Part shown: positions 1-64,000 of the stretch, in pieces | How positions within the stretch are numbered: position 1 is the stretch's first letter | How the letters are laid out: every line of letters begins with the position of its first letter | Assembly: GCF_947501405.1 (NCBI RefSeq) | Contig: NZ_CANMVK010000001.1 | Coordinates: forward strand, 186,001-250,000 | Source: an uncultured Hoeflea sp. | GTDB taxonomy: Bacteria > Pseudomonadota > Alphaproteobacteria > Rhizobiales > Rhizobiaceae | Length of the DNA: 64,000 nucleotides | Direction: 5' to 3' | Position numbers and translations under genes: made by a program | Notes under the pieces: generated by a model | Told to the model about the DNA's origin: nothing | The model's input: the letters and a program-made list of their open reading frames with translations, nothing else | Databases searched by the model: none

Positions 1-921
1 GAGGTAGCTGTCGAGCATCGACTGCATGTCGTCGATGTCCTTGTTGAGCGCGTCGAGTTCGGGGCCGTCGGCAGCCAGCGCCAGTTGCAGGCGGAAGCGG
101 GTCAGGATGGTGCGGAGATCGTGGCTGACGCCCGAGAGCATCGCCGTGCGCTGCTCGATCTGACGTTCGATGCGCTCGCGCATCTTGATGAAGGCCAGTC
201 CGGCGCGGCGGACTTCATCGGCGCCGCGCGGCCGGAAATCGTCGGGCATGCGTTGGCCTTTGCCGAAGCTTTCCGCCGCCTGCGTGAGTTTCAGGATGGG
301 GCGGATCTGACCGCGCAAAAACAGGATCGCGATGAACAACAGCACCAGCGAGGTGCCGACCATCCACAACAGGAAGATATGGGTGTTGGAGGCGTAGGCC
401 TGGCTGCGCTTGGCAAAGACCCGCAGGATGCTGTCAGTGAGCTTGATGCGGATTTCGACAATGTTGGAATTGCCCACCGTATCGATAAAGAACGGCAACT
501 GGATCTGTCGGGTGATCTCTTCGGAAAGAATCTGGTCGAGGATCGAGAAAAACGGCTTCGGTCTGGGCGGCGGCAGTTCTCCGGCCGGCTCGATGGCGAT
601 GGAGAGATCGAGCCGTTCGCGGGCGATGCGGATGATTTCCTCATTGGCGCTGGCTTGCGGAAAGCTGTCGAGCACATCGATGATTGCGGCAATGTCGCGG
701 GTCACCGCCATCGACAGCCGCTGGGTCACGGTCTGCCAGTGCCGCTCCATGAACACAAAGGCGATCACCGACTGCAACAGCACCACGGGGATGATGATGA
801 TCAGCAGCGTTCGGGCATAGAGCCGGGTGGGGATGCGCTTGGTGAACCAGCGGGTGAATCGGCGAAACCCACTGGGCGGATAGCGCTCATATTCGCGGCG
901 GATGGAATCGATGCTGGTCAT
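1..921 (-). CDS. EnvZ-like sensor histidine kinase, partial (C-terminus beyond left edge)
   Basis: Membrane sensor kinase of an EnvZ/OmpR-type two-component system. The frame opens at an ATG at 919-921 and stays open to base 1, giving 307 residues. A first membrane segment (about residues 35-55, RTLLIIIIPVVLL) is followed by a periplasmic region, a second segment (about residues 180-200, FLLWMVGTSLVLLFIAILFL), a HAMP-like linker and the phospho-acceptor helix with the H-box GVSHDLRTILTR around residue 275. The ATP-binding domain lies outside the window. The OmpR-like regulator on the same strand at 6989-7732 is the likely partner. In related rhizobia I recall the two lying close together, whereas here about 6 kb of other genes separates them. 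The domain call is strong; the partner is inferred. Confidence 0.88.
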   Translation of the reverse strand, partial: MTSIDSIRREYERYPPSGFRRFTRWFTKRIPTRLYARTLLIIIIPVVLLQSVIAFVFMERHWQTVTQRLSMAVTRDIAAIIDVLDSFPQASANEEIIRIARERLDLSIAIEPAGELPPPRPKPFFSILDQILSEEITRQIQLPFFIDTVGNSNIVEIRIKLTDSILRVFAKRSQAYASNTHIFLLWMVGTSLVLLFIAILFLRGQIRPILKLTQAAESFGKGQRMPDDFRPRGADEVRRAGLAFIKMRERIERQIEQRTAMLSGVSHDLRTILTRFRLQLALAADGPELDALNKDIDDMQSMLDSYL

Positions 922-1201
922 GGCTGTCGGCCTCCCGCGCTGTGCGGTGGTGCGTGGTGGTCGTTTGGTTATAGCCAAGCTCGGCGCGGATGGGTAGCAA
1001 CAACCGGCTGCGCGACCGCAGCTTTACGGGTACCTGCCGCGACCCTGCTCAAAATCCGCGTCCGGCCGCCGCATAGGTGACGGGAAGCCGACGCGAGAAC
1101 GCAAAAACGCGGGTGTTTGCATGCAATCGCCCAATCGGGGCTTGCAAAGGGAGGCAATAGACCCATCTAATCGGGACTGTTCTGGGAGGGGCAAGACAAA
1201 G

Positions 1202-2929
1202 ATGGAACGACCTTGGACCGCATTTTACGGCCCGGCCGTACGCAGTGACATCGGCGAGATGCCGTTTCGAAATCTTGGAGACCTGATCAGCCACACGGCT
1301 GATGTCTACACCGATCAGCCGGCGTTTACCGTCTGCCTGCCCAACGGCATGAACGGAACGCTGAGTTTCAGACAAGTCGATGAAATGTCGACCGCACTTG
1401 CCGCCTATCTGCGTGAAGTGGCAGGCCTTGAGCCCGGCGACCGGGTGGCGCTGCAAGTGCCCAACAGCCTGCCGTTTCCGGTTGCTGCCTTTGCGGTGTT
1501 CAAGGCGGGCTGTGTGCTTGTCAACGTCAATCCGCTCTACACGGCGGAGGAGATGGCCAAGCAATTCGCAGATTCCCGGCCCGCCGCGCTGATTATCATC
1601 GACATGTTCGCCGACAAGCTGCCCGAAGCGCTGAAGGGTCACCATATTCCAACGGTGATCGTTACAAGGGTGGCGGAATTCATGCCGGCCCTGCCCAAGA
1701 TGATCGTCGGCCTTGTTCAAAAGCACTGGGACAAGTCCATCCACCCGGTGGAGGTGGCCCATATCCGGTTGCCCGACGCCATTGCGGCCGGCCATGCCCA
1801 TCTCGATCCGGGCCGGGTCGCCTCAGGGTCCTACACCACCGGCGTGGAGCCGGATGACATTGCCTGCCTGCAATATACCGGCGGCACCACCGGCGTGTCC
1901 AAAGGCGCGATGCTGTCACACCGCAACATCATCATGAACATGGCGCAGACCATGGAGATGATCAGCGGCGTAACCAAGGGCAAGGAAGTGGCGCTGACGG
2001 CCTTGCCGATGTACCACATCTTCGCTTTTACGGTGAACCTGATCGGGTTCTACTGGCTGGGCGCGCGCAACATCCTCATTCCCAATCCGCGGCCGCTGTC
2101 CAATCTCAAGCGCGCGTTCGAGAACTACCCCATCACCTGGATGAGCGGCGTCAACACGCTGTTTAACGGCCTGTCCAACGAGATCTGGTTCCAGGACACG
2201 CCGCCAAAACATCTCAAATTCGCTTCGGCCGGCGGCATGGCTTTGCAAAAGGCGGTGGCGGAGCGCTGGGAAACGATCACCGGCAAGCCGGTGCTGGAGG
2301 GCTACGGGCTGACCGAGTCTTCGCCGGTCATCACCTTCAATCCGCTCGGCCGCACCCGCGCCAATTCGATCGGCGTTCCGGTGCCCTCGACGGAGGTGAT
2401 GTGCCTGGGCGCCGATGGCAAACCGGTGGCCACGGGCGAGGCCGGCGAACTGGCAGCGCGCGGACCGCAGATCATGCTCGGTTACTGGGACAAGCCCGAA
2501 GAGACCGCCAAGACGATCCGCGACGGCTGGCTGTTGACCGGCGACATCGCGACCATGGATGGGGACGGCTATTTCCGCATCGTCGACCGCAAGAAGGACA
2601 TGGTTCTGGTCTCGGGTTTCAACGTCTATCCCAACGAGATCGAGGATTGTCTGGCCTCGCATCCCGGCATTGTCGAATCCGCAGTGATCGGCGTGCCGGA
2701 CGGCGCTTCGGGCGAGGCGGTAAAGGCCTTCATCGTGCGCCGCGATCCGGACCTGTCGGTCGAGGATGTCCGCGCCCACTGCAAGGCGCATCTGACAAAC
2801 TACAAGGTGCCGAAACTCGTGGAGTTCCGCGACGACCTGCCCAAATCGAATGTCGGAAAGATCCTGCGCAAGGATCTTCGCCCGCTCGTGACGGCCGAAA
2901 CCGCAAGCGGAGGCCAGGTGGACGCCTGA
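1202..2929 (+). CDS. Long-chain fatty-acid--CoA ligase (AMP-forming, FadD-type)
   Basis: A 575-residue ANL-superfamily enzyme that would activate fatty or related carboxylic acids to acyl-CoA through an acyl-AMP intermediate. Visible motifs are the P-loop YTGGTTGVSKG near residue 225, the adenylate motif GYGLTESSP near 367, GDIATMDGDGYF with the hinge IVDRKKD near 445-460, and the C-terminal catalytic lysine context KSNVGKILRK near 549. I chose the ATG at 1202 because GGGAGGGG lies just upstream; an in-frame ATG 81 bases earlier has no ribosome site. The BASS transporter starts 38 bases downstream on the same strand, so the two are probably co-transcribed. Substrate chain length cannot be read from sequence. 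Confidence 0.92.
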   Translation: MERPWTAFYGPAVRSDIGEMPFRNLGDLISHTADVYTDQPAFTVCLPNGMNGTLSFRQVDEMSTALAAYLREVAGLEPGDRVALQVPNSLPFPVAAFAVFKAGCVLVNVNPLYTAEEMAKQFADSRPAALIIIDMFADKLPEALKGHHIPTVIVTRVAEFMPALPKMIVGLVQKHWDKSIHPVEVAHIRLPDAIAAGHAHLDPGRVASGSYTTGVEPDDIACLQYTGGTTGVSKGAMLSHRNIIMNMAQTMEMISGVTKGKEVALTALPMYHIFAFTVNLIGFYWLGARNILIPNPRPLSNLKRAFENYPITWMSGVNTLFNGLSNEIWFQDTPPKHLKFASAGGMALQKAVAERWETITGKPVLEGYGLTESSPVITFNPLGRTRANSIGVPVPSTEVMCLGADGKPVATGEAGELAARGPQIMLGYWDKPEETAKTIRDGWLLTGDIATMDGDGYFRIVDRKKDMVLVSGFNVYPNEIEDCLASHPGIVESAVIGVPDGASGEAVKAFIVRRDPDLSVEDVRAHCKAHLTNYKVPKLVEFRDDLPKSNVGKILRKDLRPLVTAETASGGQVDA

Positions 2930-2967
2930 GCCGCTGACACGAAACGACCGGCTTTTGGGGAGGAATT

Positions 2968-3849
2968 ATGGTCGGACCACTGGAACAAGCCATTCTCGCG
3001 CTGATGATCTTCGTGATCATGCTGGGCATGGGCGCATCGCTGACACCGCGCGATTTCGCACTGGCGCTGAAACGGCCCTACGGGCTGTTCATCGGCGTGG
3101 TATCGCAATACGGTTTCATGCCGTTCATCGCCTTTTTGCTGGCCATCACCCTGCCGGTTTCCGATCCGATCAAGATCGGCATCCTGATCATGGGCTGCAT
3201 GCCCGGCGGCACCACCTCCAACATCTTTGCCTATTTCTCCAAAGGCAACCTGGCGCTTTCGGTGCTGATGACGGTCAATTCGACCGTGTTCGGCGTGTTG
3301 CTGATCCCGCTGGTGCTGGTGATCTATGCGGGAGCACTGGACCTGCAGATCCCGCGCGAGAACATCATCGCCACACTGGTGCTGCTGCTGGTGCCGGTGG
3401 CGATCGGTATGGGGCTGCGCAAGCTCAATGCCAACACCGGGGCGGTGACCGAGTTTTTGGGCTCGCTTCTGGCGGTGGTCTTCATCCTGTTTCTGATCGT
3501 TTCCTGGATTCCCAGAAACTGGGACTTCCTGATGACCACGACCTGGGCCACCTATTTCGGAGCGATCGCGCTCGGGGTCTTCGGTTTTGCCATCGGCTAC
3601 GGCTTTGCGACATTGCTCAAGCTGCATCCGCGCAACGCGCGCACCATCGCGCTGGAAACCGGCATCCAGAACGGGCCGCTGGCAATCGCCATCATTGCGT
3701 TCACCTTTGCGGGCACGGAAGCCCAGTCAGTGATGGCGGTGCCGGCGCTTTATTCGCTGTTCATCGTCATGAGTTCGACGCTGTTGACCTTCTGGTTCCG
3801 CCGGATCACCGATGCGGGCGAGCAGAAACTGCCTGACGGGCTGCTGTGA
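2968..3849 (+). CDS. Bile acid:sodium symporter (BASS) family transporter
   Basis: A 293-residue, very hydrophobic protein with about nine to ten membrane segments, starting after a strong ribosome site (GGGGAGGAATT). It has family-typical patches: MGCMPGGTTSN around residues 72-82, and ALETGIQNGPLA around 228-239, which fits a sodium-site region. BASS proteins import organic anions with sodium; bacterial members often carry keto acids, pantoate or steroids rather than bile acids. The upstream acyl-CoA ligase in the same apparent operon suggests a carboxylic acid taken up and then activated, but this is inference. Confidence 0.88.
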   Translation: MVGPLEQAILALMIFVIMLGMGASLTPRDFALALKRPYGLFIGVVSQYGFMPFIAFLLAITLPVSDPIKIGILIMGCMPGGTTSNIFAYFSKGNLALSVLMTVNSTVFGVLLIPLVLVIYAGALDLQIPRENIIATLVLLLVPVAIGMGLRKLNANTGAVTEFLGSLLAVVFILFLIVSWIPRNWDFLMTTTWATYFGAIALGVFGFAIGYGFATLLKLHPRNARTIALETGIQNGPLAIAIIAFTFAGTEAQSVMAVPALYSLFIVMSSTLLTFWFRRITDAGEQKLPDGLL

Positions 3850-3864
3850 CCGGCTCGTTGTGTT

Positions 3865-3920
3865 GGCGCCCTGACCGCCAAGCCCTTCGCGGGTGAACTC
3901 GAGCGGTCAGGCGAGGCGCC
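3865..3920. terminator. Long imperfect hairpin between convergent genes
   Basis: CTGACCGC at 3871-3878 pairs with GCGGTCAG at 3903-3910. Outside it, GGCGCC at 3865-3870 pairs with GGCGCC at 3915-3920, with a four-base asymmetry. It lies between the converging BASS gene and the secreted-protein gene. There is no U-run on either side, so it may be a weak or bidirectional 3'-end hairpin. Confidence 0.45.
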
Positions 3921-3933
3921 GGGCGGGCGTCCG

Positions 3934-4767
3934 TCACCTCAAGTGATAGGCGTTCTTCATCTTCTGCGACAGCCGCGCCACCACAAGGTTGTTGACATAG
4001 ACAATCAGGTCTTCGAGATCTATCGGCCTGTTGCCCTGACCGACCCAGTCCGTGGTCGAGAACGGACTGACGCCGGCTTGGCCGCCGCGATAGGCGGCCA
4101 GCGCTTCGAATGCCTCGACGATGATCTCGAAGCCGGTCTTGCCGCCTTTTTGCATTTTGTTGAGATAATCGGTGGTGGTGGTGTAGGATTTCGGCGCCAT
4201 GATACCGCCATTGGTCAGCGACTTGAGCGCGTCTTGAAGCAGGCTCCAGCGCAACTGGTCGAATGTTTTGGGTTTCTTGGTTTCGCCGCCTTCGCCGGGA
4301 TCATCGCTGCGGTAAAACCCGTCGGGGCCTTCAAACAGATTGATCGGCGCCCAGACCACGGGTCCGAGGTTCCATTGTCCGGGCGGTCCGCCTGCGGGGC
4401 CTGCGGAGATGGTGCGAATGGCGGTGACCAGCCGGTCGCGCTGTCCCTGATTGCCCGCCGTACTGGTGATGGCGAGGCCGGCGACGGCCTGTAGATAGGT
4501 TTGCGGGATGATGTGGTGTTTGGCGAAATTCACCCCGATCCAGATTGGCACGGTCACGCCCGGCGCCATCTCTTTGCCGGCCAGAGCCGCGCCCGCATCT
4601 GCCTCAAGTTGAGCACTCCATCCGGCCACTGCGGCGGCCTGGGCCGGCCGGGCGACGATCTGGATGGTGATCTTGCCGGCATGCGCGGCGGCGGCCGACA
4701 TGAGCAGGATCAGGGCGACCAGCACCGGAAAGGCGGTGAGCCTGATTGAGGTGGAATAAGCGGTCAT
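3934..4767 (-). CDS. Secreted protein of unknown function
   Basis: A 277-residue protein with a clear Sec signal peptide: a basic start, a hydrophobic core (VLVALILLMSAAA) and a likely AHA-G cleavage after about residue 30. The mature part has no cysteine pair, no heme motif and no catalytic motif that I recognise. It contains a Gly/Pro-rich middle (SAGPAGGPPGQW), an acidic stretch near 163-170 and a conserved-looking C-terminus. I cannot assign a family. It is a single gene, convergent with the BASS transporter and followed upstream by the chemoreceptor gene on the same strand, from which it is separated by about 250 bases including a terminator. Confidence 0.75.
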   Translation of the reverse strand: MTAYSTSIRLTAFPVLVALILLMSAAAAHAGKITIQIVARPAQAAAVAGWSAQLEADAGAALAGKEMAPGVTVPIWIGVNFAKHHIIPQTYLQAVAGLAITSTAGNQGQRDRLVTAIRTISAGPAGGPPGQWNLGPVVWAPINLFEGPDGFYRSDDPGEGGETKKPKTFDQLRWSLLQDALKSLTNGGIMAPKSYTTTTDYLNKMQKGGKTGFEIIVEAFEALAAYRGGQAGVSPFSTTDWVGQGNRPIDLEDLIVYVNNLVVARLSQKMKNAYHLR

Positions 4768-4950
4768 GACGGGATCTCTTGATTGGCGTGGACTGGATGC
4801 AATGGCTCTGCAACCATAGCATCCGGTATTCCGTCAAGAAATGCAATTCATGATTGAGTTCATCAGAGGCCTGACCGGCTTCAGGTGACGGTCTCGAAGC
4901 TTAGCTGCTACGGAGATCGGGTTTCGGTTTTGCCAAAAACGCGGGGCGAT

Positions 4951-4984
4951 CAAAGCAAACGGCCCGCGCATCAGCACGGGCCGT
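4951..4984 (-). terminator. Rho-independent terminator of the chemoreceptor gene
   Basis: ACGGCCCG at 4959-4966 pairs with CGGGCCGT at 4977-4984 around a 10-base loop. On the minus strand the stem is followed by TTTGCTTTG, a short T-rich tail. It sits just past the stop of the methyl-accepting protein gene. Confidence 0.75.
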
Positions 4985-5016
4985 GGTTCTGTAGGGGTTG
5001 CGGATAGGGACGGCGT

Positions 5017-6876
5017 TCAGGCCACCTTGCGGTCCAGCCCCCTGGGCGATGCGTGGGCGTCGCTGACATCGAACCGCCCAACCATGCGCGACAGTTTTTG
5101 TGAGCTGCCGGCCAGCCGGTGCATCACCGCGGTGGCTTCCTCCACCATGGCCGCATTCTGCTGGGTTACCTGATCCATCTGATTGACAGCGCTGTTGATT
5201 TCGCCCAATCCGGTGGTCTGCTCACCAGCCGCGGTCGCAATGGATGCGATATGTTCGTTGATGGCATTGACCTGTTCCGAGATCGTGCTCAGCGCATCCC
5301 CGGTGTCATTGACCAGTTTCACGCCGCTCGCGACCTCCTCACCGGATTTGGTGATCAGGCCCTTGATGTCCTTGGCCGCGCTTGCCGAGCGCTGCGCCAG
5401 TTCGCGAACCTCCTGAGCAACCACCGCGAAGCCTTTGCCCGCTTCCCCGGCCCGAGCCGCTTCGACGCCCGCATTGAGCGCCAGCAGGTTGGTCTGGAAG
5501 GCGATTTCGTCAATCACGTTGATGATGTTGGAAATCTCGCCTGATGCGGTTTCAATTCGCGCCATTGCATTGACTGCGTTGGACACCACGTCGCGTGAGG
5601 TCACGGTGCTTGCTTGAGCCTGCTCCGCCATGGTGCGGGCTTCATCGGCGCGGCCTGCCGCGTTGCGAACGGTGGCGGTGATCTCGTCAAGGGCAGCCGA
5701 GGTTTCCTCCAGGGAGGCGGCTTGCTGCTCCGTGCGGCGGGAGAGATCATTGGAAGCATCCAGCATCTCGGATGCGCCGGCATCGATTTCGTGGGTTTCG
5801 CCACGCAGTTCAGCCATAGTCTCGCTGAGCCGTTTGACGGTCTGGTTGAAGTCAACCCGCAGCTTTTCGAGTTCGCCGAAGAACGGAGTGCTCAGATGCA
5901 CACTGAGATCGCCATTGCTCATGGCGCTCAAGGCGACCCCGAGTTCATGCACCGCGGTCTCGACATCGCGGTCAGTGGCCGCCTTTTCGGCATCACGGCG
6001 CTGCCGCTCCGCCTCGGATTGCTCAACTGATTGAGCCGACTGAAGTTCCAGTGCCTGTTTTTCGAGCGCGCTGTCGCGCAACACCGCCAGTGCGGTGGCA
6101 AGCGAGCCGATCTCGTTGCGCTGGTTGTTGCCGGGAACCTCGATGTCGAGATTGCCTTCAGTCAGTTCGGTCGCGACCCGGGTCAGTTTGGGGATCGGGC
6201 CGAGGATGATCTTGTTCACAAAGACCGCAATCGCGATGGCGGCCAGGAGCACAAACGCGGAGACGATGGCGATGACGGTGATGATCTGGCCCGAGACGGC
6301 ATCGATCTCGGCGGATCTCACGCCCGCATACAGAATGCCGATAGTGTCACCCGCAGGCGAGAAAATCGGCTCATAGATCGTATAGTAGGGCGTTCCCAGG
6401 ATCACAGCTTCGCCGCGAAAGGTCTTGCCTTGGGTCAGGATCGGGTAGACGGCGCCTTTCTGGCCGAGCTGGGTTCCCACCGCGCGGGTTCCGTCGGGCT
6501 TGATGATGTTGGTGGTCTTTCGCCAGAAATCGCTGGTTTCTGAATCCCAGGCGAAGATCGTGGCCGTCTGGCCGGTCATCCGGCCGACGGTGTCGATCAT
6601 CTCATGGGTTTCGTATTCGCCGGGAATGCCCTCCATGACGATGCGGTCGACATTGCCGTCCTGGGCCCAGGTCACGGTGGTGCCGGGAACATCGCGTGCA
6701 ACGATGGTTGCGGCGGTGCGCAGGCTGGTATTCTGGCTGTCGATTGCCTGGTTCTGGATTTGCGCGCTGATCGTACCGGACACGGCCATTGCGACCACAG
6801 CCAACGATGTCAGAAGAATACCGGTGGTCATGACAGTGACGGTCTTGACCATTCCAAATCGTGAGAAGATTGTCAT
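5017..6876 (-). CDS. Methyl-accepting chemotaxis protein with periplasmic Cache domain
   Basis: A 619-residue chemoreceptor. Residues about 15-37 form the first membrane helix. A periplasmic Cache_2/Cache_3-like region follows ([34 protein letters not shown]), then a second helix near 195-220. A HAMP domain ([22 protein letters not shown]) and a second HAMP-like unit ([14 protein letters not shown]) precede the signalling tip with the hallmark [20 protein letters not shown] near 445-465. There is no C-terminal CheR/CheB-tethering pentapeptide. The ligand is unknown; Cache domains usually bind small organic acids or amino acids. The start follows GGGGCGAC. It lies between the OmpR-like regulator and an orphan secreted protein, with no chemotaxis genes nearby. 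Confidence 0.93.
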
Positions 6877-6988
6877 ATGTCGCCCCTAAAATTTGCAGGG
6901 TGACGATAAAATTACGTAGTTAACAAATATCTGTTGTTTGACCTTCTAGAATTAGAGGTGAAACACTGCAGGCTATGCTGAAGTTGAC

Positions 6989-7732
6989 TTAGCTGGATGT
7001 CTCCACGCTCAAGCGGTAGCCGATGCCGCGTACGGTCTGCAGCCACACCGGATTGGCGGGATCCTCCTCGATCTTGCGCCTGAGGCGGTTGATCTGCACG
7101 TCGATGGTGCGTTCGCCGACCTCGGTGTCACCGCCGGCCAGTTCGTGGCGGGGCACGGTGTCGCCTGCGTTCTGGGCGAAGATCACCATGATTTCGCGCT
7201 CCCTGTCGGTTAGCCTCACCGGCTCGCCGGAGCGTTTAAGCTCGCGCCGGGCGATGACGAAAGTGTAGGGGCCAAACACCACCTGTTCGACCTTGGCGAC
7301 CTCGGGCTGACCGCCGCGCTTGAGGATGTTGTTGATCCTGAGCACCAGTTCGCGCGGATTGAACGGCTTGGCCAGGTAATCATCGGCGCCGGCCTCGAGC
7401 CCGTCGATGCGGGCCTCGCCTTCGGCCAGCGCGGTGAGCATCAGGATCGGCACCGATTTGAGCTCGCGCAGCGAGCGGGTCAGCGACAGCCCGCTTTCGC
7501 CGGGCATCATCAGATCAAGCACCAACAGATCGAAATCGATGCCTTCGAGCTTGCGGCGGGCCTCGGCGGCGTCGGCGGCGGTGGTGACGCGGAAGCCCTG
7601 TTCGGTGAGATAACGCGACAGAAGATCGCGGATGCGGGTGTCGTCATCGACCACCAGCAGATGGGCCGCGTCGTCATTGAGCGTGGCGATCTCGGTGTCC
7701 GGTTTGTCCGAAGCGGTGGTGGCTGTGCTCAT
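6989..7732 (-). CDS. OmpR-family response regulator
   Basis: A 247-residue DNA-binding response regulator. The receiver domain has the acidic pair VVDDDTR near residue 30, the phospho-aspartate in LLVLDLMMPGESG near 72, the LTALAEGEARIDGLEAGADDYLAKPF block with conserved Thr and Lys, and a C-terminal winged helix ending in RGIGYRL. The ATG at 7730-7732 overlaps the stop of the MarR gene (TGATG), so translation is likely coupled; an in-frame GTG directly before it is an alternative start. The probable partner is the EnvZ-like kinase at 1-921, now separated by unrelated genes. Confidence 0.92.
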   Translation of the reverse strand: MSTATTASDKPDTEIATLNDDAAHLLVVDDDTRIRDLLSRYLTEQGFRVTTAADAAEARRKLEGIDFDLLVLDLMMPGESGLSLTRSLRELKSVPILMLTALAEGEARIDGLEAGADDYLAKPFNPRELVLRINNILKRGGQPEVAKVEQVVFGPYTFVIARRELKRSGEPVRLTDREREIMVIFAQNAGDTVPRHELAGGDTEVGERTIDVQINRLRRKIEEDPANPVWLQTVRGIGYRLSVETSS

Positions 7733-8307
7733 CACGATTGTCCCTCCTGATCCTCGTCCCGGTTGCCCTCTTCAGGCCCGCGGACCGCATCGGGTTGCCC
7801 GTGCCGGACGAGCGCCTCGCGTGCGGCGCCGGAGTTGATCATTCCCGCCAGAAATGCCTTCACCGTTTCGCGGCCGCCCGCATCAAGCTTACCAAGTGCC
7901 TTGGCGATGCGGCGAGACTGTGGCCGTGCCAATGCCAGAGCCAGTTCGCGGCCGCGTGCGGTGGGGTAGAGCCGGCGCTGCCGCCGGTCTTCGGGTCCTG
8001 CAACCTGGGTCACATAGCCTGAATCGATGAGTTGCTTGAGCACCCGCGCTAGCGACTGTTTGGTGATCTTGAGCGTATCAAGCAGATCCGCGACCGTGAG
8101 CCCCGGCTCGCGATTGACGAAATGCACCACCCGGTGATGGGCGCGGCCAAATCCCGACGTGTCGAGAATGGCATCCGGATCGGAAATGAAATCGCGATAG
8201 GCGAAGAACAGCAGCTCGATAATCTCGAAATCGATGCCGTCATCGTCGGCCTGCGGCGTGGCGGCGTCAGGGTCGGATTTGGGCTTGATTGCGCCGGCAG
8301 GGCTCAT
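7732..8307 (-). CDS. MarR-family transcriptional regulator
   Basis: A 191-residue winged-helix regulator. The central part (HHRVVHFVNREPGLTVADLLDTLKITKQSLARVLKQLIDSGYVTQ) reads as the MarR recognition region, and GPEDRRQRRLYPTARGREL is the typical beta-wing. I chose the ATG at 8305-8307 because AGGAAA lies 9-14 bases upstream; an earlier in-frame ATG at 8358 lacks one. Its stop overlaps the OmpR-like gene, so the two form an operon. It is divergent from ilvE, with about 200 bases between start codons that could hold control sites for both. Confidence 0.88.
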   Translation of the reverse strand: MSPAGAIKPKSDPDAATPQADDDGIDFEIIELLFFAYRDFISDPDAILDTSGFGRAHHRVVHFVNREPGLTVADLLDTLKITKQSLARVLKQLIDSGYVTQVAGPEDRRQRRLYPTARGRELALALARPQSRRIAKALGKLDAGGRETVKAFLAGMINSGAAREALVRHGQPDAVRGPEEGNRDEDQEGQS

Positions 8308-8511
8308 CGCGACGTTTCCTTTCGAATATGTCAGCCATGTTGACATATTTTGACGCAATTGCTAGCGTGGAATTGCGCGCGAGGCAAATTGGCCCGCCCG
8401 CCGGCTTGCCCTTGCCCGTTCCGGCGCCTGTTTAGCGCCTGGCCTCACGGTCACCGACACCGGCTTCAGACAAGATTCAATATGGCGGCATACCGCCTGG
8501 AGGAAACGCAA

Positions 8512-9402
8512 ATGGCGTCCGTACCTTTTGACCAGCTCGAGGGCGAAATCTGGTTCAATGGAGACTTCGTGCCCTGGAAGGATGCGAAGGTGCATGTGCT
8601 CACCCACGGTCTGCATTATGCCAGTGCGGTGTTCGAAGGCGAGCGCGCCTATGGCGGCGAGATCTTCAAGCTGACCGAGCACACGGAGCGGCTTCACACC
8701 TCTGCCGACATCCTCGGTTTCACCATCCCCTACAGCGTCGATACGATCGATCAGGCCTGCATCGAGCTTCTCAAACGTCAGGGTTTCGAGGACGCCTATG
8801 TGCGCCCCATTGCCTGGCGCGGCTCGGAGATGATGGGTGTGTCGGCTCAGAAGAACCGCATCAATCTGGCCATCGCTATCTGGCAGTGGCCAAGCTACTT
8901 CAATCCCGAAGAGCGGATGAAGGGCATCCGGTTGGATCTCGCCGAGTACCGCCGCCCGGATCCGCGCACCGCGCCGTCGCGTTCGAAGGCCGCGGGCCTT
9001 TACATGATTTGCACGCTGTCCAAGCACCGCGCCGAAGAGCGCGGCTATGCCGATGCGCTGATGCTTGACTGGCGCGGGCAGGTGGCTGAAGCTACTGGCG
9101 CCAATGTGTTTTTCGTGCGTGATGGCAAGATCCATACGCCGACGCCGGATTGCTTTTTGGATGGCATCACCCGCCGCACGGTGATCGGACTGGCTCAAAA
9201 GCGCGGTTACGAAGTGATCGAGCGGGTAATCATGCCCGAGGAGCTTGACGGGTTTGAGCAGTGCTTCCTCACCGGGACGGCGGCGGAAGTCACGCCGGTC
9301 TCGGAGATCGGCCCGCACACTTTCAAGGTCGGCGAGATCGCCATGAACCTGGTCAATGATTACATGGCCGAGGTGCAGCCCAAGCGTGCCGCCGCGGAAT
9401 AG
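8512..9402 (+). CDS. ilvE: Branched-chain amino acid aminotransferase
   Basis: A 296-residue fold-type IV PLP aminotransferase that interconverts leucine, isoleucine and valine with their 2-keto acids using glutamate/2-oxoglutarate. Visible features are IWFNGDFVPW at the N-terminus, HGLHYASAVFEG near residue 30, RPIAWRGSEMMGV near 97, the catalytic-lysine region SRSKAAGLYM near 160, GQVAEATGANVF near 190 and FLTGTAAEVTPV near 257. The ATG at 8512 follows GGAGGAAA. A strong terminator ends the unit, so it is probably monocistronic. Length matches the usual about 290-310 residues. Confidence 0.94.
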   Translation: MASVPFDQLEGEIWFNGDFVPWKDAKVHVLTHGLHYASAVFEGERAYGGEIFKLTEHTERLHTSADILGFTIPYSVDTIDQACIELLKRQGFEDAYVRPIAWRGSEMMGVSAQKNRINLAIAIWQWPSYFNPEERMKGIRLDLAEYRRPDPRTAPSRSKAAGLYMICTLSKHRAEERGYADALMLDWRGQVAEATGANVFFVRDGKIHTPTPDCFLDGITRRTVIGLAQKRGYEVIERVIMPEELDGFEQCFLTGTAAEVTPVSEIGPHTFKVGEIAMNLVNDYMAEVQPKRAAAE

Positions 9403-9426
9403 CCAGCCTTCACGGGACCATAAACA

Positions 9427-9462
9427 AGCCGGCGTCATCTTTTGGCAACGCCGGCTTTTTTG
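9427..9462 (+). terminator. Rho-independent terminator of ilvE
   Basis: AGCCGGCGT at 9427-9435 pairs with ACGCCGGCT at 9448-9456 around a 12-base loop, followed by TTTTT. This is a textbook terminator 25 bases past the ilvE stop. Confidence 0.92.
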
Positions 9463-9505
9463 CGGCCGGTTTTTTGTCTTGGTGTTTTAGCGCCGCACGA
9501 AAACC

Positions 9506-10615
9506 CTATTCCGCAGCGTCGTTGAAAACGCCGCGGCGGATCTGGTCTTCCTCTATGGATTCAAACAGTGCGCGGAAATTGCCTTCGCCGAAGCCCTCAT
9601 CGCCCTTGCGCTGGATGAACTCGAAAAAGATCGGCCCGATCACGGTCTTGGAAAACACCTGCAGCAGGATCTTTGTCATGCCGCCGTCGACCACGCCCTC
9701 GCCATCAATCAGGATGCCGTGCCGCTTCATGCGCTCGATGGGTTCTTCATGGCCGGGCACGCGGGTCTTAGACTGCTCGTAATAGGTGTCGGGCGGTCCG
9801 GGCATGAATTTGACGCCCTTGTCGGCAATCCAGTCGGTGCCGGCGTAGATGTCGTCAGTGCCCACGGCGATGTGCTGAATGCCCTCGCCATTGTATTTGC
9901 GCAGGAACTCCTCGATCTGGCTCTTGTCGTCGGTGGATTCATTGAGCGGGATGCGAATGCGGCCGCAGGGCGAGGTGATGGCGCGTGAGACCAGGCCGGT
10001 CAATCTGCCCTCGATGTCAAAGAAGTGGATCTGGCGGAAATTGAACAGGTCGCGGTAGAAGTCCCACCACTTGTCCATATTGCCGCGGATGACATTGTGG
10101 GTCAGGTGATCGAGATAGTAATAGCCCGCGCCCACCGGTTTCGGGTCACGCTCACCGAGCCATTCGAACTCGGCATCATAGGGCGAGCCCTGATCGCCCC
10201 AGTTGTCGATGAAATAGAGAAGCGAACCGCCGATGCCGACAATCGCCGGGGCGTCGAGCGTCTTGTCGTCGCCGGTGTATTCTTCCGCGCCCTTTGAGAC
10301 CGCGTGTGCCAGTGCCTTTTCGGCATCGGCCACCCGCCAGGCCATCGACGGTGCGCAAGGCCCGTGGGTTTCCACGAAGCGGTCGGCGAAGGAGCCTTTT
10401 TCGGCATTGAGAATGTAGTTGATGTCGCTCTGACGCCACACGGTGATCGCCTTTTCGCGATGGCGGGCTACCGGCGCGTAGCCCATGCGGGTAAACAGCG
10501 CTTCCAGCGCTTGCGGTTCGGGATGAGCGAATTCGACGAACTCGAAACCATTGGTGCCGGCCGGGTTGTCCTGAGATATCTCGGCGCGCGGCGCATCGTG
10601 GGGGAACGGACCCAT
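9506..10615 (-). CDS. hpd: 4-hydroxyphenylpyruvate dioxygenase
   Basis: A 369-residue non-heme iron enzyme that converts 4-hydroxyphenylpyruvate to homogentisate in tyrosine and phenylalanine breakdown. The three iron ligands known for the family are visible: His in YLDHLTHNV, His in GIQHIAV and Glu in FFEFIQRKGD. Two vicinal-oxygen-chelate halves are recognisable, the active one C-terminal. The ATG at 10613-10615 follows AGAGGAGAG; earlier in-frame ATGs extend into the promoter and lack a site. An Lrp/AsnC-type gene is divergent and is the likely local regulator. Homogentisate dioxygenase is not in this window. Confidence 0.95.
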   Translation of the reverse strand: MGPFPHDAPRAEISQDNPAGTNGFEFVEFAHPEPQALEALFTRMGYAPVARHREKAITVWRQSDINYILNAEKGSFADRFVETHGPCAPSMAWRVADAEKALAHAVSKGAEEYTGDDKTLDAPAIVGIGGSLLYFIDNWGDQGSPYDAEFEWLGERDPKPVGAGYYYLDHLTHNVIRGNMDKWWDFYRDLFNFRQIHFFDIEGRLTGLVSRAITSPCGRIRIPLNESTDDKSQIEEFLRKYNGEGIQHIAVGTDDIYAGTDWIADKGVKFMPGPPDTYYEQSKTRVPGHEEPIERMKRHGILIDGEGVVDGGMTKILLQVFSKTVIGPIFFEFIQRKGDEGFGEGNFRALFESIEEDQIRRGVFNDAAE

Positions 10616-10699
10616 CTTGTCTCTCCTCTCTATCGACCGGATCGTGATCGCCCGGTGCTTGTTGACTGATGCGCAGAATGCGGCATATTCGACGCAAGG

Positions 10700-10761
10700 T
10701 GCATGCATAAGGCGCGATATCCGCAAGGCTTCCGCGATTTTCATGCATCAGATCCATGAAA
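10700..10761. promoter_or_regulatory. Candidate Lrp-type operator between hpd and its divergent regulator
   Basis: The hpd/lrp-like spacer contains an 8-base palindrome TGCATGCA at 10700-10707 and a 7-base inverted repeat, TTTCATG at 10739-10745 with CATGAAA at 10755-10761 (9-base spacer). AsnC/Lrp proteins bind such symmetric sites as dimers or octamers. The second repeat ends only 12 bases before the regulator start, as expected for autoregulation. The function is inferred. Confidence 0.4.
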
Positions 10762-10773
10762 GAGAGAAATTGT

Positions 10774-11232
10774 ATGCATCTTGATGAATTCGACCGCAAA
10801 TTGCTGCGGCTGTTGCAGCGGGACGGGCGGCTGACCAATAACGAGCTGTCGAGCAAGATCAACCTGTCGGCCTCGCAATGTTCGCGGCGGCGCAGCCGGC
10901 TGGAGCAGGAAGGATTTATCAGAGGCTACCGCGCCGATCTCGATCGCGAAAAGCTTGGCGTCGGCATCGTCAATCTGATCACGGTGACGCTGGCGACCCA
11001 CAATCGCGACAATGCGCAGCGCTTTGCGCGGCTGATCGGCGGACTGCCGGAGGTTCTGGAAGCTCACTCGCTTACAGGCGAAATGGACTACATCATCAAG
11101 GTGGTAACGCCGGATTTGCGCAGCCTGTCGGCCTTTGTCAGCGATGTGTTGTTGCCGCATGAATCGGTGCAGCACGTCAAGACCGCGATCGTGCTCGACA
11201 CGCTCAAGGAAGGCGGACCGCTGCCGGTGTGA
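10774..11232 (+). CDS. Lrp/AsnC-family transcriptional regulator (probable hpd regulator)
   Basis: A 152-residue regulator. The N-terminal helix-turn-helix reads FDRKLLRLLQRDGRLTNNELSSKINLSASQCSRRRSRLE, and the C-terminal effector-binding RAM domain includes the glycine-containing TGEMDYIIKV segment. I prefer the ATG at 10774 (GAGAGAAA upstream). An ATG at 10756 in frame would add six residues. Divergence from hpd is a common arrangement for regulators of tyrosine catabolism in alphaproteobacteria, so an aromatic amino acid or keto acid is a plausible effector. Confidence 0.88.
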   Translation: MHLDEFDRKLLRLLQRDGRLTNNELSSKINLSASQCSRRRSRLEQEGFIRGYRADLDREKLGVGIVNLITVTLATHNRDNAQRFARLIGGLPEVLEAHSLTGEMDYIIKVVTPDLRSLSAFVSDVLLPHESVQHVKTAIVLDTLKEGGPLPV

Positions 11233-11360
11233 CGATCCTTCGGGCCGGTGCTTGGGGCGCGATCGATGCGCGCTTCGGTCACGCGGGTCAGGGGGGTGAC
11301 ATCGGCGGCGCGTGCGTTCACCTTGCGGCCATTGAGTCGACGCCACACAGGATGATCATT

Positions 11361-12008
11361 ATGGGCAATTTGCGCGCGGGCATCATACCCGTCACCCCGT
11401 TCCAGCAAAACTGCACGGTTTTGTTCGACGAGGACACCAAATCCGGCGTGGTGGTGGATCCGGGCGGCGATGTCGACGTGATTTTGCAGACCATCCGCGA
11501 AAACGGGCTGACGATCGAAGCGATCTGGCTCACCCACGGGCATATCGATCACGCCGGCGGCGCCGACGAGCTGCGCGAAAAGCTCGGCGTGAAGATCATC
11601 GGGCCGCATGAGGCCGACCTGCCGCTGTTGTCGGGGCTTGAAGGCCAGGCGCAGATGTTCGGGCTGGAGATGGATGTGCGCAATGTCACGCCGGATCAAT
11701 GGCTCAAGGAGGGCGATACCGTGTCGTTCGGCGCCTATGAGTTCGAGGTCTATCACACGCCGGGCCATGCGCCGGGGCATGTGATCTATTTCAATCGCCA
11801 GGAAGGCATTGCCCATGTGGGCGATGTTCTGTTTGCGGGCTCCATCGGGCGTACAGACCTGCCGGGCGGCGACCATCAGACGCTGCTCAATTCGATCCGC
11901 GACAAGCTGTTTCCGCTTGGCGACGAGATCGGCTTCATCTGCGGCCATGGCCCCGGCGGCAAGATCGGCGACGAGCGCCGAACCAATCCCTTCCTGCAAG
12001 GGCTGTAG
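11361..12008 (+). CDS. Metallo-beta-lactamase-fold hydrolase (glyoxalase II-like)
   Basis: A 215-residue single-domain hydrolase with the dinuclear zinc motif LTHGHIDHAGG near residue 57, a further His in YHTPGHAPGHV near 135, Asp in VGDVLFAGSIGRTD near 155 and a final His in CGHGPGG near 197. It resembles the YcbL-type glyoxalase II-like proteins that hydrolyse S-lactoylglutathione or related thioesters, and has no C-terminal alpha-helical glyoxalase II domain. I chose the ATG at 11361, nine bases after AGG; the reading frame continues upstream without a convincing start. It follows the Lrp-type gene on the same strand. Confidence 0.87.
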   Translation: MGNLRAGIIPVTPFQQNCTVLFDEDTKSGVVVDPGGDVDVILQTIRENGLTIEAIWLTHGHIDHAGGADELREKLGVKIIGPHEADLPLLSGLEGQAQMFGLEMDVRNVTPDQWLKEGDTVSFGAYEFEVYHTPGHAPGHVIYFNRQEGIAHVGDVLFAGSIGRTDLPGGDHQTLLNSIRDKLFPLGDEIGFICGHGPGGKIGDERRTNPFLQGL

Positions 12009-12059
12009 GGCTCAATCCCTGCCTGCAAGCGCCGTCAGCCAAATCCCTCCGGAGCAGGC

Positions 12060-12099
12060 AGCTCACAAAATACCGGCCTTGCATGACTGCAAGACCGGT
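12060..12099 (-). terminator. Terminator hairpin between convergent genes
   Basis: ACCGG-CTTGCA (12072-12083) pairs with TGCAAG-CCGGT (12088-12099), with one mismatch and a 4-base loop. On the minus strand it is followed by ATTTTGTG. It would terminate the BA14K gene and may also act on the convergent hydrolase gene. Confidence 0.65.
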
Positions 12100-12128
12100 G
12101 ATTTCAAAGATGATCAGGTCGTGGCTGT

Positions 12129-12632
12129 TTAGCGGGCGACGCAGAAATGGTCGCGCCCGTCATAGCCGCGATAGGTGCCGGTCGAGGAATTGAACGACCG
12201 GTATTTCTTCGAGCAGTAGCGCAACCATGACTGTGTCCACGGCTCGAAGCTGCCGCCGCCACGCACGGTACGCGGTGCGGCCTGATGGTAGTTGCGGACA
12301 CGCGGCGCCGGCCGGTGGATCACCCGCGGGCTGTTGTGACTGTTGGCAATCGCGCCGCCAATGGCCGCGCCGACACCCAACCCGATAATCCCCAGCAGCA
12401 CCGCGTCAGAGTTGTTGCGGTGGTGGCGATAGCCGCGGTGAGGTTTGTATTTGCCGCGATAGTGACGCTTGTAGTCCTTGCCGTAAAAGCGCTTGCCGTA
12501 CCAGGTCGACTGGTTCGATTCACGCTGCCAGGCGCCGCTGTCGCCGCCGGCCTGTGCGGCGGAAGTCATCGGGCCCAGGGCAGTCGCCGCGGTCAGCAGG
12601 GTGATGCCGATAGTCTTGAAGAAGGGGGTCAT
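12129..12632 (-). CDS. BA14K-family secreted protein
   Basis: A 167-residue protein with a signal peptide cleaved after about residue 28 (SAAQA-G), a Tyr/Arg/His-rich middle, a short glycine-rich hydrophobic segment (LGIIGLGVGAAIGGAIA, about 80-96) and the C-terminal BA14K signature WLRYCSKKYRSFNSSTGTY with the ending DHFCVAR. BA14K proteins were described as lectin-like Brucella antigens and are common in Hyphomicrobiales; their physiological role is poorly known. The glycine-rich segment may tether it to a membrane. Confidence 0.88.
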   Translation of the reverse strand: MTPFFKTIGITLLTAATALGPMTSAAQAGGDSGAWQRESNQSTWYGKRFYGKDYKRHYRGKYKPHRGYRHHRNNSDAVLLGIIGLGVGAAIGGAIANSHNSPRVIHRPAPRVRNYHQAAPRTVRGGGSFEPWTQSWLRYCSKKYRSFNSSTGTYRGYDGRDHFCVAR

Positions 12633-12977
12633 CGCAACGTCCTTTTGCGGGGTTGGCGGATTGGTGGTCTGGCTTCAGAGCGTCGCGCGGCCGTTCGATC
12701 TGGCGAGCACGGCACCCTGACTGCGTCCATCTGTTAAGTCGCCGGGTTTCAGCTTGGCCCAACCTAGCCGGGCGAAGCTGAACGGTATCTGAACAAAACG
12801 TTAACTCCGTTGGCCGCCCCATGCAAATCACAAACCCGATGGTCGCCCATGGGCCGGCGCCTCAGCCGGCGGGCTGGCAGCGGCGATGCACATGCTCTTC
12901 TCCGACAATGCTGTTCCGCATCAAGACCGTGCAGATGCGAAGCGGCGCCCGGCAGACCCGGCTTGCGTTGCGGGAAA
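12633..12977. other. Intergenic stretch without a recognisable gene
   Basis: About 345 bases upstream of the BA14K gene. It should carry the promoter of that gene. I see no convincing ORF with ribosome site, no structured RNA and no repeat; ORFs in this interval have arginine/proline-rich shadow composition. Confidence 0.6.
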
Positions 12978-13012
12978 CGAAAAAGCCCGGCATCCATAAG
13001 GCGCCGGGCTTT
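12978..13012 (-). terminator. Rho-independent terminator of the cold-shock gene
   Basis: AAAGCCCGG (12982-12990) pairs with CCGGGCTTT (13004-13012). On the minus strand the stem runs directly into TTTTTCG. It lies 28 bases past the cold-shock gene stop. Confidence 0.88.
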
Positions 13013-13039
13013 GATGCGAGATCTTGTCGAAGCGGATGA

Positions 13040-13252
13040 TCAGGCGAGGCTGAGATTGACCGCCTTGGGGCCTTTGCCGCGACGATCCGGCTCGGTGTCG
13101 AAGGATACCTTCTGGTTTTCCTCCAGTCCGGTCAGACCGGAGGCCTGGACGGCTGAGATGTGAACAAAGATGTCCGCACCGCCATTGTCCGGCTTGATAA
13201 AGCCGAAGCCCTTGTCAATATTGAAGAATTTTACGGTACCAGTTTCGGCCAT
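13040..13252 (-). CDS. Cold-shock domain protein (CspA family)
   Basis: A 70-residue single cold-shock domain with RNP1-type KGFGFI near residue 14 and RNP2-type DIFVHI near 28, matching the family length. These proteins bind single-stranded RNA or DNA and act as RNA chaperones. The gene has its own terminator and a long upstream region, consistent with a long 5' leader as in other csp genes. Whether it is cold-induced cannot be told. Confidence 0.94.
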   Translation of the reverse strand: MAETGTVKFFNIDKGFGFIKPDNGGADIFVHISAVQASGLTGLEENQKVSFDTEPDRRGKGPKAVNLSLA

Positions 13253-13311
13253 TCTGTCAGGTCCTTTGATTGCCTTCCGGTTTCCGCGCGGGGATCACCG
13301 GTCGGCGCGCG

Positions 13312-13749
13312 TCATGTCATATCCCGCATTGGCGCGGGGGTTATGGCAGGCAGTTCTTGAAGTGTTTGGAAAGGTCCTGATTTTAACGGCTTTGCCCCTC
13401 CATATCCTTGGATATGAGAGATTTCATCCCAGCCGCCCGAAGTTTTTTGTGCGCCTTCGGCTCGCATGTTTCTGGTCTTCCCGTGTTCGCAAATTGCCCG
13501 AACACGCCAAAGATGCGTGTTTTGTGGGAAATTGGCAAGCAAAAGTTTGATGACGCCCGCCAGGGGTCCGGCCGCATCGCGCGGAGCGATCCGGCCAAGC
13601 ATTTGTGATTGTTTGAGGTTCGCGAGTTCGGTTGTGCTGGCCGTTTCGTCTCCGGACCGGATGATGGCGATCTGGTGTGCTGCAGCGGCAGAGCGCGCGG
13701 CTGCGGATGCAATTGCCAGTGCTACAAACGTCATGATCGCTTTGCCCAT
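13312..13749 (-). CDS. Doubtful ORF with signal-peptide-like N-terminus
   Basis: The ATG at 13747-13749 opens a 145-codon frame whose first 25 residues look like a signal peptide (MTFVALAIASAAARSAAAA-H). The rest resembles no family I know and its composition is ordinary. No good ribosome site precedes the ATG. It could be a small secreted protein, a decayed gene or chance. Together with flanking sequence it fills the otherwise empty interval 13253-13989 between the cold-shock gene and DUF1344 gene. Confidence 0.25.
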   Translation of the reverse strand: MGKAIMTFVALAIASAAARSAAAAHQIAIIRSGDETASTTELANLKQSQMLGRIAPRDAAGPLAGVIKLLLANFPQNTHLWRVRAICEHGKTRNMRAEGAQKTSGGWDEISHIQGYGGAKPLKSGPFQTLQELPAITPAPMRDMT

Positions 13750-13989
13750 GATCGATGGAGTGCGCGCCGCTCGGGAGGTTTCCGCCACCCGAGACCGGCT
13801 GCAAGATGTACCGAATGCCGTTGATCCCCGGGGCTCAGGCGATCCGCGAGTGGATGGCAAAGCCCGCAAACCGTTGAGCAGCGGCTGGCCTCCTTTGGGC
13901 CGCATCCGACGCAAACCTGCGATCGTTTGGCTTGCGCCGATCGCTGATTTGCGCCGGACACGGCCCGCCGGGGGAAACCTGCTTGGCCG

Positions 13990-14232
13990 CTATTCCATTA
14001 CGGCGACGGAAGTTGCGTCGGTGGTTCCGTCGTTGAAGGTCACGACCACCTTGCCGCCGGGCTGCAGCCCGTCGAGTTCGACGCCATCGGCGAGACGGAA
14101 GGCTTCGCCGCTTTCGAGCACGATCATTCGGGTGGTGGGGTCATAGCTGGTCACCACACCCTCGACTTCGCCGGCAAAGGCCGCTCCGGCCATGGCGAAC
14201 ACTGCAAAGGCGGTCAGAATTGTCTTTTTCAT
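13990..14232 (-). CDS. DUF1344 small secreted protein
   Basis: An 80-residue protein with a signal peptide (ILTAFAVFAMAGAAFA-G) and the compact beta-rich DUF1344 core: EGVVTSYDPTTRMIVLESGEAF then LDGLQPGGKVVVTFND. DUF1344 proteins are frequent in Hyphomicrobiales and have no established function. Ribosome site AGGAAGAC lies just upstream. Monocistronic by context. Confidence 0.85.
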   Translation of the reverse strand: MKKTILTAFAVFAMAGAAFAGEVEGVVTSYDPTTRMIVLESGEAFRLADGVELDGLQPGGKVVVTFNDGTTDATSVAVME

Positions 14233-14574
14233 TGTCGTCTTCCTCGTAGGTTTTCAACGCGCCGTTAGTGGTGCGTTGGAGAGGAAACTAGGTCGCGTAA
14301 CCTGCGGCAGGCAAATCACTTGGCGTGAATAAATTGAACAATATCAGAGACATATTTGCGCCACATTGTGGCAGAGGTGGCGCGCTTCGCAAGTTTGCGC
14401 GACCTCTTCCGGATGTAAAACAACTGGCGTTGCAGGTGCTTCGCAGCGCCTTGGATTTGCCCTGATTGCGGCAATCCTGCGGCGCAGCGCGGAGCCTGCC
14501 GATCACGAACCGGGCTGCGGGCCGCTGAATTTTGGCTGCCGCTGCCCGGCACCGTGGCATATCCGGCGACAGGC
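14233..14574. other. Intergenic stretch without a recognisable gene
   Basis: About 340 bases between the DUF1344 start and the EamA exporter stop. It must contain the DUF1344 promoter and exporter 3' end. I see no supported ORF, terminator with U-run or repeat. Confidence 0.6.
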
Positions 14575-15462
14575 TCAGCGTGCGGGCGCCTGGGCCTTGC
14601 GTGCCGGGCCCAGTTCGGCCAGCAGGATGGCCATGAAAATCAACCCGCCGCCGGCATAGCCGATCGGCGGGATCCGCTCGCCCAGAAGAATGGCGCCGAA
14701 CAGGGCGGCAAACAGCGATTCCGTGGACAGAAAGATCGCCGCCTGCGGCGCGGTGGTATAGCGCTGGCCGATCACCTGGAAAGTAAACGCCAGACCCGTC
14801 GCGGCGATGCCTGCGAACAGGATTTCGGGCAGTGCCAGAACGATCTGCGGCGGCTCGAAGGGTTCGGTGGCCAGACCGAAGCCGAGGCCCAGCGCGGAAG
14901 CGAGCGCGAATTGCACAAAGGACAGGGTGAGCGGCCGCCCGCTCGGCCCGACAAACCGGCCAACCAGGATCACCTGGGTTGCCCAGAACACCGCGCAGCC
15001 GATGGTCAACAGATCACCGGCATTGAGATCGCCGAGACTTCCTCCGGCCAGCATCCAGATGCCCGTAAAGGTCATCAGCACCGCCGGCCAGATCACCGGA
15101 TGCGGCTTCTGTCCCAGCACGAGCAGGCTGAGAAACGGCACGAAAACCACGTATAGCCCGGTCAGAAAACCGGAATTGGTCACCGTGGTGATGGTCAGGC
15201 CAAATTGCTGCAGCGCCATGGCTATGAACAGCGTCAGGCCGATCAGCGCGAACCCGCCGAGATTGCGCGACGAGACCGGGTGCGCCGCCGCGCGGGCCTC
15301 ACGCCAGGCAAAGGGCGCCAGCATCAGTGCCGCGACCAGGAAGCGCAGCCCGATGAAGATGAAGGGCCCGATATTGTCCATGGCGGTGGACTGGGCGACA
15401 AAGCCCATGCCCCAGATGGCGCCGGCGAGCAACAGTAGAAGATTGGCGAGATGACGCGGCAT
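14575..15462 (-). CDS. EamA/DMT-family transporter
   Basis: A 295-residue protein with ten predicted membrane helices arranged as two EamA repeats (first ending near residue 140, second starting with the VGRFVGPSGRPL segment). The motif GAIWGMGFVAQ at the N-terminus is typical of the drug/metabolite transporter superfamily, which mainly exports metabolites such as amino acids. The substrate is unknown. The ATG at 15460-15462 is preferred over one 18 bases earlier, which would only add a polar leader. It stands alone, divergent from the TPR-protein gene. Confidence 0.88.
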   Translation of the reverse strand: MPRHLANLLLLLAGAIWGMGFVAQSTAMDNIGPFIFIGLRFLVAALMLAPFAWREARAAAHPVSSRNLGGFALIGLTLFIAMALQQFGLTITTVTNSGFLTGLYVVFVPFLSLLVLGQKPHPVIWPAVLMTFTGIWMLAGGSLGDLNAGDLLTIGCAVFWATQVILVGRFVGPSGRPLTLSFVQFALASALGLGFGLATEPFEPPQIVLALPEILFAGIAATGLAFTFQVIGQRYTTAPQAAIFLSTESLFAALFGAILLGERIPPIGYAGGGLIFMAILLAELGPARKAQAPAR

Positions 15463-15748
15463 GGAGGTTCCGGAAAACAAAGGTCGGCAAGCGGCGGGAT
15501 GATCTGCGACGGCTAACAGGTGCCTCGCCGCGGAGCAAGCCGCAAACCGGCGGATTTTGAGAGCTCAAACAGCTTCTGCGGCGACCGGTCTTTCAGGCCG
15601 GGCAGCCGTTGCGGGAGCCGGATTTGCGCGGAAGTCTCGCAGATGTGAAGATCTGTGCACTTGACTTGATGTGGTCCGGGCTCAAATTCGTGGTTCGCAA
15701 AACGGGCCGGAAGTGCTGGCCGGCCGTTGCGACCAGAGGGAGACCGGA

Positions 15749-16303
15749 ATGAAACATGATTTGCGTATGATTACTTTGTCGCTGGCAACGGCGGTGGGCG
15801 TTTCGATGTCGCCGGCCGCATTTGCGGCAGGCGATGGCGGCTCGGGCGCGTCCGACACCACCAGTCAATGCCGCAACGGCAAGGTCTGGGACAAGCGCCA
15901 GGGCAAATGCGTCGACCCCCAAAAGGGCGCCATCGACGATGACAGTCTCTACGAGGCTGGTCGCGATCTGGCCTATGCGGGGCGCTATGATCAGGCGATT
16001 GATGTGCTCACCCTGGCGTCGAACCGTAATGACAAGCGGATCCTGAATTTCCTGGGTTTTGCCCATCGCAAGGCAGGACGGCTGGAAGTGGGCATCGGCT
16101 ATTATCTGCAGGCGCTCGAGATCGATCCGGAATACGCGCTGGTGCGCGAATATTACGGCGAGGCGCTGCTGATGAAGGGCGATCTCGAGGGCGCACGTGC
16201 CCAGCTCTCGGCGATCGAGAGCCTTTGCGGTTCGCAGGCCTGTGAGGAATATCAGGACCTGGCTGAAGATATCGAAGCCTTTGAAAAGACCCGCGACGGC
16301 TAG
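15749..16303 (+). CDS. Secreted tetratricopeptide-repeat-like protein
   Basis: A 184-residue protein with a signal peptide (SLATAVGVSMSPAAFA-A, cleavage near 27). It has a short Cys pair region (SQCRNGKVWDKRQGKCVDP), then two to three TPR-like helical repeats: LYEAGRDLAYAGRYDQAIDVL, ILNFLGFAHRKAGRLEVGIGYY, LVREYYGEALLMKGDLEGARAQL. A second Cys pair (LCGSQACEEY) closes it. TPRs mediate protein contacts in the periplasm. Start chosen at the ATG after AGAGGGAGA. Similar proteins are common in rhizobia without assigned function. Confidence 0.85.
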   Translation: MKHDLRMITLSLATAVGVSMSPAAFAAGDGGSGASDTTSQCRNGKVWDKRQGKCVDPQKGAIDDDSLYEAGRDLAYAGRYDQAIDVLTLASNRNDKRILNFLGFAHRKAGRLEVGIGYYLQALEIDPEYALVREYYGEALLMKGDLEGARAQLSAIESLCGSQACEEYQDLAEDIEAFEKTRDG

Positions 16304-16330
16304 GCTTCGCGGAGCTTCCGGACCCGGCAG

Positions 16331-16356
16331 CCGGAGGCCGCTTTGCGGCTCTCCGG
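16331..16356. terminator. Hairpin between convergent genes
   Basis: CCGGAG-GCCGC (16331-16341) pairs with GCGGC-t-CTCCGG (16345-16356) with one bulged base and a TTT loop. No U-run follows. It is likely a 3'-end stabiliser or weak bidirectional terminator for the TPR and DUF1499 genes. Confidence 0.4.
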
Positions 16357-16387
16357 CCGCTCGCGTCTGATGATCTGATCTTCGGGA

Positions 16388-16888
16388 TCAGGAGCCCGGG
16401 AGCGCCTCGAGCAAGGTTTCGAGCCGGGCGCGGTTTTTTCGGAAATCCTTCTGGCCCAGTTGTGCTCGGGCATAGGCCATGATCCCGGTGCGTCCATCGG
16501 CGAGGCGCGTTGTGCGCAGATGGATGACGTCCGGAAACCGCATCAGCGGCGAATAGGTGACAAAACGCGCTGCCAACGGGTCGGCGCCGTCGTCCACCCG
16601 CCGCGCCAGTGAATCGATGGTGAGCAGCCGGGCGGCGAGCTCGGCGATCACGGTCTCGGGCGCACCGTCAACAGGTGCGATCTCGAAATCCGGATTTTCG
16701 CAAAGGCCGGGGCCGCAGGCCAGGGCGTCGTTTTCGGTCGGGCTGCGCGCGGCGGTGGCAAAATCATAGAAGCCGCGATCAGGGGAGCCGGCGATGATCT
16801 CCCAGCTTCGCTCCCGCCCGATCAGGACGAACGCCATAAGGGCAGCGACGACGAGCGCGATAACGCCGATGAATATGGTTTTCAGCAT
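16388..16888 (-). CDS. DUF1499 family protein
   Basis: A 166-residue protein with one N-terminal membrane helix (about 4-24) and a soluble domain containing FYDFATAARSPTENDALACGPGLC, FPDVIHLRTT and the ending KNRARLETLLEALP, matching the DUF1499 pattern. Function is unknown; members sit at the inner membrane. The sugar dehydrogenase gene ends 38 bases upstream on the same strand, so the two may be co-transcribed. Confidence 0.8.
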   Translation of the reverse strand: MLKTIFIGVIALVVAALMAFVLIGRERSWEIIAGSPDRGFYDFATAARSPTENDALACGPGLCENPDFEIAPVDGAPETVIAELAARLLTIDSLARRVDDGADPLAARFVTYSPLMRFPDVIHLRTTRLADGRTGIMAYARAQLGQKDFRKNRARLETLLEALPGS

Positions 16889-16926
16889 GATGATGCGTGT
16901 CTTTCAGTGGGCGCTGCCGGCCGGGC

Positions 16927-18111
16927 TCAATTGCCGCCATCGGGGGTGCGCGACAGCCTCAGGATCTCGCCGTCGCCTTCGTCGGTCGCCATCAGCACCG
17001 CGCCGTCGGGCGCGACGATCACATCGCGGATGCGCCCGTAATCGCCTTTGAACAACCGTTCCTCGCCGAGCACTTCGCCGGATTCGTCATCGAGGTCAAG
17101 CCGTACCAGCAGTTGGAACTTGAGGGCTGCGACCAGCAGATCGCCATCCCATTCGGGAAACATCTCGCCGCGATAGACCGCCATGCCGCCCGGCGCGATC
17201 GAGGGATCCCAGTAGTGCAGCGGCTGCTCATAGCCTTCGGCGGCCGAGCCGACGCCGATCTCGGCGCCTGAATAGTGTCTGCCATATGAGATCACCGGCC
17301 ATCCGAAGTTCAATCCGCGCCTGGGCAGATTGACCTCGTCACCGCCGCGCGCGCCGTGCTCGACCGCATAGAGTGTGCCGCTCTTGGGGTCGAAGGTCAT
17401 GCCCTGGGCATTGCGGTGACCTTTCGACCAAATCTCGGAAGCGCCGGCACTGCTTTGCGCAAAAGGATTGTCGGCGGGTGCTGATCCGTCCGGATTTATT
17501 CGCAACACCGCGCCGGCATGGTCGTTCCAGTCCTGGGCGCGGTCGGCATCGCCGCGATCGCCGATGGTGAAGTAGATCGTGTTGTCTCCGGCCACCGCGA
17601 TGCGCGAGCCGAAATGCCGCCCATTGCCGCTGAAACGGTTCATCCGGAAAATTTCGGTAACGTCGGTAAGCGCGCCGCCATTCTCCGATAGCCGGGCGCG
17701 GGCAATCGCCGTGCCGAGCCCGTCATCGCCGCGGGTGGAGTAACTTAGAAACAGGATCCGGCTCTGGGCGAAATCATTGGCCAGCGCCACATCGAGCAGC
17801 CCGCCCTGGCCCCGGGCGGCAACGGTTGGCACGCCCGAGATCGGCCCGGACAGGGCTCCCTCGCGCAACAACCGCAGCGCGCCGCTGCGCTCGGTGATCA
17901 AAATCGCGCCGTCAGGCAGCACTTCCAGTCCCCAGGGATGATCGAGCCCGCTTGCGAGCACCTCGACATCGACGCTGACTTTTTGGGTGGGAACGGTGTC
18001 GCGCGCATGGGCGGCCGGCAGTGTAGCCATGCCCGTTACAAGCGCTGCGCAAAGGCCCGAAAGGGCCATCATCCGGACTGCAAGCCGGGGCGGTCTGGTG
18101 GTCTTGGTCAT
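16927..18111 (-). CDS. PQQ-dependent sugar (aldose) dehydrogenase family protein
   Basis: A 394-residue periplasmic beta-propeller with a signal peptide ending at AHA-R (about residue 38). GSDH-domain signatures are visible: GLDHPWGLEVLPDGAILITER, RHFGSRIAVAGDNTIYFTIGDRG, GHRNAQGMTFDP, YAVEHGARGGDEVN, WDPSIAPGGMAVY and IRDVIVAPDGAVLMATD. This fits the Yli/Asd group of soluble aldose dehydrogenases. PQQ synthesis genes are not in the window. ATG at 18109-18111 follows AGAGGCG; two earlier ATGs in frame would add a polar leader. Confidence 0.88.
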   Translation of the reverse strand: MTKTTRPPRLAVRMMALSGLCAALVTGMATLPAAHARDTVPTQKVSVDVEVLASGLDHPWGLEVLPDGAILITERSGALRLLREGALSGPISGVPTVAARGQGGLLDVALANDFAQSRILFLSYSTRGDDGLGTAIARARLSENGGALTDVTEIFRMNRFSGNGRHFGSRIAVAGDNTIYFTIGDRGDADRAQDWNDHAGAVLRINPDGSAPADNPFAQSSAGASEIWSKGHRNAQGMTFDPKSGTLYAVEHGARGGDEVNLPRRGLNFGWPVISYGRHYSGAEIGVGSAAEGYEQPLHYWDPSIAPGGMAVYRGEMFPEWDGDLLVAALKFQLLVRLDLDDESGEVLGEERLFKGDYGRIRDVIVAPDGAVLMATDEGDGEILRLSRTPDGGN

Positions 18112-18221
18112 GGGGCGCCTCTTGCTGTTTACTCTCATATGGTGCGTTGCGAGCGCCGGAAAAGCCCTTGGTCGCACTGACGGGCATGACATGGCGCAAA
18201 ATCGGTCTAAACTCGATTCCC

Positions 18222-18740
18222 ATGACAGGCGACCAGATCAAACTCGATAGCGACACCCGCGCAACGGCGCCTTCCACGCCGCAACGGCCGTTCTGGCGTG
18301 CAAGTGTTGCGGCACTGTTCCTGCCGGCGCTGGTGGTGGCCGTGGGCTATGCGGCGATGTGGCTCTATCTGGTGCAGATCGGGCGCGGCAGCGACAATCT
18401 CGCCCGGGTCAGTCTGGCGGTTCTGGCAATCGGCGTGCCTTGTCTGCTGGCCTATGCGGGCCTGCGCTGGGCGACGACGCGGCTCACGCTGCGTGGTTCG
18501 CATCTGGAGGCGCATCCCGGATTTCCCGCCCGCGATCCGGTGGTGGTGGCCTATGCCTCGATCAGCGGGCTCAGGATCAGGCGCGGCCTCTCGGGCCGGC
18601 TTACGGGCGCGGGATCGCTGATCATCGAGCGCGCGCCGGAAGTGTCGGTGGTGGTTTCCGGATTAACCGATCCCGAGGCGGCGCTTATGGAAACGACACG
18701 GCGCGCGCCTCAACTGGCCGAGTCGGCGAACCTGTCCTGA
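18222..18740 (+). CDS. Membrane protein with PH-like C-terminal domain
   Basis: A 172-residue protein with two membrane helices (about residues 29-50 and 62-83) followed by a soluble beta-rich part (TRLTLRGSHLEA, VVVAYASISGLRIRRG, LIIERAPEVSVVVSGL). The layout resembles bacterial PH-domain membrane proteins. Function is unknown. It is divergent from the sugar dehydrogenase gene, and its last 56 bases overlap a small gene on the opposite strand. Confidence 0.75.
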   Translation: MTGDQIKLDSDTRATAPSTPQRPFWRASVAALFLPALVVAVGYAAMWLYLVQIGRGSDNLARVSLAVLAIGVPCLLAYAGLRWATTRLTLRGSHLEAHPGFPARDPVVVAYASISGLRIRRGLSGRLTGAGSLIIERAPEVSVVVSGLTDPEAALMETTRRAPQLAESANLS

Positions 18741-18954
18741 CCGTGTCCAGGCCGGGCACGATGACCTGATGACGATGATCGAAACCGGCGGGCGCCGTGG
18801 GCTTTCCGCCGTAATGGGGTGTGGCCCCGGCCTGCAGCACCAGCGCCGACATCAGCAGCAGGCAGCCAAGCAGCGCCATCAGCGCGATGCGCAAGGTTGT
18901 CTTGTGATGGCCGTCGGCCGGCTTAAGTCGCAGATAATCGTCTTCCGGAAGCAT
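18685..18954 (-). CDS. Small single-span membrane protein, hypothetical
   Basis: An 89-residue ORF: a charged N-terminus (MLPEDDYLRLKPADGHHK), one strong membrane helix (about 24-43, LMALLGCLLLMSALVLQAG), then a short hydrophilic tail. A purine-rich site GGGGAAAG precedes the ATG. Its 3' end overlaps the convergent membrane-protein gene by 56 bases. The membrane helix and ribosome site argue for a real gene; lack of a known family keeps confidence moderate. Confidence 0.5.
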   Translation of the reverse strand: MLPEDDYLRLKPADGHHKTTLRIALMALLGCLLLMSALVLQAGATPHYGGKPTAPAGFDHRHQVIVPGLDTVRTGSPTRPVEARAVSFP

Positions 18955-19176
18955 GATCTTTCCCCGATCTGGTTGCCCGGGACATTAATGCGCACAAGGC
19001 GGCCGCTTTCGGACCGCTTTGTGGCCTTGCGCGACAATTGTGGTGTCAAGAATGTGTCGGAGGGCCGGAAGCCTACAGCGCCGCGCATCCAATCGGATGC
19101 GCGAAGGACGCTGTAACACTTTGAAAGAATGCATGTCCGTTATCGCTCAATTGAATCCAATTAAGCGCGACATGCA

Positions 19177-20118
19177 TTAGCGGACGCGCTTGCCGAAGGT
19201 GGCCGGGCGGCGCTGCGGATAGGGGCGGGGCGAGAAGCTTGCCGCAAAGCTCGGCGGGCTGTCTTCGCCATGGTCCGGAGCGGCCGCTGCGGGGCGGACG
19301 CTACCCATGGCCAGATCCGGCTGGGCTTCGGGGAACCGCTCATTGAAGCTGGTCGGAACGATTTCGGGCCGGGCCAGCGCGTAGCCCTGCATCAATTGCA
19401 CGCCGATCTGGTGGCAGAACTCGACCTGATGGTCTTCCTCCAGGCCCTCGAACAGCACGATGAAACCGCGCTCCTGGAACTGTTCGACCATCAGCTTGAG
19501 CAGGCCCATGCCGGCGCTGGTGTCGGTGAAACGGCGAACCCAGGCAGCGTCGAATTTGAGGATGTCCGGCTTGAGTTCGTCAACCCGCTTGGTGTCGGAA
19601 TCGTCGGCGCCGAAATCATCCACGGCGATCTTGAACAGGCGGGCGCGCAAGCCGTTGACCAGCCGGTCAAGCACCGCCGCGTCGCCGCCGCCCTGTTCGG
19701 TGATTTCGCAGACGATGCGTCCGGGGCGCAGCCCGGCGCGCAGCGCCACCTCGACCATGCGCTCGACCTCCGCCTCGATATCGGCGACGGCATCGAACAG
19801 GCCCGGATTGAAATTGATGAACAGGCGGGCCTTCTTGCGCTCCAGCCGGCCCATGTTGAGGATGTGCAACTCGCGGCACAAGGTGTCGATCTGAACGGCA
19901 TCCTCGGGTTCGACGATGGAAAAGAAGTGCCCCGGTGAAACCGGCTCGCCGCCACGGTTGGCGCGAATGAGCGCTTCAAAGGCCTCGATGGTCAAATGCC
20001 CCTGGGCATCCTGGCTGAAGATCGGCTGGAAGGCCGAGCGCAGCACAAAGGGACCGTAGGAGGTGGTGTAAAATCCCCGGTCGTCTTGCAGAAAATGCGG
20101 CTTGCGTCGGCCGTCCAT
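19177..20118 (-). CDS. EAL-domain protein (putative c-di-GMP phosphodiesterase)
   Basis: A 313-residue cytosolic protein consisting almost only of an EAL domain. Catalytic signatures are present: the EAL tripeptide in FEALIRA (about 48), Asn in FINFNPG, Glu in CEITEQ (about 140), the Asp pair in VDDFG (about 166), Lys in DILKFD (about 186), Glu in LFEGLEE (about 225) and QGY. The set looks complete enough for activity, though I could not verify every metal ligand. It lacks a GGDEF or sensory domain; the last 50 residues are Pro/Ala/Arg-rich and look disordered. No partner gene adjoins. Confidence 0.88.
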   Translation of the reverse strand: MDGRRKPHFLQDDRGFYTTSYGPFVLRSAFQPIFSQDAQGHLTIEAFEALIRANRGGEPVSPGHFFSIVEPEDAVQIDTLCRELHILNMGRLERKKARLFINFNPGLFDAVADIEAEVERMVEVALRAGLRPGRIVCEITEQGGGDAAVLDRLVNGLRARLFKIAVDDFGADDSDTKRVDELKPDILKFDAAWVRRFTDTSAGMGLLKLMVEQFQERGFIVLFEGLEEDHQVEFCHQIGVQLMQGYALARPEIVPTSFNERFPEAQPDLAMGSVRPAAAAPDHGEDSPPSFAASFSPRPYPQRRPATFGKRVR

Positions 20119-20167
20119 ATCGCGCAGGTCTCCGGCTTTTGAGTGCTGCGGTAACCCTCGGGACTAG

Positions 20168-21520
<1,353 letters not shown>

Positions 21521-21546
21521 CAAAGCAACAGGCCTGTTGAGTGCAC

Positions 21547-21580
21547 ATCCCCCGCTTTGGCTGACGCCTGAGCGGGGGAT
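21547..21580. terminator. Ten-base-pair hairpin between convergent genes
   Basis: ATCCCCCGCT at 21547-21556 pairs perfectly with AGCGGGGGAT at 21571-21580. It separates aspartate aminotransferase from the DUF6768-like gene and can act on both strands; neither side has a long U-run. Confidence 0.65.
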
Positions 21581-21586
21581 TGCCGT

Positions 21587-21949
21587 TCAGCCCCTGGTGT
21601 GGGCGATCATCAGTTCGACGCGCTTGAGTTCACGCAGGATGCGGTCGGCCTGCATTTGCGGCATCAGGCTGGTCTTGATGATGGTGGCCAGGATCAGCAG
21701 CGTGGCGGCCGGCAGGCCCCATTTGAGCGCGGTCAGCGCGTCGCCGGCTGCAAAGAACTTGAGGCCCATCCAGACCGAGATAACAAACAGGGTGATCTGC
21801 ACCGCCATGATCACCCAGGTGACCCAGCCGAGCTTGCCGCGAAACTGGCTGGCGCCGAGCGCGAACCAGCCCAGTTCGCGGGTTTCCCTCAAGATGTCCT
21901 TGTCCTGATCGGACAGGGCCTGTTCGATCAAATCGTCGAGCTTAGTCAT
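21587..21949 (-). CDS. Small two-helix membrane protein (DUF6768-like) paired with an ECF sigma factor
   Basis: A 120-residue protein with a charged N-terminal region (LDDLIEQALSDQDKDILRETREL), two membrane helices (about 43-63 and 73-92) and a C-terminal amphipathic segment (MQADRILRELKRVELMIAH). It overlaps the 3' end of the sigma-factor gene by eight bases, so they are translationally coupled. Such proteins are recorded as DUF6768, as I recall. By position it may control the sigma factor, but no anti-sigma (ASD or zinc) motif is visible. Confidence 0.75.
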   Translation of the reverse strand: MTKLDDLIEQALSDQDKDILRETRELGWFALGASQFRGKLGWVTWVIMAVQITLFVISVWMGLKFFAAGDALTALKWGLPAATLLILATIIKTSLMPQMQADRILRELKRVELMIAHTRG

Positions 21950-22493
21950 CCAAGTCTCCTTTCAAGGCGTTGGTGAGTTTGGTTCTGGCATGCATCAGCC
22001 GGGTCTTGATGGTGCCGGGGGCCACGTCCAGCGCCACGGCGATTTCGGCGATGCTCATCTCATCGAAGTAAAACAGCGAGATCGCTGCGGCGTGATTGGG
22101 TGGTAGTGTCTCGATCGCCCGGTGGATCGCTCTTGCGTCGGCGGCCATGGGGCCCTGACCATCGGTCACGGTGTCATTTTCGATCGCGGCTTCGGCCTCG
22201 CGAGTGCGGCGGGATTTGCCCGCTGAAATCAGCCTGACCGCGCGGCGGGTCACGATCCTGTAGGCCCAGGCCCTGAAGGCGCGAACGTCGCGCAGGCCGG
22301 GAAGCCCGTGCATGATTTCGATCCAGGCGTCCTGAGCCGCGTCATGGGCGTCTTCGCGGTTGCCGAGCAGCCGGTAGGCATGACGTACAAGGCCCGGTCC
22401 ACGCAAGGCCGCCAGCCGGGCAATGGCATCGCGGTCGCCCAACCTGGCGCTGGTCACCAGATAGTCTTCGAGGATTTCTCTTTTGCCGCGCAT
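21942..22493 (-). CDS. ECF-type RNA polymerase sigma factor
   Basis: A 183-residue sigma-70-family factor. Region 2 is visible as RHAYRLLGNREDAHDAAQDAWIEIMHGLPGL with RAFRAWAYRIVTRRA. Region 4 reads LPPNHAAAISLFYFDEMSIAEIAVALDVAPGTIKTRLMHARTKL. A linker of about 45 residues separates them. The overlapping downstream membrane protein is the candidate regulator. Target promoters are unknown. The start codon ATG is preceded by a weak AAGGAAGA site. Confidence 0.9.
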   Translation of the reverse strand: MRGKREILEDYLVTSARLGDRDAIARLAALRGPGLVRHAYRLLGNREDAHDAAQDAWIEIMHGLPGLRDVRAFRAWAYRIVTRRAVRLISAGKSRRTREAEAAIENDTVTDGQGPMAADARAIHRAIETLPPNHAAAISLFYFDEMSIAEIAVALDVAPGTIKTRLMHARTKLTNALKGDLDD

Positions 22494-22581
22494 GCCGTCT
22501 TCCTTGCTGCAGGGATAGCATAAGGTGGCGCGGGGCGGCGTTCCGGTTCAAAACGCCGTGCAAAAAAAGCAAACACAAGGC

Positions 22582-22701
22582 AAAAAAATGGGCCGCGAGA
22601 TTGCTCTCGGGCCCAATAGGTATGAAGGTCAAAAACCTCCAGAGGGGAACAGCTCATGCGGCGGCACTGGGAGGAGTAGGCCGCCAAAGGTGCATCAGCT
22701 G
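22582..22701 (-). ncRNA. abcR: AbcR-type (alpha-r15 family) small regulatory RNA
   Basis: Predicted transcript of about 120 nt. It contains the single-stranded anti-Shine-Dalgarno motif CUCCCAG (complement of 22667-22673), known from AbcR RNAs of rhizobia and Brucella, a second loop segment CCCCUCUGGAGG, and ends in a strong terminator hairpin (22589-22615, one bulge) followed by seven U. It sits downstream of an LsrB/VtlR homologue, the classical AbcR position. AbcR RNAs, with Hfq, repress ABC-transporter mRNAs. The 5' end is inferred from the promoter spacing. Many rhizobia carry two tandem copies; I see only one. Confidence 0.8.
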
Positions 22702-22707
22702 TAGTCG

Positions 22708-22736
22708 ATATGGTGCTTTCTTAAGCAATGAGCAAG
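22708..22736 (-). promoter_or_regulatory. Sigma-70 promoter of the AbcR-like RNA
   Basis: On the minus strand, CTTGCT (complement of 22731-22736) is separated by exactly 17 bases from CCATAT (complement of 22708-22713). This is close to the alphaproteobacterial housekeeping pattern CTTGAC-N17-CTATAT and predicts transcription starting near 22701. Confidence 0.65.
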
Positions 22737-22746
22737 GGGAGGCGGT

Positions 22747-22772
22747 GCATGTCAGCCATGCAAATTGCGCAT
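22747..22772. promoter_or_regulatory. Candidate LysR-type (LsrB/VtlR) binding site upstream of abcR
   Basis: Two overlapping symmetries, GCATG-TCAGC-CATGC (22747-22761) and GCAA-A-TTGC (22760-22768), lie at about -46 to -71 relative to the predicted abcR start, the usual place for a LysR-type recognition site. The neighbouring lsrB-type gene encodes the likely binder, as VtlR is known to activate AbcR RNAs in Brucella and Agrobacterium. Binding here is inferred. Confidence 0.45.
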
Positions 22773-22849
22773 GACTGCCGGTTTTTTGGGCTTCTGGCGT
22801 CCGGTGAGCTGCGAGCGTGCGCTCCCGACGGCCTGCGCGCCCTTCGGCC

Positions 22850-23746
22850 TCAATAGTTCCAGGTCCGCGCCTTGGAAATCAGAAAATCGCGGAAGGCCTT
22901 GAGTTTGGCTGCATTTCTCATCTCCTCGGCATAGCAGAAATAGGTGTCGAAGCTCGGAATGTCGGCAGACACATTGAGCTGGACCAGTCCTGCCTCCCGA
23001 TTGATCATGTAGTCGGGCAGCATCGATATGCCCGCGCCATTGATGGTGGCGCGGCGGATTGCCGGAAGATTGTTGATCTGCAATTGCGCCTCGCGGCGAT
23101 TGTCCGGGTTGCGGCCGGCATATTCGAGCCAGTTGACATCCTTCAGATAGGCCGGTGAGGGCTCGCCGAAGGTGATGATCCGGTGGTTGTCGAAATCGGC
23201 CACCGATGTCGGTTCGCCGTAACGCGCCAGATAGGCGGCGGACGCATAGACGTGGAAATGCACGGTGAACAGTCGGCGCTGGATCAGGTCTGGCTGTTGC
23301 GGCTGGCGCAGCCTGATGGCGCAATCGGCCTGGCGCATGCTCACATCCAGCTCCTCGTTGTCGAGGATCAGCTGCACCTGTACATCGGGATAGAGGGATT
23401 GAAACTCCTGCACCTTCTCGGTCAGCCAGCCCTGTCCCAGCCCGACCGTGGTGTTGACCCGCAACTTTCCGGTGGGGCGTTCGCGGGTCTCGACAAGGCG
23501 GTTCTTGACCGATTCCAGTTTCATCAGCACTTCATGGGCGGTCTGATAGAGAATCTCGCCCTGTTCGGACAGGATCAGGCCGCGGGCATGGCGATGGAAC
23601 AGCTTGGCGCCGATGTCCATCTCCAGCGCCGAGACCTGGCGGCTGATGGCCGATTGCGACAAATGCAGCTTCTCCGCCGCATGAGTAAAAGAGCCGGCCT
23701 CCGCGGCGGCGTGAAATATGCGCAACTTGTCCCAGTCGAGCGGCAT
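22850..23746 (-). CDS. lsrB: LysR-family regulator, LsrB/VtlR type
   Basis: A 298-residue LysR-type regulator whose N-terminus (PLDWDKLRIFHAAAEAGSF) and helix-turn-helix (LHLSQSAISRQVSALE) match what I remember of rhizobial LsrB. The effector domain includes VGLGQGWLTEKVQEF, DNEELDVSMRQADCAIRLR and FDTYFCYAEEMRNAAKLKAF. LsrB/VtlR controls redox and LPS functions, symbiosis and virulence, and activates AbcR RNAs. I prefer the ATG at 23744-23746, after AGGGTGAG, over a GTG nine bases earlier. Neighbours trxB, lrp and the AbcR-like RNA fit the conserved rhizobial locus. Confidence 0.9.
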   Translation of the reverse strand: MPLDWDKLRIFHAAAEAGSFTHAAEKLHLSQSAISRQVSALEMDIGAKLFHRHARGLILSEQGEILYQTAHEVLMKLESVKNRLVETRERPTGKLRVNTTVGLGQGWLTEKVQEFQSLYPDVQVQLILDNEELDVSMRQADCAIRLRQPQQPDLIQRRLFTVHFHVYASAAYLARYGEPTSVADFDNHRIITFGEPSPAYLKDVNWLEYAGRNPDNRREAQLQINNLPAIRRATINGAGISMLPDYMINREAGLVQLNVSADIPSFDTYFCYAEEMRNAAKLKAFRDFLISKARTWNY

Positions 23747-23887
23747 CGTGCTCACCCTGTTCCCTCTGGCTGTTTGTCAGCCTTTGATCGAACCGGTTGA
23801 CCCGGCCTTGATGTGGTCGCCGGTTTGTCCGGCTTGGAAATCGTCGCCCGCAGGCCCGGTTCGAAGGCCCGGTTCGGGCCCGATCAA

Positions 23888-23920
23888 GGCAGGGATCGCG
23901 CTTTGGCGCAATCCCTTGCC
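23888..23920. other. Stable hairpin in the trxB-lsrB spacer
   Basis: GGCAGGGAT..GCGC (from 23888) pairs with GCGC..ATCCCTTGCC (to 23920), with small internal mismatches and a short loop. It lies in the 268-base gap between trxB and lsrB, both minus-strand. No U-run follows, so it may be a 3' stabiliser of trxB mRNA or part of the lsrB control region. Confidence 0.35.
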
Positions 23921-24014
23921 CCGTTTCCCGGTCCTGAGGCCAAGTCTCTAGGCTCGGCCTTAAAGCCCGCGCGCCTGTCCCGGAGCGCGTGCGGATTGCG
24001 GGGCCGTTGCGGTG

Positions 24015-24989
24015 TTATTCCGCGGCTTCGGCGTGGCGTTCCACACCGGCAAGGTAGCGTTCGGCTTCGAGCGCTGCCATGCAGCCCAGTCCGGCTGCCG
24101 TCACCGCCTGGCGGTAGATGTCGTCGGTCACGTCGCCGGCGGCGAACACGCCCGGCACATCGGTGGCAGTGGAATCGGGTGCGGTCCACAAATAGCCGTT
24201 GGGTTTGTAACGGAGCTTGTCCTTGAACAGGCTGACGGCCGGCGCATGGCCGATGGCCACGAACACGCCGTCAATCGGCATGTCGGTGATTTCGCCGGTG
24301 TTGCGGTTTTTCAGTTTCACGCCGTTGACCGAGGCCGGCATCGGCGGCTCAGCCGGCGCGCCGAGATACTCGATCACTTCCGAATCCCAGATGACATTGA
24401 TGTTGGGCTTGTCGAACAGCCGCTGCTGCAGGATCTTTTCAGCCCGGAATTCGTCGCGACGATGCACCACGGTAACCTGGGCGGCGAGATTGGAAAGATA
24501 AAGCGCTTCCTCAACGGCGGAGTTGCCGCCGCCGACCACGACGACGTTCTTGCCGCGATAGAAGAAGCCGTCGCAGGTGGCGCAAGCCGAGACGCCGAAG
24601 CCCATGAATTCCTTCTCGGTGGGGATGCCCAACCATTTGGCCTGGGCGCCGGTGGCGATGATCAGCGCGTCGCAGGTCCAGACCGCGCCGGAATCGGTCC
24701 TGACCGTGAAGGGGCGCTGGCTGATCTCGACCTCGGTGACCAGATCGTTGACGATCTCGGCGCCCACATGTTCGGCCTGTTTGAGCATCTGCTCCATCAT
24801 CCACGGACCCTGCACCGGGTCGGCGTAACCGGGATAGTTTTCCACCTCGGTGGTGATCATCAACTGGCCGCCCTGCTCCATGCCGGCGATCAACACCGGC
24901 TCAAGCAGCGCCCGGGCTGCATAGATCGCCGCGGTGTAGCCGGCCGGACCGGAACCGATGATGAGGACGGGAACGTGACGGGTGGTCAT
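24015..24989 (-). CDS. trxB: Thioredoxin reductase
   Basis: A 324-residue NADPH- and FAD-dependent reductase of thioredoxin. It has the FAD motif IIGSGPAGYTAAIYAAR near residue 8, the redox-active SACATCDGFFYRG near 140, the NADPH motif VVVGGGNSAVEEAL near 157 and the C-terminal FAD motif GVFAAGDVTDDIYRQAV near 283. The start follows AGGATACC. Lrp-type lrp is divergent and lsrB lies downstream, as in other rhizobia. Confidence 0.96.
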   Translation of the reverse strand: MTTRHVPVLIIGSGPAGYTAAIYAARALLEPVLIAGMEQGGQLMITTEVENYPGYADPVQGPWMMEQMLKQAEHVGAEIVNDLVTEVEISQRPFTVRTDSGAVWTCDALIIATGAQAKWLGIPTEKEFMGFGVSACATCDGFFYRGKNVVVVGGGNSAVEEALYLSNLAAQVTVVHRRDEFRAEKILQQRLFDKPNINVIWDSEVIEYLGAPAEPPMPASVNGVKLKNRNTGEITDMPIDGVFVAIGHAPAVSLFKDKLRYKPNGYLWTAPDSTATDVPGVFAAGDVTDDIYRQAVTAAGLGCMAALEAERYLAGVERHAEAAE

Positions 24990-25298
24990 CTTGGTATCCT
25001 GAAATAGCTGTTGCGAGCGGCCAGTGTGGGCCAACCCTTGTAACGCATCAATGACGATCGCCGGCCTCATGCCAGCCCGATGTGTCGTGTTGATGGTTCT
25101 TGACCCCCATTTATGTATGGGGGGCGGGGGGATTCAAGCTCCGCACGGCGGTTACGCACAGAACTTCGCGATTGCGTGATGTGTTGAGGCTTTACAGCCG
25201 TCGCCGGGTAACGCAATAAAGTTGCGTCCAAACAGCGACAAAGCCGGATTGATGTCCGCACCAAGGCCAGCAACCGGGGCCGAGACAGGAACCGAAAC
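24990..25298. promoter_or_regulatory. Divergent trxB/lrp promoter region with hairpin
   Basis: This 309-base spacer holds the outward promoters of trxB and lrp and no gene. A 7-base-pair hairpin, CCCCCAT at 25104-25110 with ATGGGGG at 25117-25123, lies in the trxB leader or promoter region. Autoregulation by Lrp is plausible from family knowledge. Confidence 0.5.
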
Positions 25299-25781
25299 AT
25301 GACGATCAAGGCCGAACTCGACACGATTGATCTCAAGATCCTGCGCGAATTGCAGCGGGATGGCCGGATCACCAATGTCGATCTGTCAGAACGGGTGGGG
25401 ATTTCCGCGCCGCCCTGTCTGAGGCGGGTGCGCAAGCTGGAGCAGGCGGGAATCATCCGGGGCTACCGGGCGCAGCTCAATGCGCCGAGCCTGGGCTTCG
25501 ATCTGGTGGCTTTCTGCATGGTCGGGCTCAAGCATCAGTCGGAAGCCGATCTCAAGGCTTTCGCGGCCCGCACCATTGAATGGCCGATTGTACGCGAGAC
25601 CTGGATGGTTTCGGGCGAATCCGATTTTCTGCTGCATTGCGTGGCCCGCGACCTCAGCCATTTCCAGAACTTCGTCATCGAGGATCTGACAGCCACCGAC
25701 AATGTCGACACGGTGCGCACCATGCTGACCATCCGGCAGGTCAAGGACGAGGGACTGGTGGCGCTTGAAGCCGACCGGTAG
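25299..25781 (+). CDS. lrp: Lrp/AsnC-family regulator (leucine-responsive type)
   Basis: A 160-residue regulator: helix-turn-helix LDTIDLKILRELQRDGRITNVDLSERVGISAPPCLRRVRKLE at the N-terminus and RAM effector domain with SGESDFLLHCVARDL near 110. It matches the Lrp that is divergent from trxB in rhizobia, as I recall. Start is preceded by ACAGGAA. It is distinct from the Lrp-type gene beside hpd; the two share the fold but differ clearly in sequence. Confidence 0.88.
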   Translation: MTIKAELDTIDLKILRELQRDGRITNVDLSERVGISAPPCLRRVRKLEQAGIIRGYRAQLNAPSLGFDLVAFCMVGLKHQSEADLKAFAARTIEWPIVRETWMVSGESDFLLHCVARDLSHFQNFVIEDLTATDNVDTVRTMLTIRQVKDEGLVALEADR

Positions 25782-25819
25782 TCGGAAAGGCTTCACGACG
25801 GCTTGCGAGGGTTTCCGGT

Positions 25820-26914
25820 TTACCCCTTCGACCAGAGTGTCTCATAGACCGCGTTGATGGCCTCGGCCTCCGCATCGACGCTGAACCGCTCCAAGGCGCG
25901 CGCGCGTGCGGCGTCGGCCATGGTCTGGTGTTGATCGGGGTCGGACAGGATGTCGACGATCGCATCAGCCGCCGCCGCCGGGTCGCCGCCGGGAATCACC
26001 CGTCCTGCCGCACCGCCGCCTGAAAACGCTTCGAACCAGCCCGCGTCACTGGCCACGAAAGGCACCGACGAGGCCATCGCCTCAAGCGGCGTGACGCCAT
26101 AGCCTTCATAGCGCGGCAAAGCCACCAGCAGGCTGAGGCCGCGAATCAACCCGGGCAGGTCCGGAGCTGCGATTTCTCCGGGAAACAGGATCCGGTCCGC
26201 CAGCCCGGCATCCGCCACCTGCTGCCTGAGCCGGGCCAGAAAGCCCTTGTGCTCGACGGTCGCCTTGCCCACCACTAGTGCCGTGAAGCCCGGCAACCGG
26301 GGCAGGGCGGCAATCATCGCCTCGACAAAGCGGTCCGTGCCCTTTTCCTCACGGATACGGCCGATGGTGGCGATCCCGGCGGTCCCGGGAAAGCCCGTCG
26401 CAGCCCAGGCGTCGCTGCGCACAGGCGCGGGGTGAAACCGCTCGATGTCGACCCCGTGCGGGGCCACCGCGTGGACATGGGGCACGAAGGCGCTGGCCTC
26501 CTCGGTGGTGGCGATGACCGCGTCCATGCGCGAAATCAGCCAACGTGGCAGCAGGCTGTGGCGGCGCTGGGCGGCAGAGGTGAACACCAGCCGCACCGGC
26601 AGCCGTAGCAAGTCGCGCGCATAAAGCCCGGCGCGCATTTCGGGATTGCGGCGCACATGCCAGATGTGAAACGGCTTACCGGGCGGCGGGGTGCGCGACA
26701 ACCTGAGCGCCTGGGAAAACGAGATCGGCTCCGGGCAGCCGGGCAGGGGCCCGCCCACGAGCTTGAGATCGAACTCCTGGCATTGTTGCCGTGTTACCGC
26801 CGCGGCGGTCGCCGATACGCCGGTGAAATTGCGATGCATGTTGAGCACGAACAATCCCTGCCGCCCCGCATCGCCTTGGTATGCTCCGGGGCGGTGTGAA
26901 GGTTCGTGGGGCAT
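25820..26914 (-). CDS. lpsB: GT4-family glycosyltransferase, probable LPS core transferase (LpsB-like)
   Basis: A 364-residue two-domain glycosyltransferase. The N-terminal half has NFTGVSATAAAVTRQQ and HIWHVRRNPEMRAGLY, then VFTSAAQRRHSLLPRWLISRMDAVIATTEEAS, which match my memory of rhizobial LpsB. The C-terminal nucleotide-sugar half has GRIREEKGTDRFVEAM and the E-x7-E region RYEGYGVTPLEAMASSVPFVASDAGW. LpsB adds a core mannose to lipopolysaccharide at the inner membrane. Position between lrp/trxB and greA supports this. ATG at 26912-26914 follows AGGACA; an upstream extension would overlap greA. Confidence 0.8.
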   Translation of the reverse strand: MPHEPSHRPGAYQGDAGRQGLFVLNMHRNFTGVSATAAAVTRQQCQEFDLKLVGGPLPGCPEPISFSQALRLSRTPPPGKPFHIWHVRRNPEMRAGLYARDLLRLPVRLVFTSAAQRRHSLLPRWLISRMDAVIATTEEASAFVPHVHAVAPHGVDIERFHPAPVRSDAWAATGFPGTAGIATIGRIREEKGTDRFVEAMIAALPRLPGFTALVVGKATVEHKGFLARLRQQVADAGLADRILFPGEIAAPDLPGLIRGLSLLVALPRYEGYGVTPLEAMASSVPFVASDAGWFEAFSGGGAAGRVIPGGDPAAAADAIVDILSDPDQHQTMADAARARALERFSVDAEAEAINAVYETLWSKG

Positions 26915-26987
26915 CAAGATGTCCTGGCGGGTGAGGGCTGTGGCGCAACCACCGGGGAGGTCTTTCAGGCCTCCGCGAAGCTGCTGG

Positions 26988-27464
26988 TCATCCCCACTCG
27001 ACGGCGAGGATTTCGTAGGCCTTGGAGCCGCCCGGCGCGACCACTTCCACGGAATCGCCAACCGTCTTGCCGATCAGCGCGCGCGAGATCGGCGAGGAGA
27101 TGGAAATCCGGCCGGCTTTCACATCGGCCTCCTGGTCGCCGACGATCTGGTAGGTCTTTTCCTCGTCGGTGTCTTCATCAACAAGTTTCACCTTCGCGCC
27201 GAACTTGATGGTGTCGCCTGACAGTTTCGACAGGTCGATGATCTCGGCGCGCGAGGTGAAGTCCTCAAGCTCGCCGATGCGGCCCTCATTGTGGCTCTGG
27301 GCTTCCTTGGCTGCGTGATACTCGGCATTCTCCGAAAGGTCGCCATGGGCGCGCGCTTCGGAGATTGCCTCAATGATCCGCGGCCGTTCGGATTGCTGAC
27401 GCCAGCGCAGTTCTTCCTGCAGCTTGGTGTAGCCCCCTTGGGTCATCGGAACCTTCTCAACCAT
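26988..27464 (-). CDS. greA: Transcription elongation factor GreA
   Basis: A 158-residue factor, the exact usual length. The N-terminal coiled coil carries the acidic tip [20 protein letters not shown] (about 35-55) that reaches the polymerase active site to stimulate cleavage of backtracked RNA. The C-terminal FKBP-like domain ends in [27 protein letters not shown]. The ATG at 27462-27464 follows AAGGAAAAG. The LpsB-like gene follows 73 bases downstream and may be co-transcribed. Confidence 0.96.
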
Positions 27465-27530
27465 CGGTCTTTTCCTTGTCCAATCCTGCCGCCGCCGGCG
27501 GATTGCGCAGCGCGGCAGGCACAAAAACGA

Positions 27531-27563
27531 AACGGCCCCCGAAGTGGACACTTCGGAGCCGTT
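27531..27563. terminator. Hairpin with T-rich flank upstream of greA
   Basis: AACGGC (27531-27536) pairs with GCCGTT (27558-27563) and CGAAGTG (27540-27546) with CACTTCG (27549-27555), separated by a small internal loop. On the minus strand it is followed by TCGTTTTTG. It lies 66 bases upstream of the greA start, so it could be a terminator of an upstream transcript or a leader attenuator of greA. No minus-strand gene lies just upstream. Confidence 0.5.
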
Positions 27564-27731
27564 CCAATGTTTCCTTTTTCACGCTTATCAAATCCGCTGA
27601 AAAAATTCACCTGAAAAAAATCCCGGGCGTTTTGCCCACCGGGATCCATGCCAAACAGACGCCCGCTTGGCTATGCGTTGCGGCGGTGTCACAATGGATC
27701 AATACAACTTGAGCTTTTGCAGGAGGGCGTC

Positions 27732-28775
27732 ATGGCCAATGTTCTGGTGGCAACATTCAATCTCTATCACTTCGCCGCGCCGGGCATTTATTGGTACGAC
27801 CGGAAGCCCACGGCGACCTATTCCGGGAGCGAATGGGACGCCAAGAAAGCGTGGATCGCGGCGATGCTCGGTGAGATGAATGCCGATGTGATCGGTTTTC
27901 AGGAAGTGGTGTCCCAGGAAGAGCTCAGGGAGCTACTGGCTGCGAACGGCTATCCGCATTTTTACTGCCCGACCGCGCCGCGTTTTGATGAAGACGACCC
28001 GGCGATCTACACCAACGCCACCGTGGCGATCGCCTCGCGCTATCCCTTTGTGAGCGCGGCGCCGCTTGCGGGTGTGGCCGGTGTGCCCGCCGACACGGTA
28101 ATCGGGGAGGGGTTCAAATTCTCGCGGATGCCTGCGGATGCGGTGATCGACCTGCCGGGGATCGGCGAAACCCGGTTTTTCGTCTGCCATTTCAAATCCC
28201 AGGGCGCTTTTGTCGATGATGAGGTGATCGATGCGCTTGCCGGCTGGGACGACAAGATCCGCACCACCTATATGGAGCGCGCCATGGCCGGGGTGAATCA
28301 GGTGGCCAAGCGGGCGGCGGAAGCCGGCGCCATCTACCGCATGTTCCGCCAGTCGATCGATGCCGACCCGGAGGCCCGCGTGGTGCTGCTGGGCGATCTC
28401 AACGAGGATCCGGCGTCGCACACGATCTCGATCCTCACCCAGGCCGACCGGGTCTGGTCCTGGGGCAGCGTTGCCTCGAACGGGATTCCGGAGGAGTTTG
28501 CCTTTCTCAAACATGTCTACAAGCTTTACGACGCCTTCAATCTGGTGGTGACGCAGGGGCTCACCCGGCCGCATACCCATGGCGGCGTCAATTCCGGTTC
28601 AACGCTGGATTATGTCGTGGTCTCCAACGGGCTCAATCCGAAAAATCCACGGCGGCGCGGCGAGGTCACCAAGGTCGAAGTCTATGATGATCATTTTGCC
28701 GCCAGCCTGCCAAAAGACCGGTCGTCCGACCACGCTCCGGTGATCGCCACGATCAAGCCGGTGACTGCGGGGTGA
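27732..28775 (+). CDS. Endonuclease/exonuclease/phosphatase (EEP) superfamily protein
   Basis: A 347-residue metal-dependent phosphoesterase. EEP signatures are present: ATFNLYHF at the N-terminus, DVIGFQEVVS near 57 (metal-binding Glu), VVLLGDLNEDPASHT near 217 and the C-terminal SDHAPVIAT near 333 (catalytic Asp-His). No signal peptide is seen. The family includes nucleases, sphingomyelinases and inositol phosphatases, so the substrate cannot be named. The start has an excellent ribosome site (GCAGGAGGG). Confidence 0.85.
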   Translation: MANVLVATFNLYHFAAPGIYWYDRKPTATYSGSEWDAKKAWIAAMLGEMNADVIGFQEVVSQEELRELLAANGYPHFYCPTAPRFDEDDPAIYTNATVAIASRYPFVSAAPLAGVAGVPADTVIGEGFKFSRMPADAVIDLPGIGETRFFVCHFKSQGAFVDDEVIDALAGWDDKIRTTYMERAMAGVNQVAKRAAEAGAIYRMFRQSIDADPEARVVLLGDLNEDPASHTISILTQADRVWSWGSVASNGIPEEFAFLKHVYKLYDAFNLVVTQGLTRPHTHGGVNSGSTLDYVVVSNGLNPKNPRRRGEVTKVEVYDDHFAASLPKDRSSDHAPVIATIKPVTAG

Positions 28776-28841
28776 GGCATTTACAGTCCAGATGCAGAGC
28801 GGCCTTGAAGCAGCCCGCCGGAGAGCCTTTTCGGGCATTCA

Positions 28842-30386
28842 TCACAGCATCCATTCCACCGGCAGCAGGCCGATCACAACGATGGCAACCTGCTGGATCC
28901 AACTTGCGCCGGGCTCCTGCTGGTAGATGTCGACCTCGCCATCGGGTTTGGTTTCACGCCAGATCATCTTGTTTTCCGGCGTGAGCGCCGGACGGTAGGC
29001 GGCTAGCGGTATCGATTGATCGAACGCTTCTGTCGCCCGTTGCGCCAGCGTCGGGCTGTCGATCAGGAATCCCATTTCGCAATTGAGCGTCGCCGAACGC
29101 GGATCGAAATTGAACGAGCCGACAAACACGCGGGACCGGTCCACGGCGAAGGTCTTGGCGTGCAGGCTGGCGCCGGACAAGCCGATCGGATTGAGCTCCT
29201 CGCTGCCCGGATGTCCGTCGCGCAGTTTGAGCTCGAACAGCTCCACCCCGGCTTCCAGCAATTCGCGGCGGTATTTTGTGTAGCCTGCGTGAACCATCAG
29301 CACATCGGTGGTGTTGATCGCGTTGGTCAGGACCCGGATCTGAACGCCGGAGCGGGCCAGACCGGCGAAGAATTCGGTCCCCTGCCGACCGGGAATGAAA
29401 TAGGCTGACACCAGTTCCAGCCTGCTCTTCACCTCGCCCAGGATGCCGCCGAGACGGGTGATCATAAGCTGATCCCGGCGGGCTATGCCCAGACCTTTGG
29501 ACGGATCATCGACCACCAGCCGCACATCCGCCCATTCCATCACGGCCCCATCTTCGGCCACACGCTGGGCGCTGCTGGTCAGCGAGGCTTTCAGCGCTGC
29601 CGCCGAGGGGCCCGTGGCGGCTTGCTCAGTCCGGCGCAGAAATGCGTCTAGATCGCCGTTCCCGGAAATGATGGTCTCGGCGCCGAACACCGAAGCACTG
29701 TTCCAGTAAAGGTCAAACGCTGCAGCGGTTTCAGGCACGACCGCGCCAAGGCTGACGACGTCGAGATCGAGGAAAAACTGCTCGTCGCCGACTTTGAAAT
29801 ATTCATCGCCGATGTTGCGTCCGCCGATGATCGCCACGGCGCCATCGACTATGAAGGATTTGTTGTGCATGCGCCGGTTCATGCGAAAGAAATCGAGCGC
29901 ATAGCCGAGAAATTTCGGGTTGCGCACGGTCGACGGGTTGAACAGCCGGATCTCGAAATTGTCCAGGGCGTTCAATGCCGCTACGGTGGAATCAAGTCCT
30001 GGAATGCCATTGTCATCGAGCAACAGCCGAACCCGTACGCCGCGTTTGGCAGCATCGTAGAGCGCCCGGTGCATCAGGTTCCCGGAGATGTCATCATGCC
30101 AGATGTAGTATTGCGCATCGATGCTGTGCTCCGCCAAGGCGGCGAGCGCGAGGCGACTGCCGAGCGCGTCATTGCCGTCGGACAGCGGGGCAATTCCGGT
30201 CTTGCCAGGGCGAGCACGGATCTCGGCGTCAAATGCGGCGCCCAGACGGGTGGAGGGATCGGCTGGCAGTCCGGTGCTGGAGGGACGACCTGCGATGTCG
30301 GGCAACGGGAAAATCAGGCGCAGGACCATGATGCCTGTTGCGATCACCGCCACGGCGAGCGCTAGACTGATCAGTGTGGTCTTCAT
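28842..30386 (-). CDS. Phospholipase D-family protein (cardiolipin-synthase-like)
   Basis: A 514-residue protein with an N-terminal signal anchor (LISLALAVAVIATGIMVLRLI) and two HKD motifs, the PLD hallmark: MHNKSFIVDGAVAIIGGRN near 160 and LHAKTFAVDRSRVFVGSFN near 410. Each half contributes one His/Lys/Asp set. A C-terminal hydrophobic stretch (QVAIVVIGLLPVEWML) ends the protein. The layout resembles ClsC-type cardiolipin synthases or periplasmic PLDs. It is convergent with the EEP gene and divergent from the FAD oxidoreductase. Confidence 0.88.
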   Translation of the reverse strand: MKTTLISLALAVAVIATGIMVLRLIFPLPDIAGRPSSTGLPADPSTRLGAAFDAEIRARPGKTGIAPLSDGNDALGSRLALAALAEHSIDAQYYIWHDDISGNLMHRALYDAAKRGVRVRLLLDDNGIPGLDSTVAALNALDNFEIRLFNPSTVRNPKFLGYALDFFRMNRRMHNKSFIVDGAVAIIGGRNIGDEYFKVGDEQFFLDLDVVSLGAVVPETAAAFDLYWNSASVFGAETIISGNGDLDAFLRRTEQAATGPSAAALKASLTSSAQRVAEDGAVMEWADVRLVVDDPSKGLGIARRDQLMITRLGGILGEVKSRLELVSAYFIPGRQGTEFFAGLARSGVQIRVLTNAINTTDVLMVHAGYTKYRRELLEAGVELFELKLRDGHPGSEELNPIGLSGASLHAKTFAVDRSRVFVGSFNFDPRSATLNCEMGFLIDSPTLAQRATEAFDQSIPLAAYRPALTPENKMIWRETKPDGEVDIYQQEPGASWIQQVAIVVIGLLPVEWML

Positions 30387-30523
30387 CCCCGCCACCTTGC
30401 GGAGAGGTGCCGCGCATCCCGCGTCGCGGCCGATTGAGCATCATCCATCTGTCTCTCCTTGACAGAGCCCACCGCTCAGAGCCTATCTGTGCCGACGCCT
30501 TGCCTCAAGCTCCGGAGCTCATC

Positions 30524-31885
30524 ATGACATCCCGCCAGCCGGCTCCGATCACCGCCGCCACGCCCGTTCGCTTTAGCGACCGGCTGCCCGGAAAGGTCGA
30601 TGTTGTCATCATCGGCGGCGGCGTAATCGGGATAACCACCGCGCTTTATCTCAACCGGCTGGGTCTCAAGACCTTCGTTTGCGAAAAGGGCCGGGTGGCG
30701 GGCGAGCAATCCTCCCGCAACTGGGGCTGGATCCGCCAGCTTGGCCGCGACGAGGCGGAGCTGCCGGTGATGATGGAAGCCTCGCGGCTGTGGGAGGAGC
30801 TCGATGCCGGGGCCTCCGGTCGCACGGGGTTCCGGCGCTCGGGCATTCTCTATCTGTCGAGCACCCGGGAGGACCTCGACAAACAGGCGGAATGGCTCGA
30901 CATCGGCCGCCGCAACCAGCTCGATGTGCAATTGCTCGATGGCGCGGGTGTGGCCGATCTGGTCGACAGCGGTGCGGGCGGCAAGCGCTGGGCCGGTGGC
31001 CTTTGGTCGCCCACCGATGCGCGCGCCGAGCCATGGCAGGCGGTGCCGGCGATCGCCGAACTGGCGCAGAGCGAGGGCGCCGGCCTTCGCGAGGCGTGCG
31101 CGGCGCGGGCGCTTGATATCTCGGCCGGCCGGGTCGCAGGCGTCCACACCGAAGCGGGGCTGGTTGCCTGTGAGCAGGTGGTGGTCGCGGGCGGTGTCTG
31201 GTCCTCGCTGTTTTTGAGGCGTCACGGGGTGTCGATCCCGCAATTGTCAGTGCGCTCCAGCGTGGCCCGGACTGCGGCAATGGCCGAGGTCTTTGCGGGC
31301 AATGCCGCGGATGAGGAACTGGCGTTCCGCCGCCGCGAGGATGGCGGCTACACCGTTTCGGCGCTCGGCAGCCATGACCTTTACATCGGCCCCGACGCCT
31401 TCCGGCACTTGCGCGCCTGGTTGCCGCTGGCCGCCAAATCACTGGGGGAAACCCGGTTCCGGCTTTCGGCTCCCCGGCACTATCCCGACGGCTGGCGAAC
31501 GGCGCGCAACTGGCGGCCGGATGAGGAGACCCCGTTCGAGCGTTGCCGGGTGCTCGAGCCCGCGCCCGAAAACGGCCGCGCGGCACTCGTCAAGCAACGT
31601 TTCGCCACCCGCTTTCCAGCGCTTGGCGCGCCGGAGATCACCCATGAATGGGCCGGGATGATCGACGCCATGCCCGATGTGGTGCCGGTGGTCGACCGGG
31701 CGCCGTCGATCGAAGGGCTTATCGTCGCCACCGGCATGAGCGGCCACGGTTTCGGCATCGGCCCGGGCTTTGGCAGGGCAATCGCCCATATGGCCGCGGA
31801 CCGGCCCACCGGCCACGATCTCTCCCGCTTCCGGTTCTCCCGCTTTACCGACGGCAGCCGGCTTGTGCCGGGCCCATCGCTGTAA
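30524..31885 (+). CDS. FAD-dependent amine/amino-acid oxidoreductase (DAO family)
   Basis: A 453-residue flavoprotein with the dinucleotide motif VVIIGGGVIGITTALYLNRLG (about 27-47), a DAO-type core (SSRNWGWIRQ; EQVVVAGGVWSS near 223) and the C-terminal HEWAGMIDAMPDVVPVVDRAPS and ATGMSGHGFGIGPGFGRAIA. This pattern fits D-amino-acid dehydrogenase or glycine/sarcosine-oxidase relatives that oxidise amines. The substrate is unknown and no partner transporter adjoins. Start at 30524 follows CGGAG. Confidence 0.88.
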   Translation: MTSRQPAPITAATPVRFSDRLPGKVDVVIIGGGVIGITTALYLNRLGLKTFVCEKGRVAGEQSSRNWGWIRQLGRDEAELPVMMEASRLWEELDAGASGRTGFRRSGILYLSSTREDLDKQAEWLDIGRRNQLDVQLLDGAGVADLVDSGAGGKRWAGGLWSPTDARAEPWQAVPAIAELAQSEGAGLREACAARALDISAGRVAGVHTEAGLVACEQVVVAGGVWSSLFLRRHGVSIPQLSVRSSVARTAAMAEVFAGNAADEELAFRRREDGGYTVSALGSHDLYIGPDAFRHLRAWLPLAAKSLGETRFRLSAPRHYPDGWRTARNWRPDEETPFERCRVLEPAPENGRAALVKQRFATRFPALGAPEITHEWAGMIDAMPDVVPVVDRAPSIEGLIVATGMSGHGFGIGPGFGRAIAHMAADRPTGHDLSRFRFSRFTDGSRLVPGPSL

Positions 31886-31924
31886 GGGCGGGGCTTTGAT
31901 AGAGGCGGGCCGACACTTACCGCA

Positions 31925-31972
31925 ATCTCCCCCCCCTTGCGGGGGAGATGTCACGAGGTGACAGAGGGGGGT
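31925..31972 (+). repeat. Palindromic interspersed repeat, copy 1
   Basis: A 48-base element with two hairpins: CTCCCCC..GGGGGAG, then TGTCAC-gag-GTGACA, then a G-run. An inverted second copy lies 42 bases further on. It resembles the short palindromic repeats scattered between genes in many Hyphomicrobiales. Confidence 0.75.
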
Positions 31973-32014
31973 GATTCTTGCCTTGCACCGGCCCCTCGAA
32001 ATTGACCCATCTAT

Positions 32015-32061
32015 ACCCCCCTCTGCCCCTGCCGGGGCATCTCCCCCGCAAGGGGGGAGAT
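32015..32061 (-). repeat. Palindromic interspersed repeat, copy 2 (inverted)
   Basis: The reverse complement matches copy 1 throughout except the second stem, which here is TGCCCC..GGGGCA instead of TGTCAC..GTGACA. The changes on the two arms compensate, so the hairpin is kept. Together the copies can form one large inverted-repeat structure between the FAD oxidoreductase and DUF2235 genes. Confidence 0.75.
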
Positions 32062-32113
32062 TATATGCACTTGGCTGTATTGCTGCGCCCTGTTTGCGGA
32101 CGCTTTGTTCTCG

Positions 32114-33355
32114 CTATCCGTCTCCCGCGTTTGGGGATGCAGCCCGGGTCTTAATAACCTCATAGGTTTGCGGCAGGTTGGGCGGTTTGTAATCGGGGTG
32201 TTTGTTGAGACGATCGATCACCGCCTCGTGCAGTTTTGCGCCTTCCGGGATACGGCGGCGATCAAACATCGGGATATAGAATTTGCCGAGTCGCAGCCTG
32301 TTGTAGAACGCGGTTTTGGGGATCTTGCGCGGCAGGAATTCGGCAATCGCCCAGCCGCGGCTCATCGACTGGTTGATGCCGGCCAGCGGGTCGGGTTCGC
32401 CATAGGTCCTGGCGTTCTTTTCGGCCTCGTCGCCGGCCAGACCGGCCTCGGCGTGCTTGCTGCCGTCAGATCCGTGGGTGAGAAGTGCGAACACGTCGTC
32501 ATTGCCCTTGACGCCCAGATGCACGGCTTCGCGGTAAAGCCAGGCAAAGGCGATCTTGGCCAGGCCGCTTTTCTTGTCCGGATGGCCGCCGCCGACATCG
32601 CCATGGCAGCCGGCAAACCAGACTTCCTCGAAATCCTGTGGAACCGTATCAAAGCCGTTGGCCTCATCGGACCAGAATTCGAACGCCTGACCCGGCTCCC
32701 ACAACGAGGGCTGGAAGTAGGTGCGCTGCTCGTCGATGGCCACGGCATGGCGGACGGATTTCACCCGATTGTTCTGATTGGTGTAGGCCTTCTGCGTGGT
32801 GGTCAGCCAGGGGAACCCGGCCCGGACATCAAACACCGAAGCGACGGTGTCCCACAGCCCCAGAAACTCGATGCGTACGCTTTTGCCGCGCAGCACCTTC
32901 TGATAGTGGCCGATCTCGGCGCTGAAATCCTTCGATCCCGGCTGGCCGAGCCGCGCATAGGCGCGCCAAGCATAGCGCACAAGCTGCATCTGCTCGACCC
33001 GCACCAGCCCGAAAATGCGGACGAAGCCGGCCAATAGCCGCGCGGTGTAGGCGCCGCGGGAGAAGCCGAGAACATAGATCCTGTCGCCATATTCATGATG
33101 CTTGATCAGGAACCGGTAGGCATCCATCACATTGTCGGCGATGCCCGCTCCCGTCGCCAGGCCGAGTACGATGAGAAACTTGGACTTGAGCCGCTGCCAC
33201 CAGCCGCTGAGCCCGAAGGTGCCGACGCCGGGCTGGTAGAACACCAGTTGCTCGCGCGAACGCTCGAGACTGCCGTAAAGCCTGAGAATATTGGTCCGAT
33301 CACCCGAAATCTGGTTCGACGTACCATCGAGCAGAATGACAATGTTCTTGGCCAT
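32114..33355 (-). CDS. DUF2235 alpha/beta hydrolase (Tle1-like phospholipase domain)
   Basis: A 413-residue protein with the DUF2235 layout: IVILLDGTSNQISGDRTNI at the N-terminus, the nucleophile elbow YVLGFSRGAYTARLLAGF near 97, LGLWDTVASV near 170 and WFAGCHGDVGGGHPD near 247 with the likely catalytic His and Asp. The same fold occurs in type VI secretion lipase effectors (Tle1), but no secretion, immunity or VgrG gene is nearby and no signal peptide is present. A housekeeping lipid esterase is equally possible. Start follows GGTGGAGGG. Confidence 0.82.
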   Translation of the reverse strand: MAKNIVILLDGTSNQISGDRTNILRLYGSLERSREQLVFYQPGVGTFGLSGWWQRLKSKFLIVLGLATGAGIADNVMDAYRFLIKHHEYGDRIYVLGFSRGAYTARLLAGFVRIFGLVRVEQMQLVRYAWRAYARLGQPGSKDFSAEIGHYQKVLRGKSVRIEFLGLWDTVASVFDVRAGFPWLTTTQKAYTNQNNRVKSVRHAVAIDEQRTYFQPSLWEPGQAFEFWSDEANGFDTVPQDFEEVWFAGCHGDVGGGHPDKKSGLAKIAFAWLYREAVHLGVKGNDDVFALLTHGSDGSKHAEAGLAGDEAEKNARTYGEPDPLAGINQSMSRGWAIAEFLPRKIPKTAFYNRLRLGKFYIPMFDRRRIPEGAKLHEAVIDRLNKHPDYKPPNLPQTYEVIKTRAASPNAGDG

Positions 33356-33502
33356 CACGCGGCCCTCCACCGTCAGAAGATTACGCGAAGGCGAAGGCGG
33401 GTGCAATCAAAGGGGGTGCGGCCCAGTCTGGGGCGGCCGGCAAGCAGTGCGGCGGCAACGGGGTTGACCCCACACTGCCGCCGCATCGTTCGCAGGCTTT
33501 GC

Positions 33503-35245
33503 TCAGCAGTCGTCCGGATAACGGCTACAGGAATACCACATGAAGCTTTGTTCATTGTTCGGCGTCGTGTAGGGCTGCTGCTCGCCGCTGCACTGATCCT
33601 GCGTCTCCCAGACCTCATTGCCAACTTTAAACGGCTGGTAATTCTGTCCGCCGCATGGGGGGCTCGTCTCCGCTACCGCCTGGGCATTCTGACATGTGAC
33701 GTTTTTCAGGAATTGCAGCGACCCGCCTTCGGCCGTGCATTTGGCTGTGACGGACTTTGGCACCGCCAGTGGCGAGATTTGCGAATAGATGTGCGACAAG
33801 CCGAAAGCTTCAAAGCTGTTTTTTGCAGAAGCTGCCAGTTGATGGCAGTCAAAACAATTGAGAGCGCTTTTGCCCTGCTGGTGATAGGTTTCCATCGTCG
33901 CGTTGGCGAGGTTTAGTGAGCCACGTTGAGAGTGCAGCACCTGATTTGGGATCGGAGCATCGCTCGAGGTGGTCGTCCACAACCCGCCAACCTGCACATA
34001 ATTCTTGCGGACATCGCCTTCGCTCAACTGACCGATCACCGAGTTGTTGATCGAGAGCAACAGGGTGTTGTTGTCAATTACCGCACCGCTTTGGGTGGCG
34101 GCCGAACTGCCCCAGGGATTTGTGCGCACCGTGTTCGATGGCACGATACCACCCTCGCAATTCGGTGCCGGCGCCTCGACAGGCGTTGAATTGGCGACGA
34201 TGTTCCCGCTCTTGTCGACGCTCATGCACTCGACATTTGCATCCGCCTCGCTGCCGCCGCTGGCCATGAACAGAAATTCACCGGCTGAGCTGTAGGATTG
34301 CTCAACCACCTGTCCGGCCGTGTTTGTGTAGGAGTATCCGGCATCCGGCGCGTTTGATACATGCTCGAAGGTGGCCCAGATGAATTCCGGGTGATCCTGT
34401 ACCGTGCCAACGACATGCATTCCAACCAGAGCCAGTTGCATCGGCTCGGGGTCGGGTTTCAATGTCCATACATCCGCAGCCATGTCGAAGGCGGGAACTT
34501 CGGCATCTATGACCAGGTATTGACCGGGATCGGAGACTGTCTGGGCGTCGACCCACGAGGTTTTCAGCTCGATGGTCAATGTGTCCGGATCGTCTAGGGA
34601 GATGTCCGGAAAGGCGGTCTTCACATAGGCCTGGATGGCAGCGAGATCTGCCTGATTGCGGGGAAATGTTGTCGCGTTTGGCAGTCCCCCGTCCTTTTGC
34701 CCGGTCAGGAAGTAGCCGTAGACCTCGTTGACATGAATGCCGTAGTACACGAGCGATTTTTGCTGCGACATCAGCACGCCGCTGCCGCCAGCCTGCCCGA
34801 CTTCGCCGATTTCCTCTTGCCCGTCATCCTGTTTTGCGGCTCTCAAAGCGAATTTGGCGGCCGAGCCCGTGTTGGGTATCAGCGTACGATTGCCGTTGCT
34901 GTCTTCCGGAGACACGTTGAAAAAGCTCTGGGAGTCAAACACCGGTTGCCCATCGGCATTCGGTGAAGTCAGCCAAAGGAACATCTGTGCGCCCCACTGG
35001 TAAAAGTTGCACAGGTCCGGCCCGCCATTGCCGGAGTTGTCGGTTGTGAAGGTTAGACTGTCGGCCGGATTGACCAATCCGTTCTTTGTCGGCGTGCCGT
35101 CCGCAAACCATTTGTCGAGGTCGGCGACACAGGTCGGTTTCACGTCCTTCGGGATGGCCATCTGCGCGTTCGCGGATCCGCACAATGCTGCAAGAGCAAA
35201 TCCGGCAACGCCCATTTTCCATCTGTTTTGTGTGGTTATACTCAT
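33503..35245 (-). CDS. Secreted protein with a single CxxCH heme motif, function unknown
   Basis: A 580-residue exported protein: signal peptide (GVAGFALAALCGSANA-Q, cleavage near 28), many Asn/Asp/Gly-rich segments and one c-type heme site in SALNCFDCHQL near residue 490. Other recognisable pieces are FYQWGAQMFLWLTSP near 82 and GMHVVGTVQDHPEFIWATFEH near 263. Ten or so other cysteines could form disulfides. I recall similar proteins annotated only as cytochrome c family. Strong ribosome site CAGGGGGAG. It is minus-strand, upstream of the DUF2235 gene by about 150 bases. Confidence 0.78.
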   Translation of the reverse strand: MSITTQNRWKMGVAGFALAALCGSANAQMAIPKDVKPTCVADLDKWFADGTPTKNGLVNPADSLTFTTDNSGNGGPDLCNFYQWGAQMFLWLTSPNADGQPVFDSQSFFNVSPEDSNGNRTLIPNTGSAAKFALRAAKQDDGQEEIGEVGQAGGSGVLMSQQKSLVYYGIHVNEVYGYFLTGQKDGGLPNATTFPRNQADLAAIQAYVKTAFPDISLDDPDTLTIELKTSWVDAQTVSDPGQYLVIDAEVPAFDMAADVWTLKPDPEPMQLALVGMHVVGTVQDHPEFIWATFEHVSNAPDAGYSYTNTAGQVVEQSYSSAGEFLFMASGGSEADANVECMSVDKSGNIVANSTPVEAPAPNCEGGIVPSNTVRTNPWGSSAATQSGAVIDNNTLLLSINNSVIGQLSEGDVRKNYVQVGGLWTTTSSDAPIPNQVLHSQRGSLNLANATMETYHQQGKSALNCFDCHQLAASAKNSFEAFGLSHIYSQISPLAVPKSVTAKCTAEGGSLQFLKNVTCQNAQAVAETSPPCGGQNYQPFKVGNEVWETQDQCSGEQQPYTTPNNEQSFMWYSCSRYPDDC

Positions 35246-35514
35246 GATTTTGCACTCCCCCTGAGCAGATAAACCGTGATGGCGGCAGGTCGCCTGCGCC
35301 ACCGGTTGAAAACTGTGTTGTTGAGCCGGAATGAGAGCCGCTTGCTTGAGCGGATTAATCCGATCTCGCCCAATGCAGATTGCGCTCATCAAAATACAGT
35401 TGCGCACGACATGCATTGTTTCAAACACTTGCAGCGGTTCTGGCGCATCAAATCGGATGTCCGGCGCTGCAATGTTTCAGATTATAGTTGAAATACGTAT
35501 TGATACAATCAAAA
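35246..35514. other. Intergenic region upstream of the secreted heme protein gene
   Basis: About 270 bases with no supported ORF. It should hold the minus-strand promoter of the secreted heme protein. The right end is AT-rich (35480-35514) and contains TACAAT at 35504-35509, a possible plus-strand -10 element for the hairpin unit that follows. Confidence 0.5.
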
Positions 35515-35582
35515 GTAGGGGGTCGGATCTCTCAAGACTCATCGACCCCCTACCGCAGCACTCAATCTGCGGGCATTTTTTT
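35515..35582. terminator. Double hairpin downstream of carB (bidirectional terminator or small RNA)
   Basis: GTAGGGGGTCG (35515-35525) pairs perfectly with CGACCCCCTAC (35543-35553), 11 base pairs. On the minus strand it is followed by TTTTGATTG, suited to ending the carB transcript. On the plus strand a second hairpin, CCGCAG (35553-35558) with CTGCGG (35567-35572), runs into a T-run at 35576-35582. No plus-strand gene precedes it, so a short plus-strand RNA is possible. Confidence 0.65.
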
Positions 35583-35700
35583 CAGGAGATTACGCGTGTT
35601 CCGGCAAGGGCCTCAACGGCCCTTGCGCTGCCGGCAGGTTCGGGTCCGGTTGCCCGGGCTCGCCGGAAAAACTGCGAAGCCCGGCGGTCTCGACCTACCG

Positions 35701-39183
<3,483 letters not shown>

Positions 39184-39492
39184 GGTCCGGGTCCGTATCT
39201 GGCGGGCTTCGCGCAAAAAATCCCCCGTCGGAACCACCGGTCGGGAGAGGCCATGCGCAAACCTAGAGGCTAGACGCGGCTTATAGGCAAATGGACGCCC
39301 AGAGGAAACCCCAAAACGCGGTTATGAAGGGGAAATCGGGGAAGGTCAGCAAGGGGAGGGCGGGATGGGATGTCATGAGGCGCGCCCTCATACCGCCTGC
39401 TTGGCTTGTGCGGACACTGAGATTGCAATTCCGCCGGGACACTGTGATTTTGATTGAGTTGAAATTATACCATTTCCATACTAAATTTAGCC
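39184..39492. other. Divergent carB/brnT spacer
   Basis: About 310 bases with no supported gene. The left half should carry the carB promoter. The right end is strongly AT-rich (39435-39490) with TATACC near 39466-39471 and likely contains the brnT promoter, where BrnA would be expected to bind. Confidence 0.55.
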
Positions 39493-39780
39493 ATGTTCGA
39501 GTTCGATCCTGCCAAAAGCGAGATCAACAAGGCCAAGCACGGCATCGATTTCATTGAGGCGCAGCTGCTTTGGAGAGATGAAAACACCCTGGTCGTGCCT
39601 GCGCGTGCTGGTGGAGAACCACGCTGGCTGGCCGTTGGAACGATTGATGGCAGACACTGGTGCGCCGTCATAACACTGCGTGGCGCAGTGATCCGGATCA
39701 TTTCGGTGCGCCGCGCCCGTGAAGGAGAGGTTAAAGGCTATGAGCGCTGCAAAAACGAAACCGGTCACGATCACCGCTGA
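39493..39780 (+). CDS. brnT: BrnT-family ribonuclease toxin
   Basis: A 95-residue protein with the BrnT pattern: FEFDPAKSEINKAKHGIDF at the N-terminus, then WRDENTLVVPAR, RWLAVGTIDGRHWCAVIT and the C-terminal IRIISVRRAREGEVKGYE. BrnT is a RelE-fold mRNA interferase. It overlaps the antitoxin gene by 41 bases, so the two are translationally coupled. The last residues after RRARE are slightly longer than in many family members. Confidence 0.9.
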   Translation: MFEFDPAKSEINKAKHGIDFIEAQLLWRDENTLVVPARAGGEPRWLAVGTIDGRHWCAVITLRGAVIRIISVRRAREGEVKGYERCKNETGHDHR

Positions 39781-39991
39781 GGAATTTGACCGCCGGTTTG
39801 ATGATGGCGAGGATGTGAGCGAATATCTTGACTGGTCAAGCGCCCGCCGTCCGGGGCAGGAGCCCAAGCGCGTCAATGTCGATTTCCCGGCCTGGGTGGT
39901 GACCGGCCTCGACAAGGAGGCCAGCCGGCTCGGCGTCACCCGCCAGGCGCTGATCAAGATCTGGATCGCCGAACGGCTGGAGAAGGTGTAG
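39740..39991 (+). CDS. brnA: BrnA-family antitoxin
   Basis: An 83-residue antitoxin. Its N-terminal half (ITAEEFDRRFDDGEDVSEYLDWSSARRP) would wrap the toxin. The C-terminal ribbon-helix-helix (RVNVDFPAWVVTGLDKEASRLGVTRQALIKIWIAERL) binds DNA for autorepression. Start at 39740 follows AAAGG; a GTG seven codons earlier is an alternative. The pair is divergent from carB. Confidence 0.9.
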   Translation: MSAAKTKPVTITAEEFDRRFDDGEDVSEYLDWSSARRPGQEPKRVNVDFPAWVVTGLDKEASRLGVTRQALIKIWIAERLEKV

Positions 39992-40203
39992 GCGGGAAGT
40001 ACTCAACGTTACTTCCGCCGCCCGAAACCCAATCATAAATCAGTCATGGCAAATTCGGGCCGATGTGACTGCACGCGGGCTCGGAGAACGGTTCCCGCTT
40101 CAGGTCTCAGGCGGGAAACGTGGTTCTGACCGGTCGCGTATACGCGGTTTCGGCGAACATGCGGTTGCGATAGCATCGGCCAACTTTAGCAAAAGATACC
40201 GCC

Positions 40204-40953
40204 ATGACCTCCGATAGCCATGATCACGCAACCTATCCGCCGCTCGATACGCTCAAGCCGGTGGCCGACGATGTGTGGATTGTCGACGGGCCGGTGATCG
40301 GCTTTGGGCCGGGACCGTTCGAATTTCCGTTCCCCACGCGCATGACTGTTATCCGGCTCTCGGGCGGCGATCTGTTCATCCACTCGCCGACGCCGCTAGC
40401 AGACGGGCTTCACGCCGAAATCGAGGCGCTGGGCCGGGTTGCCCACATTATCGGGCCAAACCGGATTCACTACTGGTGGACGCCTGAATGGCGCGATGCA
40501 TGGCCGGAGGCCACGGTCTGGCTTGCGCCGCGAATCCGCGAACAGGCGGGTGCGCGGATCGACTTCGAGGCCCGGGAGCTTGATGGTTCAACGGGTTACC
40601 CCTGGGACGACGAGATCGACACCCTGCCGGTCGCGGGTGATTTCATGACCGAGGTCGAGTTTTTTCACCGTGCGTCGCGCACGCTGGTGCTCACGGATTT
40701 CATCGAGAGTTTCGAGCCGATCAAGCTTGGCCGGGTGATGCGCCTTCTAACCTGGCTCGGTGGTGTGCGCGATCCGGACGGCTCAATGCCGCGCGACTTG
40801 CGGCTGACCTATCGCAAGCAGAAACCGCAGCTCAAGGCTGCCGTTCAAACGATGATCGGCTGGGACCCCGAACGGATCATTCTTGCCCATGGCCGCTGGT
40901 ATCAACGCGATGGCGCGGCCGAGCTGCAGCGGGCCTTCCGTTGGTTGCTGTAG
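40204..40953 (+). CDS. DUF4336 family protein (metallo-beta-lactamase-like fold)
   Basis: A 249-residue protein with the DUF4336 landmarks VWIVDGPVIGFGPGPFEFPFPTRMT, LFIHSPTPL near 59, IIGPNRIHYWWTPEW near 83, LVLTDFIESFEP near 160 and RIILAHGRWYQRDGAAEL near 221. The family is distantly related to metallo-beta-lactamase hydrolases, but the usual HxHxDH motif is absent. Function is unknown. It is monocistronic between brnA and a convergent cytochrome c gene. Confidence 0.82.
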   Translation: MTSDSHDHATYPPLDTLKPVADDVWIVDGPVIGFGPGPFEFPFPTRMTVIRLSGGDLFIHSPTPLADGLHAEIEALGRVAHIIGPNRIHYWWTPEWRDAWPEATVWLAPRIREQAGARIDFEARELDGSTGYPWDDEIDTLPVAGDFMTEVEFFHRASRTLVLTDFIESFEPIKLGRVMRLLTWLGGVRDPDGSMPRDLRLTYRKQKPQLKAAVQTMIGWDPERIILAHGRWYQRDGAAELQRAFRWLL

Positions 40954-40970
40954 CTTCAAGGCTCGGGTAT

Positions 40971-41336
40971 TCAGCGGGTTCTCCGCTGCAAATCCAGCAA
41001 CCATTCCACCACATCGGCCTTTTCGTGGTCGAACAGGCGGAAAGTGGTCATCGGGAAGTGGTCTTCCTTTAAGAAGCGCTGGAACCAGGCGCGATCGCGG
41101 CCTTCCACGGCCACCAGATCGACATAGGATGGCGCCATGTCGGCGCCGGGGTCCTCACCCTTGCTGACATGGCAGTCGCGGCACCATTCATCAACGACCG
41201 CTTCACCCCGGGCGACGGCGGCGCTGTCAGCGAGCGCCGGTCCGGCTGCGGGGGCGAGCATGAGGAACGGCACAAGCAAGGCAAGGATCTTGCCGGGCAA
41301 TTGTTTCGGGATCGGTTGGTGTTTCAATTGGCGCAT
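40971..41336 (-). CDS. Small periplasmic cytochrome c
   Basis: A 121-residue protein with a signal peptide (LLVPFLMLAPAAGPALA-D) and one heme site, WCRDCHVSKG near 55, with a probable axial Met in HFPMTTFRL near 95. It looks like a monoheme class I cytochrome c that would carry electrons in the periplasm. No dehydrogenase or oxidase gene adjoins. The ATG at 41334-41336 follows CCGGAG; the frame extends seven codons upstream only with a TTG start. Confidence 0.82.
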   Translation of the reverse strand: MRQLKHQPIPKQLPGKILALLVPFLMLAPAAGPALADSAAVARGEAVVDEWCRDCHVSKGEDPGADMAPSYVDLVAVEGRDRAWFQRFLKEDHFPMTTFRLFDHEKADVVEWLLDLQRRTR

Positions 41337-41530
41337 GGGCTGGGTCTCCGGCTGCAACAGTAGGAACTTGCCGTTTCAATGCAGTGATCCTGATCAATTT
41401 TTCGGTTTCCGGCGGCTGGTTTTCGCCCGGGCCCGGCGCGGGCTGTGGGCCGGTTGGTTGACGGACGCATTGAACTAAACACCCGGCTGCGGCATTAAGG
41501 GTGAAACCATCGTGAGGGAGCGCGAAGACC

Positions 41531-42448
41531 ATGGACTGGAAGGGCCGCCGCCAAAGCCGCAACATCGAGGACCGGCGCGGACGCGCGCCACGGGCGCGCA
41601 ATCCGTTCGGGCGCGGCGGTGTGCGGCTGCCCACTGGCGGCTTGCGGCGCGCCTCCGGTGGGGGCATCTCCACCATCGTGGTGCTGGTGGTGCTGTTTGT
41701 GGTGCTCAAATCCTGCGGCATCGATCCGCTGCAGATTCTGGCTGGCGGCGGCTCCGGCCTGCCCGGTGGCGACCCGGCGGTCACCGAGCGCCAGGTGACG
41801 CCCGCGCGTCAGGACGAGATGAGCCAGTTCATGGCCACTGTGCTGGCCGAGACCGAGGATGTCTGGAACGGGGTGATGCAGGCCCAGGGCGTCAATTATC
41901 CCGAACCGACGCTGGTGCTGTTTACCGATGCGGTGCGGTCAGCCTGCGGCAACGCCAGTGCCGCGTCCGGGCCGTTTTATTGTCCGGGCGACAGCAAGAT
42001 CTACATCGATCTGCGGTTCTTCGACGAGCTGGCGCGGCGGTTTCAGGCCTCGGGTGATTTCGCCCAGGCCTATGTGCTCGCCCATGAGGTCGGCCATCAC
42101 GTTCAAAACGTGATCGGCGTGCTGCCGAAATTCAACCAGATGCGCCGTTCGATGAGCCAGACCGAGCAGAACCGGATGTCGATCCGGGTGGAGCTGCAGG
42201 CCGATTGCTTCGCCGGCATCTGGGGGCATTACACCGCCCAGAAGGGTTTGCTGGAACGCGGCGACCTGGAAGAGGCGCTCAATGCCGCGCAGCAGATCGG
42301 CGACGACACCATCCAGCGCCGCACCCAGGGTTTCATCGTTCCCGAGAGCTTCAATCACGGCACCGCGGCGCAGCGCAAGGAGTGGTTCGCCCGCGGCTTT
42401 GAAAGCGGCCGGCTGGAATCCTGCGACACGTTCAACAACCCGGTGTGA
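41531..42448 (+). CDS. Neutral zinc metallopeptidase (YpfJ family)
   Basis: A 305-residue membrane-anchored protein. A basic N-terminus (KGRRQSRNIEDRRGR) is followed by a membrane helix (ISTIVVLVVLFVVLKS, about 46-61), then the peptidase domain with zinc site VLAHEVGHHVQNVIG near 182, the downstream Glu in RVELQADCFAGIWGH near 217 and paired cysteines (SACGNA, FYCPGD). YpfJ-type proteins are widespread but their substrates are unknown. The signal anchor suggests a periplasmic active site. Confidence 0.9.
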   Translation: MDWKGRRQSRNIEDRRGRAPRARNPFGRGGVRLPTGGLRRASGGGISTIVVLVVLFVVLKSCGIDPLQILAGGGSGLPGGDPAVTERQVTPARQDEMSQFMATVLAETEDVWNGVMQAQGVNYPEPTLVLFTDAVRSACGNASAASGPFYCPGDSKIYIDLRFFDELARRFQASGDFAQAYVLAHEVGHHVQNVIGVLPKFNQMRRSMSQTEQNRMSIRVELQADCFAGIWGHYTAQKGLLERGDLEEALNAAQQIGDDTIQRRTQGFIVPESFNHGTAAQRKEWFARGFESGRLESCDTFNNPV

Positions 42449-42718
42449 GGGGCGTGTAACGCCTGGCTCCCGGCGATGATGAGGAACTGGTAAAGGGGTC
42501 CAGGGCTGGGCGGAACAGGCTTGCCCGCCTTTGAGAACCGAAGCCAGACCGGGTGCCATATCTTGCATATGCATGCCATCTGGAATTCACTACTGGTTTG
42601 TGTGACATGATCGGGAAGCGTTCAATGGCGCTGCCATCGGGTCGATCACCGCCTTGCCAGACCGGCCCAGCGGGCGCATAAGCGTTTGCCGGAATTGATA
42701 TTTGAAGATTTTCACGCC

Positions 42719-44107
42719 ATGAGTGCAGCAGCCATGAACAGGGCCGACGATCGAAGCTGGGGCGCCCATATCTGGGCGACGCTGGCGCTCGGGCTGCCGC
42801 TGGTGGGCACCCAGATCGCGCAAATCGCCATCGCCACCACCGATGTTGTGATGCTCGGCTGGTACGGCACCGAGGAACTGGCGGCCACCGTTTTGGGCTC
42901 GCAGGCGTTTTTCGTCGTCTATATTTTCGGGGTCGGTTTCGCCACTGCGGTTTTGCCGCTGGCCGCGCAAGCCGAGGGGCGCAATGATCCCACCCATGTG
43001 CGCCGTTCGGTGCGGATGGGGATGTGGATCCTGCTTATCTACGCGGCGCTGGTGATGCCGCTTCTGTGGTTCTTGGAGCCGGCGCTGATCGCGCTGGGGC
43101 AGAAGCCGGAACTGGCGGCGCTTGCCAGCGATTACATTAGAATCGCGCAGTGGGGCATGTTTCCGGCGCTGTTGATGATGGCGCTGCGGTCGTTCTTCGC
43201 GGCGCGATCACGGGCGCAGATCGTGCTCTGGTCGGCGTTGATCGGCACCCTGGTCAATGGCGTTCTCAACTACGCGCTGATTTTCGGAAATTTCGGCGCG
43301 CCCGAGATGGGCGTGCGCGGCGCGGCGGTGGCTTCGGTGGTCAGTTCAACCGTGATCTTCCTGATCATGGCCGGCTGGGCGGTGCTGCATCCCAGGCATC
43401 TCGAATACCGGCTGTTCCAGCGCTTCTGGCGGCCCGAATGGCCGGCTTTTTTCGAGGTCTTCCGGCTGGGCCTGCCGATCGGTTTCACCATTTTGGCCGA
43501 GGTCGGGCTGTTCATGGCGGCTTCGGTGATGATGGGCTGGCTCGGCACCGTGCCGCTGGCTGCCCACGGCATCGCCATTCAGCTGGCCTCGATCAGCTTC
43601 ATGATCCCGCTCGGGTTGTCGCATGCCGCAACCGTGCGCGTCGGTCAGGCCTATGGCCGTGGCGACATGGATCAACTGGCGCGCGCTGCGCATACGGTGA
43701 TGGGACTGTCGGTCGTCATTTCGCTGATGGCGGCGGCGCTGTTCTGGACTTTTCCCGAAGCGCTCGTAAGCCTGTTTCTCGATGAGGCCAATGCCGATGC
43801 GGCGGAGCTGTTGAGGGTTGCCGTGCCGCTGCTCTTGGTGGCCGCCGCCTTCCAGCTTGTCGACGCCATCCAGGCGATCGGCGCGGGGCTTTTGCGCGGC
43901 ATCAAGGACACCCGCATTCCGATGATCATCGCGGTGATCAGCTACTGGCCGGTGGGGCTGTCGGCGGCTTACGGGCTGGGCTTCGGCCTTGGCTATGGCG
44001 GCCCGGGCGTCTGGGCCGGCCTCGCGCTGGGCCTCGGCGTCGCCGCCGTGCTGCTCAATTTGCGCTTTGCCCTGCGGGGTCGGTTTTTGGACGTTGCGAG
44101 GGCGTGA
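42719..44107 (+). CDS. MATE-family multidrug efflux transporter
   Basis: A 462-residue protein with twelve predicted helices in two six-helix bundles. MATE hallmarks are visible: LGLPLVGTQIAQIAIATTDVVMLGWYG at the start, FGVGFATAVLPLAAQAEGRND, and in the second half LPIGFTILAEVGLFMAASVMMGWLG and AATVRVGQAYGRGD. It resembles NorM-type sodium- or proton-driven drug exporters. The exact start is unsure: ATG at 42719 has only a weak site and another ATG follows at 42734. A 270-base gap before it holds no gene. Confidence 0.9.
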   Translation: MSAAAMNRADDRSWGAHIWATLALGLPLVGTQIAQIAIATTDVVMLGWYGTEELAATVLGSQAFFVVYIFGVGFATAVLPLAAQAEGRNDPTHVRRSVRMGMWILLIYAALVMPLLWFLEPALIALGQKPELAALASDYIRIAQWGMFPALLMMALRSFFAARSRAQIVLWSALIGTLVNGVLNYALIFGNFGAPEMGVRGAAVASVVSSTVIFLIMAGWAVLHPRHLEYRLFQRFWRPEWPAFFEVFRLGLPIGFTILAEVGLFMAASVMMGWLGTVPLAAHGIAIQLASISFMIPLGLSHAATVRVGQAYGRGDMDQLARAAHTVMGLSVVISLMAAALFWTFPEALVSLFLDEANADAAELLRVAVPLLLVAAAFQLVDAIQAIGAGLLRGIKDTRIPMIIAVISYWPVGLSAAYGLGFGLGYGGPGVWAGLALGLGVAAVLLNLRFALRGRFLDVARA

Positions 44108-44195
44108 TCGCTTGGATGGCCGGATTTGGAGGCGCGCGCGTTCGGGGGCTTGTGAAGCCTGTCTGGCCCCTTGTCAGGGTCCTTCGCCAAACACG

Positions 44196-44777
44196 CTAGT
44201 TGTTGCATCCATTGTGGCGGCGCCACATCGTTTCGTCATGGCCCTGCGGAACAGAGTTGCATGGATCTTGTGCATAACCGCGCAAGATGGCGTACCGCTC
44301 GATCTGAACGTCATCCAGGATTTCGATGGTGAGCAGATGGCGCGACAAGTGCACGAAACGCAGGTCGGTGCGGGCACTTCCGGCCGCCGCGACCGCGTCT
44401 CGCAACGCCGCTTGGGTTATGCCGCCCTCTGAGAAGGCTTGATCCAGGGCTGCTTCAGCGGCGATGAGCTCAGCACCAGCCGCAATCGCGTCGGCGCGCA
44501 TCTGGTCAATAACCTCGATAATCTGCGCCTTTTGATCTGATGAGAGCGCCAGTTCTTCGGATAACTCCAAAACATGCATCGGGCCGGGATACCCGTTCAA
44601 CTCCGCTGCAAGCGCCAAGCCCCATCCACGACCGGCTTTGAGCTCGGCGATATCGTGTGCCGAAAGAGCGGCGATATCGCGGGCTTCGAACCCGGCATAG
44701 GGCGACTGACTGTCCTGAGACATGCCGGGCGATCCCAAAGAAACAACCAACAAACCGACTGCCAGAATGATGCGCAT
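44196..44777 (-). CDS. Spy/CpxP-like periplasmic protein
   Basis: A 193-residue exported protein: signal peptide (IILAVGLLVVSLGSPGMS), then a mostly helical domain with LELSEELALSSDQKAQIIEVIDQMRADAIAAGAEL and an Ala-rich heptad stretch, ending in HLSRHLLTIEILDDVQIERYAILRGY. This fits the LTxxQ/Spy family of periplasmic chaperones and metal sensors. The gene is divergent from a broken Crp-like regulator that may once have controlled it. It marks the start of the accessory-looking right part of the window. Confidence 0.75.
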   Translation of the reverse strand: MRIILAVGLLVVSLGSPGMSQDSQSPYAGFEARDIAALSAHDIAELKAGRGWGLALAAELNGYPGPMHVLELSEELALSSDQKAQIIEVIDQMRADAIAAGAELIAAEAALDQAFSEGGITQAALRDAVAAAGSARTDLRFVHLSRHLLTIEILDDVQIERYAILRGYAQDPCNSVPQGHDETMWRRHNGCNN

Positions 44778-44842
44778 GTCCGCTCTCCTTTTGTCGGAGA
44801 GTTGCACATTGTGGTGCGAGCACACATGATTACGATCATATC

Positions 44843-45259
44843 ATGGGCTCTATCGTTAGGTCGATCTCGTCCGACGCCGAGGTCCTTGACCTCCCGCCGC
44901 GTGCGATCCTTTTCCATGCGGGAGATCCGGTGTGTTCTGTCCATCTCGTTGATGCCGGTGCGGTTCGTCTCGAGCAGCCGTCCGGTGAGTGGGCGAACGA
45001 CCTTTGTTCAACGCGCGGGGCGCGGCGATGTTCTGTCTACGCCGACCGGTACCAGTGTGACGCGCGAGTATTGAATGCAGCCCGGCTTCGACGATTATGC
45101 CTGGACGGCTTCAGAAGAGGTCTGGAGAAGCGTCCGGGTTTTGCCAACGCCTGGGCGGCGCAGCTTGCGTGCCTGGTGCAGAAGATACGTCTCAATGCCG
45201 AAACCCGCGGGTTCAAAACCGTTGCAGATAGATTTGATGCGTGGCTTGGGGAGCGGTGA
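44843..45259 (+). pseudogene. Frameshifted Crp/Fnr-like regulator
   Basis: The first part (EVLDLPPRAILFHAGDPVCSVHLVDAGAVRLEQ) is the start of a cyclic-nucleotide-binding domain. The matching continuation, GRTTFVQRAGRGDVL, lies in the next frame from about 44990. The reading then returns to the first frame near 45030 (YADRYQCDARVLNAARLRRL ... FKTVADRFDAWLGER). Two compensating single-base shifts are therefore needed. The C-terminal helix-turn-helix usual for the group is also missing. A sequencing or assembly error is possible but the missing end favours decay. Confidence 0.75.
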
Positions 45260-45369
45260 ACCCCGCGCTTGTGGCGATGCTGGCTCTCGTTCCCGAAGTG
45301 GTTGCCCGGGCGGCGGTCAGGGACTGGCGGGAGCGGGCAGAAAGACAAATTCGCCCGTTTGACCTGACC

Positions 45370-46710
45370 TCAAGATGTTCGTGTCTCCTGATTGTCAGGT
45401 TCCGCCAACCATCGGTTCATGACGACGCAGGCTGTCAAGTCGCCCGAGACATTGACAGCGGTTCGACACATGTCGAGCAACCGGTCGACGCCAAGCAGGA
45501 TTGCAACACCTTCCGGCGGGATGCCGATGGAGGCGAGGATACCCGACAGGATTACAATGCCGACTCCTGGAGTGCTTGGGCTGCCAATTGATGCGCCGAC
45601 GACGGTTAGGACGATCAGGGCGAAAGACGCCGGGTCCAGCGTGATCCCATAGATTTGCGCCATGAACAGCGTCGCAACCACTTGGTAAAGGGCTGTTCCA
45701 TCCATGTTGACCGTTGCGCCTAGCGGAATGATGAAACGCACAATGGCGGGCCGGACCCCCAGGCTATCCAGGGCCACGCGCATTGACACTGGCATGGTTG
45801 CGGCGGAGCTTGAGGTGGCAAAGGCAAGGAGCTGAGCATCCAGAATGGATCGCGAAAACTGCAAAGGATTGCGCGCGGCAAGCACCGCCACGATGCCAAG
45901 ATAGACGAAAAGGAGCAGGATCAGGCCTGCGACGACGCAGAAGATATAGGCGGACATGCCCAGCAAGGCATCGAGGCCGGCGCGCATTACGAATTCGCAA
46001 ATCAAACCAAACACGGCAATGGGGGCCAGCAGCATCGCCCAGGCGACGATTTTGAGCGCCACGGCTTGCAATGCCCCAAGAAGATCGATCATCGGCCGCG
46101 CGGTTCTCTCAGGCAGGGAGACAAGCGCCACGCCAAGGAAGATTGCAATCAAAACGATCTGCAACATGTCTCGCGAGAGACTGGCGGCCGTCAGGCTGGT
46201 CGGAATAAGAGATGATATTTGTTCGGCGAAAGGCGTGTCCTGGGTCGCGACCGGGCTTGCTGCGGCCGGTAGATCAACCGGATCTGCCAAGGTCACATAG
46301 GCCCCGGGTTCAAACCAGGTCGCCAACGCGGCACCGATCAGCACCGCGATGGTTGTCGTGCTCACAAAGTAGGGAACGATCCGCGTTCCGGCCTTGCGCA
46401 AAAATACCGGATCACCGGCGGATATCAGGCCAAGCGCAATTGAGGAGATGATCAGCGGGATCACGATCATCTGGATCATGTTCAGGAAGATGCCGCCCGG
46501 CAGTTTAAGCCAAGCCCCCAGATTTTCGATCCGTTCCGCGGAGACGGTTAAGACCGTGTCCGTCTCCGGTGAGAAAAGTAGGCCGAAGCCGACGCCGAGA
46601 ACGAGAGCAGCGAGGATCTGCGCCCACAGCTGTGTCCGGATCAACAAGCGGATCGATTGAAAGCCGTTTGGCGCATCAGGCGTGTCTCGGGCGGATCTGG
46701 GAACGCTCAT
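45370..46710 (-). CDS. Dicarboxylate/amino acid:cation symporter (DAACS family)
   Basis: A 446-residue transporter of the GltP/DctA type. It has about eight helices plus two re-entrant hairpins; the signature regions are FATSSSAATMPVSM near 290 (HP1), IPLGATVNMDGTALYQ near 327 (TM7 with the sodium-site NMDGT) and GASIGSPSTPGVGI near 368 (HP2), followed by LLGVDRLLDMCRTAVNVSGD. It imports C4-dicarboxylates or acidic/neutral amino acids with sodium or protons. It is the last gene of a five-gene minus-strand operon, 12 bases after the hydrolase gene. Confidence 0.92.
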   Translation of the reverse strand: MSVPRSARDTPDAPNGFQSIRLLIRTQLWAQILAALVLGVGFGLLFSPETDTVLTVSAERIENLGAWLKLPGGIFLNMIQMIVIPLIISSIALGLISAGDPVFLRKAGTRIVPYFVSTTTIAVLIGAALATWFEPGAYVTLADPVDLPAAASPVATQDTPFAEQISSLIPTSLTAASLSRDMLQIVLIAIFLGVALVSLPERTARPMIDLLGALQAVALKIVAWAMLLAPIAVFGLICEFVMRAGLDALLGMSAYIFCVVAGLILLLFVYLGIVAVLAARNPLQFSRSILDAQLLAFATSSSAATMPVSMRVALDSLGVRPAIVRFIIPLGATVNMDGTALYQVVATLFMAQIYGITLDPASFALIVLTVVGASIGSPSTPGVGIVILSGILASIGIPPEGVAILLGVDRLLDMCRTAVNVSGDLTACVVMNRWLAEPDNQETRTS

Positions 46711-46722
46711 GAAATCTCCTTG

Positions 46723-47682
46723 TCAGGACAGATCAGACCGCTGAAGGCGGCTGAGATAGGACAGAAAAGCCTGCGAACTGAAGGCCACCAGATGCGGTTG
46801 GCTTGCATCCGAGATGCCTGAAACATCCAGCAACCGAAATCCGAGCGGCATGTAAAAGTCAGGGTCGGTATGCGCGCCCAGCCGGCGATCGGATTGCGAG
46901 ACCCGCGCAGACACCCACAGGGCGGGGTCTGCGTCCGAGGCCACGACAACCGAAAGTTCGGGCAATGGACCCGCACCAGCGACCTGCGCGCGGAAAACAT
47001 CTGTTGCGATATCAGGTTGCAAGAGCACAAGGCCGCGCAGGTTGATGTTGGCGCGATGACCGCCCCGATTGCGCCACGACAGGGTCTCCATTGCCAGGAA
47101 CGCACCAAGGGAATGTGCCACAAGGACGATGTCTCCGGGCCAGACGCGATCGAGTGTGTCCAACAAGTCCGAGAGTGGCTGGCGCGCGTGCAGAACGCTG
47201 TCGCGATCGTGGACGTATCCCCGCGCGGTAGCAGCAGAGGGCCAGACAAAGGTGACCTGCGCGCCTTCCATCTTGGCGTCGATTGCCAATTGGGCTTGCC
47301 TGTAGATAGCCTCCGCGGCCGTATTGTTGTAGCCATGAATCCATAGCGTCAGAGGAGCGTTTCGCGGCGCGTTTTGCAGCGCTGCGCGAAGGGCGTCTTC
47401 CGTGTCCAGGTTTTGACGTGAAAGAACCGAGAACGCATTTGCGCCGCTGACCGGGACCGTTCCGATTTCGCGGTGCTCCGGGACCGCTACATCGATCTTT
47501 GAAAAGGAGAGCCGATCGGCGCGCACAGCACTGTCCAAGGACACTCGATTTGTAGCTGCGATGATCTGTTGCACTTGGTGATCGGGCGTGTCGGGGAGCG
47601 TCGTGAGCGTGCCACGGGCCGTGCAGGCGCTCAGCGATGTCATCAACGCAGTTCCCATGAAGGCCCGCCGGGAGATCGTCAT
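46723..47682 (-). CDS. Lipoprotein alpha/beta hydrolase (DUF900 type)
   Basis: A 319-residue hydrolase. The N-terminus (TISRRAFMGTALMTSLSACTA) combines a twin-arginine-like RR with a lipobox LSAC, so it is probably an exported lipoprotein. The DUF900 core shows LWIHGYNNTAAEAIYRQAQ near 112 (oxyanion region) and the nucleophile elbow VAHSLGAFLAME near 188. The substrate is unknown; esters, amides or lactones are possible. Its start overlaps the RND pump stop by four bases, so it is translationally coupled to the pump, which suggests a shared substrate. Confidence 0.85.
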   Translation of the reverse strand: MTISRRAFMGTALMTSLSACTARGTLTTLPDTPDHQVQQIIAATNRVSLDSAVRADRLSFSKIDVAVPEHREIGTVPVSGANAFSVLSRQNLDTEDALRAALQNAPRNAPLTLWIHGYNNTAAEAIYRQAQLAIDAKMEGAQVTFVWPSAATARGYVHDRDSVLHARQPLSDLLDTLDRVWPGDIVLVAHSLGAFLAMETLSWRNRGGHRANINLRGLVLLQPDIATDVFRAQVAGAGPLPELSVVVASDADPALWVSARVSQSDRRLGAHTDPDFYMPLGFRLLDVSGISDASQPHLVAFSSQAFLSYLSRLQRSDLS

Positions 47683-50600
47683 TCCGCGGGCACCTGGTCC
47701 AGATCATCCGCATAACTCCGGCTGTCGCGCCATTTCTTGAGGTTCGCCCAATCGAAATAGATGGTGAGCGCAGATGGCAGCACGAAGATGGTCAGGATCG
47801 TGGAGGAAAGGAGGCCGAAAGCCACCGCTGTAACCAGCGGCACCATGGTTTGGGCCTGCGGTGACGTCTCGAAGATGATGGGCAAAAGGCCCACGAAAGT
47901 GGTCGTGAAGCTCAACAACACAGGACGGAACCTGTGACGGACAGCTTCGATCGCACCTTCGGCGGCGCTTTCTTCACTCTCCATCTCGAAGAACGCGAGG
48001 AACAGGATTGCGTTGTTGACGACGATCCCCGCCAGTGAGGCGAAGCCGACGAAGCTCGGCATCGACAGATCAATCCCGATGATCATATGACCCATGATAA
48101 CCCCGATGATCGCAAATGGGATCGAGAGCATGATGAAAAGGGGCAGAGCGTAGGAGTGAAACTGATAGGCCAGGATCAGATAAACACCGACAAGTCCAAT
48201 CAGCAGCGCGGCGAAGATTGAACTTTGGGTTTCTTGTTGCGCCTCGGTCGCGCCGCCAAAACCGACGGTGACATCTGGGTAAACCGCGGCGATCTGCGGA
48301 GCATAGACCGTACGCACTTCATTCGAAATAACCGTAGACGTTGTCACATTTCGATCGATCTGCCCGATGATCCGCGCGATGGCCTGACCGTTTTGCCGGG
48401 TGATCTGCGTGTAGCCTTCGACCGACAGCATGTCGGCCACCTGCGAAAGTGGCGTGCTGGAACCTCCGGGCAGCATGATTGGGAACTGCTCCAGTTCCGC
48501 GATGGTTGGCACCGTGTCAGCAATTTCCACGCGGATCGCGATATCCGAGAAGCCTTGTGAGAACTCGTCCGTTTCGGATCCCGAAAAGGCTGCGCTCAAT
48601 TGCCCGGTCAGGTTTTGCGGTGTCAGACCGGCAGCCGCTGCAAAATCGTTGAGGCTGAGCTCGATCTGTGCCTGACCGGACGAGAAATCGTTGTAAGCGC
48701 CGGTCACATCCGGCCGTGCGATCAAGCGCGCATAAAGGTCTGCTGTTGCCCTCTCCAATTGATCGAGGTCACGAGAGGACAACTGCACATCAAGGTCTGA
48801 TCCGCCGGGAGTGCCAGAGGTTTGGATAAAGCTTGACTGTGCGACATCGGCCAGCGGGCCGGTCTCGGTTTTCCATCTCTGCGCAACCTCATCGGCGGCG
48901 ACATTGCGCAACGCGCTTTCCAGCAGGTCGACGGTGACCGTTACCGTGTGAGGCCCGTTGCTGCGCACATCCTGATTGGTGGCATAGCGCACCAGAACAC
49001 GCTCGACGAGCGGTTGCATCTCTTCGGTCAACGGTGTGAGTTCGCGATCGACAGCCTTGATGCCCGACAATAGTCGCGCGACGGCAGCCTCCGTTCGTTC
49101 CAGCGGCGAGCCCGCGTTCAGGGCAAGGCGCGCCTCGATCGTGTCGCCTTCGGTTGTCGGGAAACCCACGACCTTGATGATACCGGACGTCATGAAAGCA
49201 ACGCTTGCGATCAACACCGCGAAGGTGAGCCCAAGCGTGGCATAGCGCCATTCCACACAAAACCTTGTGGTCGGCAGTACGATCCGTTCGGCCAACGCCT
49301 CGATCATGCGTGGCGCAAACCGCCGGTTTTGCGTTTCGCGATCCGCGGTTACATGGCTGAGGTGGTTGGGGAGGACGAGAAAAGCCTCCACCAAACTCAC
49401 CGCCAAAACCACCAGAAGCACGACCGGAACGACCTCCAGGATGGAGCCCAGTTCACCTGACAGGAACATCAATGGCGTGAACACGCATGCCGTCGTCAGA
49501 AAGGACGAAAACACGCCCGGTGCGACCTCGGCTGAGCCGCGGTAGGAAGCCTGTTTCGGGCTCCCTTTTTTGCGCCATTTGTCGATGTTGTCAGCTATGA
49601 CGATGCTGTCATCCATGATCAGGCCGACCGCCATGAGCATAGCGATGAGCGAGATCATGTTGATGCTAACACCCAGGATGTTCATGACAAAAAACGCCCC
49701 CAGAAAACTGATCGGCAGTGTCGCGGAGATCCAGAACGCTTCTTTGAAACTGAACACCAGTGACATCACGACCAACACCAGAAGCAGTCCGATCACCGTG
49801 TTTTCGACAACGACGCGGATACGATCCTGAATGTTTTCTGTCTCATTGTTGACAATGGTGATTTGAAACGGATCGGGGAGGCGTGCTTCTTCGGCATCGA
49901 TTACCTCTTGCACTTGCGCAAAGGCATCTATGGCATCCGCCGCGTTGGTTTTCAGGACCCGGATTGTTGCGGCTTCAGCCCCATCGATGAAGGATTGCAG
50001 CTCGGGTTGCGCAGAAATCAAACGGACATCAGCAACATCCGAAACGCGCACAAACCCTCCAGCGCTGGTTTCGCGTATCACGATCTCTTCCAGGGTTGGT
50101 GTCGTTCGCCGCACCCCTTGATAACGCAAGGTGACGTCCAGAGTTTGTGTTTGTGCAGTTCCGAGCGGCCGGTTGAAAGACCGCGCATTGATCGCTTCGA
50201 CCACATCGCGCGCAGACATTCCGTATCGACGCAACGCCGCCTGATCGAGGGCGACGCGGAACTCCTGCTCGCTGATTCCGCCGACTTCGGCATCTGCAAC
50301 GAGGGGCAGGGCGGAAATCCGGACTGCCAACTCATCGGCGTATCTCAAGAGACCGCCCGGGCCATCGATCCCGGAGACGGCCAAGAGCACAATCTGCTCT
50401 TCTCGATCTGCGATGGCCACCGTTGGTTCCTCGGTGTCTTCAGGCAGTCCTTGCAGGGCTTGGACTTCGGACAACGCATCGTTGAAGAACTGCGAGATAT
50501 CGCCATCCTCGACCATGGTGAGTGTAAGTGTGGCAAGTCCTTCGGTTGACTGGCACTCGATATCGTCGAGCTGGGATACCCCGTTCAGGGCGCTGTCGAG

Positions 50601-50792
50601 TTCCGCGCAGACCTGTTCATCAACATCGATAGCCGATGCGCCGGGATAAACCACGCCAACGGTCACCCGGGATGGTGTGAACTCCGGGAAGCTTTCCCGT
50701 TCGATATCCGGCAGCACCGAAAGGCCGAGGATACAGGCGGCAATCATCAGGATGTTTGATGCGACCGGGTGATGAACGAAATACCGGATCAT
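47679..50792 (-). CDS. RND-family efflux pump, inner-membrane subunit
   Basis: A 1037-residue AcrB-like transporter with twelve helices and two large periplasmic loops. N-terminal helix VASNILMIAACILGLSVLP is followed by FTPSRVTVGVVYPGASAIDVDEQV. The proton-relay helix carries MAVGLIMDDSIVIADNID near 395. The C-terminal repeat has LASLAGIVVNNAILFLAFFE near 930. It works with the membrane-fusion protein encoded upstream; no outer-membrane factor is in the operon, so a TolC from elsewhere would be needed. The substrate is unknown. Confidence 0.94.
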   Translation of the reverse strand: MIRYFVHHPVASNILMIAACILGLSVLPDIERESFPEFTPSRVTVGVVYPGASAIDVDEQVCAELDSALNGVSQLDDIECQSTEGLATLTLTMVEDGDISQFFNDALSEVQALQGLPEDTEEPTVAIADREEQIVLLAVSGIDGPGGLLRYADELAVRISALPLVADAEVGGISEQEFRVALDQAALRRYGMSARDVVEAINARSFNRPLGTAQTQTLDVTLRYQGVRRTTPTLEEIVIRETSAGGFVRVSDVADVRLISAQPELQSFIDGAEAATIRVLKTNAADAIDAFAQVQEVIDAEEARLPDPFQITIVNNETENIQDRIRVVVENTVIGLLLVLVVMSLVFSFKEAFWISATLPISFLGAFFVMNILGVSINMISLIAMLMAVGLIMDDSIVIADNIDKWRKKGSPKQASYRGSAEVAPGVFSSFLTTACVFTPLMFLSGELGSILEVVPVVLLVVLAVSLVEAFLVLPNHLSHVTADRETQNRRFAPRMIEALAERIVLPTTRFCVEWRYATLGLTFAVLIASVAFMTSGIIKVVGFPTTEGDTIEARLALNAGSPLERTEAAVARLLSGIKAVDRELTPLTEEMQPLVERVLVRYATNQDVRSNGPHTVTVTVDLLESALRNVAADEVAQRWKTETGPLADVAQSSFIQTSGTPGGSDLDVQLSSRDLDQLERATADLYARLIARPDVTGAYNDFSSGQAQIELSLNDFAAAAGLTPQNLTGQLSAAFSGSETDEFSQGFSDIAIRVEIADTVPTIAELEQFPIMLPGGSSTPLSQVADMLSVEGYTQITRQNGQAIARIIGQIDRNVTTSTVISNEVRTVYAPQIAAVYPDVTVGFGGATEAQQETQSSIFAALLIGLVGVYLILAYQFHSYALPLFIMLSIPFAIIGVIMGHMIIGIDLSMPSFVGFASLAGIVVNNAILFLAFFEMESEESAAEGAIEAVRHRFRPVLLSFTTTFVGLLPIIFETSPQAQTMVPLVTAVAFGLLSSTILTIFVLPSALTIYFDWANLKKWRDSRSYADDLDQVPAE

Positions 50793-52144
50793 TGAAGAAC
50801 GGCCTCTTCATCGGAAGCAACCGGTGCAAGGAGGGTTCCAAGGATTGCCGGTTCGGGTGGGGTCAGAACAAGCTGATCCCCCGTCTCCAATCCAGCGGAA
50901 ATGACGATATCACCGGCGCTGCGTCCGGCGACGATCACGTCCTGCCGGGTAAGCCGTGTGTCAGTATCAACCAGGTAGACATATGTGCCGTCCTCTCCCC
51001 CGATCAGCGCCGACCGTGGGATAACTGCCTGCGGTTCATCGGTTGATCCATGGAAGAGCACGGACACAAAGGCGCCGTTTGTGAGTGGCGGGCGCCGGGT
51101 CAAAGCATCAGGGACGCCGGCATCGTGCACCTGCACGACAATGCCCAGCGTGCCTGTCGTATTGTCTACCGAGCCGTCGAGGCGGACGATCTCGGCGGGA
51201 TACCGGTGTTCGCTCCCTTGCGAAAGGACAACGGTTGCTTCGATGCCCGCAGCGCCAAGGGCCTTTATGGCAGCATTTCCTTCGAACGGATTCAGTCGCT
51301 CGATGACGTCTTGGGCGTTGGGAATCAAGAGTTCCAATGCTTCAGCCAGTGCGGCGGGCTGAACCTCTGCGACAATTTCCACTGTCTCAATGGAGGCGAT
51401 GGTCAGCAGTCTGTCGCCGGGCCGAATGTAGACGCCTTCAGATGCGTTCTCCTCGAGGATTCGACCGTCAAAAGGTGCAATGATCCTGGTGTTCCCCAAT
51501 TGTCGCACTGCTTCTTCGAGATCGACCTGACGTGAGGCCAGTGTGGCCTCGGCGCTGCTGCGCTGGACGGGAAACAACGCCAGCGCATTTTCGAGATCAA
51601 GGACACGCCGCTGTTGCGAGATCAGATCTCGCTGTACCTGTTCCAATGACGCCAAAGCCGTCGAACCACTTTCGACAAGAGAGGTGCGGCGATCGACATC
51701 GGCCTGCACGATCTGTTCGATTTGCCGTTCCAGCGCCAGTTGCTCGGCTGTGTTTCCCTCTTGGGCGTTCAGTTCAGCGAGTTGGGCTTCGGCGATGGCC
51801 AAATTGGCGAGAGCGCGATCGCGTGCGATTTCGTAGTCGCGAGGATCGACGATCAGGATGACATCCCCTTGGGTGATGAAACCGCCAACGGCCAGACCAT
51901 CGATCGTCTCGATGATCTGGCCGTCGACCTGGCTGATGCCTTCCCATTTGCGCACAGGCTCTACACGGCCATATCCTGTGACATGGACAGCGACGGGTTC
52001 CAAAACAACGTCCGCCACCCGGACAGGCACCAGCGGGCGCGCGCCGTCGCTTGCCGCAAACTCCGGCGCACGATTGTTGATCACCAGAAAGGCCCCGATC
52101 CCGACAGCAATTGCCGGGACAAACAAGAGGATACGCCAATTCAT
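50789..52144 (-). CDS. RND efflux membrane-fusion protein
   Basis: A 451-residue periplasmic adaptor. An N-terminal helix (ILLFVPAIAVGIGAFLVI) anchors it. A lipoyl-like half (GRVEPVRKWEGISQVDGQI) precedes a long alpha-helical coiled-coil hairpin (about 110-205, rich in Ala/Glu/Leu/Gln), then the second lipoyl half (NTRIIAPFDGRILEENASEGVYIRPGDRL) and beta-barrel domains. It links the RND pump to an outer-membrane channel. Its ATG overlaps the TetR gene stop and its stop overlaps the pump start, each by four bases. Confidence 0.93.
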   Translation of the reverse strand: MNWRILLFVPAIAVGIGAFLVINNRAPEFAASDGARPLVPVRVADVVLEPVAVHVTGYGRVEPVRKWEGISQVDGQIIETIDGLAVGGFITQGDVILIVDPRDYEIARDRALANLAIAEAQLAELNAQEGNTAEQLALERQIEQIVQADVDRRTSLVESGSTALASLEQVQRDLISQQRRVLDLENALALFPVQRSSAEATLASRQVDLEEAVRQLGNTRIIAPFDGRILEENASEGVYIRPGDRLLTIASIETVEIVAEVQPAALAEALELLIPNAQDVIERLNPFEGNAAIKALGAAGIEATVVLSQGSEHRYPAEIVRLDGSVDNTTGTLGIVVQVHDAGVPDALTRRPPLTNGAFVSVLFHGSTDEPQAVIPRSALIGGEDGTYVYLVDTDTRLTRQDVIVAGRSAGDIVISAGLETGDQLVLTPPEPAILGTLLAPVASDEEAVLQ

Positions 52145-52803
52145 AGGAGTGCTTTCAGGTTGCGTTGTATTGGATAAATCGCATCAATGAGTTCCGGGAC
52201 ACGATCATCAAAACGGTCCCACCCCATTGATTTTTTTGTTAAAATGTCTGCGGTCAAAAAGAACGTTGTTTGTCCGATAATCCCCAGCGCCCGCAGGCGG
52301 GCGGCCGAACTTTCCGGCGGCAGATTTTCTGCACGGGAGAGGAGCGCTGCCATCACATCGATGTGCCCGCGCAACACTTCTTTTAAGAAAAGATCAACTC
52401 CGCGCCCGCCCATCAGGACTTCGCGGCGCATGAATTTTGTGTCGGAGCGTGATCCCGGACGAAGCGCATCACGAATGGCGGTGCCAATGATGATCCGGAT
52501 TGTACTGCGTGCTTCTTCTGGCGTCAGGTTGTGTGGGTCATTTGCAAGCAGATCGAGCATCTCTCCCGGACCCTCAGAACGCATCCGTCGAGCTACTGCG
52601 ACAACGCATGCGTCATACAGGCCCTTCTTCGAGCCGAAGTGATATTTAATGGATGAGATGTTCTGCAGGGCATCGCTGACTATCGAACGGAGCGATGCAG
52701 CATCATAGCCGTGCTCACCGAAATGCTTCAATGCAGCTCTGATCAGATCGGCCTTTGTCGTACCCTCGTCCGGATTCTCGTCAGCAGGCAGGGACATGCT
52801 CAT
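52141..52803 (-). CDS. TetR-family regulator of the RND operon
   Basis: A 220-residue regulator with an N-terminal TetR helix-turn-helix: KADLIRAALKHFGEHGYDAASLRSIVSDALQNISSIKYHFGSKKGLYDAC. The C-terminal ligand domain ends in a CecR-like pattern (LGIIGQTTFFLTADIL). It overlaps the fusion-protein gene by four bases and heads the operon, so it probably represses its own operon. The ATG at 52801-52803 is my choice; one 12 bases earlier lies beside a 16-base palindrome that is probably its operator. Ribosome sites are weak for both. Confidence 0.88.
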   Translation of the reverse strand: MSMSLPADENPDEGTTKADLIRAALKHFGEHGYDAASLRSIVSDALQNISSIKYHFGSKKGLYDACVVAVARRMRSEGPGEMLDLLANDPHNLTPEEARSTIRIIIGTAIRDALRPGSRSDTKFMRREVLMGGRGVDLFLKEVLRGHIDVMAALLSRAENLPPESSAARLRALGIIGQTTFFLTADILTKKSMGWDRFDDRVPELIDAIYPIQRNLKALL

Positions 52804-52816
52804 TGGGAATCTCATT

Positions 52817-52879
52817 TCAAACGATTGTTTGATTTCGTGTATCATGTACCGTGCATTTGTCTTTCAATCAAGTGTTTGA
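52817..52879. promoter_or_regulatory. Paired palindromes, probable TetR operator of the RND operon
   Basis: TCAAACGATTGTTTGA at 52817-52832 is a palindrome with perfect 6-base arms. TCAAGTGTTTGA at 52868-52879 repeats the TCAA..TTGA arms 36 bases further upstream of the operon. Both lie just in front of the tetR start, the usual place for autorepression. Binding is inferred. Confidence 0.6.
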
Positions 52880-53005
52880 ATTGTGGAGACCCGCATGGTT
52901 GCCATAATCCAGTCGAACGCTCCAACGGCCTTCCTCTTCGCACCGGCACAGGCATTCGCGGACGTGCAGACGGAGATTGCGGCCCAGATCACCTGCTATT
53001 TGGCC

Positions 53006-53218
53006 TTATGTGCGTGTTTGACCGAATGAAATGCGTGCGAGATACGCCCAGGCCTCGTTCTGAACAGCTGTGCCCGTCAGCTCGAGCGGTAGATCGAACG
53101 ACAGAAATTCTCCGGCAAAGTCCGCTGTCAGTTGACGCCGTTCATCTTGAAACGCAACGCGTCGTCCGTCTGCCCGAGCAGAAGGCGCCCGATCGGGCGT
53201 CCAAATAGCTGTAGACAT
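53006..53218 (-). pseudogene. Truncated O6-methylguanine-DNA methyltransferase
   Basis: A 70-residue ORF that reads as the middle of an Ogt/Ada-type methyltransferase: LTADFAGEFLSFDLPLELTGTAVQNEAWAYLARISFGQTRT, then a stop. Intact proteins continue with a helix-turn-helix and the catalytic PCHR motif. No PCHR is visible in any minus frame over the next 120 bases, so the active cysteine is lost. The interval 52880-53005 also contains a 44-codon plus-strand ORF (from 52895, with GGAGA upstream) of no known family, probably chance. Confidence 0.7.
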
Positions 53219-53263
53219 AATCGCAACAGCGGAGCGTCGGGAAATCGGATATCCCTCAGGCGA

Positions 53264-53899
53264 TCAACCGATATGATGATCAATCCGGATCAAATGAGCC
53301 GCGGGGTCCGGGAGCAAGCCGCGCAATGTGACCTCAACGATACGGTCGGTTTTCCCGCGCTGCCGCCGCCAGTCGTTGTAGCTGAGTTCAGCGAAAGGCG
53401 TAAATGTGGCCAATCCGCGTCTGGCGGGTCTACGAATGGTGGCTCCGGAATTGATCGGCGAGAGGTCGACAAGATCAGGATGCGCCTTGGCCACCGACAG
53501 GGTGTCGAAGACCAAAACGTCTCTGTCCCGGCCTTTGTTCATACGCGCGCCCAACAAACGCGCCAGCTGCTTTTCACTGGGCCAGAAGAAAACCCGGTGA
53601 TTTAGAATTGAAAGCCAATCCAGCGGTGAAAGCCCGTCATCAAGGCAGGTTTCCAGGGCCTTTTCGCTAAGCGGAAGCTGGTCGTTGATTTCCATGTGTC
53701 CCAATTCAGGATGATCCAGGGCGATCGTCGTCGAGCGCCTCCTTTCCAGTGCGGCTGTGCGTACTGTCCTTTCGGGATCAAAAAGAGCGACTGCGGCCCG
53801 GGCGGAGAGCAAGCCATGCCTGCTGATCTGAGGCCAGGAGCCGGGTGTGGTCACATGATAAAGTTTTGGATGCAGGGCTGCGAGCTCGTCAGGTGTCAT
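53264..53899 (-). CDS. DUF7002-like protein of unknown function
   Basis: A 211-residue soluble protein beginning LAALHPKLYHVTTPGSWPQISRHGLLSA, with LPLSEKALETCLDDGLSPLDWLSILNHRVFFWPSEKQLARLL in the middle and LVDLSPINSGATIRRPARRGLATF later. I recall this as DUF7002. The YHVT...I..HGLLS opening resembles ADP-ribosyltransferase-like folds, but that is speculative. Its start overlaps the end of the PEP-mutase-like gene by 11 bases, so the two form an operon. Confidence 0.75.
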   Translation of the reverse strand: MTPDELAALHPKLYHVTTPGSWPQISRHGLLSARAAVALFDPERTVRTAALERRRSTTIALDHPELGHMEINDQLPLSEKALETCLDDGLSPLDWLSILNHRVFFWPSEKQLARLLGARMNKGRDRDVLVFDTLSVAKAHPDLVDLSPINSGATIRRPARRGLATFTPFAELSYNDWRRQRGKTDRIVEVTLRGLLPDPAAHLIRIDHHIG

Positions 53900-54707
53900 T
53901 CATGATCTCTTGGATTTTGGCATAGGGCATGTTGTGTGTTGCCCATGTGAATGTCCCGGCGCCCAACAGTTCGGTCGTGGCGCTGCGCAACGCACCCATT
54001 GCATGTCCGTAAAGCGATGATCCGACGCTGATCCGGCGCACGCCGAGTTTGGCCAACCCATCCACCGTCAACGGGTTTCCGATCCCTGCAAGAACATTTA
54101 TCGGCGCGCTTACCCGTGACAGCACCCTCTCTATCTGCTCTTCGGTCATCAAGGCCGGCGCATAGAGCAAATGCGCGCCGGCCTTGTCGAACGCCTGCAA
54201 ACGGGCCAGCACTTCGTCATGGTCCGGAATGCCTGCAAAAAGCGCATCTGCCCGGGCGCACAGCACGAATGGGTTCGGCAGGGAATTGGCGACCTCCAAC
54301 GCTGCCACAATCCGCTCAAGGGCCAATGCGCGATCATAAAGCGGTGCGTCCGGATCCCCTGTCGTGTCCTCAATCGATGCACCGGCCAGCCCAATGTCAG
54401 CGGCAAGGCGAACAGCTTCGGCCACGTCCTCGGGCCTGTTGCCGAAGCCGTTCAGCAAATCTCCCGTAACCGGAATATCGACCGCTTCGGCTATTGATGC
54501 CGCGTTGCTGAGAACCTCATCCTTGCTCAGCAGTCCGTCGCAGCGACCGGCGGCCCAGGCGTGTCCTGCGCTGGTCGTGCCCAGTGCTTTGGCGCCAAGG
54601 CTTTGCATCAGCCGAGCCGAGCCTGCATCCCAAGCGTTCGGGAGCACAAAGCTGCCGTCTTGATGCAGCCTGTGAAAGGCCGCACATTTGTCTGCATATG
54701 AAACCAT
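53889..54707 (-). CDS. Isocitrate lyase/phosphoenolpyruvate mutase family enzyme
   Basis: A 272-residue TIM-barrel protein of the PEP-mutase/ICL superfamily: FVLPNAWDAGSARLMQSLGAKALGTTSAG at the N-terminus, IPVTGDLLNGFGN near 80, GLAGASIEDTTGDPDAPLYD near 108 (metal-binding Glu/Asp), FVLCARADALFAG near 150 and SVGSSLYGHAM near 230. The ICL catalytic KKCGH motif is absent, so it belongs with oxaloacetate-decarboxylase or methylisocitrate-lyase-like relatives of unknown substrate. Start at 54705-54707 follows GAAAGGG. Confidence 0.85.
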   Translation of the reverse strand: MVSYADKCAAFHRLHQDGSFVLPNAWDAGSARLMQSLGAKALGTTSAGHAWAAGRCDGLLSKDEVLSNAASIAEAVDIPVTGDLLNGFGNRPEDVAEAVRLAADIGLAGASIEDTTGDPDAPLYDRALALERIVAALEVANSLPNPFVLCARADALFAGIPDHDEVLARLQAFDKAGAHLLYAPALMTEEQIERVLSRVSAPINVLAGIGNPLTVDGLAKLGVRRISVGSSLYGHAMGALRSATTELLGAGTFTWATHNMPYAKIQEIMNDT

Positions 54708-54910
54708 CAGATCAGCCCTTTCGGTCTTGTCTTTACAAAGTGTTCGCTGCCCTTGGCGCGGTCCAAAACCCCTGAGAGTTGCGGGACGCCTCTTCAAGGC
54801 AATTCAGAATGGCAAGAGACTGCTCAACACGGCATGCTTCAAGCCTTCGAATGACAGCGCCGACTTGACCTGCCATCTCGAGGCCGCCGCTTTTCGTCCG
54901 GTCAGGCGCA

Positions 54911-55069
54911 TCACATCTGGACCGTACCCGCCTGATTTGGCGAGAGAATTTCCAGAGACAGCACCTCGGCCCCGTCCGAGATCGCCTGGCGCGCCATTTG
55001 CTGCACCTTGTCCCATGTCGCCCGGGCATCCTGCCAGAAATGTACAATCTGCAACACGGCGAGACGCAT
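54911..55069 (-). pseudogene. Possible carbon-nitrogen hydrolase N-terminal fragment
   Basis: A 52-residue reading starting MRLAVLQIVHFWQDARATWDK and continuing through ARQAISDGAEVLSLEI resembles the first strand and helix of nitrilase-superfamily enzymes (RLAxxQ ... GAExxxxPE), then stops. Everything downstream is missing. The resemblance is short, and the fragment could be chance. Bases 54708-54910 show nothing recognisable. Confidence 0.25.
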
Positions 55070-55262
55070 CGCGCCCGCCGAAAATGGAGTGCCAAGCCGC
55101 CCGGGCATCAAAAGACCCTGTCCGCATTGGAGATGCTGGACGTCAAACAGCTGCGCTTTGCCAGAACACGCTCAGTCGAGGCGGGATGTTTGGCAAATCC
55201 TTGTCGCAGCGCTCACATTCCGGTCTCAGGTCCAAAACGGCCAAAGGTGCATCCTTTGTTGC
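55070..55262 (-). pseudogene. Remnant of a DUF1272 gene
   Basis: The segment VLDLRPECERCDKDLP (near 55195-55245, minus strand) matches the conserved opening of DUF1272 zinc-ribbon-like proteins. Downstream, similarity (PPASTE, then a CPGG-like end) appears only in another frame and with a stop, and the other cysteine pairs are lost. It reads as a decayed gene next to the divergent GlxA regulator. Confidence 0.45.
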
Positions 55263-55284
55263 TCTTGGCAAAACATAGCGCTTA

Positions 55285-56295
55285 GTGTTTTGGCAGGAAT
55301 GCCAATATGGCATCATTTTCCGCCAAGCCGAGGACAAGCCCATTCTCGTTCGATTTCTTCTTTATCCTGATGTCACGCTCCTTGACGTTGCGGGTCCGGC
55401 GCAAGTCTTTGAAGCGGCGGCAAGAGTGAACGCATGCTGTTCTATAGACCTGGAATTTTGCACACCGGCAGGTGGGCGGGTTTCCTCCGATACAGGGCTC
55501 ATGCTGGATGCCAAGGACAGCCTGACGCTCAAGAACCCCGCAGATATCTTTATCGTTCCCGGCTCGAATGCGCTGGACTTGGCCTGCCAGGACACGCATC
55601 TGATCAATGAAATCATACGCCATGCGCATCTGAGTAAAATCACTGCATCGGTCTGCACAGGGAGCCTGCTTCTGGCGCGCGCAGGTCTGTTGACGGACAG
55701 GCGCGCGGCGACGCATTGGCGTTTCGCAGCGGATTTTGCCGAGCTTTTCCCGCAGACACGGGTCGATCCGGACCAGATCTATGTCCAGGACGGGAACATC
55801 TGGACCTCTGCGGGGGTTTCAGCGGGTATCGATATGGCGCTGGCTTTGGTCGCTGCGGGTTTTGGACGCAACGCCGCTGTCACCGTTGCGCGCGAACTGG
55901 TGGTGCCGTTGATCCGGTCGGGCGGGCAAAAGCAGTTCAGCAAGGCATTGGAGATGCAAACGGGCGACGGCAATCACGCCTTTGGCGACCTGCATGACTG
56001 GATCGGTCAGAATCTTGACGCGGATCTTCGTGTTGACGCCCTTGCCAGCAGGTGTGGCATGTCCAGCCGCAGTTTCGCGCGAAAGCATGTGCAATTGACG
56101 GGTGTCACTCCTGCGCGCATGGTTGAAAACCTGCGGATCGAACTGTGCGCACAATTGCTTGAATCATCATCCGCACCGGTAAAGGCCATCGCTTCTGACT
56201 GTGGTTTTGCGTCGGTCAACAACATGCGGCTGGCTTTCAAACGCCACAAGGGCGTAGATCCGACCACTTATCGCAAGCAATTCGGACCAAGATGA
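55285..56295 (+). CDS. GlxA-type regulator (DJ-1/PfpI-like domain plus AraC helix-turn-helix)
   Basis: A 336-residue regulator. Residues about 20-190 form a DJ-1/PfpI-like domain (VRFLLYPDVTLLDVAGPAQVFE, ADIFIVPGSNAL, ASVCTGSLLLARAGLLTDRRAATHW with the nucleophile-elbow Cys). The C-terminal 100 residues are two AraC helix-turn-helices (LRVDALASRCGMSSRSFARKHVQLTGVTPARMVENLRIELCAQLL; VKAIASDCGFASVNNMRLAFKRHKGVDPTTYRK). The start is uncertain: a GTG at 55285 opens the frame but the first 20 residues are atypical. The adjacent gene set is degraded, so its target is unknown. Confidence 0.87.
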   Translation: MFWQECQYGIIFRQAEDKPILVRFLLYPDVTLLDVAGPAQVFEAAARVNACCSIDLEFCTPAGGRVSSDTGLMLDAKDSLTLKNPADIFIVPGSNALDLACQDTHLINEIIRHAHLSKITASVCTGSLLLARAGLLTDRRAATHWRFAADFAELFPQTRVDPDQIYVQDGNIWTSAGVSAGIDMALALVAAGFGRNAAVTVARELVVPLIRSGGQKQFSKALEMQTGDGNHAFGDLHDWIGQNLDADLRVDALASRCGMSSRSFARKHVQLTGVTPARMVENLRIELCAQLLESSSAPVKAIASDCGFASVNNMRLAFKRHKGVDPTTYRKQFGPR

Positions 56296-56386
56296 GGAAT
56301 GCTCTCGGGCCTGTTTGGAACACTGACGGGGCACCTGAATATGCCGGTGCATGGAGCACTATCCGATAACACAAAAGAGCGTCTGC

Positions 56387-56728
56387 CTAGACCTCATTGC
56401 CTTTGTCATGCCAGAGCGCGTGGACCGTATTCCAGTCAGGAACCTCCGTCGTTTCGAACCCGAAGGTCTTTCCGGTCGCGATCTTATCAAAAAGCCGCAT
56501 CGCCTCCAGATGAGCACCGGACCGCAGATATTCGAGCATGGCGGCGCGGTTTCGCCAGACACTTCTGGTGTGGTGTATGCCGTTGATTGTTCGCGCTTCG
56601 GCGCTCAAGCATCCGTCCGCACGCCGGGCCTGGTTCATCGACGCGATAGCATGACGCCAGAAGGTTGCGATTTGCCAGAAACGGCGCACCCGCAAACCGG
56701 TAATCGACACATAGACTGGTGATGTCAT
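56387..56728 (-). CDS. Small dimeric alpha/beta-barrel-like protein (monooxygenase-like), hypothetical
   Basis: A 113-residue protein: VYVSITGLRVRRFWQIATFWRHAIASMNQARRADG, then the central HHTRSVWRNRAAMLEYLRSGAHLEAMRLF and the ending GFETTEVPDWNTVHALW. The pattern resembles antibiotic-biosynthesis-monooxygenase or DUF3291-type ferredoxin folds, frequently left as hypothetical. It has an excellent ribosome site (CTGGAGGTC), and a promoter/operator element lies directly upstream, so it is a regulated single gene. Confidence 0.72.
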   Translation of the reverse strand: MTSPVYVSITGLRVRRFWQIATFWRHAIASMNQARRADGCLSAEARTINGIHHTRSVWRNRAAMLEYLRSGAHLEAMRLFDKIATGKTFGFETTEVPDWNTVHALWHDKGNEV

Positions 56729-56739
56729 ATCGACCTCCA

Positions 56740-56788
56740 GGGTTGACAGCGCCTACCTTTTTACTCAATGAGTAGACACTGTCAACCT
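56740..56788 (-). promoter_or_regulatory. Promoter with embedded palindrome upstream of the small hypothetical gene
   Basis: On the minus strand TTGACA (complement of 56780-56785) gives a perfect -35 box. The 13-base palindrome TACTCAATGAGTA (56762-56774) lies in the -35/-10 spacer, a classic TetR-type operator position. An outer repeat GGTTGACAG / CTGTCAACC brackets the region. The -10 is weak (TAAAAA or AAAAAG). The TetR gene at 57384 is a candidate binder. Confidence 0.6.
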
Positions 56789-57383
56789 TCGGACTTGAGG
56801 CTTGGATCAATCTGCGCTGAAATTCCGAAAGAACATGGGCCAAGTGCCCTTGTGGCTGCCGCGACCAATGGCAATTGTGCAGCGACGGCAACTGAACTCG
56901 CGGCATGCGACATTTGGCTTGTTCCGACGGAAGGATGCGCAGCTCGTTTGGAAACCCCCGCCACCTCACCCGGGAAAGGTCATGACCTAGAAGTGCCGTC
57001 GTAGCGGTGGATATTGGGGTGAATGAGGGGCCGGATGGCCGCTTGGCTGCGACAGCGGGAGGGATATCAGGGTTTTACGTGGCCTGCGCAGGGTTTGGAA
57101 CAGCGGGCAGGGCTCGATCTCTCCGGTGAGTTCTATCCTCGCCTTTCAGGGCGCCGGAAATTCCGCAAACCATGGTGTCAGAAAAGCCTGTATGCGAGCT
57201 CCTGCTCGAGGGCTTGCAGCAGACTTGCTTCTCCTAGCGTCGCTGTCCTGGTCGCGCATCGGAGCCTGTCGATCGCGCATGGGTGTACAATCCAACCTGC
57301 TTGGCGATGGCTTCGCGATGTTGCCCCTTTCCCAACAATCCGGATACTGAAGCAAATCATGCAGGGGATAACAAAGCACCGTG
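56789..57383. other. Non-coding or decayed stretch
   Basis: About 600 bases between the operator region and the next TetR gene. ORFs on both strands have shadow-like composition and no family resemblance that I recognise. It is likely remnant sequence plus the promoter of the TetR gene. No terminal inverted repeats or transposase motifs were seen. Confidence 0.5.
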
Positions 57384-57986
57384 ATGCCGACAAAGACAAA
57401 ACAACCGCTTAAGCGAGCACTGGTCGAGCAGGCGTTCTCGGTTATCGAAGAAAGGGGTGTCGAACATCTTAGCTTGCGCGAAGTGGCGCGCCGTCTGGGT
57501 GTCTCGCACCAGGCTCCATACAAACACTTCCGGTCACGCGATCATATTCTCGCGGCCGTGGTCGAACGATGTTTTGCGGATTTTGCCCAGCATCTGTCTT
57601 CAAGACACTCCTGTGACGATCCTTACGATGATCTGCACCAGATGGGGCTCGCCTATCTTGAATTCGCACGGAGATACCCGCTGCAATACCGCCTGATGTT
57701 CAACACCGCGCTACCTGATGGCGCGGCGCATCCTGAAATGCTGGCGCAGGCGCAATTTGCCTTCTCAATTCTGTATGACAAGCTGTGCACAATGACCCTG
57801 AAAGACCCCGGTCACCCTATCCCCGATCCCGTCAAACACGACGCGATCTACATCTGGTCGGCGCTTCACGGGTTGGCCAGTCTCATGCAATCGGATGTGA
57901 CCTCGACCCTGGGACTGAGCAGCGAAGACAAAGCCGTCGCCGTCGCGCGCCTCATGCGGCGGATGAGCATCTCCATCGCGCCTTAG
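57384..57986 (+). CDS. TetR-family regulator (WHG-type C-terminal domain)
   Basis: A 200-residue regulator. The helix-turn-helix reads KRALVEQAFSVIEERGVEHLSLREVARRLGVSHQAPYKHFRSRDHILAAV. The C-terminal domain has EFARRYPLQYRLMFNT and IYIWSALHGLASLMQSD, the pattern of TetR_C WHG proteins. ATG at 57384 directly follows an in-frame GTG. It may control the small hypothetical gene on its left through the TACTCAATGAGTA element, or the GFA gene on its right; the ligand is unknown. Confidence 0.88.
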   Translation: MPTKTKQPLKRALVEQAFSVIEERGVEHLSLREVARRLGVSHQAPYKHFRSRDHILAAVVERCFADFAQHLSSRHSCDDPYDDLHQMGLAYLEFARRYPLQYRLMFNTALPDGAAHPEMLAQAQFAFSILYDKLCTMTLKDPGHPIPDPVKHDAIYIWSALHGLASLMQSDVTSTLGLSSEDKAVAVARLMRRMSISIAP

Positions 57987-58051
57987 GATCATCATGATGC
58001 CGGCTTTTCGGTTGAACGGTTCAATCTCGATTGACAAAGGGAGGTTTCAAA

Positions 58052-58468
58052 ATGGGTGAGGAGATGAGGGGAGGCTGTTTCTGCGGATCGATAAGATACG
58101 CCGTAACCTCCAGGCCCAAGCTAAGGGCGCAGTGTCATTGCAGAGCGTGTCAGTATTTTTCAGGCGGCGGGCCGAATTACTACATGCTGATAAGCCCACA
58201 GCACATCCATTTTAGCGGCGACCCAGCGCGCAAATACCGGAACCCGGAGAAGCCTGATGCCGTCACACGTTCATTTTGCGGCACGTGTGGCACACATCTC
58301 ATCACCGAACGGCCGGGCCTGAGGGAAATTGTTCTGAAAGTCGGCACGCTCGATGAACCTGGCGCATTTCGCGGCCCGAAAATCGCGATATTCTGCGAGG
58401 AAAAGCAAGACTGGCACATGATTCCTGAGGGCATAACTACCTTTGACACGCTACCTTCAAGCAACTGA
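58052..58468 (+). CDS. GFA (glutathione-dependent formaldehyde-activating) family protein
   Basis: A 138-residue zinc-binding protein of the Gfa/CENP-V fold: GGCFCGSIRYAV at the N-terminus, QCHCRACQYFSGG near 30 and SFCGTCGTHLITER near 72, supplying the cysteine ligands of two zinc sites. Most family members are not proven formaldehyde enzymes, so the role is open. Start follows AAGGGAGG. It is co-directional with the TetR gene upstream and the VOC gene downstream. Confidence 0.88.
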   Translation: MGEEMRGGCFCGSIRYAVTSRPKLRAQCHCRACQYFSGGGPNYYMLISPQHIHFSGDPARKYRNPEKPDAVTRSFCGTCGTHLITERPGLREIVLKVGTLDEPGAFRGPKIAIFCEEKQDWHMIPEGITTFDTLPSSN

Positions 58469-58602
58469 GAAGGCGGCGATGTGTCAGGCTGGCCGATCAA
58501 ACGGCGTCTCGTGAAGCCATTGTTGAGCCCGATTGCGTGTTGGCCTATCATCATCCGGGAAACGCGTTGTCATAACCAGACTTCCGGAAAAGAACACGCA
58601 GC

Positions 58603-59019
58603 ATGATTGCCTATGTCACCGTCGGTGCCGACGATATCGCTCGCGCGAAACAGTTTTATTCCGCGTTCCTGCCAGCCCTCGACTACGGTCTGGAAGAGGG
58701 GCCCGAGGGCCTGAGCTACGCGCTGCCCATGAAACCGGGTCAGTCTGTGGCTCTGCCGGATTTTTACGTCAAACCAACCTTTAATGGACGTCCGGCCTCG
58801 GCTGGCAACGGTTCCATGGTCGCCTTCGAGGCACGCAATCAAAAGCAGGTTCGTGACCTGCACTCCGCAGCACTTGCCGCAGGCGGAACCGACGAGGGCC
58901 AGCCCGGCTTCCGGGACTCCTACGGACCTCGTTTCTATGTCGGCTACCTTCGCGACCCGCAAGGCAACAAGATCGCGCTGTTTTCCAGCAATCCGGACGA
59001 ACCCGGACGAGACGGATAA
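58603..59019 (+). CDS. VOC-family (glyoxalase/dioxygenase-fold) protein
   Basis: A 138-residue protein with the vicinal-oxygen-chelate pattern: IAYVTVGADDIARAKQFYSAFL at the N-terminus, SMVAFEARNQKQVRDLHSAAL in the middle and YVGYLRDPQGNKIALF near the end with a metal-ligand-type Asp/Asn region. Substrate is unknown; family members include glyoxalase I and resistance proteins. A 5'-truncated second copy lies at 63790-64000, about 92 percent identical at base level over the shared 205 bases by my count. Confidence 0.87.
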   Translation: MIAYVTVGADDIARAKQFYSAFLPALDYGLEEGPEGLSYALPMKPGQSVALPDFYVKPTFNGRPASAGNGSMVAFEARNQKQVRDLHSAALAAGGTDEGQPGFRDSYGPRFYVGYLRDPQGNKIALFSSNPDEPGRDG

Positions 59020-59031
59020 GCGGCAGCTTTG
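59009..59031 (+). repeat. Short direct repeat, copy 1
   Basis: A 23-base sequence at the end of the VOC gene, ending in AAGCGGCAGCTTTG, recurs with one mismatch at 62000-62022. A looser match (AACGGCAGCTTCG) occurs near 63758-63770. Confidence 0.6.
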
Positions 59032-59221
59032 AACCTTTCGCCGCCATTCATGTCGAAATTCCCGGTTTTCACTTTCGGCGTAAAGCCAAACTTTGTGCTC
59101 TCCGCAGTGCATGGCAGGTCTGAGCCCAAACTGTCGAATGCCGCGATTTGGCGAATTTCAGGTTCGATTCCAAGAAAAAGCCCCACTTAAGCAGTCGCGA
59201 CCTTTTGAGGCGAGCTCGGAA

Positions 59222-60130
59222 CTAAACGTTGGAATAGGCATTCTCAGCCAAGTCCTTTACATCCAATACCGCACTCGCCCACTCAGCGGGCCTTTCTTGA
59301 GGCAAGTTGTGACCCGCTCCGTTGAAAACGCGGTACTCGTAAGCGTTGAGAAATTTTTGCGAATTCTGAAGCGTGGAGTTTGATACGCCATCAGCGCTCC
59401 CATCGATACATATTGCAGGGACATTGATGTCAGGTTGCGCGGCCAACTTCAGTTCAATTTCTTCGTATGCTGGATCACCCGGAACAAGACCAAACCTGTG
59501 TCTGTATGAATGAATGACCACCTCGACAAAGTCGGGATTATACAAGGCATTTTCGCTGGCCCTGAAATCTTCATCGGTGAACTTCCAGTTTGGTGACCAC
59601 ATCTCCCAGAGCGTACGCGCAAAACCGCTTCTGTTGAGCTCGAGTCCCATACGCCCTCGCTCGGAATGGAAAAAATACTGGTACCAATACGCGGCTTCCA
59701 TTTGGGGATCAGAGGGCACCATGGCATTTGCAATGTCTTGAATGTTGTATGAGTTGCCCGAAACCAGCGCGGTCACTCTTTCAGGCCAGAGCGCAGCCAC
59801 GATGCACGCTGCTCGACCACCCCAATCATAGCCGCCCAAAACGGCGCGCTCGATTTCCAGCGCATCAAGGAAGGCCAGTAGATCTGCCCCAAGTGCCGCT
59901 TGCTGACCTGAACGCGGTGTTTTTGCGGAAAGGAATGAGGTGCCTCCGAAGCCGCGAAGGTAAGGCGTCAGCACTCTCGCGCCGGCCTTTTCCAGAAGGC
60001 GCGCAGAGGCTTGGTAGGCTATAGCATCGTAGGGGAAACCATGGCCTAGTATGCAAGGCCATCCATCAGCCGCTCCATACTCGACATATTCGATTTTCAA
60101 AACGCCTGCGGTAACCTGCTTGTTTTGCAT
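59222..60130 (-). CDS. Alpha/beta hydrolase, epoxide-hydrolase/dehalogenase-like
   Basis: A 302-residue hydrolase with HGFPYDAIAYQ near 30 (oxyanion HG), RGFGGTSFL near 58, an aspartate-type nucleophile elbow GGYDWGGRAACI near 98, acid region CIDGSADGV near 247 and catalytic His in NGAGHNLPQERP near 275. The Asp nucleophile (D-W-G-G) points to epoxide hydrolase, haloacetate or haloalkane dehalogenase relatives rather than serine esterases. Start follows GGAAAGG. It is 26 bases downstream of the enolase-superfamily gene, so the two are co-transcribed. Confidence 0.87.
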   Translation of the reverse strand: MQNKQVTAGVLKIEYVEYGAADGWPCILGHGFPYDAIAYQASARLLEKAGARVLTPYLRGFGGTSFLSAKTPRSGQQAALGADLLAFLDALEIERAVLGGYDWGGRAACIVAALWPERVTALVSGNSYNIQDIANAMVPSDPQMEAAYWYQYFFHSERGRMGLELNRSGFARTLWEMWSPNWKFTDEDFRASENALYNPDFVEVVIHSYRHRFGLVPGDPAYEEIELKLAAQPDINVPAICIDGSADGVSNSTLQNSQKFLNAYEYRVFNGAGHNLPQERPAEWASAVLDVKDLAENAYSNV

Positions 60131-60156
60131 CGACGTTGCCTTTCCAATTGCCAGGC

Positions 60157-61239
60157 TTAGATCAGAGCACGCTGGACCGCGCTTTCGTTCCAACCGATGC
60201 CCAAACCGGGGCCACGTGGCGTCAAAGAACCGTCTTCGACGTGATGTGGTGCTTCGAGCAACGCACCTGCCACATCCAGGTATTCAAGCAGATGCGCATT
60301 TGGCGTGGCACAAAGCGCATGTGCACTTGCCTCAATGAAAAGGTGGCTTGAAACAGGAAGTGAGGCAGCCCGGGCATATGACGCGGCGCGTTGCCAACCG
60401 GTGATGCCCCCTATTTTCATGACATCCAACATTGCATGGTCGCTGATCCCTGCCTGGATAGCCCTTGCCGCATCATCAGGCATCCACCAGTTCTCACCGG
60501 ATTGAATTGCTGTTTTGACGGATTTGCGAACAGCGCTGTGCCCTACAAAGTCTTCCGCTTCAACGGGTTCTTCTACCCAATCCAGCTGAAACCCTTCATC
60601 CTCAAACCGTCGAATTCGAGTGACAGCTTCGGGCACTGTCAGCGTTTGATTGTAATCGATCATCAACCGGATATCTGGACCTATCTGACCTCGCACCGCA
60701 TTCAGTACGGTGACATCCTGTGCAAGAGTACCCCCACCTACTTTGATCTTGATTGCCTTGAACCCCATTCCAATCGATTTCTCCAATAGCGGTTCGTCCC
60801 GCCCAATGGCGAATACGCCAAGACTATCGTAACAGGGAATTGGCCGGGCAGCGGCTCCCAACACCTCGACGACCGTGCAGTTGAGAGATTTGGCATGCGC
60901 ATCCCATAGGGACATATCCAAACCAGCCAACGCCATCGCTACAAGCCCCTGTCGTCCCAACAATCTAATCTGCTGCTCCATTTCAGCCATTCGACTGATC
61001 GGGTGGAGGGATTTTCCGATCAGTGAGGCGCCCATGTCTTCTACCAAGCCAATCATCGGGCCGAGTGCGATTGGAGTGTAGGTAAAGACGTAACTGTGCC
61101 CGACAATGCCTTGATCCGTCTGGATGTCGATAAGAACGAGGGGTGCCTGCGGAATTGACACAGTTGCAGTTGTGATAGGCCGTTCAAGTGGTGCCAGCAC
61201 GGCCCGCGCGACTACTTTTGTGATCTTTGCCAACGTCAT
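60157..61239 (-). CDS. Enolase-superfamily enzyme (mandelate racemase/muconate lactonizing type)
   Basis: A 360-residue TIM-barrel enzyme. Catalytic signatures: KxK motif AIKIKVGG (Lys near 164 and 166), metal ligands Asp in MIDYNQ (near 195), Glu in WVEEP (near 223) and Glu in QSGEN (near 249), and His in PVSSHLF (near 299). The Lys plus His pair fits the mandelate racemase subgroup, which abstracts a proton next to a carboxylate: acid-sugar dehydratases or racemases. Start at 61237-61239 follows GGAGGTG. A TetR gene is divergent. Confidence 0.9.
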   Translation of the reverse strand: MTLAKITKVVARAVLAPLERPITTATVSIPQAPLVLIDIQTDQGIVGHSYVFTYTPIALGPMIGLVEDMGASLIGKSLHPISRMAEMEQQIRLLGRQGLVAMALAGLDMSLWDAHAKSLNCTVVEVLGAAARPIPCYDSLGVFAIGRDEPLLEKSIGMGFKAIKIKVGGGTLAQDVTVLNAVRGQIGPDIRLMIDYNQTLTVPEAVTRIRRFEDEGFQLDWVEEPVEAEDFVGHSAVRKSVKTAIQSGENWWMPDDAARAIQAGISDHAMLDVMKIGGITGWQRAASYARAASLPVSSHLFIEASAHALCATPNAHLLEYLDVAGALLEAPHHVEDGSLTPRGPGLGIGWNESAVQRALI

Positions 61240-61322
61240 CGGCACCTCCATGAAAAAACTCATGATGATGATAACGATGATTACTCGTGACGTTTATGCA
61301 CTAGTGGGTGTACATAACGGAT

Positions 61323-61895
61323 ATGCCACGCTCATCGGACAAGACTGTTGCCGCGATACTGGATGCGAGTTTCCTGCTCTTTTTTAGGAGAGGCTACGCA
61401 AGGGTAAGTATGAATGACATTGCTGCGGCTGCGGGAGTAACGAAGCGTACCTTGTATTACCACTACCCGAGTAAGGATGCCTTGGTAGGAGCCGCGCTAG
61501 ACAAGCAAAATCAATTGTCACTTGCCGCATTTCAAAAATGGGCGGCTCCGGAAGCTGCGTCAACTGACGATTTTGTTGTTCATCTTTTTGATCAGTTGGC
61601 TAAGTGGTCAATGACGCCAAGCTGGACTGGATCGGGGTTCACAAGGCTGAGTATGGAGCTGGGAGATCTTCCGGGTCATCCTGCGCGAAAGGCATCTCAA
61701 CGCCACAAACGAGCACTTCAGCATTGGCTTTCGGAGGAGTTGTCAAACAGAGGACACGAAGGGTCGAATGAAGCCGCGGCAAAGATAGTCGTCGCTCTTG
61801 AAGGTGCCACAACTCTCTCGTTTATTCATTCTGACCCGGAGTATTTTGTTATTGCTGCCGAGATTGCCCGACATGCTGTTTCACCACGAGCGTAA
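61323..61895 (+). CDS. TetR-family regulator (probable regulator of the enolase-superfamily operon)
   Basis: A 190-residue regulator: SDKTVAAILDASFLLFFRRGYARVSMNDIAAAAGVTKRTLYYHYPSKDALVGAAL is the helix-turn-helix. The rest is helical with no known signature. It is divergent from the enolase-superfamily gene with an 83-base spacer containing the palindrome CACTAGTG (61299-61306). Base composition looks less GC-rich than its neighbours, hinting at a separate origin. ATG at 61323 preferred; an ATG 15 bases earlier is possible. Confidence 0.87.
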   Translation: MPRSSDKTVAAILDASFLLFFRRGYARVSMNDIAAAAGVTKRTLYYHYPSKDALVGAALDKQNQLSLAAFQKWAAPEAASTDDFVVHLFDQLAKWSMTPSWTGSGFTRLSMELGDLPGHPARKASQRHKRALQHWLSEELSNRGHEGSNEAAAKIVVALEGATTLSFIHSDPEYFVIAAEIARHAVSPRA

Positions 61896-61999
61896 ACTCC
61901 CCTAAACCGAAATTTTCCGTAAGTTCCGGATCAAAGCATTCTGGCTGACCCAAAAGCCGTCGCTGGGAAAACCGTGACGAAAGTTAGCTTTGTTCGCAT

Positions 62000-62022
62000 G
62001 AGACGGACAAGCGGCAGCTTTG
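62000..62022 (+). repeat. Short direct repeat, copy 2
   Basis: Matches 59009-59031 at 22 of 23 bases by eye. It lies in the gap between the convergent TetR and EamA genes, just inside sequence that continues TGGGCCCG. Confidence 0.6.
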
Positions 62023-62064
62023 GGCCCGACTTGACCAACGCTGCGCGCGGCGCGAACGGCAGCC

Positions 62065-62925
62065 TCAGCGTGCCCGCGTTGCCAGATGCGCACCGCCCAC
62101 GATCAGTCCTGCGCCAAGCGCAGACAGGATCACAATCGGTTCGCGCCAGAAAGCAAACCCAAAGAGCGCCGCGAAGACAATTGCCATGTAGCTCCATGTG
62201 ATGACCTTGTCGCCCGGGGCAGATGAGAAGGCTTTCGCATAGTAAAATTGCCCAGCAATCGTAAAGCCCGCCACGGCAATGATCGGGGTCAGTTGTACAA
62301 GAGTTGGCACTTGCCACGTCCATGGCAGCGGAAGCGCAGATAGCAGGCACGCAAAGAAAGAGAAGTAGAACATCTGTCGCGCAACAGGTTCTGTTGACGC
62401 CAGGGACCAGATGACGAGGGCAGCGGCTGCCCCTCCGAGGGCTGCGAGCAATGCGGAGATTTCACCCAGAGAGACCCCGATGCGATCAGGACGGACGAGC
62501 AGGATGACACCGACGAAACTGATCGCGACCCCCAGCCAGACATATCGGTCTGACAATCGGCGAAACACAAGAAAGGCGAGGATGGGCACGAAAATCGGGC
62601 CCATCGACTGCAAAACGACCGCATTCGCGAACGGTATCTGTGCCAGCGCATAGAAGTAGGCCACAAGCGCGCCGTAGGTGAACACCGATCTGAGAAAATG
62701 GAGTGGTAGTTTGTGGCTATGAACCCCGCCCTTAGGACGGGCAATCAACATGTATCCCGACATCATGATAAACATTGTCAGATTGGTCCAGAACACCACC
62801 ACGAAGACATTCATGCCCTCCGTCGCGAAGCGGGCGGATGTCGCACCCGAGGCCAGCAGCAGTGCAGCGAAGATCATCAGCCGTGTGCCGCGCGCAACAT
62901 CATTTCCGGTAAGAAGTGCGGCCAT
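62065..62925 (-). CDS. EamA/DMT-family transporter
   Basis: A 286-residue protein with ten predicted helices in two EamA repeats. Landmarks are FAALLLASGATSARFATEGMNVFVVVFW near the start, ALVAYFYALAQIPFANAVVLQSMGPIFVPILA near 90 and AGQFYYAKAFSSAPGDKVITWSYMAIVFAALFGFAFW near the end. This subgroup (RhaT/YdcZ-like exporters) moves metabolites; the substrate is unknown. It is divergent from the YafY-type regulator, 114 bases apart. Confidence 0.88.
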   Translation of the reverse strand: MAALLTGNDVARGTRLMIFAALLLASGATSARFATEGMNVFVVVFWTNLTMFIMMSGYMLIARPKGGVHSHKLPLHFLRSVFTYGALVAYFYALAQIPFANAVVLQSMGPIFVPILAFLVFRRLSDRYVWLGVAISFVGVILLVRPDRIGVSLGEISALLAALGGAAAALVIWSLASTEPVARQMFYFSFFACLLSALPLPWTWQVPTLVQLTPIIAVAGFTIAGQFYYAKAFSSAPGDKVITWSYMAIVFAALFGFAFWREPIVILSALGAGLIVGGAHLATRAR

Positions 62926-63039
62926 AGCTGGGGTTCACCATCTTTCTGACATCAATCCTTCGATCTAATAGTTGAGCGCTGCTGCCATCTGTGTGGCAGT
63001 AGCGTTGTGATAGCCTTCAAAAAGTAGGAAGGGATCGCG

Positions 63040-63723
63040 ATGTCCAGATCGGCCAGACTTTTCGAGATCATTCAGTTGCTGCGAAACGCGAAGGGACCAA
63101 TTCTTGGGCGCGAGATCGCAACAGCACTCGAAATCTCCATCCGGACTGTCTATCGCGACATTGCCAGCCTGCAGGCGATGCAGACACCGATCGTCGGCGA
63201 ACCGGGGATCGGCTATGTCATGCGCAAGGGATACGACCTTCCACCAATCAACATTGATGTCGAGGAAGCCGAAGCGATTTCCGTTGGTCTCAGTCTGATC
63301 GCGCGGACCGGCGATCCAGGCCTTTGGCGCTCTGCGGGTCGCGCGGCGCGCAAGCTACATGGGGTGGCGCCGGGCACCCGTCGGCTTCTGACATCCGCGT
63401 GGGGGATCGAGGACAGTGCGACCGTCAACCTCGGCGAGGTTCGCCGCGCAATCAGGAGCGAGAAAAAACTGGCGATAGAATATCTTGACGTTGAAGGAAG
63501 CGAGACCAAGCGCACGATCTGGCCACTTGTTCTGATCTACTACGTTGATGCAGGACTGATTGTTGCCTGGTGCGAACTGCGTGAAGCATTACGCCATTTC
63601 AGACTGGATCGCATAACGCGATTAAGCATACAGGGCGGCGAATTCGCGGGCCTTGGAGAGCCCCTGATCGAAAAATGGGAAGAAACGCAAATGGCAGGAG
63701 TCCTCCCAGCAAGAAAGCTGTAG
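63040..63723 (+). CDS. YafY-type regulator (HTH_11 plus WYL domain)
   Basis: A 227-residue regulator with an N-terminal winged helix (ARLFEIIQLLRNAKGPILGREIATALEISIRTVYRDIASLQ), a linker (GEPGIGYVMRKGYDLPPI) and a WYL-type effector domain (KKLAIEYLDVEGSETKRTIWPLVLIYYVDAGLIVAWCELREALRHFRLDRI). WYL proteins sense small ligands or nucleic acids. In related genomes such genes often lie next to VOC genes; here a truncated VOC copy follows 66 bases downstream. The start follows TAGGAAGGG. Confidence 0.88.
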   Translation: MSRSARLFEIIQLLRNAKGPILGREIATALEISIRTVYRDIASLQAMQTPIVGEPGIGYVMRKGYDLPPINIDVEEAEAISVGLSLIARTGDPGLWRSAGRAARKLHGVAPGTRRLLTSAWGIEDSATVNLGEVRRAIRSEKKLAIEYLDVEGSETKRTIWPLVLIYYVDAGLIVAWCELREALRHFRLDRITRLSIQGGEFAGLGEPLIEKWEETQMAGVLPARKL

Positions 63724-63789
63724 CTTATCTCAAAGCCGCCACCAGAGAGGATAAAGTGAACGGCAGCTTCGTCCGCTTGGCAATAACAT

Positions 63790-64000
63790 GTGCAACCGGG
63801 CCAGTCTGTCGCTCTGCCGGATTATTACGTCGAGCCAATCTTCGATGGACGTCCAGCCCCGGCTGGCAACGGTTCCATGGTCGCCTTCGAGGCGCGCAAT
63901 CAAAAGCAGGTTCGTGACCTTCATTCCGCAGCATTGGCCGCAGGCGGAACCGACGAGGGCCAGCCCGGCTTCCGGGACTCCTACGGGCCTCATTTCTATG
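63790..64000 (+). pseudogene. 5'-truncated second copy of the VOC gene (runs off right edge)
   Basis: From the GTG at 63790 the frame reads QPGQSVALPDYYVEPIF and on through MVAFEARNQKQVRDLHSAAL, matching residues about 45-115 of the VOC protein at 58603-59019. A TAA lies in frame two codons upstream, and the first 45 or so residues, with half of the metal site, are absent. The bases match the other copy at about 92 percent over 205 positions, most changes being silent or conservative. It may be a remnant of a recent duplication; the 3' part is outside the window. Confidence 0.75.

Follow-up and report, generated by a model that had tools for sequence, protein, structure and literature searches.

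The minus strand downstream of an lsrB gene in this Hoeflea genome raises the question of whether it encodes a small RNA and, if so, which one, under whose control and against which targets. A sequence-only reading had placed an AbcR-type RNA at 22582 to 22701 and had named a covariance-model search as the check. We searched the window (the whole 64,000-nt stretch of DNA analysed) against Rfam release 15 at gathering thresholds. The sole match was to ar15 (RF02345), the AbcR family, at 22700 to 22584 on the minus strand, with a cmscan score of 97.5 bits (E 3.7e-19) against a cut-off of 40 bits and with the model covered in full (1 to 112 of 112). The check was strongly positive, the family name was borne out, and the proposed span was right to one base at the 5′ end. 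On this sequence evidence, we consider the 119-nt RNA at 22582 to 22700, with its 5′ end inferred, to be an ordinary but well-supported member of the ar15 family. AbcR is an already known class of regulatory RNA, to which the Hoeflea locus adds no new class; AbcR RNAs in related bacteria reduce nutrient-transporter production. A literature search of limited coverage found no paper on AbcR in Hoeflea.

The predicted fold of the RNA, with an energy of −50.5 kcal/mol (z −4.91), comprises three stem-loops, and none of 200 dinucleotide shuffles folded equally well. On the minus strand, stem-loop 1 spans 22651 to 22700 and holds the first anti-Shine-Dalgarno motif (aSD1) within its loop region, stem-loop 2 spans 22623 to 22641 with 99.4% of its alignment cells paired, and a Rho-independent terminator spans 22582 to 22615. 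The terminator consists of a hairpin (22615 to 22589) and the seven U residues (22588 to 22582) that had been noticed previously. Across an alignment of 26 copies (22 distinct), the window's fold pairs in 93.7% of cells, compared to at most 50.6% with partners slid by 1 to 3 columns; these counts take that fold as the reference and lean towards it. Cells changed on both sides of a pair numbered 18, whereas shuffles averaged 5.4 and none of 500 reached 18, and seven pairs had such a change against 4.1 in shuffles (9 of 500 shuffles). Further pair types among the 22 distinct homologues were not above shuffles (14 versus 13.2). RNAalifold returned a different, long-range structure with a small covariation term from the same alignment of 26 copies, a probable result of misalignment of the 3′ hairpin between genera. 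The family is marked by three stem-loops and a pair of unpaired anti-Shine-Dalgarno motifs, an arrangement seen in the fold, the pair counts and the motifs, while the RNAalifold structure differs; the first two bases of aSD1 sit in a weak 3-bp helix of the predicted fold.

The aSD1 motif (CUCCUCCC) occupies nt 25 to 32 of the RNA (22669 to 22676, minus strand) and overlaps the CUCCCAG on which the sequence-only reading had relied. The second motif, aSD2 (UUCCCCUC), lies single-stranded between stem-loops 1 and 2 at nt 52 to 59 (22642 to 22649, minus strand) and is unchanged in all 26 aligned copies. Both are letter-identical to the corresponding S. meliloti motifs, which were tested there (PMC8844928). 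We also considered that the RNA might have a dual function, with translation from its first AUG yielding a 13-aa peptide (MHLWRPTPPSAAA). This frame is open in the Hoeflea RNA and gives 13 residues in 6 of the 11 relatives' copies checked, but the AUG begins at nt 6, which leaves the transcript without room for a ribosome-binding site, and in the other five copies (L040, L041, L042, L043, and L045) the frame extends to 26 to 38 residues of different sequence. We set this small ORF aside due to its lack of conservation in those five copies and regard a peptide-coding role as extremely unlikely.

We then turn to how the AbcR RNA may be expressed. On the minus strand, a −35 hexamer CTTGCT (22731 to 22736) and a −10 hexamer CCATAT (22708 to 22713) are separated by a 17-nt spacer, for a predicted transcript start at about 22700. 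A script check found the hexamers and spacing as the sequence-only reading had described them; the S. meliloti hexamers given for comparison are CTTGAC-N17-CTATAT (PMC8844928). A generic promoter and terminator scan of the window called neither element at AbcR, with 0 promoters in all and 4 terminator-like sites that were all away from AbcR (3.2 in shuffles), so these two elements alone would not have stood out.

The best regulatory evidence at the locus is a predicted LsrB/VtlR site on the minus strand (22747 to 22773), which had gone unmentioned in the sequence-only reading. It contains an exact GCAT-N3-TG-N3-T box (GCATGGCTGACAT) at 22761 to 22749, which is −61 to −49 counted from the predicted start at 22700. 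The box is inside a longer dyad, GCATG-N5-CATGC (22761 to 22747), and a further CATGC half-site lies upstream (22773 to 22769). The bare 13-bp box is common, with nine exact matches within the window. The 27-bp pattern of the site had one exact match in the genome, at the AbcR locus, and nine more with three mismatches, two of which stand upstream of small-protein genes; the reversed control pattern had 0 matches. For B. abortus the VtlR box is described as confirmed, and for A. tumefaciens as a hypothesis (PMC7486931); a B. abortus motif is quoted as CAATGCAGCCATGCA (PMC12595884), the reverse complement of which fits the box. In S. meliloti, PabcR1 is reported to carry the box at −61 to −49, to show a >22-fold loss when trimmed past it, and to be bound by LsrB in a gel shift (PMC8844928).

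The box and its spacing are conserved in relatives. At the gathering threshold, where weaker copies are not counted, Rfam found 31 ar15 copies in 22 of 31 lsrB loci. A box with no more than one mismatch was present at −60 to −62 in 28 of these 31 copies, the three without it being second copies in Rhizobium-like loci (L045, L046, and L060). All 18 copies in Hoeflea-labelled loci, tandem ones included, keep the box with at most one mismatch. We also compared 39 distinct upstream sequences, taken only from copies with one exact 20-mer so that divergent copies were dropped: the box was exact in 23 and had one mismatch in 12, at 49 to 50 nt before the −10 CATAT. The remaining sequences were three with four or five box mismatches and one without CATAT there, CATAT being found in the expected stretch in 38 of the 39.

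The three second copies without a box bear on whether the Hoeflea RNA could instead be an AbcR2-like copy that depends on RpoH1 rather than on LsrB, as S. meliloti AbcR2 is reported to depend on RpoH1 (PMC8844928). The core hexamers do not decide between the two, since the RpoH1 consensus (CTTGAA-N16-CCTATAT; PMC8844928) is so similar to that of sigma-70. What argues against RpoH1 is that an exact LsrB box precedes the Hoeflea copy at −61 to −49, that this copy adjoins lsrB, and that the first copies in all 22 ar15 loci have a box with at most one mismatch at that position. We therefore find an RpoH1-dependent copy very unlikely and favor an AbcR1-type RNA with a predicted LsrB-activated promoter.

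The host genome, which comprises 4.45 Mb in 11 contigs and is 99.99% complete, contains a single ar15 match. Among 61 genomes searched, 37 had an ar15 match, which was above the cut-off in 29. Within the genus, 17 of 18 genomes had a match (own included), and the one without is 77% complete. Genus genomes with ar15 carry one to four copies, and 8 of the 18 have two to four; multiple copies are in tandem except in one genome with 9% contamination (G013), where the two are on different contigs. Scores across the family (genomes G018 to G036) ran from >100 down to approximately 30 bits, with three just under the cut-off of 40 (38.7 to 39.8), and divergent AbcR copies may thus be missed by the Rfam cut-off. 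One copy here, against at least two in 8 of 18 genus genomes, might be taken as the sign of a degenerate or silent pseudogene, but the full-length model match, both aSD motifs, the promoter box and the terminator are all intact. We give a pseudogene practically no credence, and we retain the reading of an intact, single-copy AbcR1-type gene.

The neighbors of the gene also agree with those in relatives. The lsrB/vtlR gene (22850 to 23746, minus strand) encodes a LysR regulator of 298 aa from the ATG at 23746 (a GTG at 23755 is also possible). Its Pfam HTH_1 and LysR_substrate domains and its identity to the Hoeflea-labelled loci, 85 to 88% for 11 of 12 and 80% for the twelfth (L040), uphold the earlier naming of an LsrB/VtlR neighbor; the identities also point to Hoeflea as the probable genus. 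The trxB gene for thioredoxin reductase (24015 to 25070, minus strand; 351-aa ORF as listed; NCBIfam TIGR01292 above cut-off) lies upstream as in relatives. Of 31 relative loci, 29 have trxB immediately upstream of lsrB, and the other two (L059 and L061) have it 1.8 kb away on that side. Along with the LsrB/VtlR box at its published position, this gene order agrees with the conserved AbcR setting that had been claimed. LsrB has two cysteines here, at 142 and 271 counted from the ATG. In A. tumefaciens, a conserved cysteine pair, C144/C273, and a nonconserved pair, C236/C244, are reported (PMC11975290); judged by the 129-residue spacing in both proteins, C142 and C271 probably match the conserved pair. 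On the other side, starting approximately 90 nt past the AbcR terminator, are an ECF sigma factor gene and then a DUF6768 gene (21587 to 22493, minus strand). A tblastn search for these genes found neither in any of the 31 relative loci, whose sequence extends at most 3 kb past lsrB (<1 kb in L037 and L061).

Taken together, we are highly confident that this is a single-copy AbcR1-type trans-acting small RNA that would be activated by LsrB, be assisted by Hfq, and block transporter and other mRNAs via aSD1 and aSD2. In our model, LsrB, the product of the gene just upstream, would activate the sigma-70-type promoter by binding the box at −61 to −49, giving a 119-nt RNA that would end at the intrinsic terminator. 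With Hfq, whose gene is encoded in the genome, the RNA would pair via aSD1 in stem-loop 1 and via aSD2 to transporter mRNAs, among others, at their ribosome-binding sites, thereby blocking translation. We infer transcription, LsrB activation, Hfq use and target repression in this strain from the tested relatives.

Pairing with candidate targets was examined in the leaders of substrate-binding-protein (SBP) genes from two SBP families, 19 in number after exclusion of 3 of 22 matches that were under the Pfam cut-off. The 19 SBP leaders paired with aSD1 better than 54 window leaders did (p 0.0016), the latter being taken from the longest nonoverlapping ORFs, whose starts were chosen by machine and in at least one case look wrong. 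With aSD2, the same comparison showed no enrichment (p 0.47). Taking the better of the two motifs gave a borderline p of 0.057, which became 0.097 when the controls were limited to the 31 window leaders that have a good Shine-Dalgarno sequence. A genome search for complements of aSD1 and aSD2 with at most one mismatch found, outside the RNA gene, a single site, which lies antisense to a 381-aa ORF. The modeled SBP-leader pairing fits AbcR repression of ABC-transporter mRNAs without proving it.

The lsrB leader itself is a candidate target. A stretch of it (CCAGAGGGAACAG; 23757 to 23769, minus strand; −23 to −11 from the ATG) is predicted to pair with aSD2 in a duplex with one bulged C at −23.0 kcal/mol. 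Among the 54 window leaders this one paired best with aSD2, and its duplex was also stronger than that of any of the 19 SBP leaders, with the caveats that it was picked out after examining 54 leaders and that the G-rich Shine-Dalgarno sequence of any gene pairs with aSD2. When both strands of the 64 kb were scanned in 65-nt tiles, three aSD2 sites reached −22 or lower: the RNA's own antisense, a site inside an ORF (41601 to 41715, plus strand), and the lsrB leader. Support from relatives was mixed: the lsrB leader ranked in the top 5% of its locus in 15 of the 22 loci that have an ar15 match and in 2 of the 9 that do not (Fisher p 0.026; relatives not independent). A full-length cofold of AbcR and the lsrB leader did not place aSD2 on CCAGAGGGAACAG. 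As LsrB would raise AbcR and aSD2 may pair with the lsrB leader, AbcR would lower LsrB. We offer this negative feedback loop, in which AbcR lowers its own activator, as a tentative and rather unlikely idea; if the pairing is true, the LsrB-AbcR circuit would be self-limiting. No paper on AbcR-VtlR feedback was found in a literature search of limited coverage.

Other genes in the genome may be linked to LsrB. A gene for a 54-aa protein (contig C1, 390630 to 390791, plus strand), with no Pfam family above cut-off, has an LsrB/VtlR box approximately 100 nt upstream. Of the 18 genus genomes, 16 contain the gene, and the box has at most one mismatch in all 16 and is exact in 10; in one locus (L130) the box was read by eye from the sequence. 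Among 28 loci from the family's other genera, 15 have an upstream box with at most one mismatch, against a background of 18.4% of 364 stretches (p 3e-5 if independent). We predict that this gene is likely a second LsrB target, and VtlR is described as activating small proteins in relatives (PMC7486931 and PMC12595884). The genome also has an ar14/NfeR1 match of 103.6 bits (contig C1, 1278309 to 1278435, minus strand), just downstream of a DUF1127 gene; a degenerate LsrB-like site (three mismatches) precedes the match. We take ar14 to share an Rfam clan with ar15. Loci of a DUF1127 gene plus a small RNA, as described for alphaproteobacteria (PMC10253847), resemble this one.

These results extend the LsrB-AbcR circuit, which has been studied in bacteria associated with plants and animals, to the Hoeflea genome. 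The Hoeflea RNA resembles S. meliloti AbcR1 in its size class, both 8-nt aSD motifs, the lsrB neighbor, the box at −61 to −49, the sigma-70-type hexamers, and the 17-nt spacer (PMC8844928). It differs in copy number, as S. meliloti also has a tandem, RpoH1-dependent AbcR2, whereas the Hoeflea genome has one ar15 match; where tandem copies do occur in Hoeflea-labelled loci, they keep the LsrB box, in contrast to the RpoH1 dependence of S. meliloti AbcR2 (PMC8844928). NfeR1 of S. meliloti (Rfam ar14) is described as a sibling of AbcR1/2 that has aSD motifs and is activated by LsrB (PMC10746234), but in the Hoeflea genome it is a separate gene, the 103.6-bit match at C1:1278309-1278435. A. tumefaciens AbcR1 and B. 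abortus AbcR2 are activated by LsrB/VtlR, with the same type of box confirmed in B. abortus and proposed in A. tumefaciens (PMC7486931). However, the A. tumefaciens abcR2 promoter reportedly did not compete for VtlR (PMC7486931), while 18 of 18 Hoeflea-labelled copies keep the box. With a single copy, AbcR could be deleted in this genome without a redundant sister.
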